Part shown: positions 1 through 64,000 of the stretch, in pieces | Layout of the letters: every line of letters begins with the position of its first letter | How positions within the stretch are numbered: the stretch's first letter is position 1 | Assembly (NCBI RefSeq): GCF_014400405.1 | Contig: NZ_CP060496.1 | Span: 1,364,001-1,428,000, forward strand | Origin: Brachybacterium sp. Z12 | Lineage (GTDB): Bacteria; Actinomycetota; Actinomycetes; Actinomycetales; Dermabacteraceae | Direction: 5' to 3' | Length of the DNA: 64,000 nucleotides | Position numbers and translations under genes: made by a program | The notes under the pieces: model-generated | What the model saw: only the letters and a program-made list of their open reading frames with translations | What the model was told of the DNA's origin: nothing | The model's database searches: none

Positions 1-115
1 GGTGGTAGGCGAGCACCAGCTCGTCCTCATGCACCACGTCCAGCGCCCCGGGATCCGGGATCGCGACGTCGCAGTAGAAGTCCGTGCCCGAGTACGTCGT
101 GGTGCGTGCAGTCAT
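1..115 (-). CDS. HIT-family protein, N-terminal fragment (cut by window edge)
   Basis: The first 38 codons of a minus-strand gene are present; the rest lies before base 1. The ATG is at 115. The visible residues include FYCDVAIPDP followed by LDVVHEDELVLAYHH, which is the strand and 'ED..V.AF.H' pattern that opens histidine-triad (HIT) nucleotide hydrolases; the catalytic His triad would be downstream and is not visible. HIT proteins hydrolyse or transfer nucleoside phosphoramidates and dinucleotides in the cytoplasm. It is divergent from the AlkD-like gene, with about 65 bp between starts. Family assignment rests on a short stretch only. Confidence 0.6.
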   Translation of the reverse strand, partial: MTARTTTYSGTDFYCDVAIPDPGALDVVHEDELVLAYH

Positions 116-180
116 GAGCTCATCATCCAACACCTCGCGGGCGTACGCTCGTGAGCGAACAGTGGGGGAGAGGAGAGGCG

Positions 181-879
181 ATGACGACCACGGAGCACAG
201 CCCCGAGGAGATCGCTGCGGCGAAGAGCGAAGTGCTCGCCGAGCTGGAAGCCCTGTCGGATCCGAGGATCCGCGCGGTCAACGAGAAGCACGGCGACACC
301 CACGCCGTGAACCTCACCAAGCTCCGCGCCCTCGCCAAGCGGCTGAAGGCGCAGCCCATGCTGGCCCGCGCACTGTGGGATTCGGAGGACTCCGCCGCCA
401 AACTGCTCGCGATCCTCATCTCCCGTCCTTCGCACTTTGCGCACGACGAGCTCGACGCGATGCTGCGCACAGCCGGCACCCCCAAGGTCCACGACTGGCT
501 CGTGAACTACCTCGTGCAGAAGGGCCCCCATAGCGAGACGCTGCGCGAAGCCTGGTTTGCTGACCCCGACCCGGTGGTCGCGAGCGCCGGATGGGCACTG
601 ACCAGCGATCGGGTGGTGAAGAAGCCCGAGGGGATCGACCAGGTCGCCCTGCTGGATCAGATCGAGGCCGAGATGGCGGATGCCCCGGAGCGGCTGCAGT
701 GGGCGATGAACACGTGCCTGGCCCAGATCGGCATCACGAATCCTGCACTGCGGAACCGGGCACGGAGCATCGGGGAGCGCCTGGAGGTCCTCAAGGACTA
801 TCCGACGCCGCCGAACTGCACCTCACCCTTCGCGCCGATCTGGATCGACGAGATGGTGAGGCGCGGACGCGCCGGCTGA
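181..879 (+). CDS. DNA alkylation repair protein (AlkD-like)
   Basis: A 232-residue all-helical protein of the AlkD/HEAT-repeat DNA glycosylase type, which removes positively charged alkylated purines by wrapping around DNA. The sequence shows repeated helical pairs, the WDSEDSAAKLLAILI segment typical of the family, and the C-terminal CTSPFAPIWI motif seen in small actinobacterial members. ATG at 181 is chosen because gagaggagag precedes it; an upstream GTG at 151 lacks a ribosome site. It stands alone, convergent with the membrane phosphatase gene that ends 13 bases further on. The family and general role are fairly sure; the actual lesion specificity is not visible. Confidence 0.82.
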   Translation: MTTTEHSPEEIAAAKSEVLAELEALSDPRIRAVNEKHGDTHAVNLTKLRALAKRLKAQPMLARALWDSEDSAAKLLAILISRPSHFAHDELDAMLRTAGTPKVHDWLVNYLVQKGPHSETLREAWFADPDPVVASAGWALTSDRVVKKPEGIDQVALLDQIEAEMADAPERLQWAMNTCLAQIGITNPALRNRARSIGERLEVLKDYPTPPNCTSPFAPIWIDEMVRRGRAG

Positions 880-892
880 GCGGGCGCCCCTC

Positions 893-1757
893 TCACTGCA
901 CCGCTGCGACCTCGACGAGCAGCGCCTTGTGGTCGGAGCCGGAGACCGCCTCGAAGCTGGACACCTCACCGAGCACGTCATCGGAGGCGAGGGCGTGGTC
1001 GATCCGGGCGAACGAGGGGATCCTGCTGTTCACGGGCCAGGTCGGGTGCCACCGCACACCCTCACCCGGTCGCCGGGCGGCCAGATCGCGCAGGTCGCCG
1101 CTGGCGGTCATCTCCCGCATCGTGTGGCTGCTCGATCGCGTTGAAGTCCCCGACCAGCAACAGGTTCTCTTCGAGGTACGGCTCGGCGAGCTCCCGCACT
1201 GCAGCTGCATCCCCGGCCCAGGCATCGGCGCCCACCTGCGGGGGCGCCGTATGGATCACGCCGATGTGCCAGTCCGTGCCCTCGACGGTGGTGGTTGCGA
1301 TCAGGTTCTCGAACACGGTGCCCTCTGCCTGGGCGCTCAGCTCGATCGGAGTGCGTGACAGGAGCGCCGAGCCGGCGGCGCCCTCCGCCGCGGTGCCGGC
1401 CTGATGCGGGAACTGCTCGAGCACACCGGCTGAGGCGAGCTCCTCCTCGAAGGCCGGGGTGTACTCCTGCAGCGCGAGCACATCGACGTCCTCGGTGAGG
1501 AGGGAGGAGAGCTCGTCGATGTCCGCGCGGCCGTACTGGAGGTTCAGCGAGAGCACGCTCAAAGTGCTGCCGACGGCGATGGGAGCGTCGGAGCGCTCCG
1601 GCCCGGGCAGCATCGGCCACGCGCACACCGTCATCGCCGCGATCAGGACCACGGCGCCGAGGATCCGCCAGCGGTCGCGCAGCACCAGCAGCAGGCCGAG
1701 GCAGGAGATCAGCACCGGGATCCACAGCAGCGGGATGAATGTGGAGGTGGCGATCAT
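893..1757 (-). CDS. Membrane-anchored endonuclease/exonuclease/phosphatase (EEP) family protein, one indel
   Basis: Two overlapping frames join into one EEP-fold protein of about 287 residues. The N-terminal frame has two membrane helices (residues about 5-50) and then VLSLNLQYG, the LALQEY metal-binding glutamate, and VGDFNA. The C-terminal frame holds RIDHALASDD and SDHKALLVEV, the His/Asp end of the active site. The frame change falls near 1121-1131, just after GDFNA; removing one base joins them. EEP proteins with membrane helices are extracellular phosphodiesterases of unknown substrate. Directly upstream, in the same frame, lies the 58-residue reading frame 1767..1943, separated only by a TGA, so the true N-terminus may be longer. 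Confidence 0.75.
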
Positions 1758-1766
1758 GAGGGGATG

Positions 1767-1943
1767 TCAGGTGTGCAGCTCGGTGAACAGTCTCAGCACG
1801 ATCAGCACCGCCGCAGCGAGCCCCGCCGGCACGAGCAGGATCCAGCCCAGCACGGCGAGGGCCGTGCGGCCCGTGCGCCGTCGGAGCCTGGGGTCCGCCC
1901 GGTGGGGCGCCGAGGACGAGGAGGAGTGCTCTGCGGTGCTCAC
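1767..1943 (-). CDS. Small one-helix membrane ORF, possible true N-terminus of the EEP gene
   Basis: A GTG-initiated frame of 58 codons encodes a Ser-rich start, an Arg-rich stretch and one hydrophobic helix (LAVLGWILLVPAGLAAAVLI). It ends in TGA at 1769-1767, and the ATG used for the EEP gene follows 12 bases later in the same frame. EEP membrane proteins commonly carry three N-terminal helices, and this helix plus the two in the next frame would give exactly three. A one-base error that turned TGG into TGA, or a translationally coupled pair, would explain the arrangement. There is no clear ribosome site before the GTG. Confidence 0.4.
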   Translation of the reverse strand: MSTAEHSSSSSAPHRADPRLRRRTGRTALAVLGWILLVPAGLAAAVLIVLRLFTELHT

Positions 1944-2056
1944 CCGAGGAGCGTAGACCGGCAGGGCCGCCAGCCGCCGCAGCCTCGACAGCGGTCAGAG
2001 GCGCGCCGTCATACGGCCCCGGGTGCTGCCCGCGGCCCATGGCGGAGGATGGGGCT

Positions 2057-2660
2057 ATGACCCACTTCTACCGGCCCTCTGAGGGCCATAGGCTGCCGCA
2101 CGATCCCTTCAACGCGATCATCGCGCCGCGGCCGATCGGCTGGATCGCCACGGTGGGTGCGGGGGCGGCGGAATCTCGCCCCGTACTCGTTCTTCAACGC
2201 CCTGAACTACCAGCCCCCGCTCGTCGGATTCTCCAGCAACGGTTGGAAGGGCACCGTCGCCAACTGCCGGGACTCGGGTGAGTTCACCTGGAACCTGGTC
2301 ACGCGCGACCTGGCCGCACAGATGAACGTCACCTCGACCACCGCCGACGTCGACGAGTTCGACGCCGCAGGACTGGAGGCCGCGGACTCGTCGGAGATCA
2401 CCGCGCCACGGGTCGCCGCCTCGGCGGTGACCTTCGAATGCCGCGTCACCCAGATCGTCGACCTCCAGGCCGCCTCCGGCAGAGCCTCGGGGTCCTGGTT
2501 CGTCGTCGGAGAGGTCGTGGGCGTCCATATCGAGGAGTCGCTGCTGGTCGAGGGAGTCTTCGACACCGCCGCGGCCCAGCCGGTGCTGCGCGGCGGCGGG
2601 CCGACCGCGTACTTCGGGATCGATGAGGCCCACCGCTTCGACATGCGCCGCCCGGATTGA
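2057..2660 (+). CDS. Flavin reductase-like (FMN-binding split-barrel) protein, one indel
   Basis: Repaired length is 200 residues. The first frame has AIIAPRPIGWIATV, the second NLAPYSFFNALNYQPP and later CRDSGEFTWNLV; together these are the hallmark FMN-binding motifs of the DIM6/NTAB flavin reductase family. Deleting one G from the run 2160-2164 joins them exactly. The ATG at 2057 follows ggagga; an in-frame ATG at 2039 lies before that site. Such proteins reduce flavin with NAD(P)H or bind FMN for an oxidoreductase partner; no partner monooxygenase is adjacent, so the substrate is open. Confidence 0.8.
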
Positions 2661-2734
2661 ACGGGCCTTCGACACCGCCTCGCCGCCGACTCTGAGCTGT
2701 AGGTTCTCGCTCGTCATGAGCACGGCTCGCTGAC

Positions 2735-3883
2735 CTACGCTGCGACCGAGCCTCGCGGACGGCGGAGCGCGAGCGGCAGGGTCAGCAGGGAGAGGGCGCC
2801 GCCGACCAGCAGGGCCGTGCTGAAGGACGAGCCGCTGGCGATCATCCCGATCATTACCGCGCCCAGGCCCGTCCCGGCGTCGAAACCGATGTTCCACACC
2901 GCACTGGCCGAGCCGTAGTGCGGGCGGCTGACGGCCTGGAACGCCACCACCAGGGTGAGGTTCTGCAGGGCGCCGTAGCTGATGCCCACCAGCGTCGCTC
3001 CGGCCAGCAGGGCCAGCACATCGGTGGCCTGGGGGTCGCGTACTGCCCAGGCGAGGACGGCCATGCCGACGCTGGTGATGATGACCAGCGGCCAGATGAA
3101 CGCCTGCGGCCCGAACATGTCGGACAGCCCGCCCGCTCGCCAGCGGGCCAGCGCCGCGGTCACCGTCATGCACAGCAGGGCGAGCGTGCTCAGACCCGCG
3201 CTGTCGCTCATCGGCGCCATGAAGGTGATCAGGGCGCCACCGGCCAGGGTGACTGCCAGCAGCAGCACCATCGGTCGTAGCAGCTGCAGATAGGGCGGCC
3301 GTTCCCGCGAGGTGGGGGCGCGCTCGATCCGTCGGCCCAGGATGATCGCCGGCACCACGCCCGCCGCGGGCAGCATCCCGAGCGCGAAGATCAGCCCGAA
3401 GCCGAGGTTCTCCACGATCCACGGTCCGCCGGAGACGAAGAGCACCTGTGGACCGGCGATCGCTAGTCCGTACACGCCGATCGCCTTGCCCCGGCGGGCA
3501 GGTTCGACCAGCTCCGCGACCAGAGCGCTGCCGGTCACGGTGAGCACCCCGAAGCCCAGACCGCGCACCGCCGACAGCGCGAGCACGGGCAGGAGGTCGT
3601 CGCTGAGAGCGAAGGCGCCCGCAGGCAGGCCCAGCAGCAGCACCCCGGCAGCCAGCACAGGTGACCATCCGAAGCGGCGCAAGGCGGCGGGAACGACCAG
3701 CTGGGTGAGGACGGTGAAGAGCATGAGCACGCCGTTGACCAGTCCGGCGCCGACGGAGCCGGCGCCCCCGTGGACCGCCCACAGCGGTGCGACCGGCAGC
3801 AGAGCCGCGTACCCGGAGAACCCCAGAACGGTCATGGCGATGAGCAGGGGCATGCCCGGAGCGCGCAGGGCCGAACCGTTCAC
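2735..3883 (-). CDS. MFS transporter
   Basis: A complete 382-residue major facilitator protein with about 12 hydrophobic segments. The loop after helix 2 reads RRFGWSPVLAAG and that after helix 5-6 EPARRGKAIGVYG, both characteristic MFS positions. It is a proton-coupled inner-membrane transporter, most likely an exporter, but the substrate cannot be read from the sequence. The gene is monocistronic, convergent with the flavin reductase. An Ala/Gly-rich composition and GC-rich codons match its neighbours, so nothing suggests transfer. Confidence 0.8.
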   Translation of the reverse strand: MNGSALRAPGMPLLIAMTVLGFSGYAALLPVAPLWAVHGGAGSVGAGLVNGVLMLFTVLTQLVVPAALRRFGWSPVLAAGVLLLGLPAGAFALSDDLLPVLALSAVRGLGFGVLTVTGSALVAELVEPARRGKAIGVYGLAIAGPQVLFVSGGPWIVENLGFGLIFALGMLPAAGVVPAIILGRRIERAPTSRERPPYLQLLRPMVLLLAVTLAGGALITFMAPMSDSAGLSTLALLCMTVTAALARWRAGGLSDMFGPQAFIWPLVIITSVGMAVLAWAVRDPQATDVLALLAGATLVGISYGALQNLTLVVAFQAVSRPHYGSASAVWNIGFDAGTGLGAVMIGMIASGSSFSTALLVGGALSLLTLPLALRRPRGSVAA

Positions 3884-4251
3884 TGCATATCGGCGGGGGA
3901 GACGGGCGCGAAAGTTCGCTCGGGAGGAAGAGACATGGCTCGAAGGCTAACGCCGAGGCCGTGAGGTCTGCAGCTGGGCGCAGAGACCCCAGCCTGCTCG
4001 GCGTGACACAGGCGGTCCCGAAGCCCGCGGCCCGTGCGCGCGTCGCTCACCCCGCGGTCGTCAGCCGTTGCCGAGCTCCATCGTGGTCCAGGCGCGCTCC
4101 GCCCGGTCCCGTGCCGGCCACCAGATGGAGCTGAGGGGACGGCGCCCTGCACCATGCAGAGCACCGTCTCCTCAGCTCCATCTCGTGAACCCGCCCGGCG
4201 CGATCTGGACCGTTCCGCCTTGCCGATCCCCTTGCCGACCGCCCCGTTCCG
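3884..4251. other. Gene-free interval with a long hairpin
   Basis: The 368 bases between the MFS start and the YjbR-like stop show no convincing reading frame on either strand; the frames that exist have the Arg/Pro/Ser bias of shadow translation. The only structure is the long inverted repeat at 4119-4187 and a related half-site at 4075-4087. I see no tRNA fold. Confidence 0.6.
4119..4187. repeat. 69-nt near-perfect inverted repeat with nested stem
   Basis: Left arm 4123-4142 and right arm 4164-4183 match at 19 of 20 positions (AGATGGAGCTGAGG is shared in the arms). The inner 21 bases fold again (GCCCTGC against GCAGAGC) around the loop ACCAT, and three more pairs extend the base. A third, diverged half-arm (AGCTCCATC then GTGG) lies at 4075-4087. 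There is no T-run, so a simple terminator is unlikely. It could be a small mobile repeat (REP/MITE-like), a structured RNA, or a barrier between two transcription units. Confidence 0.6.
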
Positions 4252-4646
4252 TCATCCTCGCTCGGGCTCGGACGCGAGGAAAGAGTCCGGATCCACCGGG
4301 CGCTTCGCGCGGGGGAGGCCATCGACGACCAGCAGGTACGAGTCGGTCACGAGCTCCCGCACGAACTCTGCGTCGAGGCCTCCTCCGGGTTCGAGGGTGA
4401 TCCAGTGGCGCTTGTTCATGTGATAGCCGGGGTGATGTCCGGATGTGCCTGGCGTAGCGCCACGGAGTCCCGCGGCTCCGCCTTCAGCACCACCACCGGA
4501 ACCCCGCGCACTCCGGTGAGCAGGAGGAACATCCGGCCGACGGCCTTCGCCACGTCGTACTCCGGCCCGAAGGGGTGGGTCATCTCGGCGGCAGGCAGTT
4601 CCTCGGCGCGGGCGCGGGCGATGTCCTGCAGTGCGATGCCGTCCAT
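4252..4646 (-). CDS. MmcQ/YjbR-family protein, one indel
   Basis: Repaired length 131 residues. The N-terminal frame gives HPFGPEYDVAKAVGRMFLLL and VVVLKAEPRDSVALR; the C-terminal frame gives GYHMNKRHWITLEPGG and VTDSYLLVVDGLP. This is the small YjbR fold, where the 'G..MNKRHW' motif is diagnostic. The break is at the G run 4429-4432, where one more G restores the frame. A strong aggagg site precedes the ATG at 4646. The family has a DNA-binding-like fold but no firm function. It is read away from the dnaK promoter region. Confidence 0.8.
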
Positions 4647-4823
4647 GTCAGTCCTCCTGCCGCGCGAGTGGAGTCCGGGCGGCTCGTCGTCTGACGCAGT
4701 GGCTCTTTTCGCGCAACGCCTCGATCGGCCCGGCGCGTCCTCTCCGCCTGGGAGTGATCCATGGCTGTCATCGTGTTCTGTGTCACTCCGGGATGAAGCG
4801 GGAATGGACCTGACCCCCGCAAA

Positions 4824-4844
4824 GTTGAGTGAGGTGTACTCAAG
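4824..4844. promoter_or_regulatory. HAIR operator 1 (HspR site) upstream of dnaK
   Basis: GTTGAGT, seven bases, ACTCAAG. This fits the HspR-associated inverted repeat (CTTGAGT-N7-ACTCAAG) with one mismatch in 14. It lies about 140 bases before dnaK, directly upstream of the -35 box. The remaining DNA between the YjbR gene and this site (4647-4820) shows nothing else I can name. Confidence 0.85.
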
Positions 4845-4859
4845 TTTGGATCCTCTGGA

Positions 4860-4888
4860 TTGACAACAGTCGCGACGAGTTCTCTACT
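4860..4888 (+). promoter_or_regulatory. dnaK promoter
   Basis: TTGACA at 4860-4865 is a perfect -35 box. Seventeen bases on, TCTACT at 4883-4888 is an acceptable -10. The -10 overlaps HAIR operator 2, so HspR bound there would block polymerase. This is the usual design of HspR-repressed promoters in actinobacteria. Confidence 0.65.
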
Positions 4889-4907
4889 TGAGTGCGTACA
4901 GCTCAAG
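4887..4907. promoter_or_regulatory. HAIR operator 2 (HspR site) overlapping the dnaK -10 box
   Basis: CTTGAGT, seven bases, GCTCAAG: one mismatch in 14 to the HAIR consensus. It is 43 bp from operator 1 centre-to-centre scale of about six helical turns (63 bp), so two HspR dimers could sit on one face of the DNA. Confidence 0.85.
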
Positions 4908-4980
4908 TCTTGCCGTCGGCCCAGTGGCCGGCAGCGCATGAACTCGTTGCGGCGCATCCGCCGTAGAAAGGCAGGCACCC

Positions 4981-6843
4981 ATGTCCCGTGTCGTCGGAAT
5001 CGACCTCGGTACCACCAACTCCGCCGTCGCCGTCCTCGAAGGCGGTCAGCCCACGGTCATCGCGAATGCCGAGGGCTCGCGCACCACCCCGTCGGTCGTC
5101 GCCTTCTCCAAGCAGGGCGATGTCCTCGTCGGCGAGGTCGCCAAGCGCCAGGCCGTCACCAACGTCGATCGCACGATCGCCTCCGTCAAGCGCCACATGG
5201 GCACCGACTGGAGCAAGGAGATCGACGAGAAGAAGTACACCCCGCAGGAGATCTCCGCGCGCACCCTCGGCAAGCTCAAGAAGGACGCCGAGTCCTACCT
5301 GGGCGAGGCCGTGACCGATGCGGTCATCACCGTCCCCGCCTACTTCTCGGACTCCGAGCGTCAGGCCACCAAGGACGCCGGCACCATCGCGGGCCTGAAC
5401 GTCCTGCGCATCATCAACGAGCCCACCGCTGCCGCTCTCGCCTACGGCCTGGAGAAGGGCAAGGACGACGAGCAGATCCTGGTCTTCGACCTCGGCGGCG
5501 GCACCTTCGATGTCTCCCTGCTCGAGGTGAGCAAGGATGAGGAGGGCTCCACCATCCAGGTCCAGGCCACCGCCGGTGACAACCGCCTCGGCGGCGACGA
5601 CTGGGACCAGAAGGTCGTGGACTGGCTGGTCTCTCAGGTCAAGAACAAGGACGGGGTGGATCTGTCCAAGGACAGGATCGCCCTCCAGCGCCTGAAGGAA
5701 GCTGCTGAGCAGGCCAAGAAGGAGCTCAGCGCCTCGACCTCCACCTCGATCTCGCTGCAGTACCTGTCGATGACCGAGAACGGCCCGCTGCACCTGGATG
5801 AGAAGCTCACCCGTGCCCAGTTCGAGGACATGACCTCGGATCTGCTCGAGCGCACCAAGGCACCCTTCCACCAGGTCATCAAGGATGCGGGCGTCTCCGT
5901 CTCCGACATCGACCACGTGGTCCTCGTCGGCGGCTCGACCCGCATGCCGGCCGTCACCGAGGTCGTGAAGGCCCTCACCGGTGGCAAGGAGCCCAACAAG
6001 TCCGTGAACCCGGACGAGGTCGTCGCCGTGGGTGCCGCGCTGCAGGCAGCCGTCATCAAGGGTGAGCGCAAGGACGTCCTGCTCATGGACGTCACCCCGC
6101 TCTCCCTCGGCATCGAGACCAAGGGCGGCGTGATGACCAAGCTCATCGAGCGCAACGCGGCCATCCCTACCAAGACCTCCGAGGTGTTCTCCACCGCTGA
6201 GGACAACCAGCCCTCCGTGGCGATCCAGGTGTTCCAGGGCGAGCGTCAGTTCACCCGGGACAACAAGATGCTCGGCACCTTCGAGCTGACCGGAATCGCC
6301 CCGGCACCCCGCGGCATCCCGCAGGTCGAGGTCACCTTCGACATCGACTCCAACGGCATCGTGCACGTGACCGCCAAGGACCGCGGCACCGGCAACGAGC
6401 AGTCCATCCAGATCACCGGTGGCTCGGCTCTGTCCGATGAGGACATCGACCGCATGGTGAAGGACGCCGAGACCCACGCCGCCGAGGACGAGGAGCGCCG
6501 CAAGAACGCCGACGCCCGCAACACCCTCGAGCAGCTCGTCTACCAGGGCGAGAAGCTGCTGAAGGACAACGCGGACAAGATCGAGGACGCGGACAAGACC
6601 AAGTCCGAGGACGCCATCAAGGAGGCCAAGGACGCACTGGCCAGCGAGGACTCCTCCACCGAGGACCTCGAGGGCAAGCGCGACGCCCTCAACGAGGCGC
6701 TGCAGGCCGTGGGCACCGCGATCTACTCCCAGGCTGAGGGCGCTGAGGGCGCCGAGGGCGCTGAGGGTGGGACCGCCGAGTCGTCCGACGATGACGACGT
6801 GGTCGACGCCGAGATCGTGGACGAGGACGAGGAGCAGAAGTGA
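4981..6843 (+). CDS. dnaK: Chaperone DnaK (Hsp70)
   Basis: 620 residues, intact. The ATPase domain opens with [15 protein letters not shown] and contains the phosphate-2 loop [13 protein letters not shown] near residue 170 and [10 protein letters not shown] near 320. The interdomain linker [16 protein letters not shown] follows, then the peptide-binding domain and a helical lid ending in a Glu/Gly/Asp-rich disordered tail. DnaK folds and protects proteins in an ATP cycle driven by DnaJ and GrpE. It is first in the dnaK-grpE-dnaJ-hspR operon; two HAIR sites show HspR repression, and DnaK itself acts as HspR co-repressor in Streptomyces. Its stop overlaps the grpE start by one base. Confidence 0.98.
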
Positions 6844-7517
6844 TGACCGAGGACCGGAGCACTCCTGACGACGCGGAGCGTCCTGAGGGTGAGCCGAGGT
6901 TCTCCTTCACCGACAAGCGCAAGGTGAACCCCGAGGACGGCTCCGTCCGCTCCTCGGGGGCCACCCCCGCGGCAGAGGGTCAGGGCTCGGCTGAGCCTGT
7001 GGATCCGATCGATGCCGAGGCGGCGAAGCTCTTCGAGCAGGCGGCGCAGGGCGGGGACGACTCCGTCCCGGCCGACGCCGGCCGTGTTGCGGAGCTGGAG
7101 GGTCAGGTCATCGAGCTGACCGAGCAGCTCAAGCGCGAGCAGGCGGAGTACGTCAACTCCCGCCGGCGCATCGAGGGCGCGGCAGAGGTGAGCAAGGAGG
7201 CGGCAGTGGCCCGCGTCCTCGGCTCGCTGATCGGCGTGCTCGACGATGTGGAGCTGGGCCGCCAGCACGGCGACATCCCCGAGGGCACCCCGTTCCACTC
7301 GATCGCCCAGAAGCTCGAGGAGGTGCTCGGCTCGCACGGGCTGAAGCGCTTCGGCGCGGTCGGGGAGCAGTTCGATCCGAACCTCCACGAGGCGCTGATG
7401 CACGAGGACGCCGACGACGTCCAGACCGCGACGATCTCGCTGGTCATGCAGCCCGGCTACGCGATGCACGACCGCATCCTCCGACCCGCCCGGGTCGGCA
7501 CCCGGGGCCCCGCCTGA
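6843..7517 (+). CDS. grpE: Nucleotide exchange factor GrpE
   Basis: 224 residues. The first 80 are acidic and low-complexity; residues about 80-130 form the long GrpE coiled coil (VAELEGQVIELTEQLKREQ), followed by the beta-wing with the family signature QPGYAMHDRILRPARVGT near the C-terminus. GrpE releases ADP from DnaK. The ATG at 6843 shares one base with the dnaK stop; a GTG at 6840 in the same frame is an alternative. The TGA stop lies inside the first copy of the 55-bp repeat that fills the gap to dnaJ. Confidence 0.95.
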   Translation: MTEDRSTPDDAERPEGEPRFSFTDKRKVNPEDGSVRSSGATPAAEGQGSAEPVDPIDAEAAKLFEQAAQGGDDSVPADAGRVAELEGQVIELTEQLKREQAEYVNSRRRIEGAAEVSKEAAVARVLGSLIGVLDDVELGRQHGDIPEGTPFHSIAQKLEEVLGSHGLKRFGAVGEQFDPNLHEALMHEDADDVQTATISLVMQPGYAMHDRILRPARVGTRGPA

Positions 7518-7665
7518 TCGACGTGCTGTGAGCTGGCGAACGGCAGGAGATCAGGCAGTCGATACCGCCTGATCGACGTGCTGTGAGCTCGCGAACGGCA
7601 GGAGATCAGGCAGTCGATACCGCCTGATCGACGTGCTGTGAGCTGGCGAACGGCAGGAGATCAGG
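7511..7665. repeat. 55-bp tandem repeat, 2.8 copies, between grpE and dnaJ
   Basis: Units run 7511-7565, 7566-7620 and 7621 to about 7665. Units 1 and 2 differ at a single base (ctgg versus ctcg); unit 3 matches unit 1 up to gatcagg and then diverges. Each unit contains GCCTGATC and, about 30 bases on, GATCAGGC (the last unit incomplete), so each can fold or cross-pair with its neighbour. The first unit begins inside the last codons of grpE, so the repeat includes the grpE stop. Confidence 0.85.
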
Positions 7666-7709
7666 GAGAAGGCAGAACCTGAGGGGTACCACCACCCCCA
7701 TGACGCGGT

Positions 7710-7744
7710 GCGGGGCCCGTCGGCCATGAGCCGGCAGGCCCCGC
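7710..7744 (+). terminator. Intercistronic hairpin between grpE and dnaJ
   Basis: GCGGGGCC (7710-7717) pairs with GGCCCCGC (7737-7744), with an inner GGC/GCC pair around the loop catga. There is no T-run. It may act as a partial terminator or RNA-stability element between the two halves of the operon. Confidence 0.5.
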
Positions 7745-7799
7745 GCCCGTCCCCCGTAGGACACGACGAAACAGCTGACGCTCCCGGAAGGAGACGCGC

Positions 7800-8804
7800 A
7801 TGTCCCAACAGGACTGGCTCGACAAGGACTTCTACGCGGTCCTCGGCGTCTCCAAGGACGCGAGCGCGCAGGACATCAAGAAGGCCTACCGCACACAGGC
7901 CCGCAAGCACCACCCTGATCATCACCCTGACAATCCCAAGGCCGAGGAGAAGTTCAAGGAGATCGGCGAGGCCTACTCGGTCCTCACCGACGACGAGCAG
8001 CGCCAGCAGTACGACGCGATCCGGGCCATGGGCTCCGGCGGCGCGCGCTTCTCCGCCGGCCAGGGTGGCCCCGGCGGCGCCGGCTTCGAGGACGTCTTCT
8101 CCTCGATGTTCGGCGGCGGCGGCCACCCCGGCGCTCGTCCCGCTCCCGGCGGCGGCGCCAACCCCGATATCGACGATCTGCTGAAGATGTTCGGCGGCCA
8201 GGCCGGAGGCTTCGGCGGTGGGGGCCCGGCCGGGTTCGCCCCGAACCGCGCCCCGGCGAAGGGCTCCGACACCTCCGCACGGACCCGCATCAGCTTCCGC
8301 GACGCGGCGCTGGGCACCGATCTGCGGCTGACGGTCGACGGTCGCACGGTCACCACCCGCATCCCTGCGGGAGTGCATGACGGGCAGAAGATCCGCCTGC
8401 GCGGCAAGGGCCGTCCCGGTCCCGGCGGGGCCCCCGCCGGCGATCTGCTGCTGACCCTCGACGTCGAGGAGCACCCGGTCTGGAGCGCCGAGGGCACGAA
8501 CCTGCGCATCACGGTGCCGATCTCCTTCGACGAAGCCGTGCTGGGCACCACCGTGGCGGTCCCGCTGCTGGACGGCGACTCCGTCTCGGTGAAGGTCCCG
8601 CCCGGCACCCCCTCCGGCCGCACCCTGAGGGTGCGCGGGAAGGGACTGGTCACCAAGAAGAAGACGGGTGACCTCCACGTCACCGTGCAGGTCGCGGTCC
8701 CCACCCACGTCGAAGGCGCGGCGAAGCAGGCGATCGAGGACCTCCGCTCAGCGCTGGCCGACGAGGATCCGCGCGCCGGCCTCAGCGAGGCCGCCGCCCG
8801 CTGA
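7800..8804 (+). CDS. dnaJ: DnaJ-type co-chaperone without zinc fingers
   Basis: 334 residues. The J domain (1-70) has the HPD tripeptide at 38-40; a Gly/Phe-rich stretch runs to about 165; the two C-terminal substrate-binding barrels follow ([19 protein letters not shown] and [23 protein letters not shown]). The four CXXCXGXG zinc motifs of classic DnaJ are absent, which makes it a type-B (CbpA-like) J protein even though it occupies the dnaJ slot of the operon. It stimulates the DnaK ATPase and delivers clients. A ggaaggag site precedes the ATG. The gene is intact and followed after 61 bases by hspR. Confidence 0.92.
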
Positions 8805-8805
8805 C

Positions 8806-8821
8806 CCGGGCCTGGGCCCGG
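8806..8821 (+). repeat. Short GC hairpin between dnaJ and hspR
   Basis: CCGGGCC, two-base loop, GGCCCGG, starting just after the dnaJ stop. No T-run follows. It may mark an RNA-processing or pausing point before hspR. Confidence 0.4.
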
Positions 8822-8865
8822 ACGATGAGGCCCCCGCACCGCCCGATCCAGGAAGGAGCATCCCG

Positions 8866-9307
8866 ATGGCGCACTCACCCCGCGTCGAGGACCGTGCCCC
8901 GGTCTTCGTGATCTCGGTGGCGGCGGAGCTGTCCGGGATGCATCCCCAGACTCTGCGCCAGTACGACCGGCTGGGCCTGGTGATCCCGCAGCGCACCCGG
9001 GGAGAGGCCGTCGCTACAGCACTCGCGACGTCACCCGCCTGCGGGAGATCCAGGCGCTCTCCCAGGACCAGGGCATCAACCTCGCCGGCATCAAACGGAT
9101 CCTCGAGCTGCAGGACGAGGTCACCGCGCTCTGGAGGGGAAGCTCGAGCAGGTGCGCGAGCGGCTCGGTGCGATGACGCCCGCGCAGCGTCGCGTGTTCT
9201 CCGCCGATCGCGACGGGGAGATCAGCGCCCTGCGCCGCGGCGAGCGCCCGCGCCGCCGCAGCACCAGCAACGCCCTGGTGGTGTGGCGGCCTACGCGCCG
9301 TTCCTGA
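8866..9307 (+). CDS. hspR: Heat-shock repressor HspR (MerR family), two indels
   Basis: Repaired length 147 residues. The intact first frame gives [20 protein letters not shown] and [13 protein letters not shown], the MerR winged-helix DNA-recognition segment specific to HspR. Adding one G near 9006 restores [20 protein letters not shown], and one base near 9130 restores [19 protein letters not shown] and a basic C-terminus ending in WRPTRRS at 9307. HspR binds HAIR sites and represses dnaK and clpB; sites of this type are present before both in this window. It closes its own operon (autoregulation). Its end overlaps the convergent glycosyltransferase by 17 bases. I believe both indels are sequencing errors. 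Confidence 0.88.
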
Positions 9308-10477
9308 TCTCGCGGGAGTGCTGGCGTGGGGTCACTGCGGCGAGCCGGTAGATCTCCTGGAGCTGCAGCGCCACCTGATCCAGGTCCACGCCCTCGGCCG
9401 CCTGCCGCCCGGCACCCGTGAGGTCCGCGAGATCCCCGGCCAGCAGTGCGGAGAGCTTTCGGGCGACCTGGCCCGCGAACTCGGGCCCGTCCCCGGTGAC
9501 CTGGTGCGTGAGCACCCCGTCGGGCATCGCGTCCCGGTACAACGGGATCCCTCGCACCAGCGTGGGGGTCTCGCTCGCCAGCGCTTCCCAGAGCACGATC
9601 CCCTCTGTCTCCTCCTTGGTGAGGAAGGCGAAGACATCCGCCCCGGCGTAGGCCTCCCGCAGATGTTCCGCGTCCACGTACCCGGGGAACAGTGCATTGG
9701 GCGGTGCCGTCGAGAGCGCGTGCTGGACCTCCGCGGTCAGCAGGCGCGGGTCGGTGCGCCCGTACCAGACGAAGCTCACCTCGGGCAGCTGCCTGGCGAC
9801 CTCGACCCAGTCCAAGATCCCCTTGCGCACCACCTGCATCCCCACGCTGATGACCACGGTGGCGTCGGGGGCGAGTCCGAGCCCTTCCCGCTGCCGTTCC
9901 CGTGCCGTCGGATCCGGGCGGAAGAAGCCGGTGTCCACGCCGTTGGACAGCACCCGGATCGGTGCGCTGATCCCGTATTTCGGGGCGGAGACCAGCTGCT
10001 TGGAGTAGTCGCTGGGGGTGACGACCACATCGCCGCGCCGGTACAGGTGTGCGATCCAGCGTCGGAAGAGAGGGGCGATCCGGTTCGATCCCGTGAAGGA
10101 ATCCCGGAAATCGTCCTCGGTGGAGTGGGCCCACATCAGCACCGGCCGCCGCCGCAGCCGGGCCCACGTCGCCAGCACGGGGGTGTCCGGGAAGGGGTGT
10201 TCAGATGCACCACGTCGAAGCGGCGCAGCGGATTGGTGATCACCTGGTGCCCGAGCGAGCGCACCGCCTTCTCCTGGTGACGCATCGCGGCGCCGATGCC
10301 TGATTCACGGGCGAGGCCTGCGAGACCTCGGGGCATCAGCACCCGCAGCGGCTCCTCGGCTCGGGCAGGCTGTTGCGGACCCCGGCCGGGCAGCACGGTG
10401 CCGGCCAGACGCTCGATCCGGCGGAGGGCACCGCCCCAGGGACGGTTGCTTCGCGGGTCGCGAGAACTCATGAGCAT
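9291..10477 (-). CDS. Glycosyltransferase (GT4-like), one indel
   Basis: Repaired length about 395 residues. The N-terminal frame carries [20 protein letters not shown] and ends in FDVVHLNTP; a missing base in the G run 10194-10197 leads into the frame [20 protein letters not shown]. Later come [28 protein letters not shown] and the [17 protein letters not shown] segment, the E-x7-E nucleotide-sugar site of GT-B retaining enzymes. It is the last gene of a three-gene operon with a TVP38-like membrane protein and another GT4 enzyme. The likely job is glycosylation of a membrane lipid; acceptor and sugar are unknown. Confidence 0.78.
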
Positions 10478-10490
10478 GGGGGAACTCCGT

Positions 10491-11140
10491 TCACCAGGGC
10501 AGGAATCGCATGACCAGGGTGCTGATGCCCAGCCCATAGGCGATCAGAGCCCATGGCTTGCACAGCAGGATGATCGCGACATAGGTGCGCCACCGCATCC
10601 GGGTGGTGCCGGCGATGTAGCACAGCAGGTCATCCGGTGCCACGGGCAGGGCGATCGCCACGGCGAAGGCGCGTGTGAAGTGGGGGCTGCGGGTCCAGCC
10701 GAGGAATTTCTCGACCGTGCGCGGGCGGAAGATCCGTTCGATGAGCGACATCCCCACGTTCCGGGCGATGAGGAAGTTCAGCAACGAGCCCGCGCACACC
10801 GCGATGTAGTTGTAGACCGTTCCCTCGACGGGGCCGAACAGCACCGGGCCGGCCAGCACGAGCAGCCCGGCGGGCACGATCGGGAACACCACCGAGGCGG
10901 CCGAGACCACCAGGAAGACGATCGGTCCCCAGGCCCCCAGAGAGTCGATGAACGCCTGCAGGTTCTCGAGGGACTGCAGCACTCCCGCCTGCAGCCCCCA
11001 CCAGACCAGGCCGATGCTGAGGCCGAGCCCCAGCAGGGGGAGAGCTGCGCGGCGAGCCGCAGCGGATCACGCGCAGGAGCTGCCGCCGGCGGCGACGAGG
11101 CGGTTCGTACGATCGGGATGCTGTCGGTGCTGGTGCTCAT
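10491..11140 (-). CDS. TVP38/TMEM64 (DedA-related) membrane protein, one indel
   Basis: Repaired length 216 residues with about five membrane helices. The core has FPIVPAGLLVLAGPVLFG, then the conserved NFLIARNVG and the PHFTRAFAVAIALPVAPDDLLCYIAGTT-type stretch with a functional Asp pair, the SNARE-associated/VTT domain. The first frame starts at ATG 11140 (MSTSTDSIPIVRTASS); a missing base at about 11041 leads into the rest. The start overlaps the upstream glycosyltransferase stop as ATGA. VTT proteins are linked to lipid scrambling and undecaprenyl-phosphate recycling, which fits its position between two glycosyltransferases. Confidence 0.8.
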
Positions 11141-12504
11141 GCGGCCACCGGTTGGCGGCGGATGATCTGCGGGGAGCGCCGCTCACGTGCCTGCTCGTAC
11201 ACGTCCAGCACGTGGCGGCCGAACTTCTTGGCGCCGAACGTGGCGTGGGCGTGCTCGAGGGCGGCCACGGCCATCTGCTCGCGCCGCAGCGGATCGTCGA
11301 GCAGGCTGTCCAGCTGGGTCGAGAACTGCGCGGCGTCCTCGTACTGCCAGCCGGTGCGGCCCTCGAGGATGACGTTCGTCAGCGAGGGGTCGCGCCGGGC
11401 CAGCAGGGGCAGCCCGCTGGCCATCGCCTCGATGAAGGTCAGCCCCTGGGTCTCGCTGCGGGAGGCGCTGACGAACACGTCCCCCACGCGATACCAGCGC
11501 TGCACCTCGGCAGGAGCCACCACTCCGGTGAAGCGGACGCGGCCGGCGATCCCGAGCGAATGCGCACGCGCCTCGAGCTCGGCGCGATAGGGCCCGTCGC
11601 CGACCAGCACCAGCACGGTGTCAGGGCGGTCTGCGGCGGCCACCATCTCCAGCACCTCGTCGAGGTTCTTCTCCTTGGCCAGGCGGGAGACGGAGACCAG
11701 CACCTTCTGCTCCTCGGCGATCCCGAGGTCGGCGCGCAGAGCTCTGGTGTCCGCGAGCTCCTCCGTGCTGCGGGCCGGGCGGAACTTGTTCAGGTCCAGG
11801 CCGGTGGGGATCACGTGCAGAGGCTGGTGCACGCCGTAGCCGGTGAGCAGGTCGGCGACCTTCGCGGTCGGGACGACCACGGCATCGGTACCAGCGAGGA
11901 CCCGGCGGGAGAACGTCTCGACGACCTTGCGGCCCATGGTCCGGCTGGGGGAGTAGTAGTGGGTGTAGTCCTCGTAGATCGTGTGATACGTGTGCACCAG
12001 CGGCACGGACAGGGTGCGGGCGATGCGTCGTGCCCAGACGTAGGTCGAGAACTCAGCCTGCGAGTGGACGACGTCGGGCCGCCAGTTCAGGATGTCTCGC
12101 AGCACGCGACGGCTCGAGGGCATGCCGACGCGGGCACGTTCGTAGACCAGCGCCGCGGAGACCGAACCGATGCGGTAGAGGCCCGGCTCATGATGGGGAC
12201 GGATCCCCTGCGAGAGCGTCAGCACCCGCACGTCGACGCCGAGCGCGATGAGCTCCCGTCGCAGCGTCTGGACGGAGGCCACGACCCCGTTGACCACGGG
12301 CTCCCACCAATCGGTGGTGATCAGCACTCGCAGGGGGCGGCGCGGCTCACTCGTCGTTCGTGGGCCGGGGCGCGTCGTCAGCATGTTCACGCTTCGAGCT
12401 TCCCACTCCTGCTCTGCGCTCGCGTCCGCCGTACGGAGGAACGGCATCAGACTGAGGTCTGATCTCCGACCTCTGCGCGTGCCCTGAGCTGTCCGGCTGT
12501 TCAT
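11137..12504 (-). CDS. Glycosyltransferase family 4 protein
   Basis: 455 residues, intact. RVLITTDWWEPVVNGVVASV, VVHSQAEFSTYVWARRIAR and VHTYHTIYEDYTHYY are the N-terminal Rossmann motifs seen in 1,2-diacylglycerol 3-glucosyl/mannosyl transferases; LVSVSRLAKEKNLDEVL and ETQGLTFIEAMASGLP give the C-terminal nucleotide-sugar site. It probably glycosylates a membrane diacylglycerol or polyprenyl lipid at the inner leaflet. It is first of the operon GT4-TVP38-GT; its stop overlaps the next start by four bases. The start at 12504 is the longest; an internal ATG at about 12384 would remove a low-complexity 40-residue leader and is equally possible. Confidence 0.85.
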   Translation of the reverse strand: MNSRTAQGTRRGRRSDLSLMPFLRTADASAEQEWEARSVNMLTTRPGPRTTSEPRRPLRVLITTDWWEPVVNGVVASVQTLRRELIALGVDVRVLTLSQGIRPHHEPGLYRIGSVSAALVYERARVGMPSSRRVLRDILNWRPDVVHSQAEFSTYVWARRIARTLSVPLVHTYHTIYEDYTHYYSPSRTMGRKVVETFSRRVLAGTDAVVVPTAKVADLLTGYGVHQPLHVIPTGLDLNKFRPARSTEELADTRALRADLGIAEEQKVLVSVSRLAKEKNLDEVLEMVAAADRPDTVLVLVGDGPYRAELEARAHSLGIAGRVRFTGVVAPAEVQRWYRVGDVFVSASRSETQGLTFIEAMASGLPLLARRDPSLTNVILEGRTGWQYEDAAQFSTQLDSLLDDPLRREQMAVAALEHAHATFGAKKFGRHVLDVYEQARERRSPQIIRRQPVAA

Positions 12505-12582
12505 GATTTGAGCCTACGACCAGGCGCGAAGCAGCGGCACGGGGCACGCCCGACAGGTCCGGGAGAGTTTCCCCCTAGTGCT

Positions 12583-13079
12583 TCACCCGGCTACCTGGTA
12601 GCGAGCGGTGAACGAGGCGGAGGCGAGCTGCTGGGAGAAGATCGCGAAGCGTGCCCCACATGCGGATCCTGCGGATCCGCTCCGAGCGACTCGACCGGCA
12701 GGGCGTGCACGGAGAACTGGTAGCGGTGCGGTGCGCCAGGGGGCGCCTGCGGACCGTCATAGCCGATGTTCCCGAAGTCGTTGCGCGCCTGCTTGAGCGA
12801 GGAGTCGTCGCGGGAGATCCCCAGAGCCAGGGAGGACGTGGAGGCAGGGATGTCCCAGGCCACCCAGTGCCAGAAGCCCGATCCGGTGGGGGCATCGGGG
12901 TCGTAGCAGGTCACGGCGAAGGAGCGGGTTCCCTCCGGGGCGCCCGACCAGTGGAGGTCGGGGGAGAAGTTGTCGCCGCCGAGGGCCTCCACCAGCTGCT
13001 GGGGTGCGACCTCGCTGCCCTGGGGCGTGGCGCTCGAGGTGAGGAGGAACGTTGCGGTGTCAGGGGTGGTGTGATCCAT
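12583..13079 (-). CDS. YbhB/YbcL family PEBP-like protein, one indel
   Basis: Repaired length 165 residues. FSPDLHWSGAPEGTRSFAVTCYDPDAPTG is split here into the DPDAP and the SPxLxWxxxP motifs of phosphatidylethanolamine-binding proteins; GFWHWVAWDIPAS and YDGPQAPPGAPHRYQF (with HRY ligand residues) follow. One missing base near 12648 restores IFSQQLASASFTARYQVAG as the C-terminus. The role of bacterial PEBPs is unclear; they bind small anionic ligands. It is divergent from the ATP-grasp gene by 71 bases. Confidence 0.85.
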
Positions 13080-13150
13080 CCCTCCAGCGTAGGCATCCCT
13101 TCAGAGTGTGTCGAGGAGGCTCCAGCAAGGGCGTCGTTAGACTGACCGAC

Positions 13151-14493
13151 ATGCCTGAGAACGCCTCCGACGCGTCCGCCGTCGAATTCACGCCCGTCGT
13201 CGTCGGCGGAGACATCGGTGCCTACTCCCTCGCACGTGCCTTCCACGAGGCGTACGGCATCCGCACCGTGGTCATCTCCCGCCTGGCGGGATGGGTGGTG
13301 GGGACCTCCTCCCTCATCGACAACGTGCGCTGCGAGGACCCGATGGACCCCGAGTCGCTGGCCCCGGTGCTGCAGCAGGTCGCCGATGCGCATCCCGGCC
13401 GGCCGCTGCTGCTGCTCGGCTCGGCCGACGCGACCGTCAAGCCCCTCATCCGGATCCGCGATGAGATCGGACTGGACCCGAGGTACATCGCCCCGTATGT
13501 CGATCTGGAGACCTTCGCGGCCGCGACGGAGAAGCAGAACTTCACCCAGCTCTGCCAGGACCTCGGAGTGGATCATCCGGGCACCGTGGTGGTCGACCTC
13601 GCCGAGGAGATCCCCGCGGATCTCGAGGTGCCCTTCGTGTTCCCGGTGATCGCCAAGCCGGCCGAGGTCTCCGAATGGAAGCGGATCGAGTTCCCGGGGA
13701 AGAACAAGGTCCACACCGTCGAGACGCCCGCGGACCTCCACGAGCTGCTGACCACCATCCGCGCGGCCGGGTACCGCGAGTCGATCATCGTCCAGGACCG
13801 CATCCCCGGTGATGACCAGTACATGCGGATCCTGACCGTCTACTGCGACGCTGACTCCCGCGTCCGCTTCGCGTCCTACGGCCACACGCTCCTGGAGGAG
13901 CACGCGCCGGGGGCGATCGGCAACCCCGCAGCGATCATCACCGGGGTGGACCGGGAGATGGTCGCCCAGGCGCAGCGCCTGTGCGAGCGTCTGGGCTGGA
14001 CCGGCTACGCCAACTTCGATCTCAAGCACGACCGTCGTGACGGCCGGACCAAGTTCTTCGAGCTCAACCCCCGCCTGGGGCGTTCGAACTACTACGTCAC
14101 CGCCGGCGGGCACAACCCCGTCACCTGGTACGTTGACGAGCACCTGCGCGGAACGCTGCCCGAGCAGGGGCCGGGCTCCGGGATCGGTGAGGACGGAATC
14201 CTCCAGGACCAGCCCGAGGTGCTCTACGCCGTCGTCCCGATCTCTCTGATCAAGCGGTACACCACCCTCCCCGAGGCTAAGGCTCGGCTGCGCCGGGTGC
14301 TGAAGGCCCGCCGGGTGGGCAACCCCTGCACTACCCCGGAGTGGACGACTCCCTCTCCCGGCGCCGGTACGTCCTGGCCGCGAGCCTGAACTCGGTGCTG
14401 AAGTTCCAGCGCTACTACCGGCCCGAGGGCGGTGACCGGTTCAGCCGCCTGCTGCGCCGCCGCTCCGGGGCGGGGCCGGAGGAGCGGGCGTGA
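13151..14493 (+). CDS. ATP-grasp carboxylate-amine ligase 1 (candidate D-amino acid-bridge ligase), one indel
   Basis: Repaired length 447 residues. N-terminal Rossmann part (VVVGGDIGAYSLARAFHEAY), then the ATP-grasp domain: FPVIAKPAEVSEWKRIEF with the ATP lysine, IIVQDRIPGDDQYMRILTVY, and the metal-binding FFELNPRLGRSNYYV. This layout is that of the COG3919 group, which includes the Enterococcus faecium D-aspartate ligase that adds D-Asp to the peptidoglycan stem lysine. A C missing in run 14323-14326 hides the last 55 residues. The stop overlaps the racemase start (GTGA), so both are made together. A paralogue of equal length lies at 15306..16647. Substrate is inferred. Confidence 0.8.
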
Positions 14494-15272
14494 CCGAGGC
14501 GCCGCAGGGCGCGGCAGGGGAGGGCCCCGGCGGCCACCTCGATTTCGGCGACTGGTCCCGTCCCGTCGTCGGCGTGCTCGGCGGTCTCGGACCGGCGGCG
14601 ACCTCGGTGTTCCTGGACGTGCTGATCCGTGCCACCGTGGCCGGCAGCGACCAGGAGCACATCGACCTGCTGGTCTCGCAGCACTCCACGACCCCGGACC
14701 GCACAGCCGGGATCCTCGTGCCCGGCGCGCCCGATCCCGGTCCGGTGATCGTCCGCGATGCGGTGATGCTCGAGCGCGCCGGGGTGGATCTGCTCGTCCT
14801 GCCCTGCAACACGGCCCATCACTACGCACGCCAGGTCGAGGCGGCCGCCACCATCCCGCTGCTGAGCATCGTCGAGACCACCGCGCGTGCCGCGGTGGAG
14901 AGCGCGGGCGGTGAGCCCATCGCCGTCTTCGCGACCGAAGGCAACATCCACGCCGGGGTGTACCAGGAGGCGATCCTCGCCCACGGCGGCACGCCGCTGG
15001 TCCCCGACCGCGCCGTGCAGGAGGACATCAACCACCTCATCTACGGGCAGGTCAAGGCCGGAGCGCCGGTGGATCTGAGCCTCTTCGAGTCCTGCATCGA
15101 GCGAGTGATCGACCGCGGTGCGGGCGTGGCCGTGCTGGGCTGCACCGAGCTGTCGGTCGTGTACGACCAGCACGGGTACCGGGGCGACGATCGGCTGGTC
15201 GACTCGCTCACCGAGCTCGCCCGGATCACCGTCCGTCGCGCCGGCAAGGAGCTTACCGAGCTCTTCCGGTGA
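14490..15272 (+). CDS. Aspartate/glutamate racemase
   Basis: 260 residues, intact. GVLGGLGPAAT is the N-terminal loop of aspartate racemase; the two catalytic cysteines are Cys106 in LPCNTAHHYA and Cys218 in VLGCTELSV. The enzyme interconverts L- and D-Asp or Glu without cofactor. Because its GTG start is inside the stop of ATP-grasp ligase 1, it very likely supplies that ligase with a D-amino acid. MurI would be expected elsewhere for stem-peptide D-Glu; the sequence is nearer to the aspartate racemase branch (RacD/RacX) than to MurI. Substrate not decidable from sequence alone. Confidence 0.88.
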   Translation: MTEAPQGAAGEGPGGHLDFGDWSRPVVGVLGGLGPAATSVFLDVLIRATVAGSDQEHIDLLVSQHSTTPDRTAGILVPGAPDPGPVIVRDAVMLERAGVDLLVLPCNTAHHYARQVEAAATIPLLSIVETTARAAVESAGGEPIAVFATEGNIHAGVYQEAILAHGGTPLVPDRAVQEDINHLIYGQVKAGAPVDLSLFESCIERVIDRGAGVAVLGCTELSVVYDQHGYRGDDRLVDSLTELARITVRRAGKELTELFR

Positions 15273-15277
15273 GCCGG

Positions 15278-15296
15278 CCCCGCGCGGTGCGCGGGG
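15278..15296. terminator. Bidirectional terminator between racemase and ligase 2
   Basis: CCCCGCGC, loop ggt, GCGCGGGG: perfect eight-base stem lying between two convergent stops, six bases after the racemase and nine before ligase 2. No T-run on either side. Confidence 0.6.
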
Positions 15297-15305
15297 CGTC
15301 TGGGC

Positions 15306-16647
15306 TCAGAACCCGGAGTCGGTCGGCCGGGGGTAGTGACGCAGGAACTTGCGCACGTGATTCAGCCCGACGATCCATGCATAGCGTCGCGCCCAGGCGC
15401 CGTCCGCCGGATAGGTCCACGGATTGCGCACCCCGCGCCGGGCGACCGTGCGGACCCAGCGCTTCAGAGCCGGATCGCGGAGGTAGCGCATCAGCAGCGG
15501 CATCGGGACCAGGGAGTAGAGGATCTCGTCGAACTCCGTGACCGGCTCGATCCGGCGGTGCTCGATGGCATCGGCCACCACGAAGCGGGCGATGTTGGCC
15601 CCTGCGGTCGAGACGTAGAAGTTGTTGCGCCCGATGCGGGGATTGACCTCGAAGAACTTCCAGGTCTCGTCGCGAGGGTCGCGCTTGACGTCGAAGTTCG
15701 CGTAGCCCCGGTAGCCGGTCGCCTCGAGCAGAGTCCGGGCCTGCCCGAGCGCGTCGTCGAAGGGGTGGTGATCATCGCGGCCGGTCGTCCCAGCGCGTCG
15801 GGCGTGTGCTCGCCCAGCAGCACCCGCGCCGAGCACAGCAGCGTGACCCGTCCGGCCGCATCGGTGTACGCAGTGATCGAGCCCTCGGCGGTGTCATCCC
15901 CGGGATCAGCTCCTGGACGACCAGACGGCCCCGATATCCGGCCCGCTCGATGGTGCGCACCAGGTCCTCGAGCTCGGAGGGGTCCTCGAGGAACCACACC
16001 TTCTTCTTGCCCTCGAAGCGCACCCCGGCCATGTCCGCGGTGCGGGCAGCCTTCATCACCACCGGGAAGGGCAGGTCGACGCGCACCGGCTCCTCGGACA
16101 GGCCCTGCGGTGCCCGGAGGTCGATGACCTCCGTGCGCGGCGTCGCGACCCCGTGCTCCGTGCACAGCCGCGCGAACTCCGCCTTGTCCGAGAGCTGCTC
16201 GAGGACGTCGGCCTCGAGGATCGGCAGCACATAGTGCGGGGCGAGCCGTGCGCGGTGATCGCTCATCAGCTGGATCAGCGAGTCGGCATTGGCCAGCAGC
16301 AGCTGCGGTCGCTGCCCGCCCCGCTCCTCGGCGAGCTCGACGGCGGCGTCGACGAGGTCCTCGTCGCGTGCCGCACCGCCCAGCTCGTGCACGTCGCAGG
16401 TGACCGAACGGCGCATCGGCTCGATGCCGACCTTGGTGAGCACCGTCGCGACCACGCCGTACTCCTCGTGGAAGGCCCGGGCGAGGGTGTAGACGCCGAG
16501 CCCGGAGCCCAGCAGCACCAGGTCGAAGCCCCCGGGCGCCGCGGTCGGCTCGCTCGCGGGTGCCGTGGTCGGCTCGCTCGCGGGTGCCGTGGTCGGTTCG
16601 CTCCCAGGCGCGGCGGAGGGATGCGAGGTGGTCTCTGGGTGAGGCAT
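15306..16647 (-). CDS. ATP-grasp carboxylate-amine ligase 2, two indels
   Basis: Repaired length 447 residues, the same as ligase 1. After a 35-residue Pro/Thr/Ala tail made of an eight-residue repeat comes FDLVLLGSGLGVYTLARAFH, then VVMKAARTADMAGVRFEGKK (ATP lysine), LVVQELIPG, and WKFFEVNPRIGRNNFYVS. The breaks are at C/G runs 15898-15901 and 15762-15765; one extra base in each rejoins the frames. It shares the 'NPR.GR.N.YV' active-site block and length with ligase 1 and is clearly its paralogue. It is convergent with the ligase 1-racemase operon. I infer it adds a second residue of the same bridge. Confidence 0.78.
16544..16603 (-). repeat. 24-bp tandem repeat in the ligase 2 N-terminus
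   Basis: Two exact 24-base units (16544-16567, 16568-16591) and a diverged half unit encode SEPTTAPA repeats in the disordered N-terminal tail of ATP-grasp ligase 2. Length variation between strains would be expected. Confidence 0.8.
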
Positions 16648-16676
16648 GTCGATGATCCTAGCGGCGCGGCCGGGCT

Positions 16677-16709
16677 CCGGGCGCCGACGACTCCCGCGTC
16701 GGCGCCCGG
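16677..16709 (-). terminator. Terminator after the GH13 gene
   Basis: A 13-base perfect stem (CCGGGCGCCGACG with its complement) around a seven-base loop begins eight bases after the GH13 stop, read on the minus strand. It ends the maltose operon before the ligase 2 promoter region. Confidence 0.65.
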
Positions 16710-16716
16710 TGCGTGA

Positions 16717-18424
<1,708 letters not shown>

Positions 18425-18460
18425 GGCGGTCCTTCCGGTGGAACAGGGGTGATGCGACGC

Positions 18461-18503
18461 GCCGCACCGCCTGGCCCGTGCCGACGGGCCAGGCGGGTGC
18501 GGC
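18461..18503 (-). repeat. Long hairpin between malG-like and GH13 genes
   Basis: A 19-base stem with one bulged base closes on the loop GCCG (80-83). It lies wholly in the 100-base gap. No T-run; it probably protects the upstream transporter mRNA or lowers read-through into the glucosidase. Confidence 0.7.
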
Positions 18504-18524
18504 GAGGTTCGGTGGGCGGGCGGG

Positions 18525-19424
18525 TCAGCCCTTGACGGCGCCGGCGGTCGAGCCGCCGACGATGTATCGCTGCAGGAACTGGTACAGCACGATCACCGGG
18601 ATCATGACCATCACCGACCCGGCGGCGAAGACGCCCAGGTTGTTCGAGCGGTCGGAGGAGAACATGCCGTACATGCCCACGGCGAGGGTCTTCTTCGAAT
18701 CGTCGGTGAGGAAGATCGAGCCGATCAGGAACTCGCTCATCGAGCCGACCAGGGCCAGCAGCAGCGTGGTGGCCAGGATCGGGGTCATCGAGGGCACGAG
18801 GATCTTGCGGAAGGCCTGCCAGTGGGTGGCTCCGTCGATGATCGCGGCCTCGTCGAGGGACTTAGGGATGGTGTCGAAGAAGCCCTTGAGCAGCCAGACC
18901 TGGCCGAAGGCTCCTCCCATCAGGACCGCGATGTAGCCGGCGAGGGTGTTCAGCCCCAGCATCGGCACTGCGTCCCCGAGCTCCGAGATCATCGTGTACA
19001 CGGCGATCATCGAGAGGATCGCGGGGAACATCATGATCAGCAGGACCGCGAGCATGCCGCCGCGGCGGCCGCGGAAGCGGAAGCGGCTGAAGGCGTAGGC
19101 GGCCAGCAGCGAGAGGAACACCTGACCGGTGGCGACGACGCCGCACACGATGATCGTGTTGAGGTACCAGCGCAGGAAGTTCGCCCGCTCGCCGCTGATC
19201 ATCACGGAGTAGTGCTCGAGGGTGATGCCCTGGGTGGGGATCAGTCCGGCGGAGGTCAGCGAACCGCTCTGGTTCAGCGAGGCGGAGACGACGAACAGGA
19301 TCGGGAAGACGGCGAAGATGACCGCCAGCACGCCGACGACGTGCCGCCAGCCGATCTCGGCGAACCAGCGACCGAACGGCATACGACGCTGCGCATCGAC
19401 GCGCGGAGAAGTGGTGGTGCTCAT
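18525..19424 (-). CDS. malG: Maltose-type ABC transporter permease (MalG-like)
   Basis: 299 residues, intact, six membrane helices. The cytoplasmic EAA loop reads SLDEAAIIDGATHWQAFRKI, the contact point for the ATPase. Large extracytoplasmic loops and the AGAVKG C-terminus match MalG of carbohydrate uptake transporter-1 systems. It pairs with the MalF-like permease encoded just upstream. No ATPase gene is nearby; actinobacterial CUT1 transporters commonly use a shared MsiK-type ATPase encoded elsewhere. Confidence 0.9.
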   Translation of the reverse strand: MSTTTSPRVDAQRRMPFGRWFAEIGWRHVVGVLAVIFAVFPILFVVSASLNQSGSLTSAGLIPTQGITLEHYSVMISGERANFLRWYLNTIIVCGVVATGQVFLSLLAAYAFSRFRFRGRRGGMLAVLLIMMFPAILSMIAVYTMISELGDAVPMLGLNTLAGYIAVLMGGAFGQVWLLKGFFDTIPKSLDEAAIIDGATHWQAFRKILVPSMTPILATTLLLALVGSMSEFLIGSIFLTDDSKKTLAVGMYGMFSSDRSNNLGVFAAGSVMVMIPVIVLYQFLQRYIVGGSTAGAVKG

Positions 19425-19444
19425 GAGGGACCCCTTCCGCGGGC

Positions 19445-21024
19445 TCAGTTGACGTCTTCGAGGACGTTGGTGAATCGGAACTGGATGGCCGCCAGGACAC
19501 CGGTGAGGATGAACAGGCAGACCGAGACCGCGGAGGCGAAGCCGAAGTCGGCTCCGGAACCGCCGAAGGCGATGCGGTAGACCATCGAGATCAGGATGTC
19601 CGTGGCGCCGCGACCGGAGCCGTCGGGGAACGGACCGCCGCCGGTGAGCAGCTCGATCGCGTTGAAGTTGTTGAAGTTGAAGGCGAAGGAGGAGACCAGC
19701 AGCGGGGCCACGGCCACCAGCAGCAGCGGCAGCACGATCTTCGAGGTGGCCTGCAGGGGCGAGGCGCCATCCATCCGGGCGGCCTCCGTGAGCTCATCGG
19801 GGATCGCCTGCAGGGCGCCGGTGGAGACGATGAACATGTAGGGGAAGCCCATCCACAGGTTCGTCAGCAGCACCGCCACCTGTGCCAGCGTCGGGTCGCC
19901 GAACCAGTTCAGGTTCAAGCCGAGCGTCTGGTTGATCAGGCCGAACTCCTGGTTGTAGAAGTTCGACCAGACCAGCAGGGAGATGAAGCCGGGGATCGCG
20001 TACGGCATGATCAGGATCGAGCGGTAGATCTTCCGTCCCTTGAGCCGCCGATCGTTGAGGATCAGGGCGAGCGCGAAGCCCAGCACGAAGGTCAGCAGCA
20101 CGGAGCCGGCCGCGAACACCAGGTCCACACGAAGGCCGAGAAGAACTGCCCGGCGACGGTGGAGTTGGTGAACAGCCGCTCGTAGTTCGACATGCCCACG
20201 CTCTGCAGCCAGCTCTGGGAGAAGGCCCGCTGACCCTCGGAATCCACGAAGTACTCCTCGTCGCCTATCACGCCGACGGTGTACACCTCACCGGTCGCGG
20301 TGTCCGTGATGGCGTCCGCAGCCTCGTCGTACTGCAGCACCGTGGTTCCCACGAAGGCCTGGTTCACGCCCAGCGGGCGCACGGCGGTGGACTCGTCCAC
20401 CGGTACGGCCAGCTCCATCAGCTCGTTGTAGATGGCGTTGACCTCGCCCGCGTTCAGCACGGTCATCCCGTCGACCTCGGTGACGCGGCCGTCGACGACG
20501 GTGACGTCCCCGGCGGGGACCTCCTCGAGCGCGTTCTCGGCGTCGCCGCTGAGCACGGTGCCGGCATCGGGGTCGACCAGGAAGAGCTCGTAGGGGCCCT
20601 CGGCTGCGGTGCCCGAGGTCGCCACCGCCGCCATGGCGTAGCGCGGGGCATCGGGGCTCTGCTGCACCGAGCTCGCGATGATCGAGCCGACCGCCTGCTC
20701 CTTGGTGCCGCGGGTGCCGTCGCCGTAGTTGGTGAAGGAGTAGCCGACCGTCAGGGCGATCGGCAGGATCAGGAAGACGGCGAGGAAGAACGAGCCCGGG
20801 AACAGGTACTTGCCCGGCACGAAGCGTTTGGTGGAGTAGAGGACGAAGATCCCTGCTGCGGCGAGCAGGAGCACCGTCAGCCACATCCATGACTGCTGGG
20901 AGATCAGAACCGGGGCGATGAACACCGTCAGCGCGAGGGTGATGCCGAGCACCAGGACTCGGGTGACCACGGCCGGGACCGATGTGGACCGCGTCCGGTG
21001 CGCAGGGGCGTGCGTCGAGGTCAT
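19445..21024 (-). CDS. malF: Maltose-type ABC transporter permease (MalF-like), one indel
   Basis: Repaired length 526 residues. The first three helices are followed by a roughly 190-residue extracytoplasmic insertion (about residues 110-290), the P2 domain typical of MalF, which grips the binding protein. A missing base near 20124 then leads into VFAAGSVLLTFVLGFALALI and the EAA loop ELTEAARMDGASPLQATSKI. The presence of a P2-like domain supports maltose/maltodextrin over other sugars. The gene sits between malE and malG with 20 bases to malG. Confidence 0.88.
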
Positions 21025-21086
21025 GAGGCGACTGTGCCTTTCAGGGGATCAGGGCGGAGTGCACGGTGGGCGGGAGGCGAGGACGC

Positions 21087-21130
21087 CGATCGATCGTGCC
21101 CGCCACGAGGGTGGCGGGCACGATCGATCG
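21087..21130 (-). repeat. 20-bp perfect hairpin just after malE
   Basis: A perfect 20-base stem (CGATCGATCGTGCCCGCCAC with its complement) and the loop GAGG lie 11 bases after the malE stop and about 60 before malF. There is no T-run. The same place in the enterobacterial mal operon has REP hairpins that stabilise malE mRNA so that binding protein is made in excess. Confidence 0.8.
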
Positions 21131-21141
21131 ACTCGGGGACG

Positions 21142-22416
21142 TCAGCCGATCGCGGTGGCGATCTCCTCGCCCGCGCCCTCCATGGTCGAGTGCGGGTCAG
21201 CGCCGCCGACGATGTTGGCCTGGGCGATGCCCAGCGGGCCCCAGATCGCGGCCATCGCGGGGATGGCCGGCATCGGATCGGCGGCCTCGGCGGCCTCGGC
21301 GAAGATCACCACGTGTTCGTCCGAGGCGGCGATCTCCTCGCGCAGCTCGAGGTTCACCGGGGGCAGGGGGTTCCCCTCGTACATGGCCTTGGCGACATCC
21401 GGGGAGGAGGCCACATCGGTCATGAACTGCTGGGCGAAGCCGGCGTTGGCCGCGTTGGAGGCGACGTAGAAGGAGTTCACGCCGGCGAACGGCGCGGCAT
21501 CCTCCATGCCCTCGAAGCCGGGGATGGGGAGATGGTGAACTCGAAGCCCGCATCGCGCACGTCGCCCAGGGCCCACGGACCCGAGATCAGGTACGCGGAC
21601 TTGCCCTCGGTGAACAGCGAGATGGAGTTGTCGCCGTTGATCGAGTTCTTCAGCACGCCCTGCTCGCCGAGCTCGGCGATCTTATCCGCCGCGGCGAGGG
21701 AGCCCTCCTCGCCCACACCGAGGTCGGAGGGGTCGAGGCTTCCCTCGGAGTCCTTGCCGAACAGGTAGCCGCCGGCCGAGGTGTAGATGGGCTGCATGTG
21801 GTACGGGTCGCCCTCCTCGCCGATCGGCAGAGAGAGGATGTTCTCGGCGCCGCCGGCCTCCGCCGCGGAGATCAGCTCCTCGAAGGTGGAGGGGGGCGGG
21901 GGCGTCGGTGAGGTCGTGGTTCGCGTAGAGCGCGAGGGTCTCGACCGCGTAGGGCACGCCGTAGGTCTGGCCGTCGTAGGTGACGGCCTCGATGCCGATC
22001 GGCGCGATGGTGTCGCCGACGTCCGAGGGCAGCTGCACCGGGGCGATGGAGCCGTTCTGGACCAGGTTCCCGATCCAGTCGTGGGCGCCCATGGTGACGT
22101 CCGGGCCGTTTCCGGCCTGGTTGGCGGTGATGAAGTTGTTCTGGAGCTCGTCACCGGGGACAACCTCGACGACGACCTCGATGCCGTTCTCCTCGCCCCA
22201 CGCCGTGGCGGAGGGCTCGAGTGCGGGGGCCTTCTCCTCGTCGGCCCAGATCACCAGGCGACCTTCGGAACCTCCGGCGGCGGCACCGCCGCCGTCGGAG
22301 GCGCCTCCACCGGTGTCGCCACCGGAGTCGGAGTCGCCGCCGCCGCAGGCGGCGAGGACGGTCATCGAGGCGGCGAGGCCACCCAGTGCGAGGAAGCTCT
22401 TACGACGGATCTGCAC
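21142..22416 (-). CDS. malE: Maltose/maltodextrin-binding lipoprotein (MalE-like), two indels
   Basis: Repaired length 424 residues. GTG at 22416 follows aaaggag. The signal peptide ends in the lipobox LAAC (Cys24), then a Gly/Asp/Ser linker. Mature protein motifs are GRLVIWADEEKAPALEPSA, YGVPYAVETLALYANHDLT, ENILSLPIGEEGDPYHMQPI and KSAYLISGPWAL, all typical of MalE. Indels lie in the C/G runs 21891-21896 and 21526-21529. It captures sugar outside the membrane and hands it to the permeases. It is the first gene of the operon, divergent from the LacI-type gene. Confidence 0.9.
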
Positions 22417-22476
22417 GTCTTCTCCTTTGAATCGTGGTCGTTCTCGACCGTTGTCAGGTCTGTGCCTGATGGGAGC

Positions 22477-22506
22477 ACCGTAGACCCTTAGGCCATCCGT
22501 GTGCAA
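22477..22506 (-). promoter_or_regulatory. malE promoter
   Basis: On the minus strand, TTGCAC (22506-22501) is followed after 18 bases by TACGGT (22482-22477). The operator palindrome lies immediately upstream of the -35 box and the direct half-site overlaps it, so a LacI-type repressor there would block initiation. Confidence 0.5.
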
Positions 22507-22511
22507 GAATG

Positions 22512-22525
22512 TGCAAGATCTTGCA
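22512..22525. promoter_or_regulatory. LacI/MalR-type operator
   Basis: TGCAAGATCTTGCA is a perfect 14-base palindrome with the CG-less centre AT-rich form used by actinobacterial MalR-like repressors (CTTGCAG / CTGCAAG half-sites). A second half-site, GTGCAAGAA, is repeated at 22501-22509. It lies between the divergent malE and lacI-type starts. The ten-base string AGATCTTGCA recurs inside the regulator gene at 22881-22890. Confidence 0.7.
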
Positions 22526-22576
22526 GATTACGATTGGGCCACGGTGAGGATGCCGGGGGTCCGGAGGGAGAGCGTG

Positions 22577-23595
22577 ATGGCGCGGCTCATCGATATCGCG
22601 AAGGCTGCTGGCGTGAGCGAGGCGACCGTCTCCCGCGTGCTCAACGGGCGCTCCGGCGTGAACGAGGCGACCCGCAGGTCAGTGACGGAAGTGGCGCGCC
22701 GGATGGGGCGCATTGTCGACGCTGGCCAGGTGGAGGACGGGCCGCTGGTCGGCGTGCTCGTCCCCGACCTCGACAACCAGGTCTTCACCTCCTGGGCCGA
22801 GCGGATCGAGGCGGAGCTGTTCGAGCGTGGCGCCTCCACCCTGGTGGCGATGCGGGCGCGGACCGCCGAGCGTGAGCGAGAGATCTTGCAACGCTTTCTG
22901 CGCTGCGGCGTGGTCGGCATCATCGTGGTCTCCGGGCACCACGCCCAGGAGAGCGGCCCCCTGGACCACTACCGCGAGGTGACCGCCGCCGGGATCCCGC
23001 TGGTGCTCGTCAACGGCGTGCAGGAGGAGCTCGACGCGGCCTTCCTCTCGACGGACGACGACCACGCGGTGCGCGCGGTGCTGAGCCACCTCCAGGAGCT
23101 CGGCCACGAGCGCGTGGGTCTGGCCGTGGGCGATGAGCACACCTGGCCGGTGCGCGAGAAGCTCCGCGCCTTCGAGGCGGTCACCGCTGACTGGGCGGAG
23201 GACCCCCAGCCGGTCTCCTTCACCGACTTCTCCTACGCCGGGGCTACGAGGCCGCCCGGGACCTGGTCGCGCGCGGGGTGACTGCGATCGTCTGCGGCTC
23301 CGACGTGATGGCCGCGGGCGCCCTAGAGGGCGTGCGCTCCCTGGGCCTGAGCGTCAGGCGCGACATCTCGGTGGTCGGCTACGACGACGTCTTCTGGGCC
23401 TCGCTGACCAACCCGCCGCTGACCACGGTGCGTCAGGCCGTCGACTCGATCGCCCGAGCGGCCGTGCGCACCGCCCTCAGCGGTGGTGAGGACTCGCGGC
23501 GGCCCGCCCGGACCCAGGTGGTGGTGCGTCCGCAGCTGATCGTGCGCGGCTCCACGGCGGCCGCACCCGGCGGGGCCGCTAGCATGGAGCGGTGA
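22577..23595 (+). CDS. LacI-family transcriptional regulator of the mal operon, one indel
   Basis: Repaired length 339 residues. The N-terminal helix-turn-helix reads IDIAKAAGVSEATVSRVLNG with the hinge VTEVARRMG; the effector domain has VGVLVPDLDNQVFTSWAERI, GIIVVSGHH and SVVGYDDVFWASLTNPPLTT. A G missing from 23240-23243 splits the frame at YAGGYEAARDLVARG. It is divergent from malE and shares the palindromic operator with it, so it most likely represses the operon in the absence of maltodextrin. Its stop overlaps the trpS start. Confidence 0.88.
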
Positions 23596-24669
23596 CCGCA
23601 CCGAACACCACCCGCACCAGCTACGACACCGCCCAGAAGCGCAGCGACGAGATCTGGTCCACGATCGTCTCGGACCCCTCCGGCCTGCGCATGCTCACCG
23701 GCGACCGCCCCACCGGCGCCCTGCACATCGGCCACTACTTCGGCTCCCTGCGCAACCGGGTGCGTCTCCAGGACGCGGGCGTGGAGACCTGGCTGATCGT
23801 CGCGGACTATCAGGTGATCACCGACCGCGAGATCATCGGCGACATCAAGGGGTCTGTGCGCGAGCTGCTGACCGACTACCTGGCCGCCGGGATCGACCCC
23901 GAGCGCTCCACGATCTTCACCCACTCCGCGGTGCCGGCGCTGAACCAGCTGATGTTGCCCTTCCTCTCGCTGGTCACCCAGCCGGAGCTCGAGCGCAATC
24001 CCACCGTGAAGACCGAGCTCGCCGCGGCCGGGAAGTCCGCCATGGGCGGGCTGCTGCTGACCTACCCGGTCCACCAGGCCGCCGACATCCTGTTCTGCCA
24101 CGGCAACCTGGTCCCCGTGGGCCGGGGACCAGCTGCCCCACATCGAGCAGACCAGGGTGATCGCCCGCCGCTTCAACGAGCGCTACGCCGGGGGCGAGGA
24201 GTTCTTCCCCGAGCCCGATGCGCTGCTCTCCGAGGCCCCGACCATTCTGGGCCTGGACGGCGAGCACAAGATGAGCAAGTCCCGCGGCAACACCGTGATG
24301 CTGCGCATGAGCGCCGACGAGACCCTCAAGAAGATCAAGAAGGCCAAGACCGACTCCGACCGGCAGATCACCTTCGACCCCGAGGGCCGCCCGGAGGTCG
24401 CGAACCTGCTGACCATCGCCTCCCAGGCCACGGGGCGCGCACCGGAGGAGATCGCCGAGGAGATCGGTGACCGCGGCGCCGGAACGCTGAAGATCTTCAC
24501 CGCCGAGGCGCTCAACGAGCACCTCGCCCCTCTGCGCGCCCGCCGCGCTGAGCTCGAACAGGATCCGGGCTACCTCTTCCAGGTGCTCCGCGCCGGCAAC
24601 GAGAAGGCCGAAGCGGAGGCCGAGGCGACCCTCGCGAAGGTCCGGGAGTTCATGGGGATGGTCTACTGA
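23592..24669 (+). CDS. trpS: Tryptophan-tRNA ligase, one indel
   Basis: Repaired length 358 residues. Class I motifs: TGDRPTGALHIGHYFGSL (HIGH) near residue 40 and EHKMSKSRGN (KMSKS) near 220. An extra G at 24124-24127 breaks the frame at VPVGRDQLPHIEQTR, the tryptophan-binding strand; deleting it restores a normal enzyme. The longer N-terminal extension and sequence fit the TrpRS type common in actinomycetes. It charges tRNA-Trp and is essential unless a second copy exists, which argues that the indel is an error. The GTG start overlaps the regulator stop. Confidence 0.93.
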
Positions 24670-24699
24670 CCCGCCGCACCCGCCGCACCCGCTGAGCCG

Positions 24700-24737
24700 C
24701 GGAGCCCCGGCGCACCCTGTGGTGCCCCGGGGCTCCG
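24700..24737. terminator. Bidirectional terminator between trpS and the TPM-like gene
   Basis: CGGAGCCCCGG pairs with CCGGGGCTCCG, with an inner GCACC/GGTGC stem and loop CTGT. It lies between two convergent stops. Confidence 0.7.
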
Positions 24738-24772
24738 TGCGTCGGGACGCGCCGGTCCCTGTGCGGCTGGCC

Positions 24773-26247
24773 TCAGAAGCGGCTCGAACTGCCCGCCCCC
24801 GAGAAGCCGCCGCCCCTGAGTAGCCCGAGAAGCTGCCCCCTCCCGAGGAGGAGGAGGGCGCCCGATGGGTCTCCAGCGCGGACCCGGCGGAATCCCGCCA
24901 GGAGTTCAGCCACAGCACGGGGCTCATGGCCCTGAAAGCGTCCGACGTGCCGCTGCGGCGGTCCCACCGCAGCCGGCTCGCCCGCACCGAGCGGTAGACG
25001 GTGCTGTCCTCGACCTCCACCTCACGCAGCAGCATCTGCTCGGTCTCGTCCTCGGCGAGCCGCTCGATGCGGTGCTGCTGGAGCAGCGAGGCGGCGTCCG
25101 AGAGCTCCGCGGTCAGGGAGTCGAGCCGTTCGAGCGCCGCCTCGGGAGTGATCCGGTCCTGTTCGAGCTGCGCCGTGAGCGAGTCCATCTCCTCCGAGGC
25201 GACGCGGCTGACGGCCTCCAGCTGCTCCGCGGCGGCTCGCTCCGGCGCCGACATCTCGGAGCGCTCCTCGAGCACCTCCTCCACGCTCGCCACGGAGTCC
25301 CGCAGCGGGGCCAGCTCGCGCTCCCAGCCCGTGCGCCAGTCCCCGATCCGATGGAGCAGATCGGCGGCGGAGACGATGTCGTCATCGGTGTCATCGAGGA
25401 AGCTCACCGTGGACTCGAAGCTGCGCGCCTGCTGGCGCTGCCAGGAGCTGAGGCCCCAGCTCCAGGGGCGATCCTCCGGCGTGGGCAGCTCCTCGCGCAG
25501 CCGCGTCGCCTCGGCGATCCTCCCGCGGTACTCCAGGTGGTCCCGCAGCACGGCCTGGGCATAGGGCGAGGTCTCGGGAAGGGTGCGCGCGGCGGCGTCG
25601 GTGAGCTCGCGCGCGGCCAGCACGCCCTGATAGCGGGGGAGGGAGTCGTCCACGCGGCGCCGTGCCGCACCGCGCAGGCCGAACAGGGTCAGGGCGGTGC
25701 CGAGCCCGGCCGTGATCCCCACCGCTGCGACCACGAGCGTGAAGGGCTTCTGCCACCAGGGGCGCAGCAGCAGATCCGCGTACTTCTCGGCGCCGGAGAC
25801 GAGCGCCACCTCCCAGTCGCGGTCGCGGGCGTCGTCCTTCATCGCGTCCTGGACGGCGGTGAACTCACCGTCGTCGAGCTTCACGTCCTCTCCGGCGTAG
25901 GTGCCCACGAAGCGGTTGTCCGGGTCCAGGGCGATGATGACGGTGCCATCGGCGAAGAACTGCCCGTCGGGCGAGAGCAGCGAGGTGTCCGTGGTGCGCG
26001 CATGGTCGAGCACCGCGTCGTTCAGCGCCAGGTCATCGCTGGGCGAGGCGCCGTGGTCCGTGACGTCGAGGACCAGCACCACCAGATCGACCTGTGTGCG
26101 GAAGTCGACGCCCGCGAGCTCCTCCTCGAGCTCGTCGCGGTCCACGGAGGCGGTGGTGTCGCGCACGGTCACCGAGCGCGGCGCCTCGGCATGCGCGGCG
26201 CCCGGGGCGAGCAGCGCGGCGGCCAGCAGGGCCAGGACGAGGAGCAT
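24773..26247 (-). CDS. Secreted/membrane TPM-like (DUF5129-type) protein, one indel
   Basis: Repaired length 491 residues from the ATG at 26247. A signal peptide (MLLVLALLAAALLAPGAAHA) is followed by a TPM-like domain (VDLVVLVLDVTDHG, FFADGTVIIALDPDNRFVG), a membrane helix (FTLVVAAVGITAGLGTALTL), and a long helical cytoplasmic part rich in Glu/Arg. The C-terminus is a Gly/Ser tail ending in SGAGSSSRF, the usual end of these proteins, reached after adding a C at 24813-24816. TPM proteins are membrane-linked and of uncertain function. An in-frame GTG at 26430 would add 60 residues without domain features. Confidence 0.7.
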
Positions 26248-26433
26248 CGCCCGGAGCGAACGGGGTGCGAGCGGGGAGCGCGCCGGTGCGGCGGCGGAGG
26301 GGAGGGGCGCATGACTCGACGGTAGAGCGCCGGGTGCCTCGGCGACCTCCGACGATGGTCGGTCGCTCCGAGCAGTTCGAGGGATTCTCGCGGTCGATGT
26401 GATCTTCCTGAGCAGCCGTGCCCACCGCACCGT

Positions 26434-26439
26434 TATGAT
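26434..26439 (+). promoter_or_regulatory. Probable -10 box of cysK
   Basis: TATGAT, one mismatch from consensus, about 60 bases before the cysK ATG. No convincing -35 is visible 16-18 bases upstream, as is common for actinobacterial promoters. Confidence 0.4.
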
Positions 26440-26497
26440 CGGACCAAGGACCCCTTAGTGCTCGCCCCGCGCGGGCCCCGCAACGTCAAGGAGAAGC

Positions 26498-27427
26498 ATG
26501 CCCATCTACGAGAACGTCTCCGAGCTGGTCGGCCGCACCCCGCTGGTGAAGCTGAACCGTCTGGGCGATGACGTGAAGGCCACCGTCGTCGCGAAGCTCG
26601 AGTTCTACAACCCGGCCAACTCCGTCAAGGATCGCATCGGCGTGGCCATGATCGACGCGGCCGAGAAGTCGGGCGAGCTCCAGCCCGGCGGCACCATCGT
26701 CGAGGCCACCAGCGGCAACACCGGCATCGCGCTCGCGATGATCGGCAGCTCCCGCGGCTACAAGGTCATCCTCACGATGCCCGAGTCGATGTCCAAGGAG
26801 CGCCGCATGCTGCTGCGCGCCTACGGTGCCGAGCTGATCCTCACCGAGGCTCCCAAGGGGATGAAGGGCGCGGTCGAGAAGGCCGAGGAGATCGCCGCCG
26901 AGCGCGGTGCGGTCCAGGTCCGTCAGTTCGACAATCCCGCCAACGTCGACATCCACCGTCGCACCACCGCCGAGGAGATCTGGAACGACACCGACGGCAC
27001 TGTCGACGCCGTGGTCGCCGGCATCGGCACCGGCGGCACCATCAGCGGCGTCGGCCAGGTGCTCAAGGAGCGCAAGCCCGAGGTGAAGATCATCGCCGTC
27101 GAGCCCGAGGAGTCCGCGATCCTCAACGGCGGCCAGCCCGGCCCGCACAAGATCCAGGGCCTCGGCGCGAACTTCGTGCCCAGCATCCTGGACCGCGAGA
27201 TCTACGACGAGGTCATCGACATCGACGCGGAGACCTCGATGGAGCGTGCGCGCTCCGTCGCACGCAACGAGGGTCTGCTGGTGGGCATCTCCTCCGGTGC
27301 GGCCATCGAGGCCGCCGTCCGCGTGGGCTCCCGCGAGGAGTTCGCCGGCAAGACCATCGTCGTGGTGGTGCCCTCCTTCGGTGAGCGCTACCTCTCGACC
27401 CCGCTGTTCGCGCAGTACGCGGACTGA
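26498..27427 (+). CDS. cysK: Cysteine synthase A (O-acetylserine sulfhydrylase)
   Basis: 309 residues, intact. The PLP lysine is Lys44 in [23 protein letters not shown] is the substrate loop, GTGGTISG binds the cofactor phosphate, and GISSGAA closes the site. It makes cysteine from O-acetylserine and sulfide. The C-terminus, LFAQYAD, differs from the strongly charged tail of non-partner synthases. The adjacent cysE gene, 14 bases on, makes the substrate. An aaggag site precedes the ATG. Confidence 0.96.
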
Positions 27428-27441
27428 GCCGGAGTACATCT

Positions 27442-28029
27442 ATGGCGAAGAGCCCGCTGGATCGGGTGATGAGCACCGTCGCGACGGTCCGGGAGGACCT
27501 CGCGGCGGCGCATCGCCGTGACCCCGCAGCGACCGATGACCTGTCGATCCTGCTGACCTCTCCCGGGCTGCATGCGATCTGGACGCACCGGATCGCCCAC
27601 CGCCTGTGGACGCGGGGGCGAAGCTCCCCCGCCCTGGTCCTCGCCCAGGGCGCCCGTTCGCTGACCGGGGTGGAGATCCACCCCGGTGCGACGATCGGGC
27701 GGCGATTCTTCATCGACCACGGCATGGGCGTGGTGGTGGGGGAGACCGCGGAGGTCGGGGACGACGTCATGTTGTACCACGGGGTCACCCTCGGCGGCCG
27801 GTCGATGGAGCGGGTCAAGCGCCATCCCACGGTCGAGGACGGGGTGACGATCGGCGCCGGCGCGCGCGTGCTCGGCCCTGTCGTCATCGGCGAGGAGGCG
27901 CAGATCGGCGCCAACGCCGTGGTCGTCAAGGACGTCCCCGCTCAGGCCACAGCCATCGGCATCCCCGCCGAGGTGCGCAGCGGCGCGGCCCACCCCGAGG
28001 AGCAGATGGACCCCGCGATCTGGATCTGA
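27442..28029 (+). CDS. cysE: Serine O-acetyltransferase
   Basis: 195 residues: the short actinobacterial form with a helical N-terminus and a left-handed beta-helix of hexapeptide repeats ([41 protein letters not shown]). The HG and DH residues of the active site are present. It acetylates serine to O-acetylserine for CysK. The C-terminus ends AIWI; the terminal Ile is the residue that docks into CysK to form the cysteine synthase complex, so the pair can probably assemble. Stop codon lies inside the terminator stem. Confidence 0.95.
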
Positions 28030-28049
28030 GCGTCCCGGAGGCCGCTCAG
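28026..28049. terminator. Bidirectional terminator between cysE and the sirtuin gene
   Basis: CTGAGCG and CGCTCAG form a seven-base stem with a ten-base loop. It includes the cysE stop and touches the stop of the convergent sirtuin gene. Confidence 0.55.
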
Positions 28050-28825
28050 GACAGGAACGGATCCAGGAACGAGGTCCCGCCCACCTTGTGGATCGCGCGC
28101 TCCCACGCCGGGAGCACCTCATGGGCGTCCTCGGCGATCACGTGATCGAACAGAGCCCGTGCGGTCTCGGGCGGGGCGATGTCGATGAGCACCGTGGTGG
28201 CGCCGTGCTCGGCCGCCAGCGGAGCCAGCTGAGCGGCGGGGAAGACCGCCCCGCTGGTGCCGACGGCGACGAACAGATCCGCACGCTGAGCCAGCCGCAC
28301 CGCCAGATCGAGCTCGTCCTGCGGGAGCGACTCGTCGAAGAGCACCACGTCCGGGCGGGTCCGGGCACCGCACGCCGGGCAGTCGCCGGGAACCCCGTGG
28401 TCCTCGGCGCGTGAACCGGCCCCGGGCACCAGAGGCAGCTTCCACCGGCAGTCCTCGCCCAGGCACGCGGCCCGCAGCGCGCTGCCGTGCAGCTCCGAGA
28501 CCACCTCGCTGCCCGCGGCCTGATGCAGCCCATCGATGTTCTGCGTGATCACCGGGGCGCCGAGCCGGGAGATCGCCCGATGGCCCGGCGTCGGGCCATG
28601 GTCGAGAGCGATCCGCGCCATGCGGCCCCATACCTTCCACAGCTGGGGCAGCGACTCCGGCAGCAGCTCTGCATGCATCGCCTGCTCGGTCTCCGGCTCG
28701 AGCGCCCAGAGCCCGTCGGGCCCGCGGAACGTGCCCAGACCGGTTCGGGCGCTGATGCCCGAACCGGTGAGGAACACGATCTCCCGGTGCGCGGACCCCG
28801 GGGTGAACCGTGCAGCGGGACTCAC
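28046..28825 (-). CDS. NAD-dependent protein deacylase (sirtuin)
   Basis: 259 residues from GTG 28825. IVFLTGSGISARTGLGTFRG is the NAD-binding loop (with GSGIS where GAGIS is usual); ITQNIDGLHQ and SELHGS carry the catalytic region; the zinc cysteines are in AACLGEDCRW and GDCPACGART; VGTSGAVFPAA closes the NAD site. It removes acyl groups from lysines using NAD; acetyl-CoA synthetase, a classic target, is encoded at 62.4 kb. The start overlaps the stop of the aldo/keto reductase gene (GTGA), so they form an operon. Confidence 0.88.
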   Translation of the reverse strand: MSPAARFTPGSAHREIVFLTGSGISARTGLGTFRGPDGLWALEPETEQAMHAELLPESLPQLWKVWGRMARIALDHGPTPGHRAISRLGAPVITQNIDGLHQAAGSEVVSELHGSALRAACLGEDCRWKLPLVPGAGSRAEDHGVPGDCPACGARTRPDVVLFDESLPQDELDLAVRLAQRADLFVAVGTSGAVFPAAQLAPLAAEHGATTVLIDIAPPETARALFDHVIAEDAHEVLPAWERAIHKVGGTSFLDPFLS

Positions 28826-29670
28826 CACTCCTCGTGCTCCCGGGAATCCCAAGCGGACTCCTCACCGAGATCGAGGGAAGCCAGCAGCGAGCGGTCCTCA
28901 TCATCCAGCGCGATCGACTCGAGGGACGCATTGTCCAGCTGCCGCTGCGGGTTCGTGGACTTGGGGATCACCACGATGTCCTGATCGATCGCCCACCGCA
29001 GCGACACCTGCGACGGGTCCACGCCGTGCTTGCGCGCGACCTTGCGCAGCGCGAACTGCTCTGCCAGACCCTCACGGCCGCCGAGCGGTCCCCAGGCCTG
29101 GGTGACGATACCGTGCTCCCGGTGGAAGGCCACCGCCTCCGGCCGCTGGAGGGCGGGGGAGAGCTGGATCTGGTTCACCTCCGGGGTCACGCCGGTGGCG
29201 TCGATGAGCTCCTGCAGCTGCTCGGGACGGAAGTTGGACACGCCGATGTGCAGCGCCGTTCCCTCCTCCTTGAGGTCGATCAGGGCGCGCCAGGTCTCGA
29301 GCGCGAGCCCGCGGGAGGGATTCGGCCAGTGGATGAGGACCAGCGCGGTGCGCTCGAGGCCCAGTCGGCGCAGCGACCCCAGGAAGCCCTCTCGTGCGGC
29401 CTCACGGCCCTGGTCGCCGCCGGCGATCTTGGTGGTCACCAGCACCTCGTCGGGATCGACGCCGCTGGCGCGCACTCCCTCACCCACGGCGGCCTCGTTC
29501 CCGTACTGCGCCGCGGTGTCGATCAGCCGGTACCCGGAACGGACCGCGGACTCCACCGCACGGGCGCCCTCGACGCCCTTCATGCTGGAGGTGCCGAACC
29601 CGATGAGCGGGAACGTGGTGCCGTCGGCGAGGGTGGTGGTGGTGGGGATGGACAGAGCAGTTCCGGACAT
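28822..29670 (-). CDS. Aldo/keto reductase
   Basis: 282 residues, intact, the size of the 2,5-diketo-D-gluconate reductase type. Catalytic tetrad: Asp51 and Tyr56 in LIDTAAQYGNEAAVG, Lys in VLVTTKIAGG (about 83), His in LVLIHWPNP (about 116). The NADPH site is near VVIPKSTNPQRQLDN. It reduces carbonyl groups in the cytoplasm; substrate is unknown. A ggaggctcc site precedes the ATG. It is co-transcribed with the sirtuin gene. Confidence 0.9.
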   Translation of the reverse strand: MSGTALSIPTTTTLADGTTFPLIGFGTSSMKGVEGARAVESAVRSGYRLIDTAAQYGNEAAVGEGVRASGVDPDEVLVTTKIAGGDQGREAAREGFLGSLRRLGLERTALVLIHWPNPSRGLALETWRALIDLKEEGTALHIGVSNFRPEQLQELIDATGVTPEVNQIQLSPALQRPEAVAFHREHGIVTQAWGPLGGREGLAEQFALRKVARKHGVDPSQVSLRWAIDQDIVVIPKSTNPQRQLDNASLESIALDDEDRSLLASLDLGEESAWDSREHEEW

Positions 29671-29813
29671 CGGAGCCTCCTGGAGACGGTGAAGGGGACG
29701 GTGCCAGCGTAGCCATCCCGGAGGCCCCGGGTGCGCAGCGGGTCGAGGAGTTCCGCTCCGCAGGCGCTCGGTGCTCTGCTAGCGTGCACGCACGCCGACC
29801 CCGGAGGAGTCCC

Positions 29814-31048
29814 ATGGCCGCCACAGCACCGCAGCGGACCGGAGTGCACGACGAGATCTCCCCGCTGCGCCGGGTGGTCGTCCATTCGCCGGGGCCCGAG
29901 CTCGAGCGGCTCACCCCGGACACCCGTGAACAGCTGCTGTTCGACGAGGTGCTGTGGCGGGACCGTGCCCAGCTTCAGCACGGGGAGTTCACCGCCCTGC
30001 TGCGCCGTGAGGGCGTGGAGGTGCTCGAGCTGAGGGACCTGCTCACCGACCTGCTCACCGACACTGCACTGCGCGAGGACCTGCTGGGGCGTGCGCTGGA
30101 CCCTGGGGTTCTGGGCGACATCGCCGTGCAGGATCTCCGCGGCGCGCTCGCGGAGCACGACCCCCAGCAGCTGGTCGACGTGCTCATCGGCGGCATCACC
30201 GTGGGGGAGCTGCGCGCGCTCGGCGTCGCACCCGGCTCGATCGCGCTGCAGCGAGCGGGGGAGGAGCACCTGGTGCTCGACCCGCTGCCCAACCATCTGT
30301 TCACCCGGGACTCCTCCGCCTGGATCGGCGACGTGGTCTCGATCAGCCCGATGCGGCATCCGGCGCGCAACCGCGAGAGCCTGCACCTGGAGATGATCTA
30401 CCGCTATCACCCCCGCTTCACCGGGGACGCCGCGCCGCGGCGCATCGTCGGCAGGGACGGGGCAGGCGCCGCGACCGTCGAGGGCGGGGACGTGATGATG
30501 CTGTCGCCACGCGTGGTCGCGGTGGGGATATCCGAGCGCACCAGCGCCGTCGGCGTCGAACGGCTCGCCGCGGACCTCCTCGCCGACGGTTCGGTGGAGA
30601 GCGTGATCGCGATCGCCCTTCCGCACCGCCGTCGATGATGATGCACCTGGACACCGTTACCACCGTCGTCGACGAGGAGTCGATGCTCCGCTTCGGCCTG
30701 CTCGGGAACCTCGAGACCTTCGAGATCGAAAGGCCCGCGGACAGGCTGGTCTCGCGGGCGCGGGCGGCCGACGAGATGGATGCGGTGCTCGCCCGGGGGC
30801 TCGGCGTTGAGGCCCTGCGCGTGCTGACCCCTCCGCTGGACCCCTACGCCGCCGCACGGGAGCAGTGGGACGACGGCTGCAACGTGCTCGCCCTGGCCCC
30901 CGGCAAGGTGGTCGCCTACGAGCGCGCCGCCGCCACCAACGAGTACCTGCGCACGCAGGGCGTCGAGGTGCTCGAGTTCGCGGGCGACGAGCTGGGGCGG
31001 GGGCGGGGCGGCCCGCGCTGCATGAGCTGTCCGGTCGCCCGCGGCTGA
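29814..31048 (+). CDS. arcA: Arginine deiminase, one indel
   Basis: Repaired length 411 residues. Motifs: [57 protein letters not shown] (catalytic His) and the C-terminal [13 protein letters not shown], whose first Cys is the nucleophile. A missing base near 30630 splits the frame at PHRRSMMMHLD. It hydrolyses arginine to citrulline and ammonia. No arcB, arcC or arginine/ornithine antiporter gene is next to it, so it is either a lone gene or the pathway is dispersed. An ideal ggaggag site precedes the ATG. Confidence 0.93.
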
Positions 31049-31074
31049 TCGCCCGCCGCGGAGCGGGCCCGGGC

Positions 31075-31647
31075 TCAGCGCCGGGTGGGCGGCGGCGGAT
31101 CGGCCGCGGTCTGCAGAGGCTGCTCGAGCGCGGGCAGCGGCTCCTGCAGCGAGCGTTCCAGCAGGAGCTGCTGCGCGCCGAACTCCTCCAGCCCCTTGCG
31201 CACGGTGAAGCCGAGCTTGCGCAGCAATGCCACGCTGCGCTTGTTCCGGGTCTGGCTGATGGCGATCACGTGCTCGTCCTCGAGCGCCTCACGAGCCCAG
31301 TCCAGCAGTGCGATGCAGGACTCTGCCGCGTAGCCCTGGCCGGTCCATTCCGGCAGCAGCGCATAGGAGAGCTCAAGCTCTCCGCGGTCGTAGCTCAGGG
31401 TGATCGAACCGATCAGGATGTCTTCCTCTGCCAGGGCGAGCGCCCAGCGCCCCCAGGTCAGGCCCAGCGGCGACAGCTCGAGCGCCTGGCGGGAGGCATA
31501 GTCCACCGCGCCGCCGAGATATTCACGGGTGACCGGGTCGGTCATCAGGCGGATCATGGATTCGCGGTCGCCGTCGCCCGGCGGCCGGATCACCAGCCGC
31601 GGGCTGTGGATCCGTACCGGCCACTCGGTCGTGCCTTCCATTGTCAC
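31075..31647 (-). CDS. GNAT N-acetyltransferase (RimJ/RimL type)
   Basis: 190 residues, intact. SPRLVIRPPGDGD opens the domain; ELELSYALLPEWTGQGYAAE is motif A (acetyl-CoA pyrophosphate loop GQGYA) and NKRSVALLRKLGFTVRKGL is motif B. The C-terminal 25 residues are Pro/Leu/Glu-rich and extra. The family acetylates protein N-termini or small amines; the target is unknown. Confidence 0.85.
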   Translation of the reverse strand: MTMEGTTEWPVRIHSPRLVIRPPGDGDRESMIRLMTDPVTREYLGGAVDYASRQALELSPLGLTWGRWALALAEEDILIGSITLSYDRGELELSYALLPEWTGQGYAAESCIALLDWAREALEDEHVIAISQTRNKRSVALLRKLGFTVRKGLEEFGAQQLLLERSLQEPLPALEQPLQTAADPPPPTRR

Positions 31648-31716
31648 GCCCCCACGGTACTAGGTTCCGGAGCCCGGCCCGCCGGCGGTCCGGTCCACGC
31701 AGGAACAGGTCGGGCA

Positions 31717-31728
31717 GTGCACGTGCAC
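31717..31728. promoter_or_regulatory. 12-bp palindrome between GNAT and gcvT
   Basis: GTGCACGTGCAC, a perfect palindrome, about 135 bases before gcvT and upstream of a possible -10 (TATGGT at 31755). It may be an operator for the glycine cleavage operon. I found no glycine riboswitch-like core in this leader. Confidence 0.35.
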
Positions 31729-31802
31729 AGCGGACGACGAGGGCGGCGGAGCGGTATGGTGAACCTGCGTCACATCGGTGTGGCGCACAGGTCGGCGGGC
31801 GG

Positions 31803-31829
31803 CCCGTCCCGTGCGAGGGCAGGGACGGG
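31803..31829 (+). promoter_or_regulatory. Hairpin in the gcvT leader
   Basis: CCCGTCCC and GGGACGGG form an eight-base perfect stem with an 11-base loop, 34 bases before the gcvT ATG. It could influence leader folding, but no terminator T-run or known riboswitch motif accompanies it. Confidence 0.4.
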
Positions 31830-31863
31830 AATGACGCCCGTTCCGGGATGAGTAAGGAGCACC

Positions 31864-32996
31864 ATGGTCGATCAGGACCTGCGCAGCACTGCCCTGGAGG
31901 CGGTCCACCGTTCACTGGGCGCGACCTTCACAGATTTCGCGGGCTGGCAGATGCCGGTCCGGTACGACTCCGATCTCGCCGAGCATCGTGCCGTGCGCGA
32001 GAGCGCCGGCATCTTCGACCTCAGCCACATGGGGAGATCCACCTGCGCGGCCCCCAGGCCGCCGAGGCGCTCGATCATGCGCTCGCCGGGAAGCTCTCGG
32101 CGATGTCGGTGGGCCGAGCGAAGTACTCGCTGCTGCTCACCGAGGGCGGCGGCGTGATCGACGATGTGATCACCTACCGCCTGGCAGAGGACCACTTCCT
32201 GGTGGTCGCCAACGCCTCGAACGCGGAGGTCGACGCAGCGGAGCTCACCGCCCGTGCCCAGGGCTTCGATGTCGAGGTGGATGACGCCTCGGACCGCATC
32301 TCGCTGATCGCCGTCCAGGGGCCCGCGAGCGAACAGATCCTGCTCGATGCGCTGCTGACCGACGGCAGCGGGGTGGAGGGCCTCACCGCCGAGGACCTCA
32401 CCTCGATGAAGAACTACCGCTTCGCCGAGTGCAGCTACCGCGGGCAGGATCTGCTGATCGCGCGCACCGGCTACACCGGGGAGGACGGCTTCGAGCTGTA
32501 CCTCCCCGATGAGCTCGCCACCGCGCTGTGGGAGCAGCTCGCCGCTGCCGGCGGGGACCGGCTCACCCCCTGCGGCCTCGCCTGCCGCGACACGCTGCGG
32601 CTCGAGGCCGGCATGCCCCTGTACGGCAACGAGCTCGGTCGCGACCTGCACCCCGCCCAGTCGGGCATGGCACGCGTGGTGGCCCTGAAATCCAAGGGTG
32701 ACTTCGTGGGCCGCGCCGGTGTCGAGAACGTCGAGGTGGACGACCTGCCCGTGCTGATCGGCCTGGTCGCCGAGGGGCGCCGTGCCGGTCGCGCCGGTGC
32801 CGCGGTGCGTGACGCCCAGGGCCAGGAGATCGGCACCGTCACCTCCGGTGCGCTGTCCCCGACCCTCGGCCACCCGATCGCGATGGCGTACGTCGCGCCG
32901 TCCGCCGCAGAGGTCGGCACCGAGCTGGTGATCGACGTGCGCGGCAAGGACCTCCCGGTCCGTGTCGCCCGGATGCCGTTCTACCGCCGCGGCTGA
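31864..32996 (+). CDS. gcvT: Glycine cleavage system T protein (aminomethyltransferase), one indel
   Basis: Repaired length 377 residues. FTDFAGWQMPVRYDSDLAEH and AGIFDLSHMGEI are the N-terminal folate-site motifs, the latter broken by a missing G at 32031-32034. YTGEDGFELYLPDE, CRDTLRLEAGMPLYGNEL and TSGALSPTLGHPIAMAYV follow. It takes the methylene group from the H-protein lipoyl arm, makes methylene-THF and frees ammonia. It is first in gcvT-gcvH-gcvP. A taaggag site precedes the ATG. Confidence 0.95.
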
Positions 32997-33044
32997 CCCC
33001 TAGAGTTCCCCGAGTATTCCCGCACCCCAGGAAGGACCATCCTC

Positions 33045-33416
33045 ATGTCTGCAGAACTCCTCTACAGCAAGGACCACGAGTGGGTCCGCGTCGAGTCCGA
33101 CGGCGTCGCCGTCATCGGCGTGACCGATTACGCCGCCGAGCAGCTCGGCGACGTGGTGTACGTCGATCTGCCCGAGGTCGACGACGAGATCACCGCCGGC
33201 ACCGAGATGGGCGAGATCGAGTCCACCAAGTCGGTGTCGGATCTGTTCTCGCCGCTAAGCGGCACCGTCCTCGAGATCAACGACGCCGTGGTCGACACCC
33301 CGGAACTGGTGAACTCCTCGCCCTTCGAGGAGGGCTGGCTGCTCAAGGCACGCTTCGAGCAGCTGCCCGATGATCTCCTGAGCGCCGAGGACTACAAGGC
33401 GTTCACCGAGTCCTGA
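33045..33416 (+). CDS. gcvH: Glycine cleavage system H protein
   Basis: 123 residues, intact. The lipoyl domain has [20 protein letters not shown] and the lipoylation site Lys62 in [14 protein letters not shown]. It shuttles the aminomethyl group between GcvP and GcvT on its lipoyl arm. The gap to gcvT is 48 bases; a gaaggacc site precedes the ATG. Confidence 0.97.
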
Positions 33417-33423
33417 CGGGCGA

Positions 33424-33453
33424 GGAGGCGGTCACCGTGGGGTGGCCGCCTCC
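33424..33453 (+). repeat. Hairpin between gcvH and gcvP
   Basis: GGAGGCGG (33424-33431) pairs with CCGCCTCC (33446-33453), with further CACC/GGTG pairing inside. No T-run. It may lower gcvP expression relative to gcvH or stabilise upstream mRNA. Confidence 0.5.
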
Positions 33454-33528
33454 CGCCGGTGCCGCGCACCGTCGCGCGGACGGCCTCCTCCACCCAGATC
33501 CGCACGCAACATCCAGGGGCACTCCTTC

Positions 33529-36474
<2,946 letters not shown>

Positions 36475-36517
36475 GGGAACCGCTCGCCCCGCGCGAGCCC
36501 GACCCGTGTGAACACCG

Positions 36518-36548
36518 ATGACGCCCCGGTTTCCGACCGGGGCGTCAT
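36518..36548 (+). terminator. Terminator of the gcv operon
   Basis: ATGACGCCCCGGT, loop TTCCG, ACCGGGGCGTCAT: a 13-base perfect stem, 44 bases after the gcvP stop. It ends only 20 bases before the ATG of the next gene. Confidence 0.85.
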
Positions 36549-36567
36549 TGCTCGTACGCTCTCGGTC

Positions 36568-37779
36568 ATGACCGAGATCCTCACCACCCACGCTGGCTCC
36601 CTCCCTCGCAGCCCCGCCCTGATCGAGGCGAACTCCGCGCGCCCCGTCGGAGCTGACGGGCTGACCCCCGAACCCACCGCTGAGTTCCGGGAGGTGCTGC
36701 GCAGCGCCGTCGTCGACGTGGTGGCCAAGCAGCGCGAGATCGGCATCTCGATCCCGAACGACGGGGAGTACGGGCACCTGATGGGCTCGGCCGTGAACTA
36801 CGGCTCCTGGTGGGCCTACATCTTCGACCGCGTCAGCGGGCTGGAGCTGACCGGCAGCGACCACTTCTCCTCCGAGCCGGTGCGCTCGAGCCCCGGCGAT
36901 GTGCGCCTGACGACCTTCCCCGATCGTCGGGACTGGACTCTCTTCGCCGAGGCGTACCAGGACCCCACCTCCGGGATCACGGTCGGCTCCCAGCCGACCT
37001 TCCCCGCGGCGACCGGCCCGATCGCCTACTCGGACACGGGCCGTGAGCTCGGCCAGCAGGACATCACCAACTTCCGTGCGGCCCTGAGGAGCTCCGGCTA
37101 CGAGGGCGGGTACCTCGCCGCCCTGTCCCCGGGATCCGGCAGCCGCATCAACGACGACCACTACGGTGACGAGGACGCCTTCCTCGACGCCTGGGTCGAG
37201 GTGATGCGCCCGGAGTACGAGGCGATCGCCGCCGCCGGCCTGATCGTGCAGATCGATGACCCGTCGATCGCGGAGAACTGGGATCAGATCAACCCCGAGC
37301 CCAGCGTCGAGGACTACATCGCCTTCACCCGCAAGCGGGTCGACGCCGTCAACCGCGCCCTCGTGAACGTCCCCACCGAGCAGACCCGCTTCCATCTGTG
37401 CTGGGGCTCCTGGCACGGCCCGCACACCACGGACATCGAGTTCCGGCACATCGCCCCGCTGCTGCTGGAGATCGACGCGAAGTACTACAGCTTCGAAGCC
37501 GCCAACGTGCGTCACGAGCACGAATGGACGGTGTGGCAGGACCTCGAGCTGCCGGAGGACAAGGTCATCGTCCCCGGCATCGTCTCCCACGCCACCAACG
37601 TCGTCGAGCACCCCGAGCTGGTCGCCCAGCGCCTGGAGCGCTTCGCGAAGATCGTCGGCCCGGAGCGCGTGATCGGCTCGACGGACTGCGGGCTGGGCGG
37701 CCGCATCCACCCGCAGATCGCCTGGGCGAAGCTCGAATCGCTGGTGCAGGGCGCCCAGATCGCCTCCCGCCGCCTCTGA
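36568..37779 (+). CDS. MetE-like methyltransferase family protein (short, C-terminal-type)
   Basis: 403 residues, intact. It corresponds to the catalytic half of cobalamin-independent methionine synthase: THAGSLPRSPAL at the start, GLIVQIDDPSI, FHLCWGSWHGPH (zinc His/Cys) and STDCGLGGRIHP (zinc Cys). Full MetE is about 750 residues with two barrels; single-barrel relatives act on other methyl donors or in methanogen-like and soil-bacterial pathways. The substrate here is not known. The ATG at 36568 lies 20 bases after the gcv terminator, with TACGCT seven bases upstream as a possible -10, suggesting a leaderless mRNA. Confidence 0.8.
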   Translation: MTEILTTHAGSLPRSPALIEANSARPVGADGLTPEPTAEFREVLRSAVVDVVAKQREIGISIPNDGEYGHLMGSAVNYGSWWAYIFDRVSGLELTGSDHFSSEPVRSSPGDVRLTTFPDRRDWTLFAEAYQDPTSGITVGSQPTFPAATGPIAYSDTGRELGQQDITNFRAALRSSGYEGGYLAALSPGSGSRINDDHYGDEDAFLDAWVEVMRPEYEAIAAAGLIVQIDDPSIAENWDQINPEPSVEDYIAFTRKRVDAVNRALVNVPTEQTRFHLCWGSWHGPHTTDIEFRHIAPLLLEIDAKYYSFEAANVRHEHEWTVWQDLELPEDKVIVPGIVSHATNVVEHPELVAQRLERFAKIVGPERVIGSTDCGLGGRIHPQIAWAKLESLVQGAQIASRRL

Positions 37780-37791
37780 CCCCCGTTGCTA

Positions 37792-37819
37792 GGGGCCGCC
37801 GCGCACCGTCGGCGGCCCC
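37792..37819 (+). terminator. Terminator after the MetE-like gene
   Basis: GGGGCCGCCG, eight-base loop, CGGCGGCCCC: perfect ten-base stem 13 bases after the stop. Confidence 0.7.
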
Positions 37820-37905
37820 CGCGACGCGAAGAGTTCACCTTCTCGTCGGCGGCCCGTCACATGCCCGTGACAGCGATGACGGGTCCGCACAGGAGCATCA
37901 CCGGT

Positions 37906-39050
37906 GTGAGGATCCTCTTCGTCTCCGAGTCATTCCTGCCGCACATGAACGGAGTCACCAACTCGGTGCTCCGCGTCGTCGATCATTTCTCCGCCGCCGG
38001 CGATGATCTCGGGATCATCGCTCCCCAGTGGCCGGGCGCCGAGAAGCACCTGCGCACCAGCTGCGGGCGGCGGGTCCGGGTCCGCCGGGTCGCCTCCGCG
38101 CCGATGCCCGGATACTCCGACGTGCGCATCGCCACCACCAGCGCGACAACGCTGCGTCGCCGCATCGATGAGTTCCAGCCCGACGTCATCCACCTCGCCT
38201 CCCCGATGATCCTGGGCGGCCGCGCCGTGGTCGCTGCGCAGAAGGCCGGAGTGCCCACGGTCGCGGTCTACCAGACAGACATCCCCGGATACACCGCCCG
38301 CTACGGGATGCCTTTCCTCGAGAGCGCCTCCTGGCAGCTGCTGCGGGACGTCCACAACCGCGCCACCGTGAACCTCGCACCCTCGCTCGCCACTCGGGAC
38401 GAGCTGCGCGAGCACGGTATCGAACGGGTCGACCTCTGGCGGCGCGGGGTGGACACCTCGCTGTTCAACCCCTCCCTGCGCAGCGAGGAGCTGCGCGCGC
38501 AGTACGTGCGGCCGGAGGAGAAGCTCGTGATCTACATGGGCCGGCTCGCCCCCGAGAAGCAGGTGGAGGACCTGAAAGTCATCCACGACATGCCGGGGTG
38601 CGGCTGCTGATCGTCGGTGACGGCCCTGAGCGGGAGGCGCTGCGACGTGCGATGCCGCGAGCCCGGTTCGCAGGATTCCGAGCGGGCACCGATCTCGCCG
38701 CTCACCTCGCCAGCGCCGACCTCTTCATCCACCCCGGAGAGCTCGAGACCTTCGGCCAGACGCTCCAGGAGGCGATGGCCGCCGGCCTGCCCGTGATCGC
38801 TCCCCGCCGCGGAGGCCCGGTCGATCTGGTCTCCCCGAGCCGCACCGGGTGGCTCTACACCCCGGGCATGCTCGACGAGATGCGGGACTGCGCGAGCGAC
38901 CTGCTGTTCGACGATGCCAAGCGCAGGGCCTTCGGGCGCGCCGCGGTGGAGTCCGTGCGCAAGCGCACCTGGCCCGTGCTCGCCGAACAGCTGCGGGGCT
39001 ACTACCTGCAGGCCATCGAGCAGAACCAGCGGGTCGGCGCCGCCCGCTGA
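37906..39050 (+). CDS. GDP-mannose-dependent alpha-mannosyltransferase-like GT4 (MgtA/PimB-type), one indel
   Basis: Repaired length 381 residues from GTG 37906, which has an aggag site; in-frame ATGs at 37861 and 37876 are possible. RILFVSESFLPHMNGVTNSV, VAVYQTDIPGYTARYG and LWRRGVDTSLFNP are typical of the actinobacterial mannosyltransferases that build mannosylated glycolipids (MgtA/PimB branch). The second half has MGRLAPEKQVEDL, RLLIVGDGPERE and HPGELETFGQTLQEAMAAG. A missing G at 38595-38598 splits them. It probably mannosylates a membrane glycolipid. Monocistronic between two terminators. Confidence 0.85.
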
Positions 39051-39103
39051 CCAGCGGTGGGGCGTGCCGTCACACTCCGTTGTCACATTCCGCCACATAG
39101 CTC

Positions 39104-39121
39104 GCCCGCCTAGGGGCGGGC
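39104..39121 (+). repeat. Hairpin upstream of the hydrolase gene
   Basis: GCCCGCC, loop TAGG, GGCGGGC. It lies 54 bases after the mannosyltransferase stop and 69 before the next start, and may end the upstream transcript. Confidence 0.5.
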
Positions 39122-39189
39122 AGGGTGAACTGGGTCCAGTCGTCGACCGACGGCCCGGAACATCGCTCCTCTGCGGAAAGGACAACATC

Positions 39190-39933
39190 ATGGCGCAGCG
39201 CACTCGTCGCCCGCTCATCGGCGTGACCGCGGGGACCCGCACCATGATGTCCGGCGCCTGGGCGGGCCATGACGCCGTAGCGGTCAACGAGCACTACGTG
39301 CGCGCCCTGCGCTCGGCCGGTGCCCGACCCGTGATCATCGCCCCGCAGGATGAATGGACCGACGAGGAGATCGCCGAGCTGGACGGCCTCGTCCTCACCG
39401 GCGGCACGGACCTCGACCCGGCGGCCTGGGGAGAGAGCGCACTGCCCACCGACATGACCCCCGATCCCGAGCGGGACGCCTTCGAGACCGCGCTCTATCA
39501 CGCGGCCCGCCGCAACGACGTGCCCGTGCTCGGCATCTGCCGCGGCCTGCAGGTCATCGTCATCGCCGAGGGCGGTGAGCTCCACCGCCACCTGCCCGAG
39601 GACCTGCCGGCGCACCCCGCGACCGGGCAGCGCCCCACCCGGGTCGAGGCCCATATCGATGCGGCCAGCGACCTCGCCCTCGCCCTCGGCACCCGCGCCG
39701 AGGTCACCGCCTACCACCACCAGGGCATCCGGGCCGTCCGCGGAGAGCTGCGGACCGTCGCACGCCATGCCAGCGGCCTCACGCTCGCCGTCGAGGCGGC
39801 CTCCGGATCGAGCGTGCTTGGCGTGCAGTGGCACCCCGAGATCGACGGCGCGGGCGGGGCCGGTGTGTTCGAGAGCCTGCTCACGGCGATCCGCCACCGG
39901 GACACGGCCACCACCACGCCCTCCCTGGTCTAG
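39190..39933 (+). CDS. Class I glutamine amidotransferase-like gamma-glutamyl hydrolase (PuuD type)
   Basis: 247 residues, intact. PLIGVTAGTRTMMSGAWAG opens the domain; LVLTGGTDLDPAAWGE, VLGICRGLQVIVIAEGGEL (nucleophile Cys) and VLGVQWHPEID (His-Glu) give the catalytic triad. The family cleaves gamma-glutamyl-GABA and related gamma-glutamyl amides. No other putrescine-degradation genes lie nearby, so the natural substrate is uncertain. A gaaaggac site precedes the ATG. Confidence 0.87.
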   Translation: MAQRTRRPLIGVTAGTRTMMSGAWAGHDAVAVNEHYVRALRSAGARPVIIAPQDEWTDEEIAELDGLVLTGGTDLDPAAWGESALPTDMTPDPERDAFETALYHAARRNDVPVLGICRGLQVIVIAEGGELHRHLPEDLPAHPATGQRPTRVEAHIDAASDLALALGTRAEVTAYHHQGIRAVRGELRTVARHASGLTLAVEAASGSSVLGVQWHPEIDGAGGAGVFESLLTAIRHRDTATTTPSLV

Positions 39934-39998
39934 GATGGGGTCGGTCGTCCGTGCCCCGTGCCGGACGCAGCGAACGGTGATGCAGAGGAAGAGGCAGC

Positions 39999-40238
39999 AT
40001 GAGCAACCAGCATGTCGCGGAGGCGACTGACGCGCAGACGCGCCAGGGCGAGAACGTGACCTCGCAGGGCAACAACACCGTGGTCTCGGTGGTGCTGTTC
40101 ATCGTGCTGTTCGGTCTCTTCATCGGCGGGCTCTACATGATGTCCCTGTTCGCGGCGGTCCCGTTCATGATCGGCCTCGGGATGTCGATGCTCGCGCTGC
40201 TGGGCACCTTCGACCTGGTGCCGCGCTTCCTCAGCTGA
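39999..40238 (+). CDS. Small two-helix membrane protein, unknown
   Basis: 79 residues. A hydrophilic N-terminus of about 27 residues (Gln/Thr/Asn-rich) is followed by two hydrophobic helices (VVSVVLFIVLFGLFIGGLYM and FAAVPFMIGLGMSMLALLG). I do not recognise the family. gaggcagc precedes the ATG, and TAGGAT at 39931-39936, on the stop of the previous gene, could be its -10. A strong terminator follows the stop, so it is its own transcription unit. Confidence 0.75.
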   Translation: MSNQHVAEATDAQTRQGENVTSQGNNTVVSVVLFIVLFGLFIGGLYMMSLFAAVPFMIGLGMSMLALLGTFDLVPRFLS

Positions 40239-40258
40239 ACCCGCCCCAGAGCTTCCTC

Positions 40259-40289
40259 GTGCCCGGCGCCTCACGGCGACCGGGCACGA
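40259..40289 (+). terminator. Terminator after the small membrane protein
   Basis: CGTGCCCGG-CGCC, loop TCAC, GGCG, bulged A, CCGGGCACG: 13 base pairs, 20 bases after the stop. Confidence 0.75.
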
Positions 40290-40405
40290 CTCTGTTCCCG
40301 GCACCTTCAGCCAGCCGCCCCGGCGGAGACCCCGCACTGGGCAGTGCACCCCGACGCAGGCGTCACCCCGGATGACGCAGCGGGGCTCGCCGTCATGCAG
40401 AATGG

Positions 40406-41683
40406 ATGACCGTGAACGCTCACGCTTCGTCGACAGACGATTCCCTCCGCCCCACCGTGCCGCTGTCGGTGCGCCGCGCCCGCTGGGCCGTCTCTCTGGT
40501 CTTCTTCCTCAACGGCGCCTCGTTCTGCGCGATCCTGCCGCGGTACCCCGAGCTGGTCGAATCGATCGGACTGAGCAACACCGCCTTCGGGCTCGCCGTC
40601 GGCATCGGGCCCCTCGGCGGCCTGCTGGCCGGGCTGTTCGCAGCGCGGCTGATGTCCCGCTTCGGCTCCGCGAGGGTCAGCGTCCTGTTCCAGGTCATCG
40701 CGTCCACCTCGCACCTGGCCATCTACATCTCCGGCTCCTGGCTCTGGTTGACATGCTCATTGCTGCTCGCGATGGCGGCCGACGCGATCACCGACATCTC
40801 GATGAACTCTCACGGGATGCGGGTCGAGCGCCGCTACCGCCGCTCGATCATGAACAGCTACCACGGCTGGTGGTCCCTCGGGGCGGTGGTGGGTGGTCTG
40901 CTCGGCGCGGCCTGCGCTCAGCTGGGACTGCCGCTGTGGATCCAGGGCATCGTGGGCCTGTTCCTGTTCGGGGCCCTCGCCGCCGGCTCGCTGCGCTTCA
41001 TGCTGCCCGGCCACGACAGCACCGAACGCGCACCGGTCGGAGCTGTCGGGGCCGCCTCCTCCGCCGCGGAGGTCCCCACCGCCGCACCGACCGGATTCCG
41101 TCTCGCCGGGATGAGCCTGCGCGCGCTCGGACTGGTGACCGCGCTCGGCATGGTCCTGGTGTTCGCGGGATCCACGGAGGACGCCGGGAGCACCTGGGGC
41201 GCTCTGTTCATGAAGGACACCTTCGCAGCGACCCCGTTCCTGGCAGGCATGGCTTTCGTAGCCCTGCAGGGCGCACAGACCATCGGTCGCTTCACCGGCG
41301 ACGCTGTGGTGGACCGGCTGGGGGACCGCGCGACCGCACGACTCGGCGGCGTGGTCGCGGCGACGGGCATGAGCATCGCCCTGCTGTTTCCCAGCCCCGC
41401 CACGGCGCTGTTCGGCTTCGCCGCCGCCGGCTGGGGCGTGGCCACCCTGTTCCCCGCCGCCTACCGGGCCGCCGATGACCTGCCCGGCGTGCCCCACGGC
41501 GTGGGGATCACCGTGGTGGGCTGGTTCGCCCGGCTCGGCTTCTTCATCACCCCGCCCGTGATCGGTGCGCTCGCGGACGCACTCACGCTGCGATACGCGC
41601 TGTGGATGGTCCCCATGTACGCCGTGGGGATCCTGGTCTTCTCCGGCGTGCTCAGCACGCGCAGCGCGAAGGCGGGCAGCTGA
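40406..41683 (+). CDS. MFS transporter (DHA1-like)
   Basis: 425 residues, intact, 12 hydrophobic segments. FFLNGASFCAILPRYPELVE at helix 1 and SMNSHGMRVERRYRRSIMNS-type loop between helices 4-5 are typical of the YbjJ-like fucose/AmpG-related MFS group; the central loop (residues about 210-235) is Ala/Glu-rich. Substrate unknown. The ATG at 40406 has no ribosome site but CAGAAT precedes closely, so the mRNA may be leaderless. Convergent with the Sua5-like gene. Confidence 0.8.
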   Translation: MTVNAHASSTDDSLRPTVPLSVRRARWAVSLVFFLNGASFCAILPRYPELVESIGLSNTAFGLAVGIGPLGGLLAGLFAARLMSRFGSARVSVLFQVIASTSHLAIYISGSWLWLTCSLLLAMAADAITDISMNSHGMRVERRYRRSIMNSYHGWWSLGAVVGGLLGAACAQLGLPLWIQGIVGLFLFGALAAGSLRFMLPGHDSTERAPVGAVGAASSAAEVPTAAPTGFRLAGMSLRALGLVTALGMVLVFAGSTEDAGSTWGALFMKDTFAATPFLAGMAFVALQGAQTIGRFTGDAVVDRLGDRATARLGGVVAATGMSIALLFPSPATALFGFAAAGWGVATLFPAAYRAADDLPGVPHGVGITVVGWFARLGFFITPPVIGALADALTLRYALWMVPMYAVGILVFSGVLSTRSAKAGS

Positions 41684-41713
41684 GGAGAAGCACCGACTGA
41701 GCTCGAGCGCAGC

Positions 41714-42349
41714 TCAGAACCGGCTGCTGTCCCCGGCACCCTCGCGAGCGATCACCAGGTCGCCGCCGGAGAGGTCGACCACCGTGGTCGGCTCGATCCC
41801 GACCTCGCCGGAATCGATAATCGCCTCGACCTGCTCGCCCAGCAGGTCCTGGACCACCCAGGCCTCCGAGGGAGGATCCTCCTGCCCGGGAAGCAGGAGG
41901 CTGGAGGAGGCGATCGGCTCGCCCAGCGCCTCCACCAGAGAGTGGGCCACCCGGTGGCCCGGGATCCGCACCCCCACTGTGAGCTTCTTGGGATGGGACA
42001 GCTTCCGCGGCACCTCCCGCGTGGCCGGCAGGATGAAGGTGTAGGGGCCGGGGGTGGCGTTCTTGACCAGCCGGAAGACGGGGTTCGAGACCAGCACGAA
42101 CTGCCCCAGCTGTGCGAAGTCGGCGCACACCAGCGTGAAGTGGTGGTCCTTGCCGACCTGGCGGATGCGACGAATCCGCTCGAGCGCCTCGGCATTGCCC
42201 AGAGTGCAGCCCAGCGCATAGCAGGAATCGGTGGGGTAGGCGATCAGGCCGCCGTCCTTCAGCACCGAGACCGCCTGCTCGATGAGCCGGGGCTGCGGGT
42301 TCTCGGGATGGATGTCGAGATACTTCGCGGAGTGACGTGACCTGGCCAT
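41714..42349 (-). CDS. Sua5/YciO/YrdC-family protein
   Basis: 211 residues, intact. KYLDIHPENPQPRLIEQAV, GGLIAYPTDSCYALGC and the KKLTVGVRIPGHRVAHSL loop define the YrdC RNA-binding fold; PYTFILPATREVP and the SRF C-terminus fit the YciO branch more than true TsaC, because the C-terminal Sua5 domain is lacking and the tRNA-modification KR-x-K motifs are altered. It may be a threonylcarbamoyl-AMP synthase paralogue; a second, canonical copy is expected elsewhere. Confidence 0.82.
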   Translation of the reverse strand: MARSRHSAKYLDIHPENPQPRLIEQAVSVLKDGGLIAYPTDSCYALGCTLGNAEALERIRRIRQVGKDHHFTLVCADFAQLGQFVLVSNPVFRLVKNATPGPYTFILPATREVPRKLSHPKKLTVGVRIPGHRVAHSLVEALGEPIASSSLLLPGQEDPPSEAWVVQDLLGEQVEAIIDSGEVGIEPTTVVDLSGGDLVIAREGAGDSSRF

Positions 42350-42437
42350 GCCTGATGGTACGCCGCGGACCGCGAGCCGGACCAGGCCCGCCATGTCGCC
42401 GGCCAGCCCCGCCGCCCGCCCGCACGGGATGCGGTGT

Positions 42438-42803
42438 TCAGGCGACGACCACGAACTCCCGGCCGATCCACTTGGTGCGGCGCAGCCGCAGCACGGCGCT
42501 GACGGGCAGCGGTCCCTTGATGTGCGGGTATCCACGGCCCTTGCCATCCACATCGGCCTCGATGTCCACGGCGATGCCAGCGGCCTCCACACGGCCCACG
42601 TCGATCTCAAGGATCACCAGATCCGAGGGACGGTCCGGGTAGACCCGCTTGGCGACCTTCGAGACCTGCTCCGGCCAGGATGCGTGGAGGAAACCCTCCT
42701 CGGCCAGATCGCGGCCCCGGGTCGCGCGGGTGTAGGAGCCCGACCGAACGGCCGCCTCCCAGACGGGCAGTTCGGTGATGTGCCAGATCAGGGGCGCGGG
42801 CAT
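42438..42803 (-). CDS. DUF952 domain protein
   Basis: 121 residues, intact. LIWHITELPVWEAAVRSGSY, EEGFLHASWPEQV and FPHIKGPLP-like YPHIKGPLPVSAVLRL mark DUF952, a small beta-fold of unknown function related to ADP-ribosyltransferase-like folds. It is divergent from the small GNAT gene by 24 bases, so the two may share a promoter region. Confidence 0.8.
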   Translation of the reverse strand: MPAPLIWHITELPVWEAAVRSGSYTRATRGRDLAEEGFLHASWPEQVSKVAKRVYPDRPSDLVILEIDVGRVEAAGIAVDIEADVDGKGRGYPHIKGPLPVSAVLRLRRTKWIGREFVVVA

Positions 42804-42827
42804 GAGCAGCAGTGTACCGTGACCGGC

Positions 42828-43194
42828 ATGGATGAGACCTCCGCCGGGCCGGGCGCGGTGCGCCTGGTCCACGATGATGATCGCGACCGCTACGAAGCCC
42901 TCGACGGCGAGGAGCTTGTCGCCGTCCTCGCCCATGGTGACGAGGACCCCCGCCGGGCGACGGCGACGGACTGGGCATGAAGGTGCGCGATCTGCGCTCG
43001 ACCGTGGTCTCCCGGAACGCTCCGGGCAGGGCATCGGCTCCGCGATCGTCCGCTTCGCCCTCGACGACATCCGCGGCAAGGGGATGAAGATCCGCCCCAC
43101 CTGCTGGTTCGTGAAAGGCTGGGTCGAGCGGCACCCCGAGTACGCCGATCTGCTGGAGACCCCGTCTCCCCACACCCACGAGGAGGCCCCATGA
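42828..43194 (+). CDS. Small GNAT (YidJ/Gtn-like) acetyltransferase, two indels
   Basis: Repaired length 122 residues. VRLVHDDDRDRYEALDGEEL and then, after adding C at 42947-42951 and at 43011-43013, GLGMKVRDLRSTVVSPERSG and QGIGSAIVRFALDDIRGKGM, followed by VKGWVERHPEYADLL. This is the very short GNAT type found fused or alone across actinobacteria; QGIGSA is the acetyl-CoA loop. Its ATGA stop/start overlap with the phosphatase gene shows that it leads a four-gene operon. Confidence 0.8.
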
Positions 43195-43706
43195 CCTTCC
43201 GGATCCTGACCGTCTGCACCGGCAACATCTGCCGCTCACCCATGGTCGAGTACGCCCTGCGAGAAGCCCTCGCACACGCCGGATTCGGCGACCGCGCCCA
43301 GGTGGCATCCGTGGGGACCTCGAGCTGGGAGGCCGGCAACCCCATCGATCCGCGCGCCGGCGCCCTCCTGCGCCGCCACGGGATCGACAGCGCGGATCAT
43401 CTCGCCCGGCAGATGAGCGATGAGGAGCTGCACCAGGCGGACCTGGTGCTCGCCCTGGATCACGACCACGTCGAACCCCTCCGCAGGGCGCTCGGCCCCC
43501 GGGCCGACGAGACGGTCCGGATGGTGCGGGACTTCGCGCCGACACCTGTCGAGGACACCGGCATCCGCGATCCCTGGTACGGGGACGAGACCGACTTCGA
43601 GACCGCCTGGGAGCAGATCGACGAGGCCGTCGGCGGGATCGTGGACCATGTGCGGGAACACGTGGCGCCGAGCACCCAGCCCGATACGGCAGGAGAGCGA
43701 CGGTGA
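43191..43706 (+). CDS. Low molecular weight protein-tyrosine phosphatase
   Basis: 171 residues, intact. The P-loop is VCTGNICRSPM (Cys9, Arg15) and the general acid Asp lies in IRDPWYGDETDF near residue 125. These enzymes dephosphorylate tyrosine (or, as arsenate-reductase relatives, reduce arsenate); the DPWYGD motif favours phosphatase. Start and stop both overlap the neighbours by four bases. Confidence 0.92.
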   Translation: MTFRILTVCTGNICRSPMVEYALREALAHAGFGDRAQVASVGTSSWEAGNPIDPRAGALLRRHGIDSADHLARQMSDEELHQADLVLALDHDHVEPLRRALGPRADETVRMVRDFAPTPVEDTGIRDPWYGDETDFETAWEQIDEAVGGIVDHVREHVAPSTQPDTAGERR

Positions 43707-45163
43707 CGGCCCAGGAACCGCTGGGAGCGCTGGAGACCGCCGCCGCACTCCGCTCCGGACACCTCGACGTGCTCGAGCTCGCTGAGCAGACCCTCGAGGC
43801 GGCGCGCGGGATCGGCCAGGAGGCCGGAGCATTCGCCCACCTCCTGGAGGACCTCACCCATGAGCAGGCACGAGCCGCCGCGGAGCGCCTCGAGGAGGCG
43901 CGCCGCACCGGGGGAGAGCAGGAGCTCGGCGCAGCTCTGCCTCTGCTCGGCGTGCCCATGCCGATCAAGGACCTCACCCAGATCGCCGGCGCCCCCTTCG
44001 AGGCCGGCAGTGCGGCGATGGCGGGCAACATCGCCACGGTGACCGACGGTGTCGCGCAGAAGATCCTCGACGCCGGAACCCTCACCGTCGGCAAGACCAC
44101 CACCCCGGAGTTCGGTCTGCCCGGATACACGGAGCCCGCCACCGGTGCCCCGGCCCGCACCCCATGGGACCTGCGCCGCACCGCCGGCGGTTCCAGCGGC
44201 GGTGCGGCCGTCGCGGTCGCCGCGGGCATCGCACCCCTCGCCCACGGCTCCGACGGCGGAGGCTCGGTGCGGATCCCAGCGGCCTGCTGCGGCATCGTGG
44301 GCATCAAGCCCTCCCGCGGCGTGGTCTCGCCCGGGCCGTACGGCGCCGAGGGGATGGGGCTGGTGACCGACGGAGTGCTCGCACGCAGCGTGCGCGATGC
44401 CGCCGCCGGCCTCGACCTCATCGCCGGCCCCAGGACCGGTGACTTCACGCCCGCAGCGAAGGCGTCCGGCGGGTACCTCGCCCACCTCGAGGGCCCGGGC
44501 GCTGTGCCGCAGACGCTGCGCATCGCGGTGCTGCGCGAGCCCCTCGCCGCCGAGACGGACGTGCACCCGGCCGCCCTGCGCGGACTCGAGCGCGCCCTGG
44601 ACGTGCTGCGTGCTCTCGGGCACGAGATCACCGAGATCCCGGCCCCGTTCGGCCCCGAGGACTGGACCGCCTTCATGCCGCTGTGGACGGTGGGCGCCGC
44701 GACCATCCCGCTGGACGCGGAGCAGGAGAGCAAGATCCTCGAGCTCACCCGCTGGCTGCGGGAGCGTGGCCGCGCCTACAGCGGGGTCGAGCTCGCCCAG
44801 GCCTTCTCCGGGGTGCAGTCGCTGGCCCGACGCACGTCCGAGGCGTTCTCCCCGTTCGACGTGGTGATCACCCCGGCGCTCGCCGAGCCACCGGCCTTCC
44901 CCGACCGTCTGCAGCTGGCCGACGGCGCCGCCGACTTCGACGCCCAGCGGGCTTTCACCCCGTGGACCAGCACCTGGAACATGCTCGGCGCCGCCGCGAT
45001 CGCCGTGCCGATCCATCGAGAGTCCATCGACGGGATCGAGCTGCCCTTCGGGGTGCAGCTCGGTGCCGCCCGGCACGGTGACGACGCGCTGCTGCTGTCC
45101 CTGGCCGCCCAGCTGGAGGCCCATGACCCGTGGCCGCTGACGCGCCTGCCGCACGCAGCATGA
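43703..45163 (+). CDS. Amidase (amidase signature family)
   Basis: 486 residues, intact. Ser-cisSer-Lys triad: Lys in LLGVPMPIKDL, cis-Ser and nucleophile in RRTAGGSSGGAAVAVAAG and GSDGGGSVRIPAACCG. The family includes GatA and aliphatic or aryl-acylamidases. It is shorter and less like GatA in its C-terminal part, and no gatB/C genes are near, so a free-standing amidase is more likely. GTG start overlaps the phosphatase stop; its stop overlaps the S4 gene. Confidence 0.9.
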   Translation: MTAQEPLGALETAAALRSGHLDVLELAEQTLEAARGIGQEAGAFAHLLEDLTHEQARAAAERLEEARRTGGEQELGAALPLLGVPMPIKDLTQIAGAPFEAGSAAMAGNIATVTDGVAQKILDAGTLTVGKTTTPEFGLPGYTEPATGAPARTPWDLRRTAGGSSGGAAVAVAAGIAPLAHGSDGGGSVRIPAACCGIVGIKPSRGVVSPGPYGAEGMGLVTDGVLARSVRDAAAGLDLIAGPRTGDFTPAAKASGGYLAHLEGPGAVPQTLRIAVLREPLAAETDVHPAALRGLERALDVLRALGHEITEIPAPFGPEDWTAFMPLWTVGAATIPLDAEQESKILELTRWLRERGRAYSGVELAQAFSGVQSLARRTSEAFSPFDVVITPALAEPPAFPDRLQLADGAADFDAQRAFTPWTSTWNMLGAAAIAVPIHRESIDGIELPFGVQLGAARHGDDALLLSLAAQLEAHDPWPLTRLPHAA

Positions 45164-45591
45164 ACACTGCCGGGACCGGCGACACCGGCCCGCAGAGCGT
45201 GCGCCTGGACGTCTGGCTGTGGAGCGCTCGGCTGATGCCCACCCGCTCAGCGGCGACCGCGGCCTGCCGGGGCGGGCATGTGCGCCGCAACGGTGACCCG
45301 GTCAAAGCGGCCCAGAAGATCGTGGTGGGGGACGAGCTGAGAGTGCGTTCACCGGGCCGGGAGCGGATCGTGGTGGTCACCCGGATCCTCACGAAGCGAG
45401 TGGGTGCACCGGTCGCCCGTGAATGCTACGAGGACCACACTCCGGAGCCGGCCCCGCAGCTCGCGGCGGCACCGCCTCGTCGGGAGCGCGGCACCGGAAG
45501 GCCCACCAAGCGGGAGCGACGGCAGTTCGACCGGCTGCGGGGGCGCGATGCCGGCGGCGCCGCTGCGCCCTGGGAAGATCCTCGGGACTGA
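45160..45591 (+). CDS. S4-domain RNA-binding protein (HslR-like)
   Basis: 143 residues. VRLDVWLWSARLMPTRSAAT and CRGGHVRRNGDPVKAAQKIV form the S4 domain; a basic C-terminal tail follows (TKRERRQFDRLRGRD). HslR/Hsp15 rescues nascent-chain-carrying 50S subunits after heat shock. ATG at 45160 (ATGA overlap with the amidase stop) is preferred over an upstream in-frame ATG at 45130. Last gene of the operon, closed by a strong terminator. Confidence 0.9.
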   Translation: MNTAGTGDTGPQSVRLDVWLWSARLMPTRSAATAACRGGHVRRNGDPVKAAQKIVVGDELRVRSPGRERIVVVTRILTKRVGAPVARECYEDHTPEPAPQLAAAPPRRERGTGRPTKRERRQFDRLRGRDAGGAAAPWEDPRD

Positions 45592-45597
45592 GAACGC

Positions 45598-45630
45598 GGA
45601 GGGCCCCGCGTCGATGACGCAGGGCCCTCC
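45598..45630. terminator. Strong bidirectional terminator
   Basis: GGAGGGCCC and GGGCCCTCC with an inner GCGTC/GACGC stem and loop GAT, located between the S4 gene and the convergent PrsW gene. Confidence 0.85.
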
Positions 45631-45662
45631 GGCTCCAGGCGGTGAGGCGGTCCTCCGCCGGG

Positions 45663-47058
45663 TCAGCGGGCGTAGGAGAGCAGCTCCTGACGGTTCGAGG
45701 TCAGGCGGTTCAGCAGGTTCCGCTCGATCCCGACCACCTTGGGGTTCGCGCCGTCCGCGAGCAGGCGCTGCCGGATCGAGGCGAGATCGGCGCTTTCGCG
45801 GATGAACCTCTTCATCACGGGCCTGGCACCGATCTGTGCGGCCCAGCGCTTGCCCTCGCGCCGCCCCTTCCAGGTGGCGAGCATGTCCACCTCTTCATGC
45901 GTGAGCCAGCCCTGGTTGGCGTAGTCGCCCAGACGGATGCGGGTGAGGCGGGACTCGTCCCAGATCAGCACGCCGATCGAGATCAGCCACAGCAGCGAGA
46001 TGAAAGCCTTCGCGCCGTACATCAGCAGCATCACTGCGATGCCGCCGCCGAGCCCTGCGAAGAAGTTCCATGCGGCATGGATCAGCATCCCGGGGATCAG
46101 TGCCGGGATGAAGACCAGGAAGCCCATGATCGTGCCCACTTGCGGACCACGAAGCCGACGATGATGCCGGTCAGCGCCGTGTAGATCGCATGGCCGAAGA
46201 TGTTCAGGACACCGCGCATGATGACGAGGATCAGCACGCCGCCGGCGCCCAGCTCCTCGAGGATGCGGGTGTAGTAGATGATGTTCTCGGTGAAAGCGAA
46301 GCCGCCGCCGATCAGTGCGCCGTAGATCAGCCCGTCCAGAGGCCCGTTGAAGTAGCGGCGCGCGAGCAGCATCAGCACCAGCAGCCCGAGCCCCTTGGTG
46401 GTCTCCTCCACCAGGGGAGCGCTGATCACGGGACCGGCGAAGTTCACAGCCGCCTCGCTGCCGGTCACGATGTAGACCAGCAGCGAGTTCAGCGTGTTCA
46501 GCCAGTAGCTGGAGAAGGCCGCGATCGCTGCTCCCCAGAACACCGCGATGATCAGCAGCGGCAGGGGCTGGGGGTCCCAGCGGTCGGCCAGCAACATGAT
46601 CAAGGAGATGACCACCAGCGAGAGCAGGGCGAGGAAGGCGGTGACCGGCCACCACACCGGGCTCGAGCTCGCGGTCAGCACGAACTCGAGGAAGAACCAG
46701 CCCAGGACGAACAGCAGGCTGAACCCGAGGGCGACCACCACGATCCAGACCGCGATGTTCACTGCGGGAAGCTTCGTGGCCTCCTGCGAGACCTCCTGCA
46801 CCCGCCGGGTCTGCGTGGACCAGGCCGACTGCGGCTGGGCCTGGCCGGGCCGCTGGATCTGAGCCGGGGCGAAACGGGCCGCGGTGAGCCCCGAGGCCGG
46901 CCGCACAGAGGTGTCGTAGGCGCGAGGGTTGCCGTAGTCGATGTACCGGGGCTGGGACTGGAACGACGGAGCGCCGGGCGCCGAGCTCGGCGCGCCCGGG
47001 CGCGGACGGCCGTTGGGCATGTACTGGCCGCCTTGCGGCTGGGAGGGGGATGGGACAT
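45663..47058 (-). CDS. PrsW-family intramembrane metalloprotease, two indels
   Basis: Repaired length 465 residues. A Pro/Gln/Ser-rich cytoplasmic tail of about 120 residues is followed by some eight helices with the glutamate-zinc motifs APLVEETTKGLGLL, FTENIIYY, HAIYTALTG and LIHAAWNF. The frame needs a C/G at 47045-47049 (start MSHPPSQPQGG) and at 46135-46137. After the helices a 110-residue cytoplasmic domain (TRIRLGDYANQGWLTHEEVD) ends in LTSNRQELLSYAR. PrsW cleaves anti-sigma factors such as RsiW; no sigma/anti-sigma pair is nearby. Confidence 0.85.
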
Positions 47059-47262
47059 GAGGGCCTCTGTTTCAGCGGCAGGAGGTACAGGAGGAGGGAT
47101 GCCGGGCGCGTGATCGACGTCGGTTCCCCGGACGGCCGAGCCACGGCACCAGTGCGATGCTACAGCTGTGCACTCCCATCATCGCGGAAAGCCGAAGGCG
47201 CGAGGAACGATTGTGGATGACGCCCGAGGTGCTCACGCCACCGGAAGTCGAGAGATCTCAGG

Positions 47263-47283
47263 GTTGAGCGGAATAGACTCAAC
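47263..47283. promoter_or_regulatory. HAIR operator 3 (HspR site) upstream of clpB
   Basis: GTTGAGC, seven bases, ACTCAAC. Eleven of 14 positions match the HAIR consensus and the half-sites remain symmetric. It is 60 bases before the clpB GTG. A -10-like TAGACT (47274-47279) overlaps it. Confidence 0.8.
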
Positions 47284-47343
47284 TTGCGCGGCGTTGACCC
47301 CGTCGAACACCGCACCACCCACCTGACGCAGAAGAGGAGCACC

Positions 47344-49974
<2,631 letters not shown>

Positions 49975-49992
49975 GCGATCGCCTAAGGGTGC

Positions 49993-51169
49993 TCATCCCT
50001 GTGGGTCCCAGGGCATCGGTGCGTACTGCCGGCGGGTGTCGTAGTAGCGCTCGGCGTCGGTCAAGCGGCCCCGTCCGCTCTCCCAGCTCTCGCCGGCCTC
50101 TCGGCTCGCCTGCTCGACCTCCCGCAGGGGCGCCGCGGCCTCGGGACTGACTGTCTCGACTACGTGCGCCCCGGCGCCGAACACATCCGCCGTCGACTCC
50201 GTGAGCGCGGGGACGGGGGTGGCGGTCAGGACGTCTGCCGTCACCCCCGCCTGGCGGAACATGCCGCGCTCGCCGGCGCTGACGACTCCGGCGAGGTCAC
50301 CGTCACCGATAGCGGCGGAGATCTCGTCGCTGGTCTGCATGGTGTTGGCGATCGAGGCGTCGACGCCCGAGGTCGCCTGGCCGAGCACCGACTTCTCCCC
50401 GAGCGCGATCCCCGCGACCGAGTGGGGGACCCGCGCCAGGGAGACCACCGGGGTGAGAGCTCCCAGACCGCTCTCCTGGAGGTTCTGCTCCGTGCGGTCG
50501 AACGTGTCGCCGACCGCGGCATGAGCTCCCATCAGCATCTGGGCCGTGCCGACGGCGGGGATCGCGCCGAGCGTGACCCGACGAGTCTGCTGCGCCTCTG
50601 CCAGGATCTCGGGGTCGATGCCGAACTCCGGGCCCTCGGCGACCTGCCGCGGCGCGGGGATCGGCTGAGGGTCCGTCGACATGAAGGGACCGCCGATCAT
50701 GGGACCGATGTCCCCCAGGTCGGGCAGGCGGGGCAGCCGGTCCGCGACAGCGAAGGGATCCTTCGCCGCGAACGGTCCGCCGATCATCGGTCCCCATGGC
50801 TGGGGTCGGCGCCGCTCAGCCGCGGCAGGTCCACGGGGCCGCTGACCCAGGGCGGAGCGGCTCTGACCCCGAGCGGATCGTCTGCACGCGCGGAGCCTGC
50901 CTCGGCGCGAACGAACAGGCTGTCTGCTCCGCTGCTTCCTGGCGAAGCAGCTTCTCGAGCTTCCGGATCGCCCCGATCAGGTCCGTCATCATCTCGACGG
51001 CGCCTGCGGTGCGGAGGCGGTGCTCGTCCGCGTCAGGGCCCTGCCAGGCCGTGCTGCGCAACGCCTCCACGATCTTGTCGATCAAGTGCCGCATCCGGGC
51101 GGCACCGGCTCCGTAGGCGGCGGACAGCTCGGTCAGGGCCTCGGGCTCGCATCCCCAGAAAGTGTTCAT
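49993..51169 (-). CDS. Orphan WXG100-like protein with long C-terminal extension, two indels
   Basis: Repaired length 392 residues. The first 90 residues form a helical hairpin typical of ESX/WXG100 proteins with Trp42-Gln43-Gly44 in STAWQGPDADEHR. After it comes a Pro-rich region in which PMIGGPF occurs twice (AKD and MST follow), and a long Ala/Glu-rich helical part with no recognisable toxin domain, ending in PMPWDPQG. Missing C/G bases at 50867-50870 and 50792-50795 join three frames. WXG100 N-termini are exported by type VII secretion; no EccC, EccD or partner gene is in the window. Convergent with clpB, 18 bases apart. Function unknown. Confidence 0.65.
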
Positions 51170-51280
51170 GGCGCGACCGTAGAGAACCATGCCCGGTCCC
51201 CGCCGGACTCGCCCCCGGATTGTGGACGGCTGCACGCTGTGGAGGAACAGTCAGGCAGAGCGGTGACGGGCCCGGACATG

Positions 51281-51315
51281 GCGCGTCCCGTGACCCCGCA
51301 GGGCCCCGGGACGCG
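51281..51315 (-). terminator. Hairpin after leuS
   Basis: CGCGTCCCG and CGGGACGCG form a nine-base stem with a 17-base loop, starting 18 bases after the leuS stop on the minus strand. Confidence 0.5.
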
Positions 51316-51332
51316 TCAGCGCCGCTGCCGGC

Positions 51333-54299
51333 TCAGACCACGATGTTCACGATCTTCGGCGCGCGGATGATCAGCTTGCGGACCGTCTGACCCTCCAGCA
51401 GCTCCTGGACGCGCTCCTCGGCCATCACCGCGGCCTCGAGGTCGGTCTCGGAGATCTCCGGATCGACCTCGATGCGGTGGCGCACCTTGCCCTTGATCTG
51501 GATCACGCAGGTCACGCGCTCCGCCTTGAGCAGCTCCGGATCAGCTGCCGGGAAGGCGATGCGAGAGATGCTCCCGGTGTGGCCCAGGCGTGCCCACAGC
51601 TCCTCGGCCACGTGCGGCGCGAGCGGCGAGACCATCAGCAGCAGCAGCGGCTCGACAGCCTCACGGGGCGTGGATCCGGTGGCGATCAGGTGCTTGGTCA
51701 GGTGATTCACCAGCTCGATCAGCTTCGCGATCGCGGTGTTGAAGTGCATCCGCTCCATGTCTCGGGTGACCCCGTCGATGGTGCGGTGCGTCGCCTGCTG
51801 GATGTCGAGGGCGGCGGGCTCGTCGGAGACGTTCAGCTCGCCGGTCTCCTCATCGACCACCAGGCGCCACAGACGCTGCAGGAAGCGCTGGGAGCCGACG
51901 ACCGCACGGGTCTCCCAGGGACGGGAGAGGTCCAGCGGGCCCATCGACATCTCGTAGACGCGCAGGGTGTCGGCGCCGTACTCCTCGTACATGTCGTCCG
52001 GGGCGACCGCGTTCTTCAGCGACTTGCCCATCTTCCCGTATTCCTGGGTGACGGGCTCGCCCTGGTAGGTGAAGGTGCCGTCGGCCTCGGCGACGACCTC
52101 CTCGGCGGGCACGTAGACGCCGCGGGCGTCGGTGTAGGCGTAGGCCTGGATATAGCCCTGGTTGAACAGGCGGTGGAACGGCTCCTGGCTGGAGACATCG
52201 CCGCGGTCGAACAGCACCTTGTGCCAGAACCGTGCGTACAGCAGGTGCAGCACCGCGTGCTCCACACCGCCGACGTAGAGGTCCACGCCGCCCACGCCGC
52301 CGTCCTCACGGGCGCCCAGCCAGTACTTCTCGTTCTCCGGGCGCACCAGGACATCGTCCTCGGTGGGGTCGATGTAGCGCAGGTGGTACCAGGAGGAGCC
52401 GGCCCACTGCGGCATCGTGTTCGTCTCGCGCAGGTAGGTCTTGGGCCCTTCGCCCAGGTCCAGCTCGACCTCGACCCAGTCCTGCGCCCGTGACAGCGGG
52501 GTCTGGGGCTCGGTGTCCGCGTCCAGCGGATCGAAGGTCCTGGGGGAGAAGTCCTCCACCTCGGGCAGGTCCACGGGCAGCATCGAGGTGGGGAGCGGGA
52601 TCGGCACCTCGGGGTGCTCGGGGTCGTACACCACGGGGGGAAGGGCTCGCCCCAGTAGCGCTGGCGGGAGAAGAGCCAGTCGCGCAGACGGTAGGTGGTG
52701 CGGGCACGGCCGAAGCCTCGTGCCTGCGCGTGCTCGGTGGCTCGGTCCTTCGCCTCGTCCTTGTCGAGCCCGTTGAGGTCCAGATCGGCGCTCGCGGAGT
52801 TGATCTTCTCGCCGTCCCCGGTCCAGGCCCCGCCGTCGAAATCGGCGGGCGGGCGCACGGTGCGGATCACCGGCAGGTCGAACTTCGCGGCGAACTCGAA
52901 GTCCCGCGCGTCCTCGGCGGGGACCGCCATGATCGCGCCGGTGCCGTAGCCGGTCAGCACGTAGTCCGCGGTGAAGACCGGCAGCTGGCGGCCGTCCATC
53001 GGATTGGTCGCGATCAGACCGGTGAACACACCGGTCTTCTCGCGGTCGTCGGCCGTGCGCTCGTCCTCGTCGAGGGCGGCGGCGCGAGCCCGGTAGGCCG
53101 CGACGGCCTCGCGAGGGCTCGCCGCGCCGCCGGTCCAGGGACTGCGCGGTGCCCTCCGGCCAGGACGCCGGCAGGGCCGAGGGGTCCGAGAGCAGTGCAT
53201 GCTCGGGGGACAGGACGCAGAACGTCGCCCCGAACAGGGTGTCCGCACGGGTGGTGAAGACGTCGAAGGTCGCCTCGGGGGCGGAGGTCAGGCCCGTGGC
53301 GGGGAAGGTGATCTGCGCGCCGTGGCTGCGACCGATCCAGTTGCGCTGCATCGAGCGGATCGACTCGGGCCAGTCCACCCGGTCCAGGTCGTCGATGAGG
53401 CGATCCGCGTAGGCGGTGATGCGCATGTTCCACTGCCGCAGACGGCGGGTGAAGACCGGGAAGTTGCCGCGCTCGGAGCGACCCTCGGCGGTGACCTCCT
53501 CGTTGGCCAACACGGTGCCCAGCCCCGGGCACCAGTTCACCGGGGTCTCGGAGATGTAGGTCAGGCGGAAGGAATCGGCCAGCTCGGCGATCTCGGCATC
53601 GCTCGCTCCCGTGACGTCATCGGCGCTGCGGTCGGCCCAGGCCGCGGGCAGCTCGATGCCCTGACGGTCCGCGAGCGCGTAGGGATCCACCGCGCCGCTG
53701 CGCAGCTCCTCGCGCAGCTCCGCGATCGGGCGCGCCCGCCCCGTGATGCCGTCGGCGTTGGGGGCCTCGGGGTCGTACCAGGAGTCGAAGATCCGAAGGA
53801 AGATCCACTGGGTCCACTTCACGAACTCGGGATCGGTGGTGGCCAGCGAGCGGCGGGAGTCGTGGGACAGCCCCAGCCGGTGCAGCTGACGGCGCATGTT
53901 GGCGATGTTCGACTCGGTGGTGGTGCGCGGATGGGTGCCGGTCTGCACCGCGTACTGCTCCGCAGGCAGGCCGAAGGCGTCGTAACCCATCGTGTACAGG
54001 ACGTTCTTGCCCATCATGCGCTGATGGCGGGCGACCACATCGGTCGCGATGTAGCCCAGCGGATGGCCCACATGGAGCCCTGCTCCCGAGGGGTAGGGGA
54101 ACATGTCCATGATGAACATCTTCTCGGACGCGGACGATGTAGCCGCCGTGGCCGCCTCGGACGCGGACTCGGCCGTGCCGCGCAGCTCGCCGACGGGATT
54201 GTCGGCACGGAAGGTGCCGTCCTCGTCCCAGCGCTGCTGCCAGCGGCGCTCGATCTCGTCCGCCACCGTGGCGGTATAGCGGTGCGGGGCCTCGCTCAT
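51333..54299 (-). CDS. leuS: Leucine-tRNA ligase, two indels
   Basis: Repaired length 988 residues, the long actinobacterial LeuRS. HIGH motif in GAGLHVGHPLGYIATD (about residue 75), editing-domain motifs FTTRADTLFGATFCVLSPEH and IAVPAED-like IMAVPAEDARDF, KMSKS motif as GKMGKSLKNAV (about residue 690), anticodon-binding helices after it. Breaks are at about 53134 (one base too many) and at the G run 52635-52640 (one missing). ATG at 54299 follows ggagga. Upstream lie a leucine leader peptide and terminator that should couple its transcription to charged tRNA-Leu. Confidence 0.96.
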   Translation of the reverse strand: MSEAPHRYTATVADEIERRWQQRWDEDGTFRADNPVGELRGTAESASEAATAATSSASEKMFIMDMFPYPSGAGLHVGHPLGYIATDVVARHQRMMGKNVLYTMGYDAFGLPAEQYAVQTGTHPRTTTESNIANMRRQLHRLGLSHDSRRSLATTDPEFVKWTQWIFLRIFDSWYDPEAPNADGITGRARPIAELREELRSGAVDPYALADRQGIELPAAWADRSADDVTGASDAEIAELADSFRLTYISETPVNWCPGLGTVLANEEVTAEGRSERGNFPVFTRRLRQWNMRITAYADRLIDDLDRVDWPESIRSMQRNWIGRSHGAQITFPATGLTSAPEATFDVFTTRADTLFGATFCVLSPEHALLSDPSALPASWPEGTAQSLDRRRGEPSRGRRGLPGSRRRPRRGRAHGRRPREDRCVHRSDRDQSDGRPPAAGLHRGLRADRLRHRRDHGGPRRGRAGLRVRREVRPAGDPHRAPARRFRRRGLDRGRREDQLRERRSGPQRARQGRGEGPSHRARAGTRLRPCPHHLPSARLALLPPALLGRALPPVVYDPEHPEVPIPLPTSMLPVDLPEVEDFSPRTFDPLDADTEPQTPLSRAQDWVEVELDLGEGPKTYLRETNTMPQWAGSSWYHLRYIDPTEDDVLVRPENEKYWLGAREDGGVGGVDLYVGGVEHAVLHLLYARFWHKVLFDRGDVSSQEPFHRLFNQGYIQAYAYTDARGVYVPAEEVVAEADGTFTYQGEPVTQEYGKMGKSLKNAVAPDDMYEEYGADTLRVYEMSMGPLDLSRPWETRAVVGSQRFLQRLWRLVVDEETGELNVSDEPAALDIQQATHRTIDGVTRDMERMHFNTAIAKLIELVNHLTKHLIATGSTPREAVEPLLLLMVSPLAPHVAEELWARLGHTGSISRIAFPAADPELLKAERVTCVIQIKGKVRHRIEVDPEISETDLEAAVMAEERVQELLEGQTVRKLIIRAPKIVNIVV

Positions 54300-54358
54300 G
54301 GGTGAATCGTCCTCCGAAGGATCAGTGCGGCAGGTGCCGCCAGGCATCTCGTGACATG

Positions 54359-54383
54359 AAAAAACCCTCGCGCAGGCGAGGGG
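54359..54383 (-). terminator. Attenuator terminator in the leuS leader
   Basis: On the minus strand CCCTCGC (54382-54376), loop CTGC, GCGAGGG (54371-54365) is followed at once by six T residues (54364-54359). This is a textbook intrinsic terminator with a T-run, one of very few in the window, placed 60 bases before the leuS ATG and after the leader peptide. Confidence 0.88.
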
Positions 54384-54421
54384 AGCCGCATCGGTGCCTC
54401 ACGTGCGCACCGGGCACGCTC

Positions 54422-54487
54422 TCAGGAGCGCGGGGTGGGCGCGGGCCTTGTCCGACGCGGCTGCATAAGCAGGAGCCGTCGAGTCAC
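54422..54487 (-). CDS. leuS leader peptide (Leu-Leu-Leu), leaderless
   Basis: A GTG-initiated frame of 21 codons reads MTRRLLLMQPRRTRPAPTPRS. Codons 5-7 are CTC CTG CTT, three consecutive leucines. GTG lies seven bases after a TAGGAT -10 box, so the transcript should start on or next to it and be translated without a ribosome site. The stop is 39 bases before the terminator stem. Ribosome stalling at the Leu codons when charged tRNA-Leu is scarce would change the folding and allow read-through into leuS. Confidence 0.7.
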   Translation of the reverse strand: MTRRLLLMQPRRTRPAPTPRS

Positions 54488-54493
54488 CGGGCC

Positions 54494-54499
54494 ATCCTA
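54494..54499 (-). promoter_or_regulatory. -10 box of the leuS attenuator transcript
   Basis: TAGGAT on the minus strand, seven bases before the leader GTG. There is no recognisable -35 at the usual distance. Confidence 0.55.
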
Positions 54500-54529
54500 C
54501 CGCGCTCAGGGGCGCAGCCGGGGCCAGGC

Positions 54530-55455
54530 TCAGACGCCGAGCACGGCAGAGATCAGCAGCAGCACCAGCACGGTGCCGATGGTCGTGATCAGCACCGTGT
54601 CGCGGGCCAGGTTCTCGGAGGCGCGGTAACGCGCTGCAGCGACATAGACGTTCTGCGCTGTGGGAAGCGCCGCCATCACCACGACCTCGTACAGGGAGAC
54701 GCCCCGCAGGCCCAGCAGCAGCCCCACACCTACCGCGATCACCGGCATCAGCAGCAGCTTGGAGCTCGAGGCGACGGCGATCAGGCCGCGGTAGCCGTCG
54801 TCCTTCGCGAGCGGTCTCGAGCCGTACAGGGACAAGCCGTAGGCCAGCAGCATCGCGGGGATCGCCATGTTCGCGAGGGAGCGGACCGGCTCGAGGGCCA
54901 CCGGCGGGATCTGCACGCCCGCCAGCACCAGGAGCAGGCCGATGGTCGAGGCGATGATGGTGGGGTTCGCGACGATGCTGCGCAGCACGCCGGCGGTGCC
55001 GGGGAGTCCTCCACGGTGACGCGGTGGAGCACGAAGAGGTAGAGCGGCGTGTACACCGCTTGCTGGAACAGGATCACGGGCAGGGCGTGGGAGATGTCGC
55101 CGAGAACATAGGCGGCGATCGGGAATCCCATGTTCGCGCCGTTGACCACGGAACCGCTGATGGCGGTCATGATCAGGTCCGCGCCCCGGCGCTTGGTGAA
55201 CACCGCGACGGCCAGGAGCACGATCACGCCGGTGAGGAGACCGGAGATGGCTGCGACCAGCATCGGTCGCGAGAGCACCTCGCGCACCTCGGATTCGAGC
55301 AGCCCGATCAGCACCAGAGCGGGGGAGGCGATGAAGAAGGTGGAGCGGTTCAGGACGTAGCGGCCATGCGGGCCGAGCACACCGGTGCGGCCCACCACCC
55401 AGCCCACGCCGATCATGGCCCAGACGATGAAGAAGCCGGCGAGAACCCCGCTCAC
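54530..55455 (-). CDS. AEC-family transporter, one indel
   Basis: Repaired length 308 residues, about ten helices. FIVWAMIGVGWVVGRTGVLG, NRSTFFIASPALVLIGLLES and SVVNGANMGFPIAAYVLGD in the first half; NPTIIASTIGLLLVLAGV and LPTAQNVYVAAARYRA in the second, the auxin-efflux-carrier/bile-acid fold. A missing base at 55001-55004 splits the halves at EDSPGTAGVLR. The family exports organic acids or malonate; substrate unknown. GTG at 55455 is used. It follows panD by 108 bases on the same strand. Confidence 0.82.
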
Positions 55456-55563
55456 AGGAGAGTTCGGGAGGAAGTCGTGATCACCGGACCGATCCTAGAC
55501 CACCTGCAGGAAAGGGCCTTCCCGCGTTCAGCTGCCGGACGGAAACTGTCACAGGAGGTGGGG

Positions 55564-55989
55564 TCAGCGCATCCCGTGCGAGGTGCGGCCGTCGATCTGA
55601 TCATCCATGCCGGGAACAGGCTGCGCGCCGTCGGAACCGAGGGCAACGATGCGATTGCTCTCATCCACGTGGACGACGCGGGGACGGTGCGCGGAGACCT
55701 CGGTCTCGTCCAGCTGCCCGTACGCGATGATGATGACGAGATCGCCCGGGGCCACGAGATGAGCCGCGGCGCCGTTGATCCCGATCACGCCGCTGTCGCG
55801 CTCACCCTCGATCACGTAGGTGATCAGGCGATGACCATTGGTGATGTCGACGATCGTGACCTGTTCATTCTCGACCAGCCCCGCGGCCTCCGTGAGGGCA
55901 GGGTCGATCGTCACCGAGCCCACGTAGTGCAGATCTGCCTGCGTGACGGTGGCCCGGTGGATCTTCGAGGTCATCAGAGTGCGCAACAT
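55564..55989 (-). CDS. panD: Aspartate 1-decarboxylase
   Basis: 141 residues, intact. The proenzyme cleaves itself at Gly24-Ser25 in [10 protein letters not shown] to create the pyruvoyl group; [20 protein letters not shown] and [21 protein letters not shown] form the barrel. It makes beta-alanine for pantothenate and CoA. No other pan genes are beside it. It is divergent from the helicase gene by about 68 bases. Confidence 0.95.
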
Positions 55990-56057
55990 CGCCTCTATTC
56001 TCCCATCACTGCCGCATGCTGGATGATGGGAGCGTCCGTTTCGTCAGGAGGATCACC

Positions 56058-57695
56058 ATGCCCAAGGCCCGCCGCAGTTCAGCACGCCGTTCTCAGCGGT
56101 TCGAGGATATGGCGCTGCCCGATGAGCTGCTCGGCGTCCTCGCCGATCAGGGCCTCGAGCGCGCCTTCGAGATCCAGTCGGTGATCCTGCCCGACGCCCT
56201 CGCGGGCCGTGATGTGCTGGCTCGGGCCGAGACCGGCTCCGGCAAGACCCTCGCGTTCACCCTCGCGATGACCTCCCGCTTCCGCGGGCGCAAGATGCAT
56301 CGCAAGCGCCCGCTGGGTGTGGTGCTGGTGCCCACCCGAGAGCTGGCGGTGCAGGTCGTCGACACGATCCACCCCTTCGCCCGGGCCGTGGGCATCAAAG
56401 CGCAGCTGGTCTCCGGCGGCATGAACATCGAGAAGCAGGCCGACGCCGTGGCCCGCGGGGTCTCGATCGTGGTGGCCACCCCGGGGCGCCTGATCGACCT
56501 CGCCGAGCGCGGTGCGCTGCAGCTGGACCTGGTCGAGACCACGATCATCGATGAGGCGGACCACATGGCCGACCTCGGCTTCCTGCCGGACGTCAGCGAC
56601 ATCCTCGCCGCGATCCCGATGGGCACCCAGAAGATGCTCTTCTCCGCGACCCTGGACGGGCAGGTCGAGCAGATCGTCGACACCTTCCTGGTCGATCCGA
56701 TCAGCCACGAGACCACCCCGGTCACCGCCGCTGTGGCGACCATGGACCATCACGTGCTGGCCATCGAGCCCTCCGCCAAGCGCGAGGTCACCGCCCAGCT
56801 CGGTGCCCGCGAGGGACGCACCCTGATGTTCACGCGCACCCAGCTGGGTGCCGAGCGGGTGGCGCAGGAGCTGGTCGAGGTCGGCATCGGCGCTGCGGCC
56901 CTGCACGGCAACAAGCAACAGGGGCTGCGCACCAATGTGCTGGCCGGTTTCCGTGAGGGCGCATATCCCGTGCTGGTCGCCACCGATGTCGCGGCCCGCG
57001 GGCTCCATATCGACGACGTGACGATGGTGGTTCACGTCGACCCCTCCGATGACGTCAAGGAGTATGTGCACCGCTCGGGGCGCACCGCCCGTGCGGGAGC
57101 CACAGGCAGCGTCGTCACGCTCGCTCTGCCGCACCAGATCGCGAAGACCCGCAATGTCCTCTCGGGAGCCAAGGTAGAGCCGACCTGGGTTGATGACGTC
57201 GATTCTGCGGAGGTTCCCGCCCTCGCTGAGCTCGGCGGGAGGACGCCTGCCGGTGAACCCGCAGAGGACCCGGCGACCGTGAAGTACAAGGGTGCTCCGC
57301 GCAAGCTCAACCTCACCCGCGCCAGCGGTGCCGATACCCGCAAGGCGGAGGAGCGGCGCGCGAACGAGGAGCGGCGATCCTCCTGGGAGGATTCAGAGCC
57401 CGGAGAAGGCCGTGACGGTGCCCGTGCCGGACGCGGACCCGACCGCAAGGGCGGGGGACGGGGACGGACCGCCGGGGCAGCCGGCGGCCGGGGCCGCCCG
57501 TCGGACGAGAAATCCGGCAACACGCGCGATAGGCGTGGAAGGTCCGATGGCGCCGCCGGCGGGGAGCGGCGCGGTAGGTCCGATGGCGCCGCCGGTGGGG
57601 AGCGGCGCGGACGCAGCGAGGGCACCGGCAAGGGCCAGGGTCGCGGGCGATCCGGCGCGCCGACGCGGGCGCCGCGCCGGCGTGGGGGACGATGA
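56058..57695 (+). CDS. DEAD-box RNA helicase
   Basis: 545 residues, intact. Q motif (FEDMALPDELLGVLADQGLE), motif I AETGSGKT, Ia PTRELA, II DEAD, III SAT, IV-V LMFTRTQLGAERVA and ATDVAARGLHID, VI HRSGRTARAG. The C-terminal 130 residues are Arg/Gly-rich and include a 12-residue unit (RRGRSDGAAGGE) repeated twice plus a variant, an RNA-binding RGG-type tail. It unwinds structured RNA, probably in ribosome assembly or mRNA decay. gtcaggaggatc precedes the ATG. Confidence 0.95.
   Translation: MPKARRSSARRSQRFEDMALPDELLGVLADQGLERAFEIQSVILPDALAGRDVLARAETGSGKTLAFTLAMTSRFRGRKMHRKRPLGVVLVPTRELAVQVVDTIHPFARAVGIKAQLVSGGMNIEKQADAVARGVSIVVATPGRLIDLAERGALQLDLVETTIIDEADHMADLGFLPDVSDILAAIPMGTQKMLFSATLDGQVEQIVDTFLVDPISHETTPVTAAVATMDHHVLAIEPSAKREVTAQLGAREGRTLMFTRTQLGAERVAQELVEVGIGAAALHGNKQQGLRTNVLAGFREGAYPVLVATDVAARGLHIDDVTMVVHVDPSDDVKEYVHRSGRTARAGATGSVVTLALPHQIAKTRNVLSGAKVEPTWVDDVDSAEVPALAELGGRTPAGEPAEDPATVKYKGAPRKLNLTRASGADTRKAEERRANEERRSSWEDSEPGEGRDGARAGRGPDRKGGGRGRTAGAAGGRGRPSDEKSGNTRDRRGRSDGAAGGERRGRSDGAAGGERRGRSEGTGKGQGRGRSGAPTRAPRRRGGR
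57540..57613 (+). repeat. 36-bp tandem repeat in the helicase tail
   Basis: Two nearly identical 36-base units (differing at ggcgggg versus ggtgggg) encode the RRGRSDGAAGGE repeats. A variant third unit follows. Confidence 0.8.
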
Positions 57696-57748
57696 GTCCC
57701 GGATGCATGGCTCGATGACGAGCCGGTGAGGCGCCGAGGAGGCACGCG

Positions 57749-59141
57749 ATGAGCATCAGCACCTTCGACTTGTTCAAGATCGGGATCGGTCCGTCGAGCT
57801 CCCACACGGTGGGTCCGATGCGCGCCGCCGGGCTGTTCGCCCGCGAACTGCTCGCCGATCCCGAGCTCGGCCCGCGGGTCGCCGATGTCTCCGTCCACCT
57901 CTACGGCTCCCTCGCCGCCACCGCGGTGGGGCACGGCACCCTGGACGCGGTCGTGATGGGGCTGGAGGGGGCCGATCCCGAGACCGTGGACCCAGTCGCA
58001 GGCCGGGAGCGTGTCGCGCAGATCGAATCCGCGGGCGGGCTGCTGCTCGACGGCACGTTGCCGGTGAGCCTGCGGCCCTCCACGATCGTGACGCACCCGC
58101 TGACCTTCCTCCCCCAGCATTCCAACGGGATCACCTTCATCGCGCTGGACGCGCTGGGGCAGGAGCTTCTGCGGCGTCCGATGTTCTCCGTCGGCGGAGG
58201 GTTCGTGGTCGACGAGGCCGATATGGACCGCTCGATCGCCGAGGTCGCGGCCGAGGACGAGGGCCGCACCATCTTCACCACCGGGGATGAGCTGCTGAAG
58301 GTCTGCGAGGACCGTGGGATCTCGATCTCCGAGGCGATGCTGCTGCGGGAACGGCAATGGCGCAGCGACGAGGAGATCCGCAGCGGTCTGCTCACCATCT
58401 GGCGCGCCATGGACGACTGCATCGAGCGCGGCACCCACACCAGCGGGATCCTCCCCGGAGGGCTCGAGGTCAGGCGTCGAGCCGCCTCCTGGTATGACTC
58501 GCTGAGCGTCGAGGACCCGGTGCGCCTGCCGATGAACGCCTTCGAATGGGTCTCGCTCGCGGCGCTGGCCGTGAACGAGGAGAACGCCGCCGGGGGCGCG
58601 TGGTCACCGCCCCCACCAACGGCGCCGCCGGGATCGTCCCGGCCGTGCTGTTCTTCGCCACCACCTACCTCGAGGGCGTCGACCCCGACGAGATCGCGGT
58701 GCGCTTCCTGCTCACCGCCGGCGCGATCGGTTCCCTGTACAAGGAGCACGCCTCCATCTCCGGCGCCGAGGTGGGATGCCAGGGGAGGTGGGCTCGGCCT
58801 GCTCGATGGCGGCGGCGGCCCTGTGCGAGGCGATGGGTGGCAAACCTGCCCAGGTGGAGAATGCCGCCGAGATCGCGATGGAGCACAACCTCGGGCTGAC
58901 CTGCGACCCCATCGGCGGTCTGGTCCAGATCCCCTGCATCGAGCGGAATGCGATGGCGGCGGTCAAGGCGATCACCGCAGCTCGCTTCGCACTGCGCGGC
59001 ACCGGAGAGCACTTCGTCTCCCTGGACACGGTCATCGAGACCATGCGCCAGACGGGCAGGGACATGAACGCGCGGTACAAGGAGACCGCGATGGGCGGGC
59101 TCGCGGTGACTGCCGTCCCGGTCAGCGTCCCGGACTGCTGA
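57749..59141 (+). CDS. sdaA: L-serine ammonia-lyase, iron-sulfur type, two indels
   Basis: Repaired length 464 residues, the fused alpha-beta form. [19 protein letters not shown] opens it; [17 protein letters not shown] and the cysteines in [26 protein letters not shown] hold the 4Fe-4S cluster. Missing bases lie near 58595 and at 58782-58785. It deaminates L-serine to pyruvate. Placement near gcv genes (22 kb away) is not adjacent, so only a loose metabolic link can be drawn. Its end overlaps the convergent ANL gene by 20 bases. Confidence 0.95.
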
Positions 59142-60219
59142 GCCGCACCTCGCGCGGCACCGCCGCCGCGCCCAGCCGGTCGCGCACCAGGGCTCTCAGC
59201 TCCTCGGCGCCCGGGACCGTCTCCGCTGACGGTTCGAGCGTCACCTCGGCGACCGTCCGCACCCCGAAGCGCTCGTCAGGCACGACCAGCAGGCGGGCGT
59301 CCCGCACCCCATCGTGGGCGCACAGCACGCGCGCCACAGCCACGGGGTCGTGGAGCATCCCGCCGGAGGAGAGCCCTCCATCCGCGCGGCCGAGCACGCG
59401 GACGGCGCCTCGAGCGATCTCCCCGCGGTCGGTGACCAGCTCCCGCCCGCCGGTGAACGGAGTGCGGGCGTGCAGCAGACCGTCGACCTCGCGCAGGCGC
59501 ACCCCGCGCAGCGGCCTGCCGTCTACCGTCAGCGAACCGGTCTCGGTGGTGCCGTAGACGTCATGGACCCGGGCCCGGAAGTGGCGGGTCAGGTCTGCAC
59601 GGAGAGCCGGGAGCAGCACATCGGAGCCGGAGACCACCCGCGGGATGCGCAGCGGGCGCCCTCGGCCGAGCGTGCGGTCTGCGTGCAGGAGGTCCAGCAG
59701 ATGCACAGGGACGCCGGTGAGCAGATCCGGGGAGGTGCGGTGGAGCAGCTCCACCCGTTCAGCGGCCGGCAGGTGGCTGAGGTCCACCAGCGGTGCGCCC
59801 ACGGCGAGCGTGCCCAGGGCGACCAGCAATCCGTGGCCGTGGACGCCCGGTGCCGCGCAGGCGATCGTCCGGCCGGGTCGCAGCCCGATGCGGCGGCCGA
59901 GGTCTGCGAGGGTGGCCAGCTGGGCCGGGGAGAGCGGGCCCCGGCGCTGGAGACGAGGAGCGGCGGTGCTGCCGCTCGAACGCAGCTCGAGCGTGCCGTC
60001 ACCGGCCAGCGCCGCGACCAGCACCTGGCGCAGCGGGGCGGTGGCCGGCAATGCGCCCAGACCGGTCGGCGCCGTCGCCCGGGACCGACGGCGGTGCAGG
60101 TGCACCAGATCGAGGAGCTCGCCCGCGGTCAGCTCGCCATGACGATCCACGAGCGCCACCGAGCGGGGGCGCAGGGCGACGCGGGCGCGCAATGCGGTGG
60201 ACGCCTGCAGGAGCTTCAT
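59122..60219 (-). CDS. Short ANL-superfamily (AMP-binding) protein
   Basis: 365 residues; normal acyl-CoA ligases are about 500-650. [20 protein letters not shown] starts the fold, the P-loop is degenerate ([17 protein letters not shown], with Ser for Thr and no Lys), [13 protein letters not shown] (motif A5) and [18 protein letters not shown] (motif A8 hinge with GR-x-D) are kept. About 130 N-terminal residues are missing compared with the family. The ATG at 60219 overlaps the SDR stop (ATGA), so both are co-translated. It may activate a small carboxylic acid or be a catalytically poor relative; substrate unknown. Confidence 0.7.
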
Positions 60220-61002
60220 CCCCGGGACCCCCTTCCCGGTGCGGCGAGGCGACGGGTCAGCTCCGCGGCGCGGCCCGCCATGGACGCCCCGGACGACGGA
60301 GCGGCCTGGGAGAGCACCGCCCCGACGCGCGCCCAGGGCGGCGAGAGCAGGGTGCGGCGCGCATCGAGCGCGTGGAGCACCCGCCGCGCGGCCCGGTCGG
60401 GGGAGGGCGCCGCGCGGGGCGCTGCCGTAGGTGGGGGCGGCCATGGCGGTGGCGACCAGGGGGAGCTCCACGATCGCGATCCGCACGCCGTGCCGGGAGG
60501 CCTGAGGGCGCACGGCCCGCAGCCAGGCATCGAGTGCTGCCTTCGAGGCGCCGTAAGCCGCCCATCCCGGAGTGGGGATCCGTGCGGAGGCGCTCGTGAC
60601 GGCGATGATGCGCCCGCTCCCGGCCCCGCACATCGCCTCGAGCATCGCCAGCAGCAGCGTCGCCGGGCCCAGCAGGTTCGTTCCGGTCAGGCGCACCAGG
60701 TCGTGGGGCCGGCCGAAGCTCGCCTCGAGGCTGCGGCGGATCGAGTGACCCGCCAGGGAGATCACCGCGGACGGGGTGCCGTGCTCGGCGAGGACGGCCT
60801 CGGCCAGCCGCGCGACCGCCTGCTGGTCACGCAGATCGCAGGGCAGCACCCGGGCAGTGCCGCCTGCCGCGTGCACCTCGGCGGCCAGGGCTGTGAGACG
60901 GTCCTCGTCGCGGGCGGTGAGCAGCAGGTGCTCCCCACGTGCGGCCAGCTGAAGGCAGACGGCGCGGCCCACGCCACCGCTCGCCCCGGTGACCAGGATC
61001 AT
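60216..61002 (-). CDS. Short-chain dehydrogenase/reductase, one indel
   Basis: Repaired length about 261 residues. MILVTGASGGVGRAVCLQLA is the TGxxxGxG cofactor loop; DLRDQQAVARL, VTSASARIPTPGWAAYGASKAALD (catalytic Ser, Tyr, Lys) and the VELPLVATAMAAPTYG segment follow. The last 60 residues need one base changed near 60414-60420. It is followed at once by the short ANL gene, so a two-step pathway (activation and reduction of an acid, or its reverse) is possible. Confidence 0.82.
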
Positions 61003-61021
61003 CGGTGACCGTGGGCGCGGC

Positions 61022-62128
61022 TCACCAGGAGCCCCGCTGATAGGCGCCGGGATACAGCGCGGCATCGCGCACCTCCAGCTCGTGCGCGGCGCGCTGCGGC
61101 CAGCCCGGCTCACGCAGCGCGGCACGGCCCACCGCCACGTAGTCCGCGTCGCCCCGGTCCAGCACCGCCTGGGCGCCGGCGGGGTCGGTGATCAGGCCCA
61201 CGGCGGCCACCGGCAGCGAGACGGCATCGCGCAGGGTGCGGGCGAAGCCCACCTGGTACTCGGGGCCGACGGCGATGTCTGCGATCACCGCGCCGCCGGT
61301 GGAGACGTGCAGAGCGTCGATGCCCACCTTCTCGAGCTCGCGGGCGAGCTCGACGGACTGCTCGATGTCCCAGCCGCCGTCGATCCAGTCCGTGGCGCTG
61401 ATGCGGACGATCACCGGACGATCAGCGGGCCACTGCTCCCGCACCGCGGCAGCGATCTCGAGCGCGAAGCGGCGCCGACCCGGCCCGTCCCCGCCGTACT
61501 CGTCGGTGCGGGTGTTCACCAGCGGGGAGAGGAATTCGTGGACCAGATAGCCATGCGCGAAGTGGAGCTCGAGCGCATCGAAGCCGGCCTCCTCGGCGCG
61601 GCGAGCGGCAGCGACGAAGTCCTCGACGACCAACCGGATCTCCTCGCGGCTGAGCTCGTCCGGGGCATCGAGGCCCGGGAAGGGATCGGAGGTGGGGCCG
61701 ACGGCGCGCCAGCCCGAGGCGAACTCGGGCACAGTGCCGCGGCGGGCGCGGAACCGAGGAAGCGCGGGCCAGGTCGAGGCCTTTCGCCCGGCGTGGGCGA
61801 GCTGGACCGCGACCGGAGCCCCCTGCTGCTGGCAGAAGCCGGTGATCCGGCGCCAGGCCTGGGCCTGCTGGTCGTTCCACAGCCCCGTGTCCCGAGGGCT
61901 GATGCGGCCCTCGGGGCTCACGGCCGTGGCCTCCGTGACGATCAGACCGAAACCGCCGGTGGCACGGGCTCCCAGATGCACCAGATGCCAGTCGGTGGGG
62001 ATGCCGTCCTCGTCCTCGACCATGTACTGGCACATGGGCGCGAGCCAGATGCGATTGCGCATCTCGAGGGAACGCAGCCGTGCAGGTGCCAGGAGCGCCG
62101 GCGAAGCGGCGACGGGATCGGAGAGCAT
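61022..62128 (-). CDS. Old yellow enzyme-family NADH:flavin oxidoreductase
   Basis: 368 residues, intact, YqjM-type. RIWLAPMCQYMVEDEDGIPT, PVAVQLAHAGRKAST, ELHFAHGYLVHEFLSPLVN (substrate His/Tyr) and GLITDPAGAQAVLDRGDADYVAVGRAAL (FMN phosphate site) are all present. It reduces activated C=C bonds with NAD(P)H and FMN. It may be transcribed with SDR and ANL genes (20-base gap), giving a small redox/activation cluster. Divergent from acs. Confidence 0.92.
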   Translation of the reverse strand: MLSDPVAASPALLAPARLRSLEMRNRIWLAPMCQYMVEDEDGIPTDWHLVHLGARATGGFGLIVTEATAVSPEGRISPRDTGLWNDQQAQAWRRITGFCQQQGAPVAVQLAHAGRKASTWPALPRFRARRGTVPEFASGWRAVGPTSDPFPGLDAPDELSREEIRLVVEDFVAAARRAEEAGFDALELHFAHGYLVHEFLSPLVNTRTDEYGGDGPGRRRFALEIAAAVREQWPADRPVIVRISATDWIDGGWDIEQSVELARELEKVGIDALHVSTGGAVIADIAVGPEYQVGFARTLRDAVSLPVAAVGLITDPAGAQAVLDRGDADYVAVGRAALREPGWPQRAAHELEVRDAALYPGAYQRGSW

Positions 62129-62421
62129 GGTCCCCTACGGTAGTCGCCCCACCTGCGAGCCCGCGCCTGCCGGCTGGTCGCGGCGGGGTATCCCGCCCGT
62201 GTGACCGCAGAGGGCGGTGTGCGGGCGTGCACACGACGGACCCTGATGGCGAGCATCTCGAGATCCACTCGGGACCCGCACGGTGAACCGGCAACCGGGT
62301 CCTCGTCAGGAGCGCGCAGCGACCGAGCTGTGTGACGAAGGCGCGTGACGTGCGTCTCCTGCGATACGGTGTCCGCGTCCATCCGCCCCGGTCGACCGGG
62401 GCCCGTGAAGCAGGAGTGTTG

Positions 62422-64000
62422 ATGTCTGACGACGCGAAGACCGGGATCGAGAACCTCTCGCAGGAGAGCCGCACCTTCTCCCCGCCCACCGAATTCGTGC
62501 AGAACTCGGTCGGCCGTCCCTCCCTCTACCAGGAGGCCGAGCGTGATCGTCTGGCGTTCTGGCGCTCACGGGCGAGCCTGCTGAGCTGGGAGACTCCGTT
62601 CACCGAGACTCTCGACTGGTCCAACCCGCCCTTCGCGCGCTGGTTCGCCGACGGCACGCTGAATGTCGCGTACAACTGCGTGGACCGTCACGTCGAGTCC
62701 GGGCACGGTTCGCAGGTCGCGCTGCTGGCGGAGTACGAGGACGGCTCCGACGCGTCCTTCACCTACGCCGACGTCAAGGACGAGATCTCCCGGATGGCCA
62801 ACGTCCTGACCGATCTCGGGGTCAAGACCGGCGACCGGGTCGTGATCTACCTGCCGATGGTCCCCGAGGCGGTCTTCGCGATGCTCGCCTGCGCACGCAT
62901 CGGTGCACCGCATTCGGTGGTGTTCGGAGGCTTCAGCGCCGAGGCGCTGCGCTCCCGCATCGAGGATGCCGAGGCCCGGGTGGTCATCACCGCGGACGGC
63001 CAGAACCGTCGCGGCAAGCAGCTCCCGCTCAAGACCGCTGTGGACGAAGCGCTCGCCGGCGGCGGCGCCTCCGTCGAGAAGGTCCTCGTGGTGCGCCGTA
63101 CCGGCGGCGACGTCGAGTGGGCCGAGGGCCGGGACGTGTGGTGGCACGAGGCCCGCGAGACCGCCTCGAACGAGCACGCGCCTGTCGTGGTGGAGGCGGA
63201 GCACCCGCTGTTCATCCTCTACACCTCCGGCACCACCGGAAAGCCCAAGGGGATCATCCACACCACCGGCGGATACCTCACCCAGGCGGCGTACACCCAC
63301 CGCAACGTCTTCGACCTCAAGCCCTCCACGGACGTCTACTGGTGCACCGCGGACGTCGGCTGGGTCACCGGCCACACCTACGTGGTGTACGGCCCGATGG
63401 CCAACCGCGCCACGCAGGTCATCTACGAGGGCACCCCGGACACCCCGCACCAGGGACGCTGGTGGGAGATCATCGAGAAGCACAAGGTGTCGCTGTTCTA
63501 CTCCTCGCCCACCGCGATCCGCACCGCGATGAAGTGGGGCGAGGACATCCCCGCCAAGTTCGACCTGTCCTCGCTGCGCCTGCTCGGCAGCGTCGGTGAG
63601 GCCATCAATCCCGAGGCATGGATGTGGTACCGCCGGGTCATCGGCGGCGACCGCTGCCCGATCGTGGACACCTGGTGGCAGACGGAGACCGGCGGCATCA
63701 TGATCTCGCCGCTGCCGGGCGTCACCGCGACGAAGCCCGGCTCGGCTCAGCAGCCGCTCCCGGGCATGAGCGCTGATGTCCGCAATGATGCCGGTGAGCC
63801 CGTCGCGAACGGGGAGGGCGGCTACCTCGTGCTCGATGAGCCCTGGCCGGGCATGCTGCGCGGCATCTGGGGCGACCCCGAGCGTTTCAAGGAGACCTAC
63901 TGGTCTCGCTTCGAGGGCCTCTACTTCGCCGGCGACGGCGCCAAGCGCGACGAGGATGGCGACATCTGGCTGCTCGGTCGTGTGGACGACGTCATGAACG
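62422..64000 (+). CDS. acs: Acetyl-CoA synthetase (truncated by window end)
   Basis: 526 codons are visible without interruption; the protein continues past base 64000 (about 650 residues expected). RWFADGTLNVAYNCVDRHVE, the P-loop LYTSGTTGKPKGIIHTTGGY near residue 267, WCTADVGWVTGHTYVVYGP, TWWQTETGGIMISPLPG and AGDGAKRDEDGDIWLLGRVDDVMN are Acs signatures. It makes acetyl-CoA from acetate and ATP. The sirtuin at 28.0 kb is a possible activator by lysine deacetylation. The last visible residues enter the motif before the regulatory lysine. Confidence 0.96.
   Translation, partial: MSDDAKTGIENLSQESRTFSPPTEFVQNSVGRPSLYQEAERDRLAFWRSRASLLSWETPFTETLDWSNPPFARWFADGTLNVAYNCVDRHVESGHGSQVALLAEYEDGSDASFTYADVKDEISRMANVLTDLGVKTGDRVVIYLPMVPEAVFAMLACARIGAPHSVVFGGFSAEALRSRIEDAEARVVITADGQNRRGKQLPLKTAVDEALAGGGASVEKVLVVRRTGGDVEWAEGRDVWWHEARETASNEHAPVVVEAEHPLFILYTSGTTGKPKGIIHTTGGYLTQAAYTHRNVFDLKPSTDVYWCTADVGWVTGHTYVVYGPMANRATQVIYEGTPDTPHQGRWWEIIEKHKVSLFYSSPTAIRTAMKWGEDIPAKFDLSSLRLLGSVGEAINPEAWMWYRRVIGGDRCPIVDTWWQTETGGIMISPLPGVTATKPGSAQQPLPGMSADVRNDAGEPVANGEGGYLVLDEPWPGMLRGIWGDPERFKETYWSRFEGLYFAGDGAKRDEDGDIWLLGRVDDVMN

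Follow-up and report, generated by a model that had tools for sequence, protein, structure and literature searches.

For decades, wall types of the A4 group whose bridge contains D-Asp or D-Glu have served to classify actinobacteria, and the question raised by the locus described here is which genes build such bridges. Among the papers listed in literature searches, none was seen to assign the bridge ligases of A4 wall types. The window, the 64,000-nucleotide stretch of the Brachybacterium sp. Z12 genome (contig NZ_CP060496.1) that was analysed, includes two ligase genes and a racemase gene with the following features:

13151–14493, plus strand: ligase A, a class I ATP-grasp carboxylate-amine ligase (446–447 aa in relatives), its frame broken once close to the 3′ end
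14054–14098, plus strand: active-site motif of ligase A, FFELNPRLGRSNYYV, with the Ser312 codon at 14084–14086
14490–15272, plus strand: racemase R of the Asp/Glu racemase family, 260 aa (PF01177, 7.9e-34; TIGR00035, 1.8e-48)
14490–14493, plus strand: GTGA overlap of the R start with the ligase A stop (an NTGA overlap in relatives)
15273–15305, no strand: gap of 33 bases separating the R stop from the B stop, the two genes being convergent
15306–16647, minus strand: ligase B, an ATP-grasp ligase of class II whose frame is broken twice (length in B. tyrofermentans about 440 aa)
15612–15656, minus strand: active-site motif of ligase B, FFEVNPRIGRNNFYV, with Asn where A has Ser312

The trio of two ATP-grasp ligases and an Asp/Glu-type racemase, with B convergent to the A–R pair, was recognised in a preliminary description of this DNA and is confirmed. 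Ligase A starts at the ATG at 13151, and its frame is open until about 14332 and broken beyond. In a near relative (L206), ligase A is identical to the window copy at 392 of the first 394 residues, is unbroken, shares the GTGA overlap with the racemase gene and has the 447 residues that had been predicted for ligase A. Ligase B is read in three frame pieces on the minus strand, from 16647 down to 15306, and in L206 its frame is open through both break points until the contig ends; the B. tyrofermentans homologues of A, R and B comprise 446, 267 and 440 aa, respectively. As the Z12 genome is a single contig with a completeness of only 85.7%, the breaks in A and B are probably sequencing errors.

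The ligases match ATP-grasp models in Pfam and NCBIfam only weakly, below the cut-offs; a search of solved structures returned carbamoyl-phosphate synthase chains only, and a PHROGs search gave no match. An AlphaFold2 model of residues 1–394 of ligase A (pLDDT 91) found ATP-grasp matches in the PDB, the best fold match being the L-amino-acid ligase 3vot. Residues K128, K169, D290, E304, N306 and R308, to which we ascribe the catalytic roles familiar from ATP-grasp ligases, are near-invariant in the ligase alignment, lactobacillar ligases included, and the same alignment displays the ATP-grasp catalytic residues of ligase B and its homology to AslA-like ligases. The two ligases had been described as having the same active site. 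However, this is wrong, as A has FFELNPRLGRSNYYV and B has FFEVNPRIGRNNFYV, with a Ser/Asn difference.

Racemase R scored 165 bits against TIGR00035 (cut-off 93), and its translation holds the motifs PCNTAH and LGCTEL, which presumably contain the catalytic cysteines. Its score with the NCBIfam equivalog for CuyB, a cysteate racemase, is 192.8 against a cut-off of 190, and those of the racemases of B. avium (189.1) and L. curvatus (185) are below it. The start codon of R is a GTG, and the overlapped TGA at 14491–14493 closes ligase A in frame only past the break. An NTGA overlap, in which the racemase begins in frame a single base ahead of the stop codon of the ligase, was found in 65 of 74 class I–racemase pairs, the window's own broken A–R copy being one of the nine without it. 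Among the Dermabacteraceae genomes, R is present behind ligase A in 22/22 and behind T2 in 0/24. The coupling of ligase and racemase noted earlier is thus borne out for A, and ligase B, being convergent to R, is without a racemase operon.

Members of the ligase family were detected in all 47 Dermabacteraceae genomes searched. Two slots with one ligase each, A or T2 in one and B or T1 in the other, were present in 46 of them, in line with the two ligases of the preliminary description. The trio cannot be regarded as the bridge module of the whole family, as 24/47 genomes carry two class II ligases and no R-type racemase. In trees, the ligases split into class I, which includes A, and class II, which includes B, T1 and T2. 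With lactobacillar ligases as the root, the class II clade has a support of 98/96. In a separate, more careful tree, 25 of 106 rows were omitted, being long-branched or divergent and chosen by hand. Sister-group placements of T1 with T2, as a tandem pair, and of B with T2 were rejected (p-AU 0.0223 and 0.0215, respectively). Among 241 distinct ligases, of which 21 were ambiguous (class scores within 50 bits) and two more had less than 900 bases of flank, a racemase lies downstream of 73/88 in class I, leaving 15/88 without one, and of 0/130 in class II. The reference set for class I was hand-picked from clades of the tree, and many of its rows are linked to a racemase. The single distant family member in Arcanobacterium (G424) was given no class. 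At position 312, Ser is found in class I and in 3/3 lactobacillar ligases and Asn in class II, so that this difference is a sequence marker of the two classes. The two paralogues are of different classes, and the racemase accompanies A only. Ligases A and B probably use different amino acids.

We consider it likely that the locus makes the acidic D-amino-acid bridge between the peptide stems of peptidoglycan, in which A and R provide the D-Asp step and B the D-Glu step. R would racemise L-Asp to D-Asp, and ligase A, with ATP, would activate D-Asp and couple it to meso-diaminopimelate (meso-DAP) in the peptidoglycan precursor, at the amino group of the side chain, by analogy with the action of AslA and Aslfm on L-Lys. 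Ligase B would add D-Glu next, taken from the product of MurI, a MurI-like gene being present in the genome. The predicted product is a D-Asp–D-Glu bridge of the A4γ kind, which would be the wall type of strain Z12, and species with T1 and T2 and without the racemase would have a D-Glu–D-Glu bridge.

The proposal can be compared with published walls, cited below as given in the accessible parts of their descriptions. Of 12 genomes with published wall chemistry, two of the 12 being assigned to species only approximately, 10 agree with the expected contrast, in which class I with R goes with Asp and class II alone with its absence. Where a composition comes from thin-layer chromatography, neither chirality nor position is visible. 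The Fisher p for Asp versus class I with R is 0.030 for the 12 genomes, 0.083 for the ten surest and 0.086 when a thirteenth (G018, probably B. nesterenkovii) is added, with species that are not independent. The association of ligase class with wall composition is modest. The wall of B. avium, with the arrangement A–R–B, has Asp, whereas that of B. vulturis, with T1–T2, has none according to the same paper and method; B. faecium, also T1–T2, has Glu, and Asp is not listed. C. flavigena, with class I and R as its one ligase and racemase, has Orn with D-Asp, and Xylanimonas, with class I and R plus a class II ligase, has L-Lys–D-Asp. Walls with L-Lys–Ser–D-Glu (Jonesia and Sanguibacter) and L-Lys–Glu2 (Kytococcus) occur with a single class II ligase each.

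Three genomes disagree. A. carbonis has class I and R despite a bridge reported as L-Orn–D-Glu, B. equifaecis is A–R–B, yet Asp was not reported, and the wall of G018 is reported to contain Asp although this genome has a pair of class II ligases and lacks R. A strict link of R to D-Asp was examined and, given A. carbonis and B. equifaecis, is retained only as a tendency. Beutenbergia (L-Lys–L-Glu) was not recognised among the genomes sampled. No residue-level wall data turned up in the literature passages and listings consulted for Dermabacter, Devriesea, Ornithinimicrobium, Quadrisphaera, Pseudokineococcus, Knoellia and Puerhibacterium, which therefore enter none of the counts. Two class II genomes (G650 and G382), putatively those of C. 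fimi and C. gilvus, likewise stand outside the counts.

The same exceptions, A. carbonis and B. equifaecis, would be accommodated if both ligases built the bridge with the same amino acid, the racemase served to raise the pool of an acidic D-amino acid such as D-Glu, and substrate choice were set elsewhere. R is named only to the level of an amino-acid racemase, and its CuyB score at the cut-off, with B. avium below it, likewise leaves room for this reading. It is nevertheless unlikely, given the fit of Asp to class I with R, the MurI-like gene that would supply D-Glu anyway, the complete absence of R behind class II ligases and the Ser312 that lactobacillar homologues share with class I.

The preliminary idea of one ligase per bridge residue agrees with the ligase counts of C. 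flavigena, Jonesia, Sanguibacter and A. carbonis, and also with that of Intrasporangium, in which a Gly3 bridge goes with no family member found at E 1e-20. As a general rule it was rejected, as Kytococcus has Glu2 with one ligase and Xylanimonas one D-Asp with two. Both cases would suit an arrangement in which only one ligase builds the bridge, since a single class II enzyme may add two residues, and the other is redundant or makes a different change to the precursor, for example a carboxyl substituent. The retention of one member per slot in nearly all Dermabacteraceae argues against this, as do Jonesia, Sanguibacter and C. flavigena with one ligase and one acidic bridge residue, and we give such a division still less credence than a shared amino acid. 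That the enzymes are L-amino-acid ligases or dipeptide ligases that serve some natural product or metabolite with no relation to the wall, as the match to 3vot and the weak, generic ATP-grasp assignments might suggest, is very improbable for a family that is near-universal in whole families (47/47 and 118/120), is associated with wall type, was not found in Gly3-bridged Intrasporangium and is kin to ligases of lactobacilli whose gene neighbour is a racemase or asnB.

With the D-Asp and D-Glu steps assigned to A with R and to B, respectively, the relatives suggest a simple genetic rule, by which ligase class decides between D-aspartate and D-glutamate in the bridge. A wider extension, which we put forward tentatively as falling a little short of probable, is that a code of two ligase classes specifies the A4 bridges in Actinomycetales. 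Of these, the Ser312 class would be ancestral, would have kept the racemase and would add D-Asp, and the derived Asn312 class would have switched to D-Glu and lost the racemase because D-Glu is already supplied by MurI. Slot swaps, A and R for T2, would then change bridge chemistry within a genus, as in Brachybacterium and Cellulomonas, so that the acidic bridge type would be readable from the genome. The locus yields candidate genes for the bridge, two sequence classes told apart by one residue, and predictions that can be tested on harmless type strains. If these are correct, a genome would predict wall type, and bridge chemistry could be exchanged between strains to study how it is read by transpeptidases and endolysins.

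FemABX enzymes extend the stem peptide into the bridge in an aminoacyl-tRNA-dependent manner, and are a family unrelated to the ligases of the window; FemAB was not found in the Z12 genome and is missing from 43 of the 47 Dermabacteraceae genomes in all. Bridges of the A4γ type are usually described as two residues long. Dermabacteraceae walls are reported as A4γ with meso-DAP (PMC6090031, PMC3035206), and the accessible parts of these papers name no bridge gene. Asp is reported for some species of the family and not for others.

The closest likeness is to the D-aspartate ligase AslA and the aspartate racemase RacD of Lactococcus lactis, whose counterparts in Enterococcus faecium are Aslfm and Racfm. 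In L. lactis, according to the accessible part of the report, AslA adds D-Asp with RacD from the same operon, likewise an ATP-grasp ligase with an Asp/Glu-family racemase (PMC4155827). Ligase A has homologues in lactobacilli at 30–33% identity (E 1e-46 to 2e-55), which are called AslA-like by gene context and score higher with the class I profile than with the class II profile; the AslA-like affiliation first proposed for the family thus has the backing of homology to these ligases. The L. curvatus ligase lies in the row aspS–racemase–ligase, and that of L. crispatus adjoins asnB. In contrast to the racemase–ligase order in L. curvatus, the order in the window is ligase–racemase with a four-base overlap. 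The acceptor here is probably meso-DAP, or L-Orn or L-Lys in relatives, whereas AslA and Aslfm act on L-Lys, and a second ligase, of class II and without a racemase, is present. Judged by its genes, the locus appears to be a variant of the known AslA/RacD pathway with a class II ligase besides.

The three genes are arranged in the Brachybacterium sp. Z12 genome (a single contig of 3.51 Mb, 85.7% complete) as follows:

from 13151, plus strand, ligase A, a class I ATP-grasp ligase (frame reading)
14490-15272, plus strand, racemase R, of the Asp/Glu type, a member of PF01177 and TIGR00035 by profile search
16647-15306, minus strand, ligase B, a class II ligase convergent to A and R

In the window, A has a frame break close to its 3' end, and B is split into three frame pieces. 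As A is intact (447 aa) in a near relative, identical at 392 of the first 394 residues, and the relative's B is open through both break points as far as the contig end, the breaks are likely due to sequencing error. In B. tyrofermentans, A, R and B have 446, 267 and 440 aa, respectively. The GTGA overlap of A and R is identical in the near relative with the intact A, and in 65 of the 74 pairs of class I ligase and racemase the racemase start is in frame and lies one base ahead of the ligase stop codon. Given this recurrence, the translational coupling put forward in the preliminary description is plausible, and it is conserved. The modelled fold of A (pLDDT 91) is that of an ATP-grasp enzyme, with PDB matches that include L-amino-acid ligase, carbamoyl-phosphate synthase and D-Ala-D-Ala ligase. 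The N-terminus of B has a short repeated Ser-Glu-Pro-Thr-Thr-Ala-Pro stretch (16528-16602, minus strand) ahead of the ATP-grasp domain. Several minus-strand ORFs lie upstream of the trio (9291-12504); judged by eye, those at 11137-12504 and 9291-10178 are glycosyltransferase-like, and that at 10491-10982 is like a DedA-type membrane protein.

A tree of 81 ligases was built after 25 of the 106 rows were dropped by hand for long branches or divergence; in it, one branch (support 100/99) set A and the Cellulomonas/Actinotalea ligases apart from B and two further class II ligases, T1 and T2. B and T1 formed a clade (100/98); clades of B with T2 (p-AU 0.0215) and of T1 with T2 (p-AU 0.0223) were rejected. 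Class profiles were run on 241 distinct ligases, and loci with at least 900 bases of flank were counted, which left two out. R lay downstream of 73 of 88 class I, none of 130 class II and 2 of 21 ambiguous ligases, counts that are descriptive and not a blind test, as the class I reference rows, taken from the tree clade, include many racemase-linked members. A class-free count at position 312 (A numbering) gave Ser in 75 ligases with R and 21 without, Asn in none with R and 135 without, and another residue in 8, all without R; this pattern reflects mostly one ancient split, not 231 independent events. The three class I members with Asn312 likewise lacked R. Knoellia subterranea has two class I ligases in separate places (L161 and L162), neither followed by R, and a racemase relative on the opposite strand near one of them. 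Ligase-racemase pairs with a GRSS motif like that of lactobacilli were seen at two loci (L117 and L119) in small genomes of family f4; both class scores of these ligases were low and less than 50 bits apart, and they possibly represent a third branch.

The ligase family was present in all 47 Dermabacteraceae genomes, where members were assigned by best match to the tree-defined groups. The trio proposed in the preliminary description as a complete bridge module recurred as A, R and B in 19 of the 47, but tandem T1 and T2 without R were found in 24. Three had A, R and T1 (three of the four genomes of genus g2, which includes Dermabacter and Helcobacillus), and one (G044) had a single divergent ligase. 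By these counts, 46 of the 47 genomes fill each of two slots once, the first with A or T2 and the second with B or T1. R (E < 1e-70) was found in exactly the 22 A-bearing genomes. Among the 25 without A, four had no racemase match at E 1e-5 and the other 21 had weaker matches only (E 3e-21 to 7e-6), of which some are surely MurI. A MurI-like gene, so named from its sequence, lies elsewhere in the window's genome. FemAB enzymes are alternative bridge builders; they were absent from 43 of the 47 genomes, that of the window included, and present in just four (G002, G004, G005 and G026), all of the T1 and T2 kind. The lone ligase of G044, from genus g5 (L170, 3880-4962), has the Asn motif without R, and a shorter bridge is predicted for this genus. 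In G027, a metagenome-assembled genome, the trio is present twice (L206 and L207, 99% and 91% identical to A), and the 6% contamination suggests two mixed species.

Two-residue sub-types of A4gamma bridges are known from the chemotaxonomic literature. R would provide D-Asp, A would attach it to the side chain of meso-DAP, and B would extend the bridge with D-Glu supplied by MurI; species with T1 and T2 would form a D-Glu-D-Glu bridge. Published wall descriptions of Dermabacteraceae, in the parts available, give A4gamma and composition only.

Wall chemistry below is as given in the available parts of each source. Class I with R was found in C. flavigena (G653; Orn, D-Asp; PMC3035266), Xylanimonas (G458; L-Lys-D-Asp; PMC3035249), B. 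avium (G003; Asp present; PMC6090031) and G523, which is approximately identified as A. bogoriensis (L-Orn-D-Asp; PMC8878594); Xylanimonas has a class II ligase as well. Class II only was found in Jonesia (PMC3035236), Sanguibacter (PMC3035225), Kytococcus (Glu2; PMC3035214), B. faecium (PMC3035206), B. vulturis (PMC6090031) and G519, an A. species of approximate identity, for all of which the formula or list has Glu and no Asp. The correlation of trio and wall type that the preliminary description proposed as a check was partly borne out. Class I with R agreed with Asp in 10 of 12 genomes (Fisher p 0.030; two of the 12 identities approximate), the discordant ones being A. carbonis (L058; class I with R, yet L-Orn-D-Glu reported) and B. 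equifaecis (A-R-B, yet no Asp reported; PMC10581053). With G018 added, which is probably B. nesterenkovii and has class II ligases only but a report of Asp, agreement was 10 of 13 (p 0.086); for the 10 surest identities it was 8 of 10 (p 0.083). In A. subterranea a small Asp signal was measured (0.55 vs 4.0 for Glu), the authors' formula being D-Glu. The cleanest contrast is that of B. avium and B. vulturis, from the same laboratory and method, but thin-layer chromatography gives neither chirality nor position; glycine was also reported from both walls (PMC6090031).

At a threshold of E 1e-20, 77 of 81 genomes of C. flavigena's genus had one match (a few divergent or fragments), as expected for one-residue bridges, three had two, and one (84% complete) had none. 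The earlier assignment of one ligase per bridge residue was not upheld as a general rule: since Kytococcus (Glu2) has one ligase and Xylanimonas (D-Asp) has two, the numbers are not strictly equal. At the same threshold, the ligase was found in 118 of 120 genomes of C. flavigena's family, 65 of 148 of another family of the order and 206 of 396 in the whole order. In the second family, Intrasporangium calvum (G264), with a Gly3 bridge in the part of the description available (PMC3035309), had no family member at E 1e-20. In the class, 25 of 296 genomes matched at this threshold, and the matches from other orders were confined to E 1e-21 to 1e-28.

Homologues with 30-33% identity were found by tblastn in plasmid records of Latilactobacillus curvatus, after aspS and an amino-acid racemase, Lactobacillus crispatus, after asnB, and Limosilactobacillus fermentum, with neither racemase nor asnB annotated within 4 kb. 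At 312 all three have Ser, and the class I profile gives them the higher scores; in a 59-row tree with a lactobacillar root class II was one clade (98/96) and class I was not resolved as one. On these grounds, we propose that D-Asp came first and D-Glu is derived. Relatives of A (32-39% identity) also occur in phage-labelled records MT835538.1, OR848680.1 and OR847535.1, two labelled Listeria phage, and may be cargo genes or mislabelled host DNA.

The titles and abstracts retrieved by full-text search of the open-access literature included no actinobacterial ligase-racemase pair, two classes or second ligase. The preliminary view that the module had not been described as such therefore likely holds for the pair in its actinobacterial form, for the division into two classes and for the second ligase, but not for the pair itself. 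According to the part of a review available (PMC4155827), the ATP-grasp ligase AslA of Lactococcus lactis attaches D-Asp to L-Lys, racD is in the same operon, and the bridge is amidated by AsnH. The actinobacterial ligase-racemase pair is of the same known kind as AslA and RacD.
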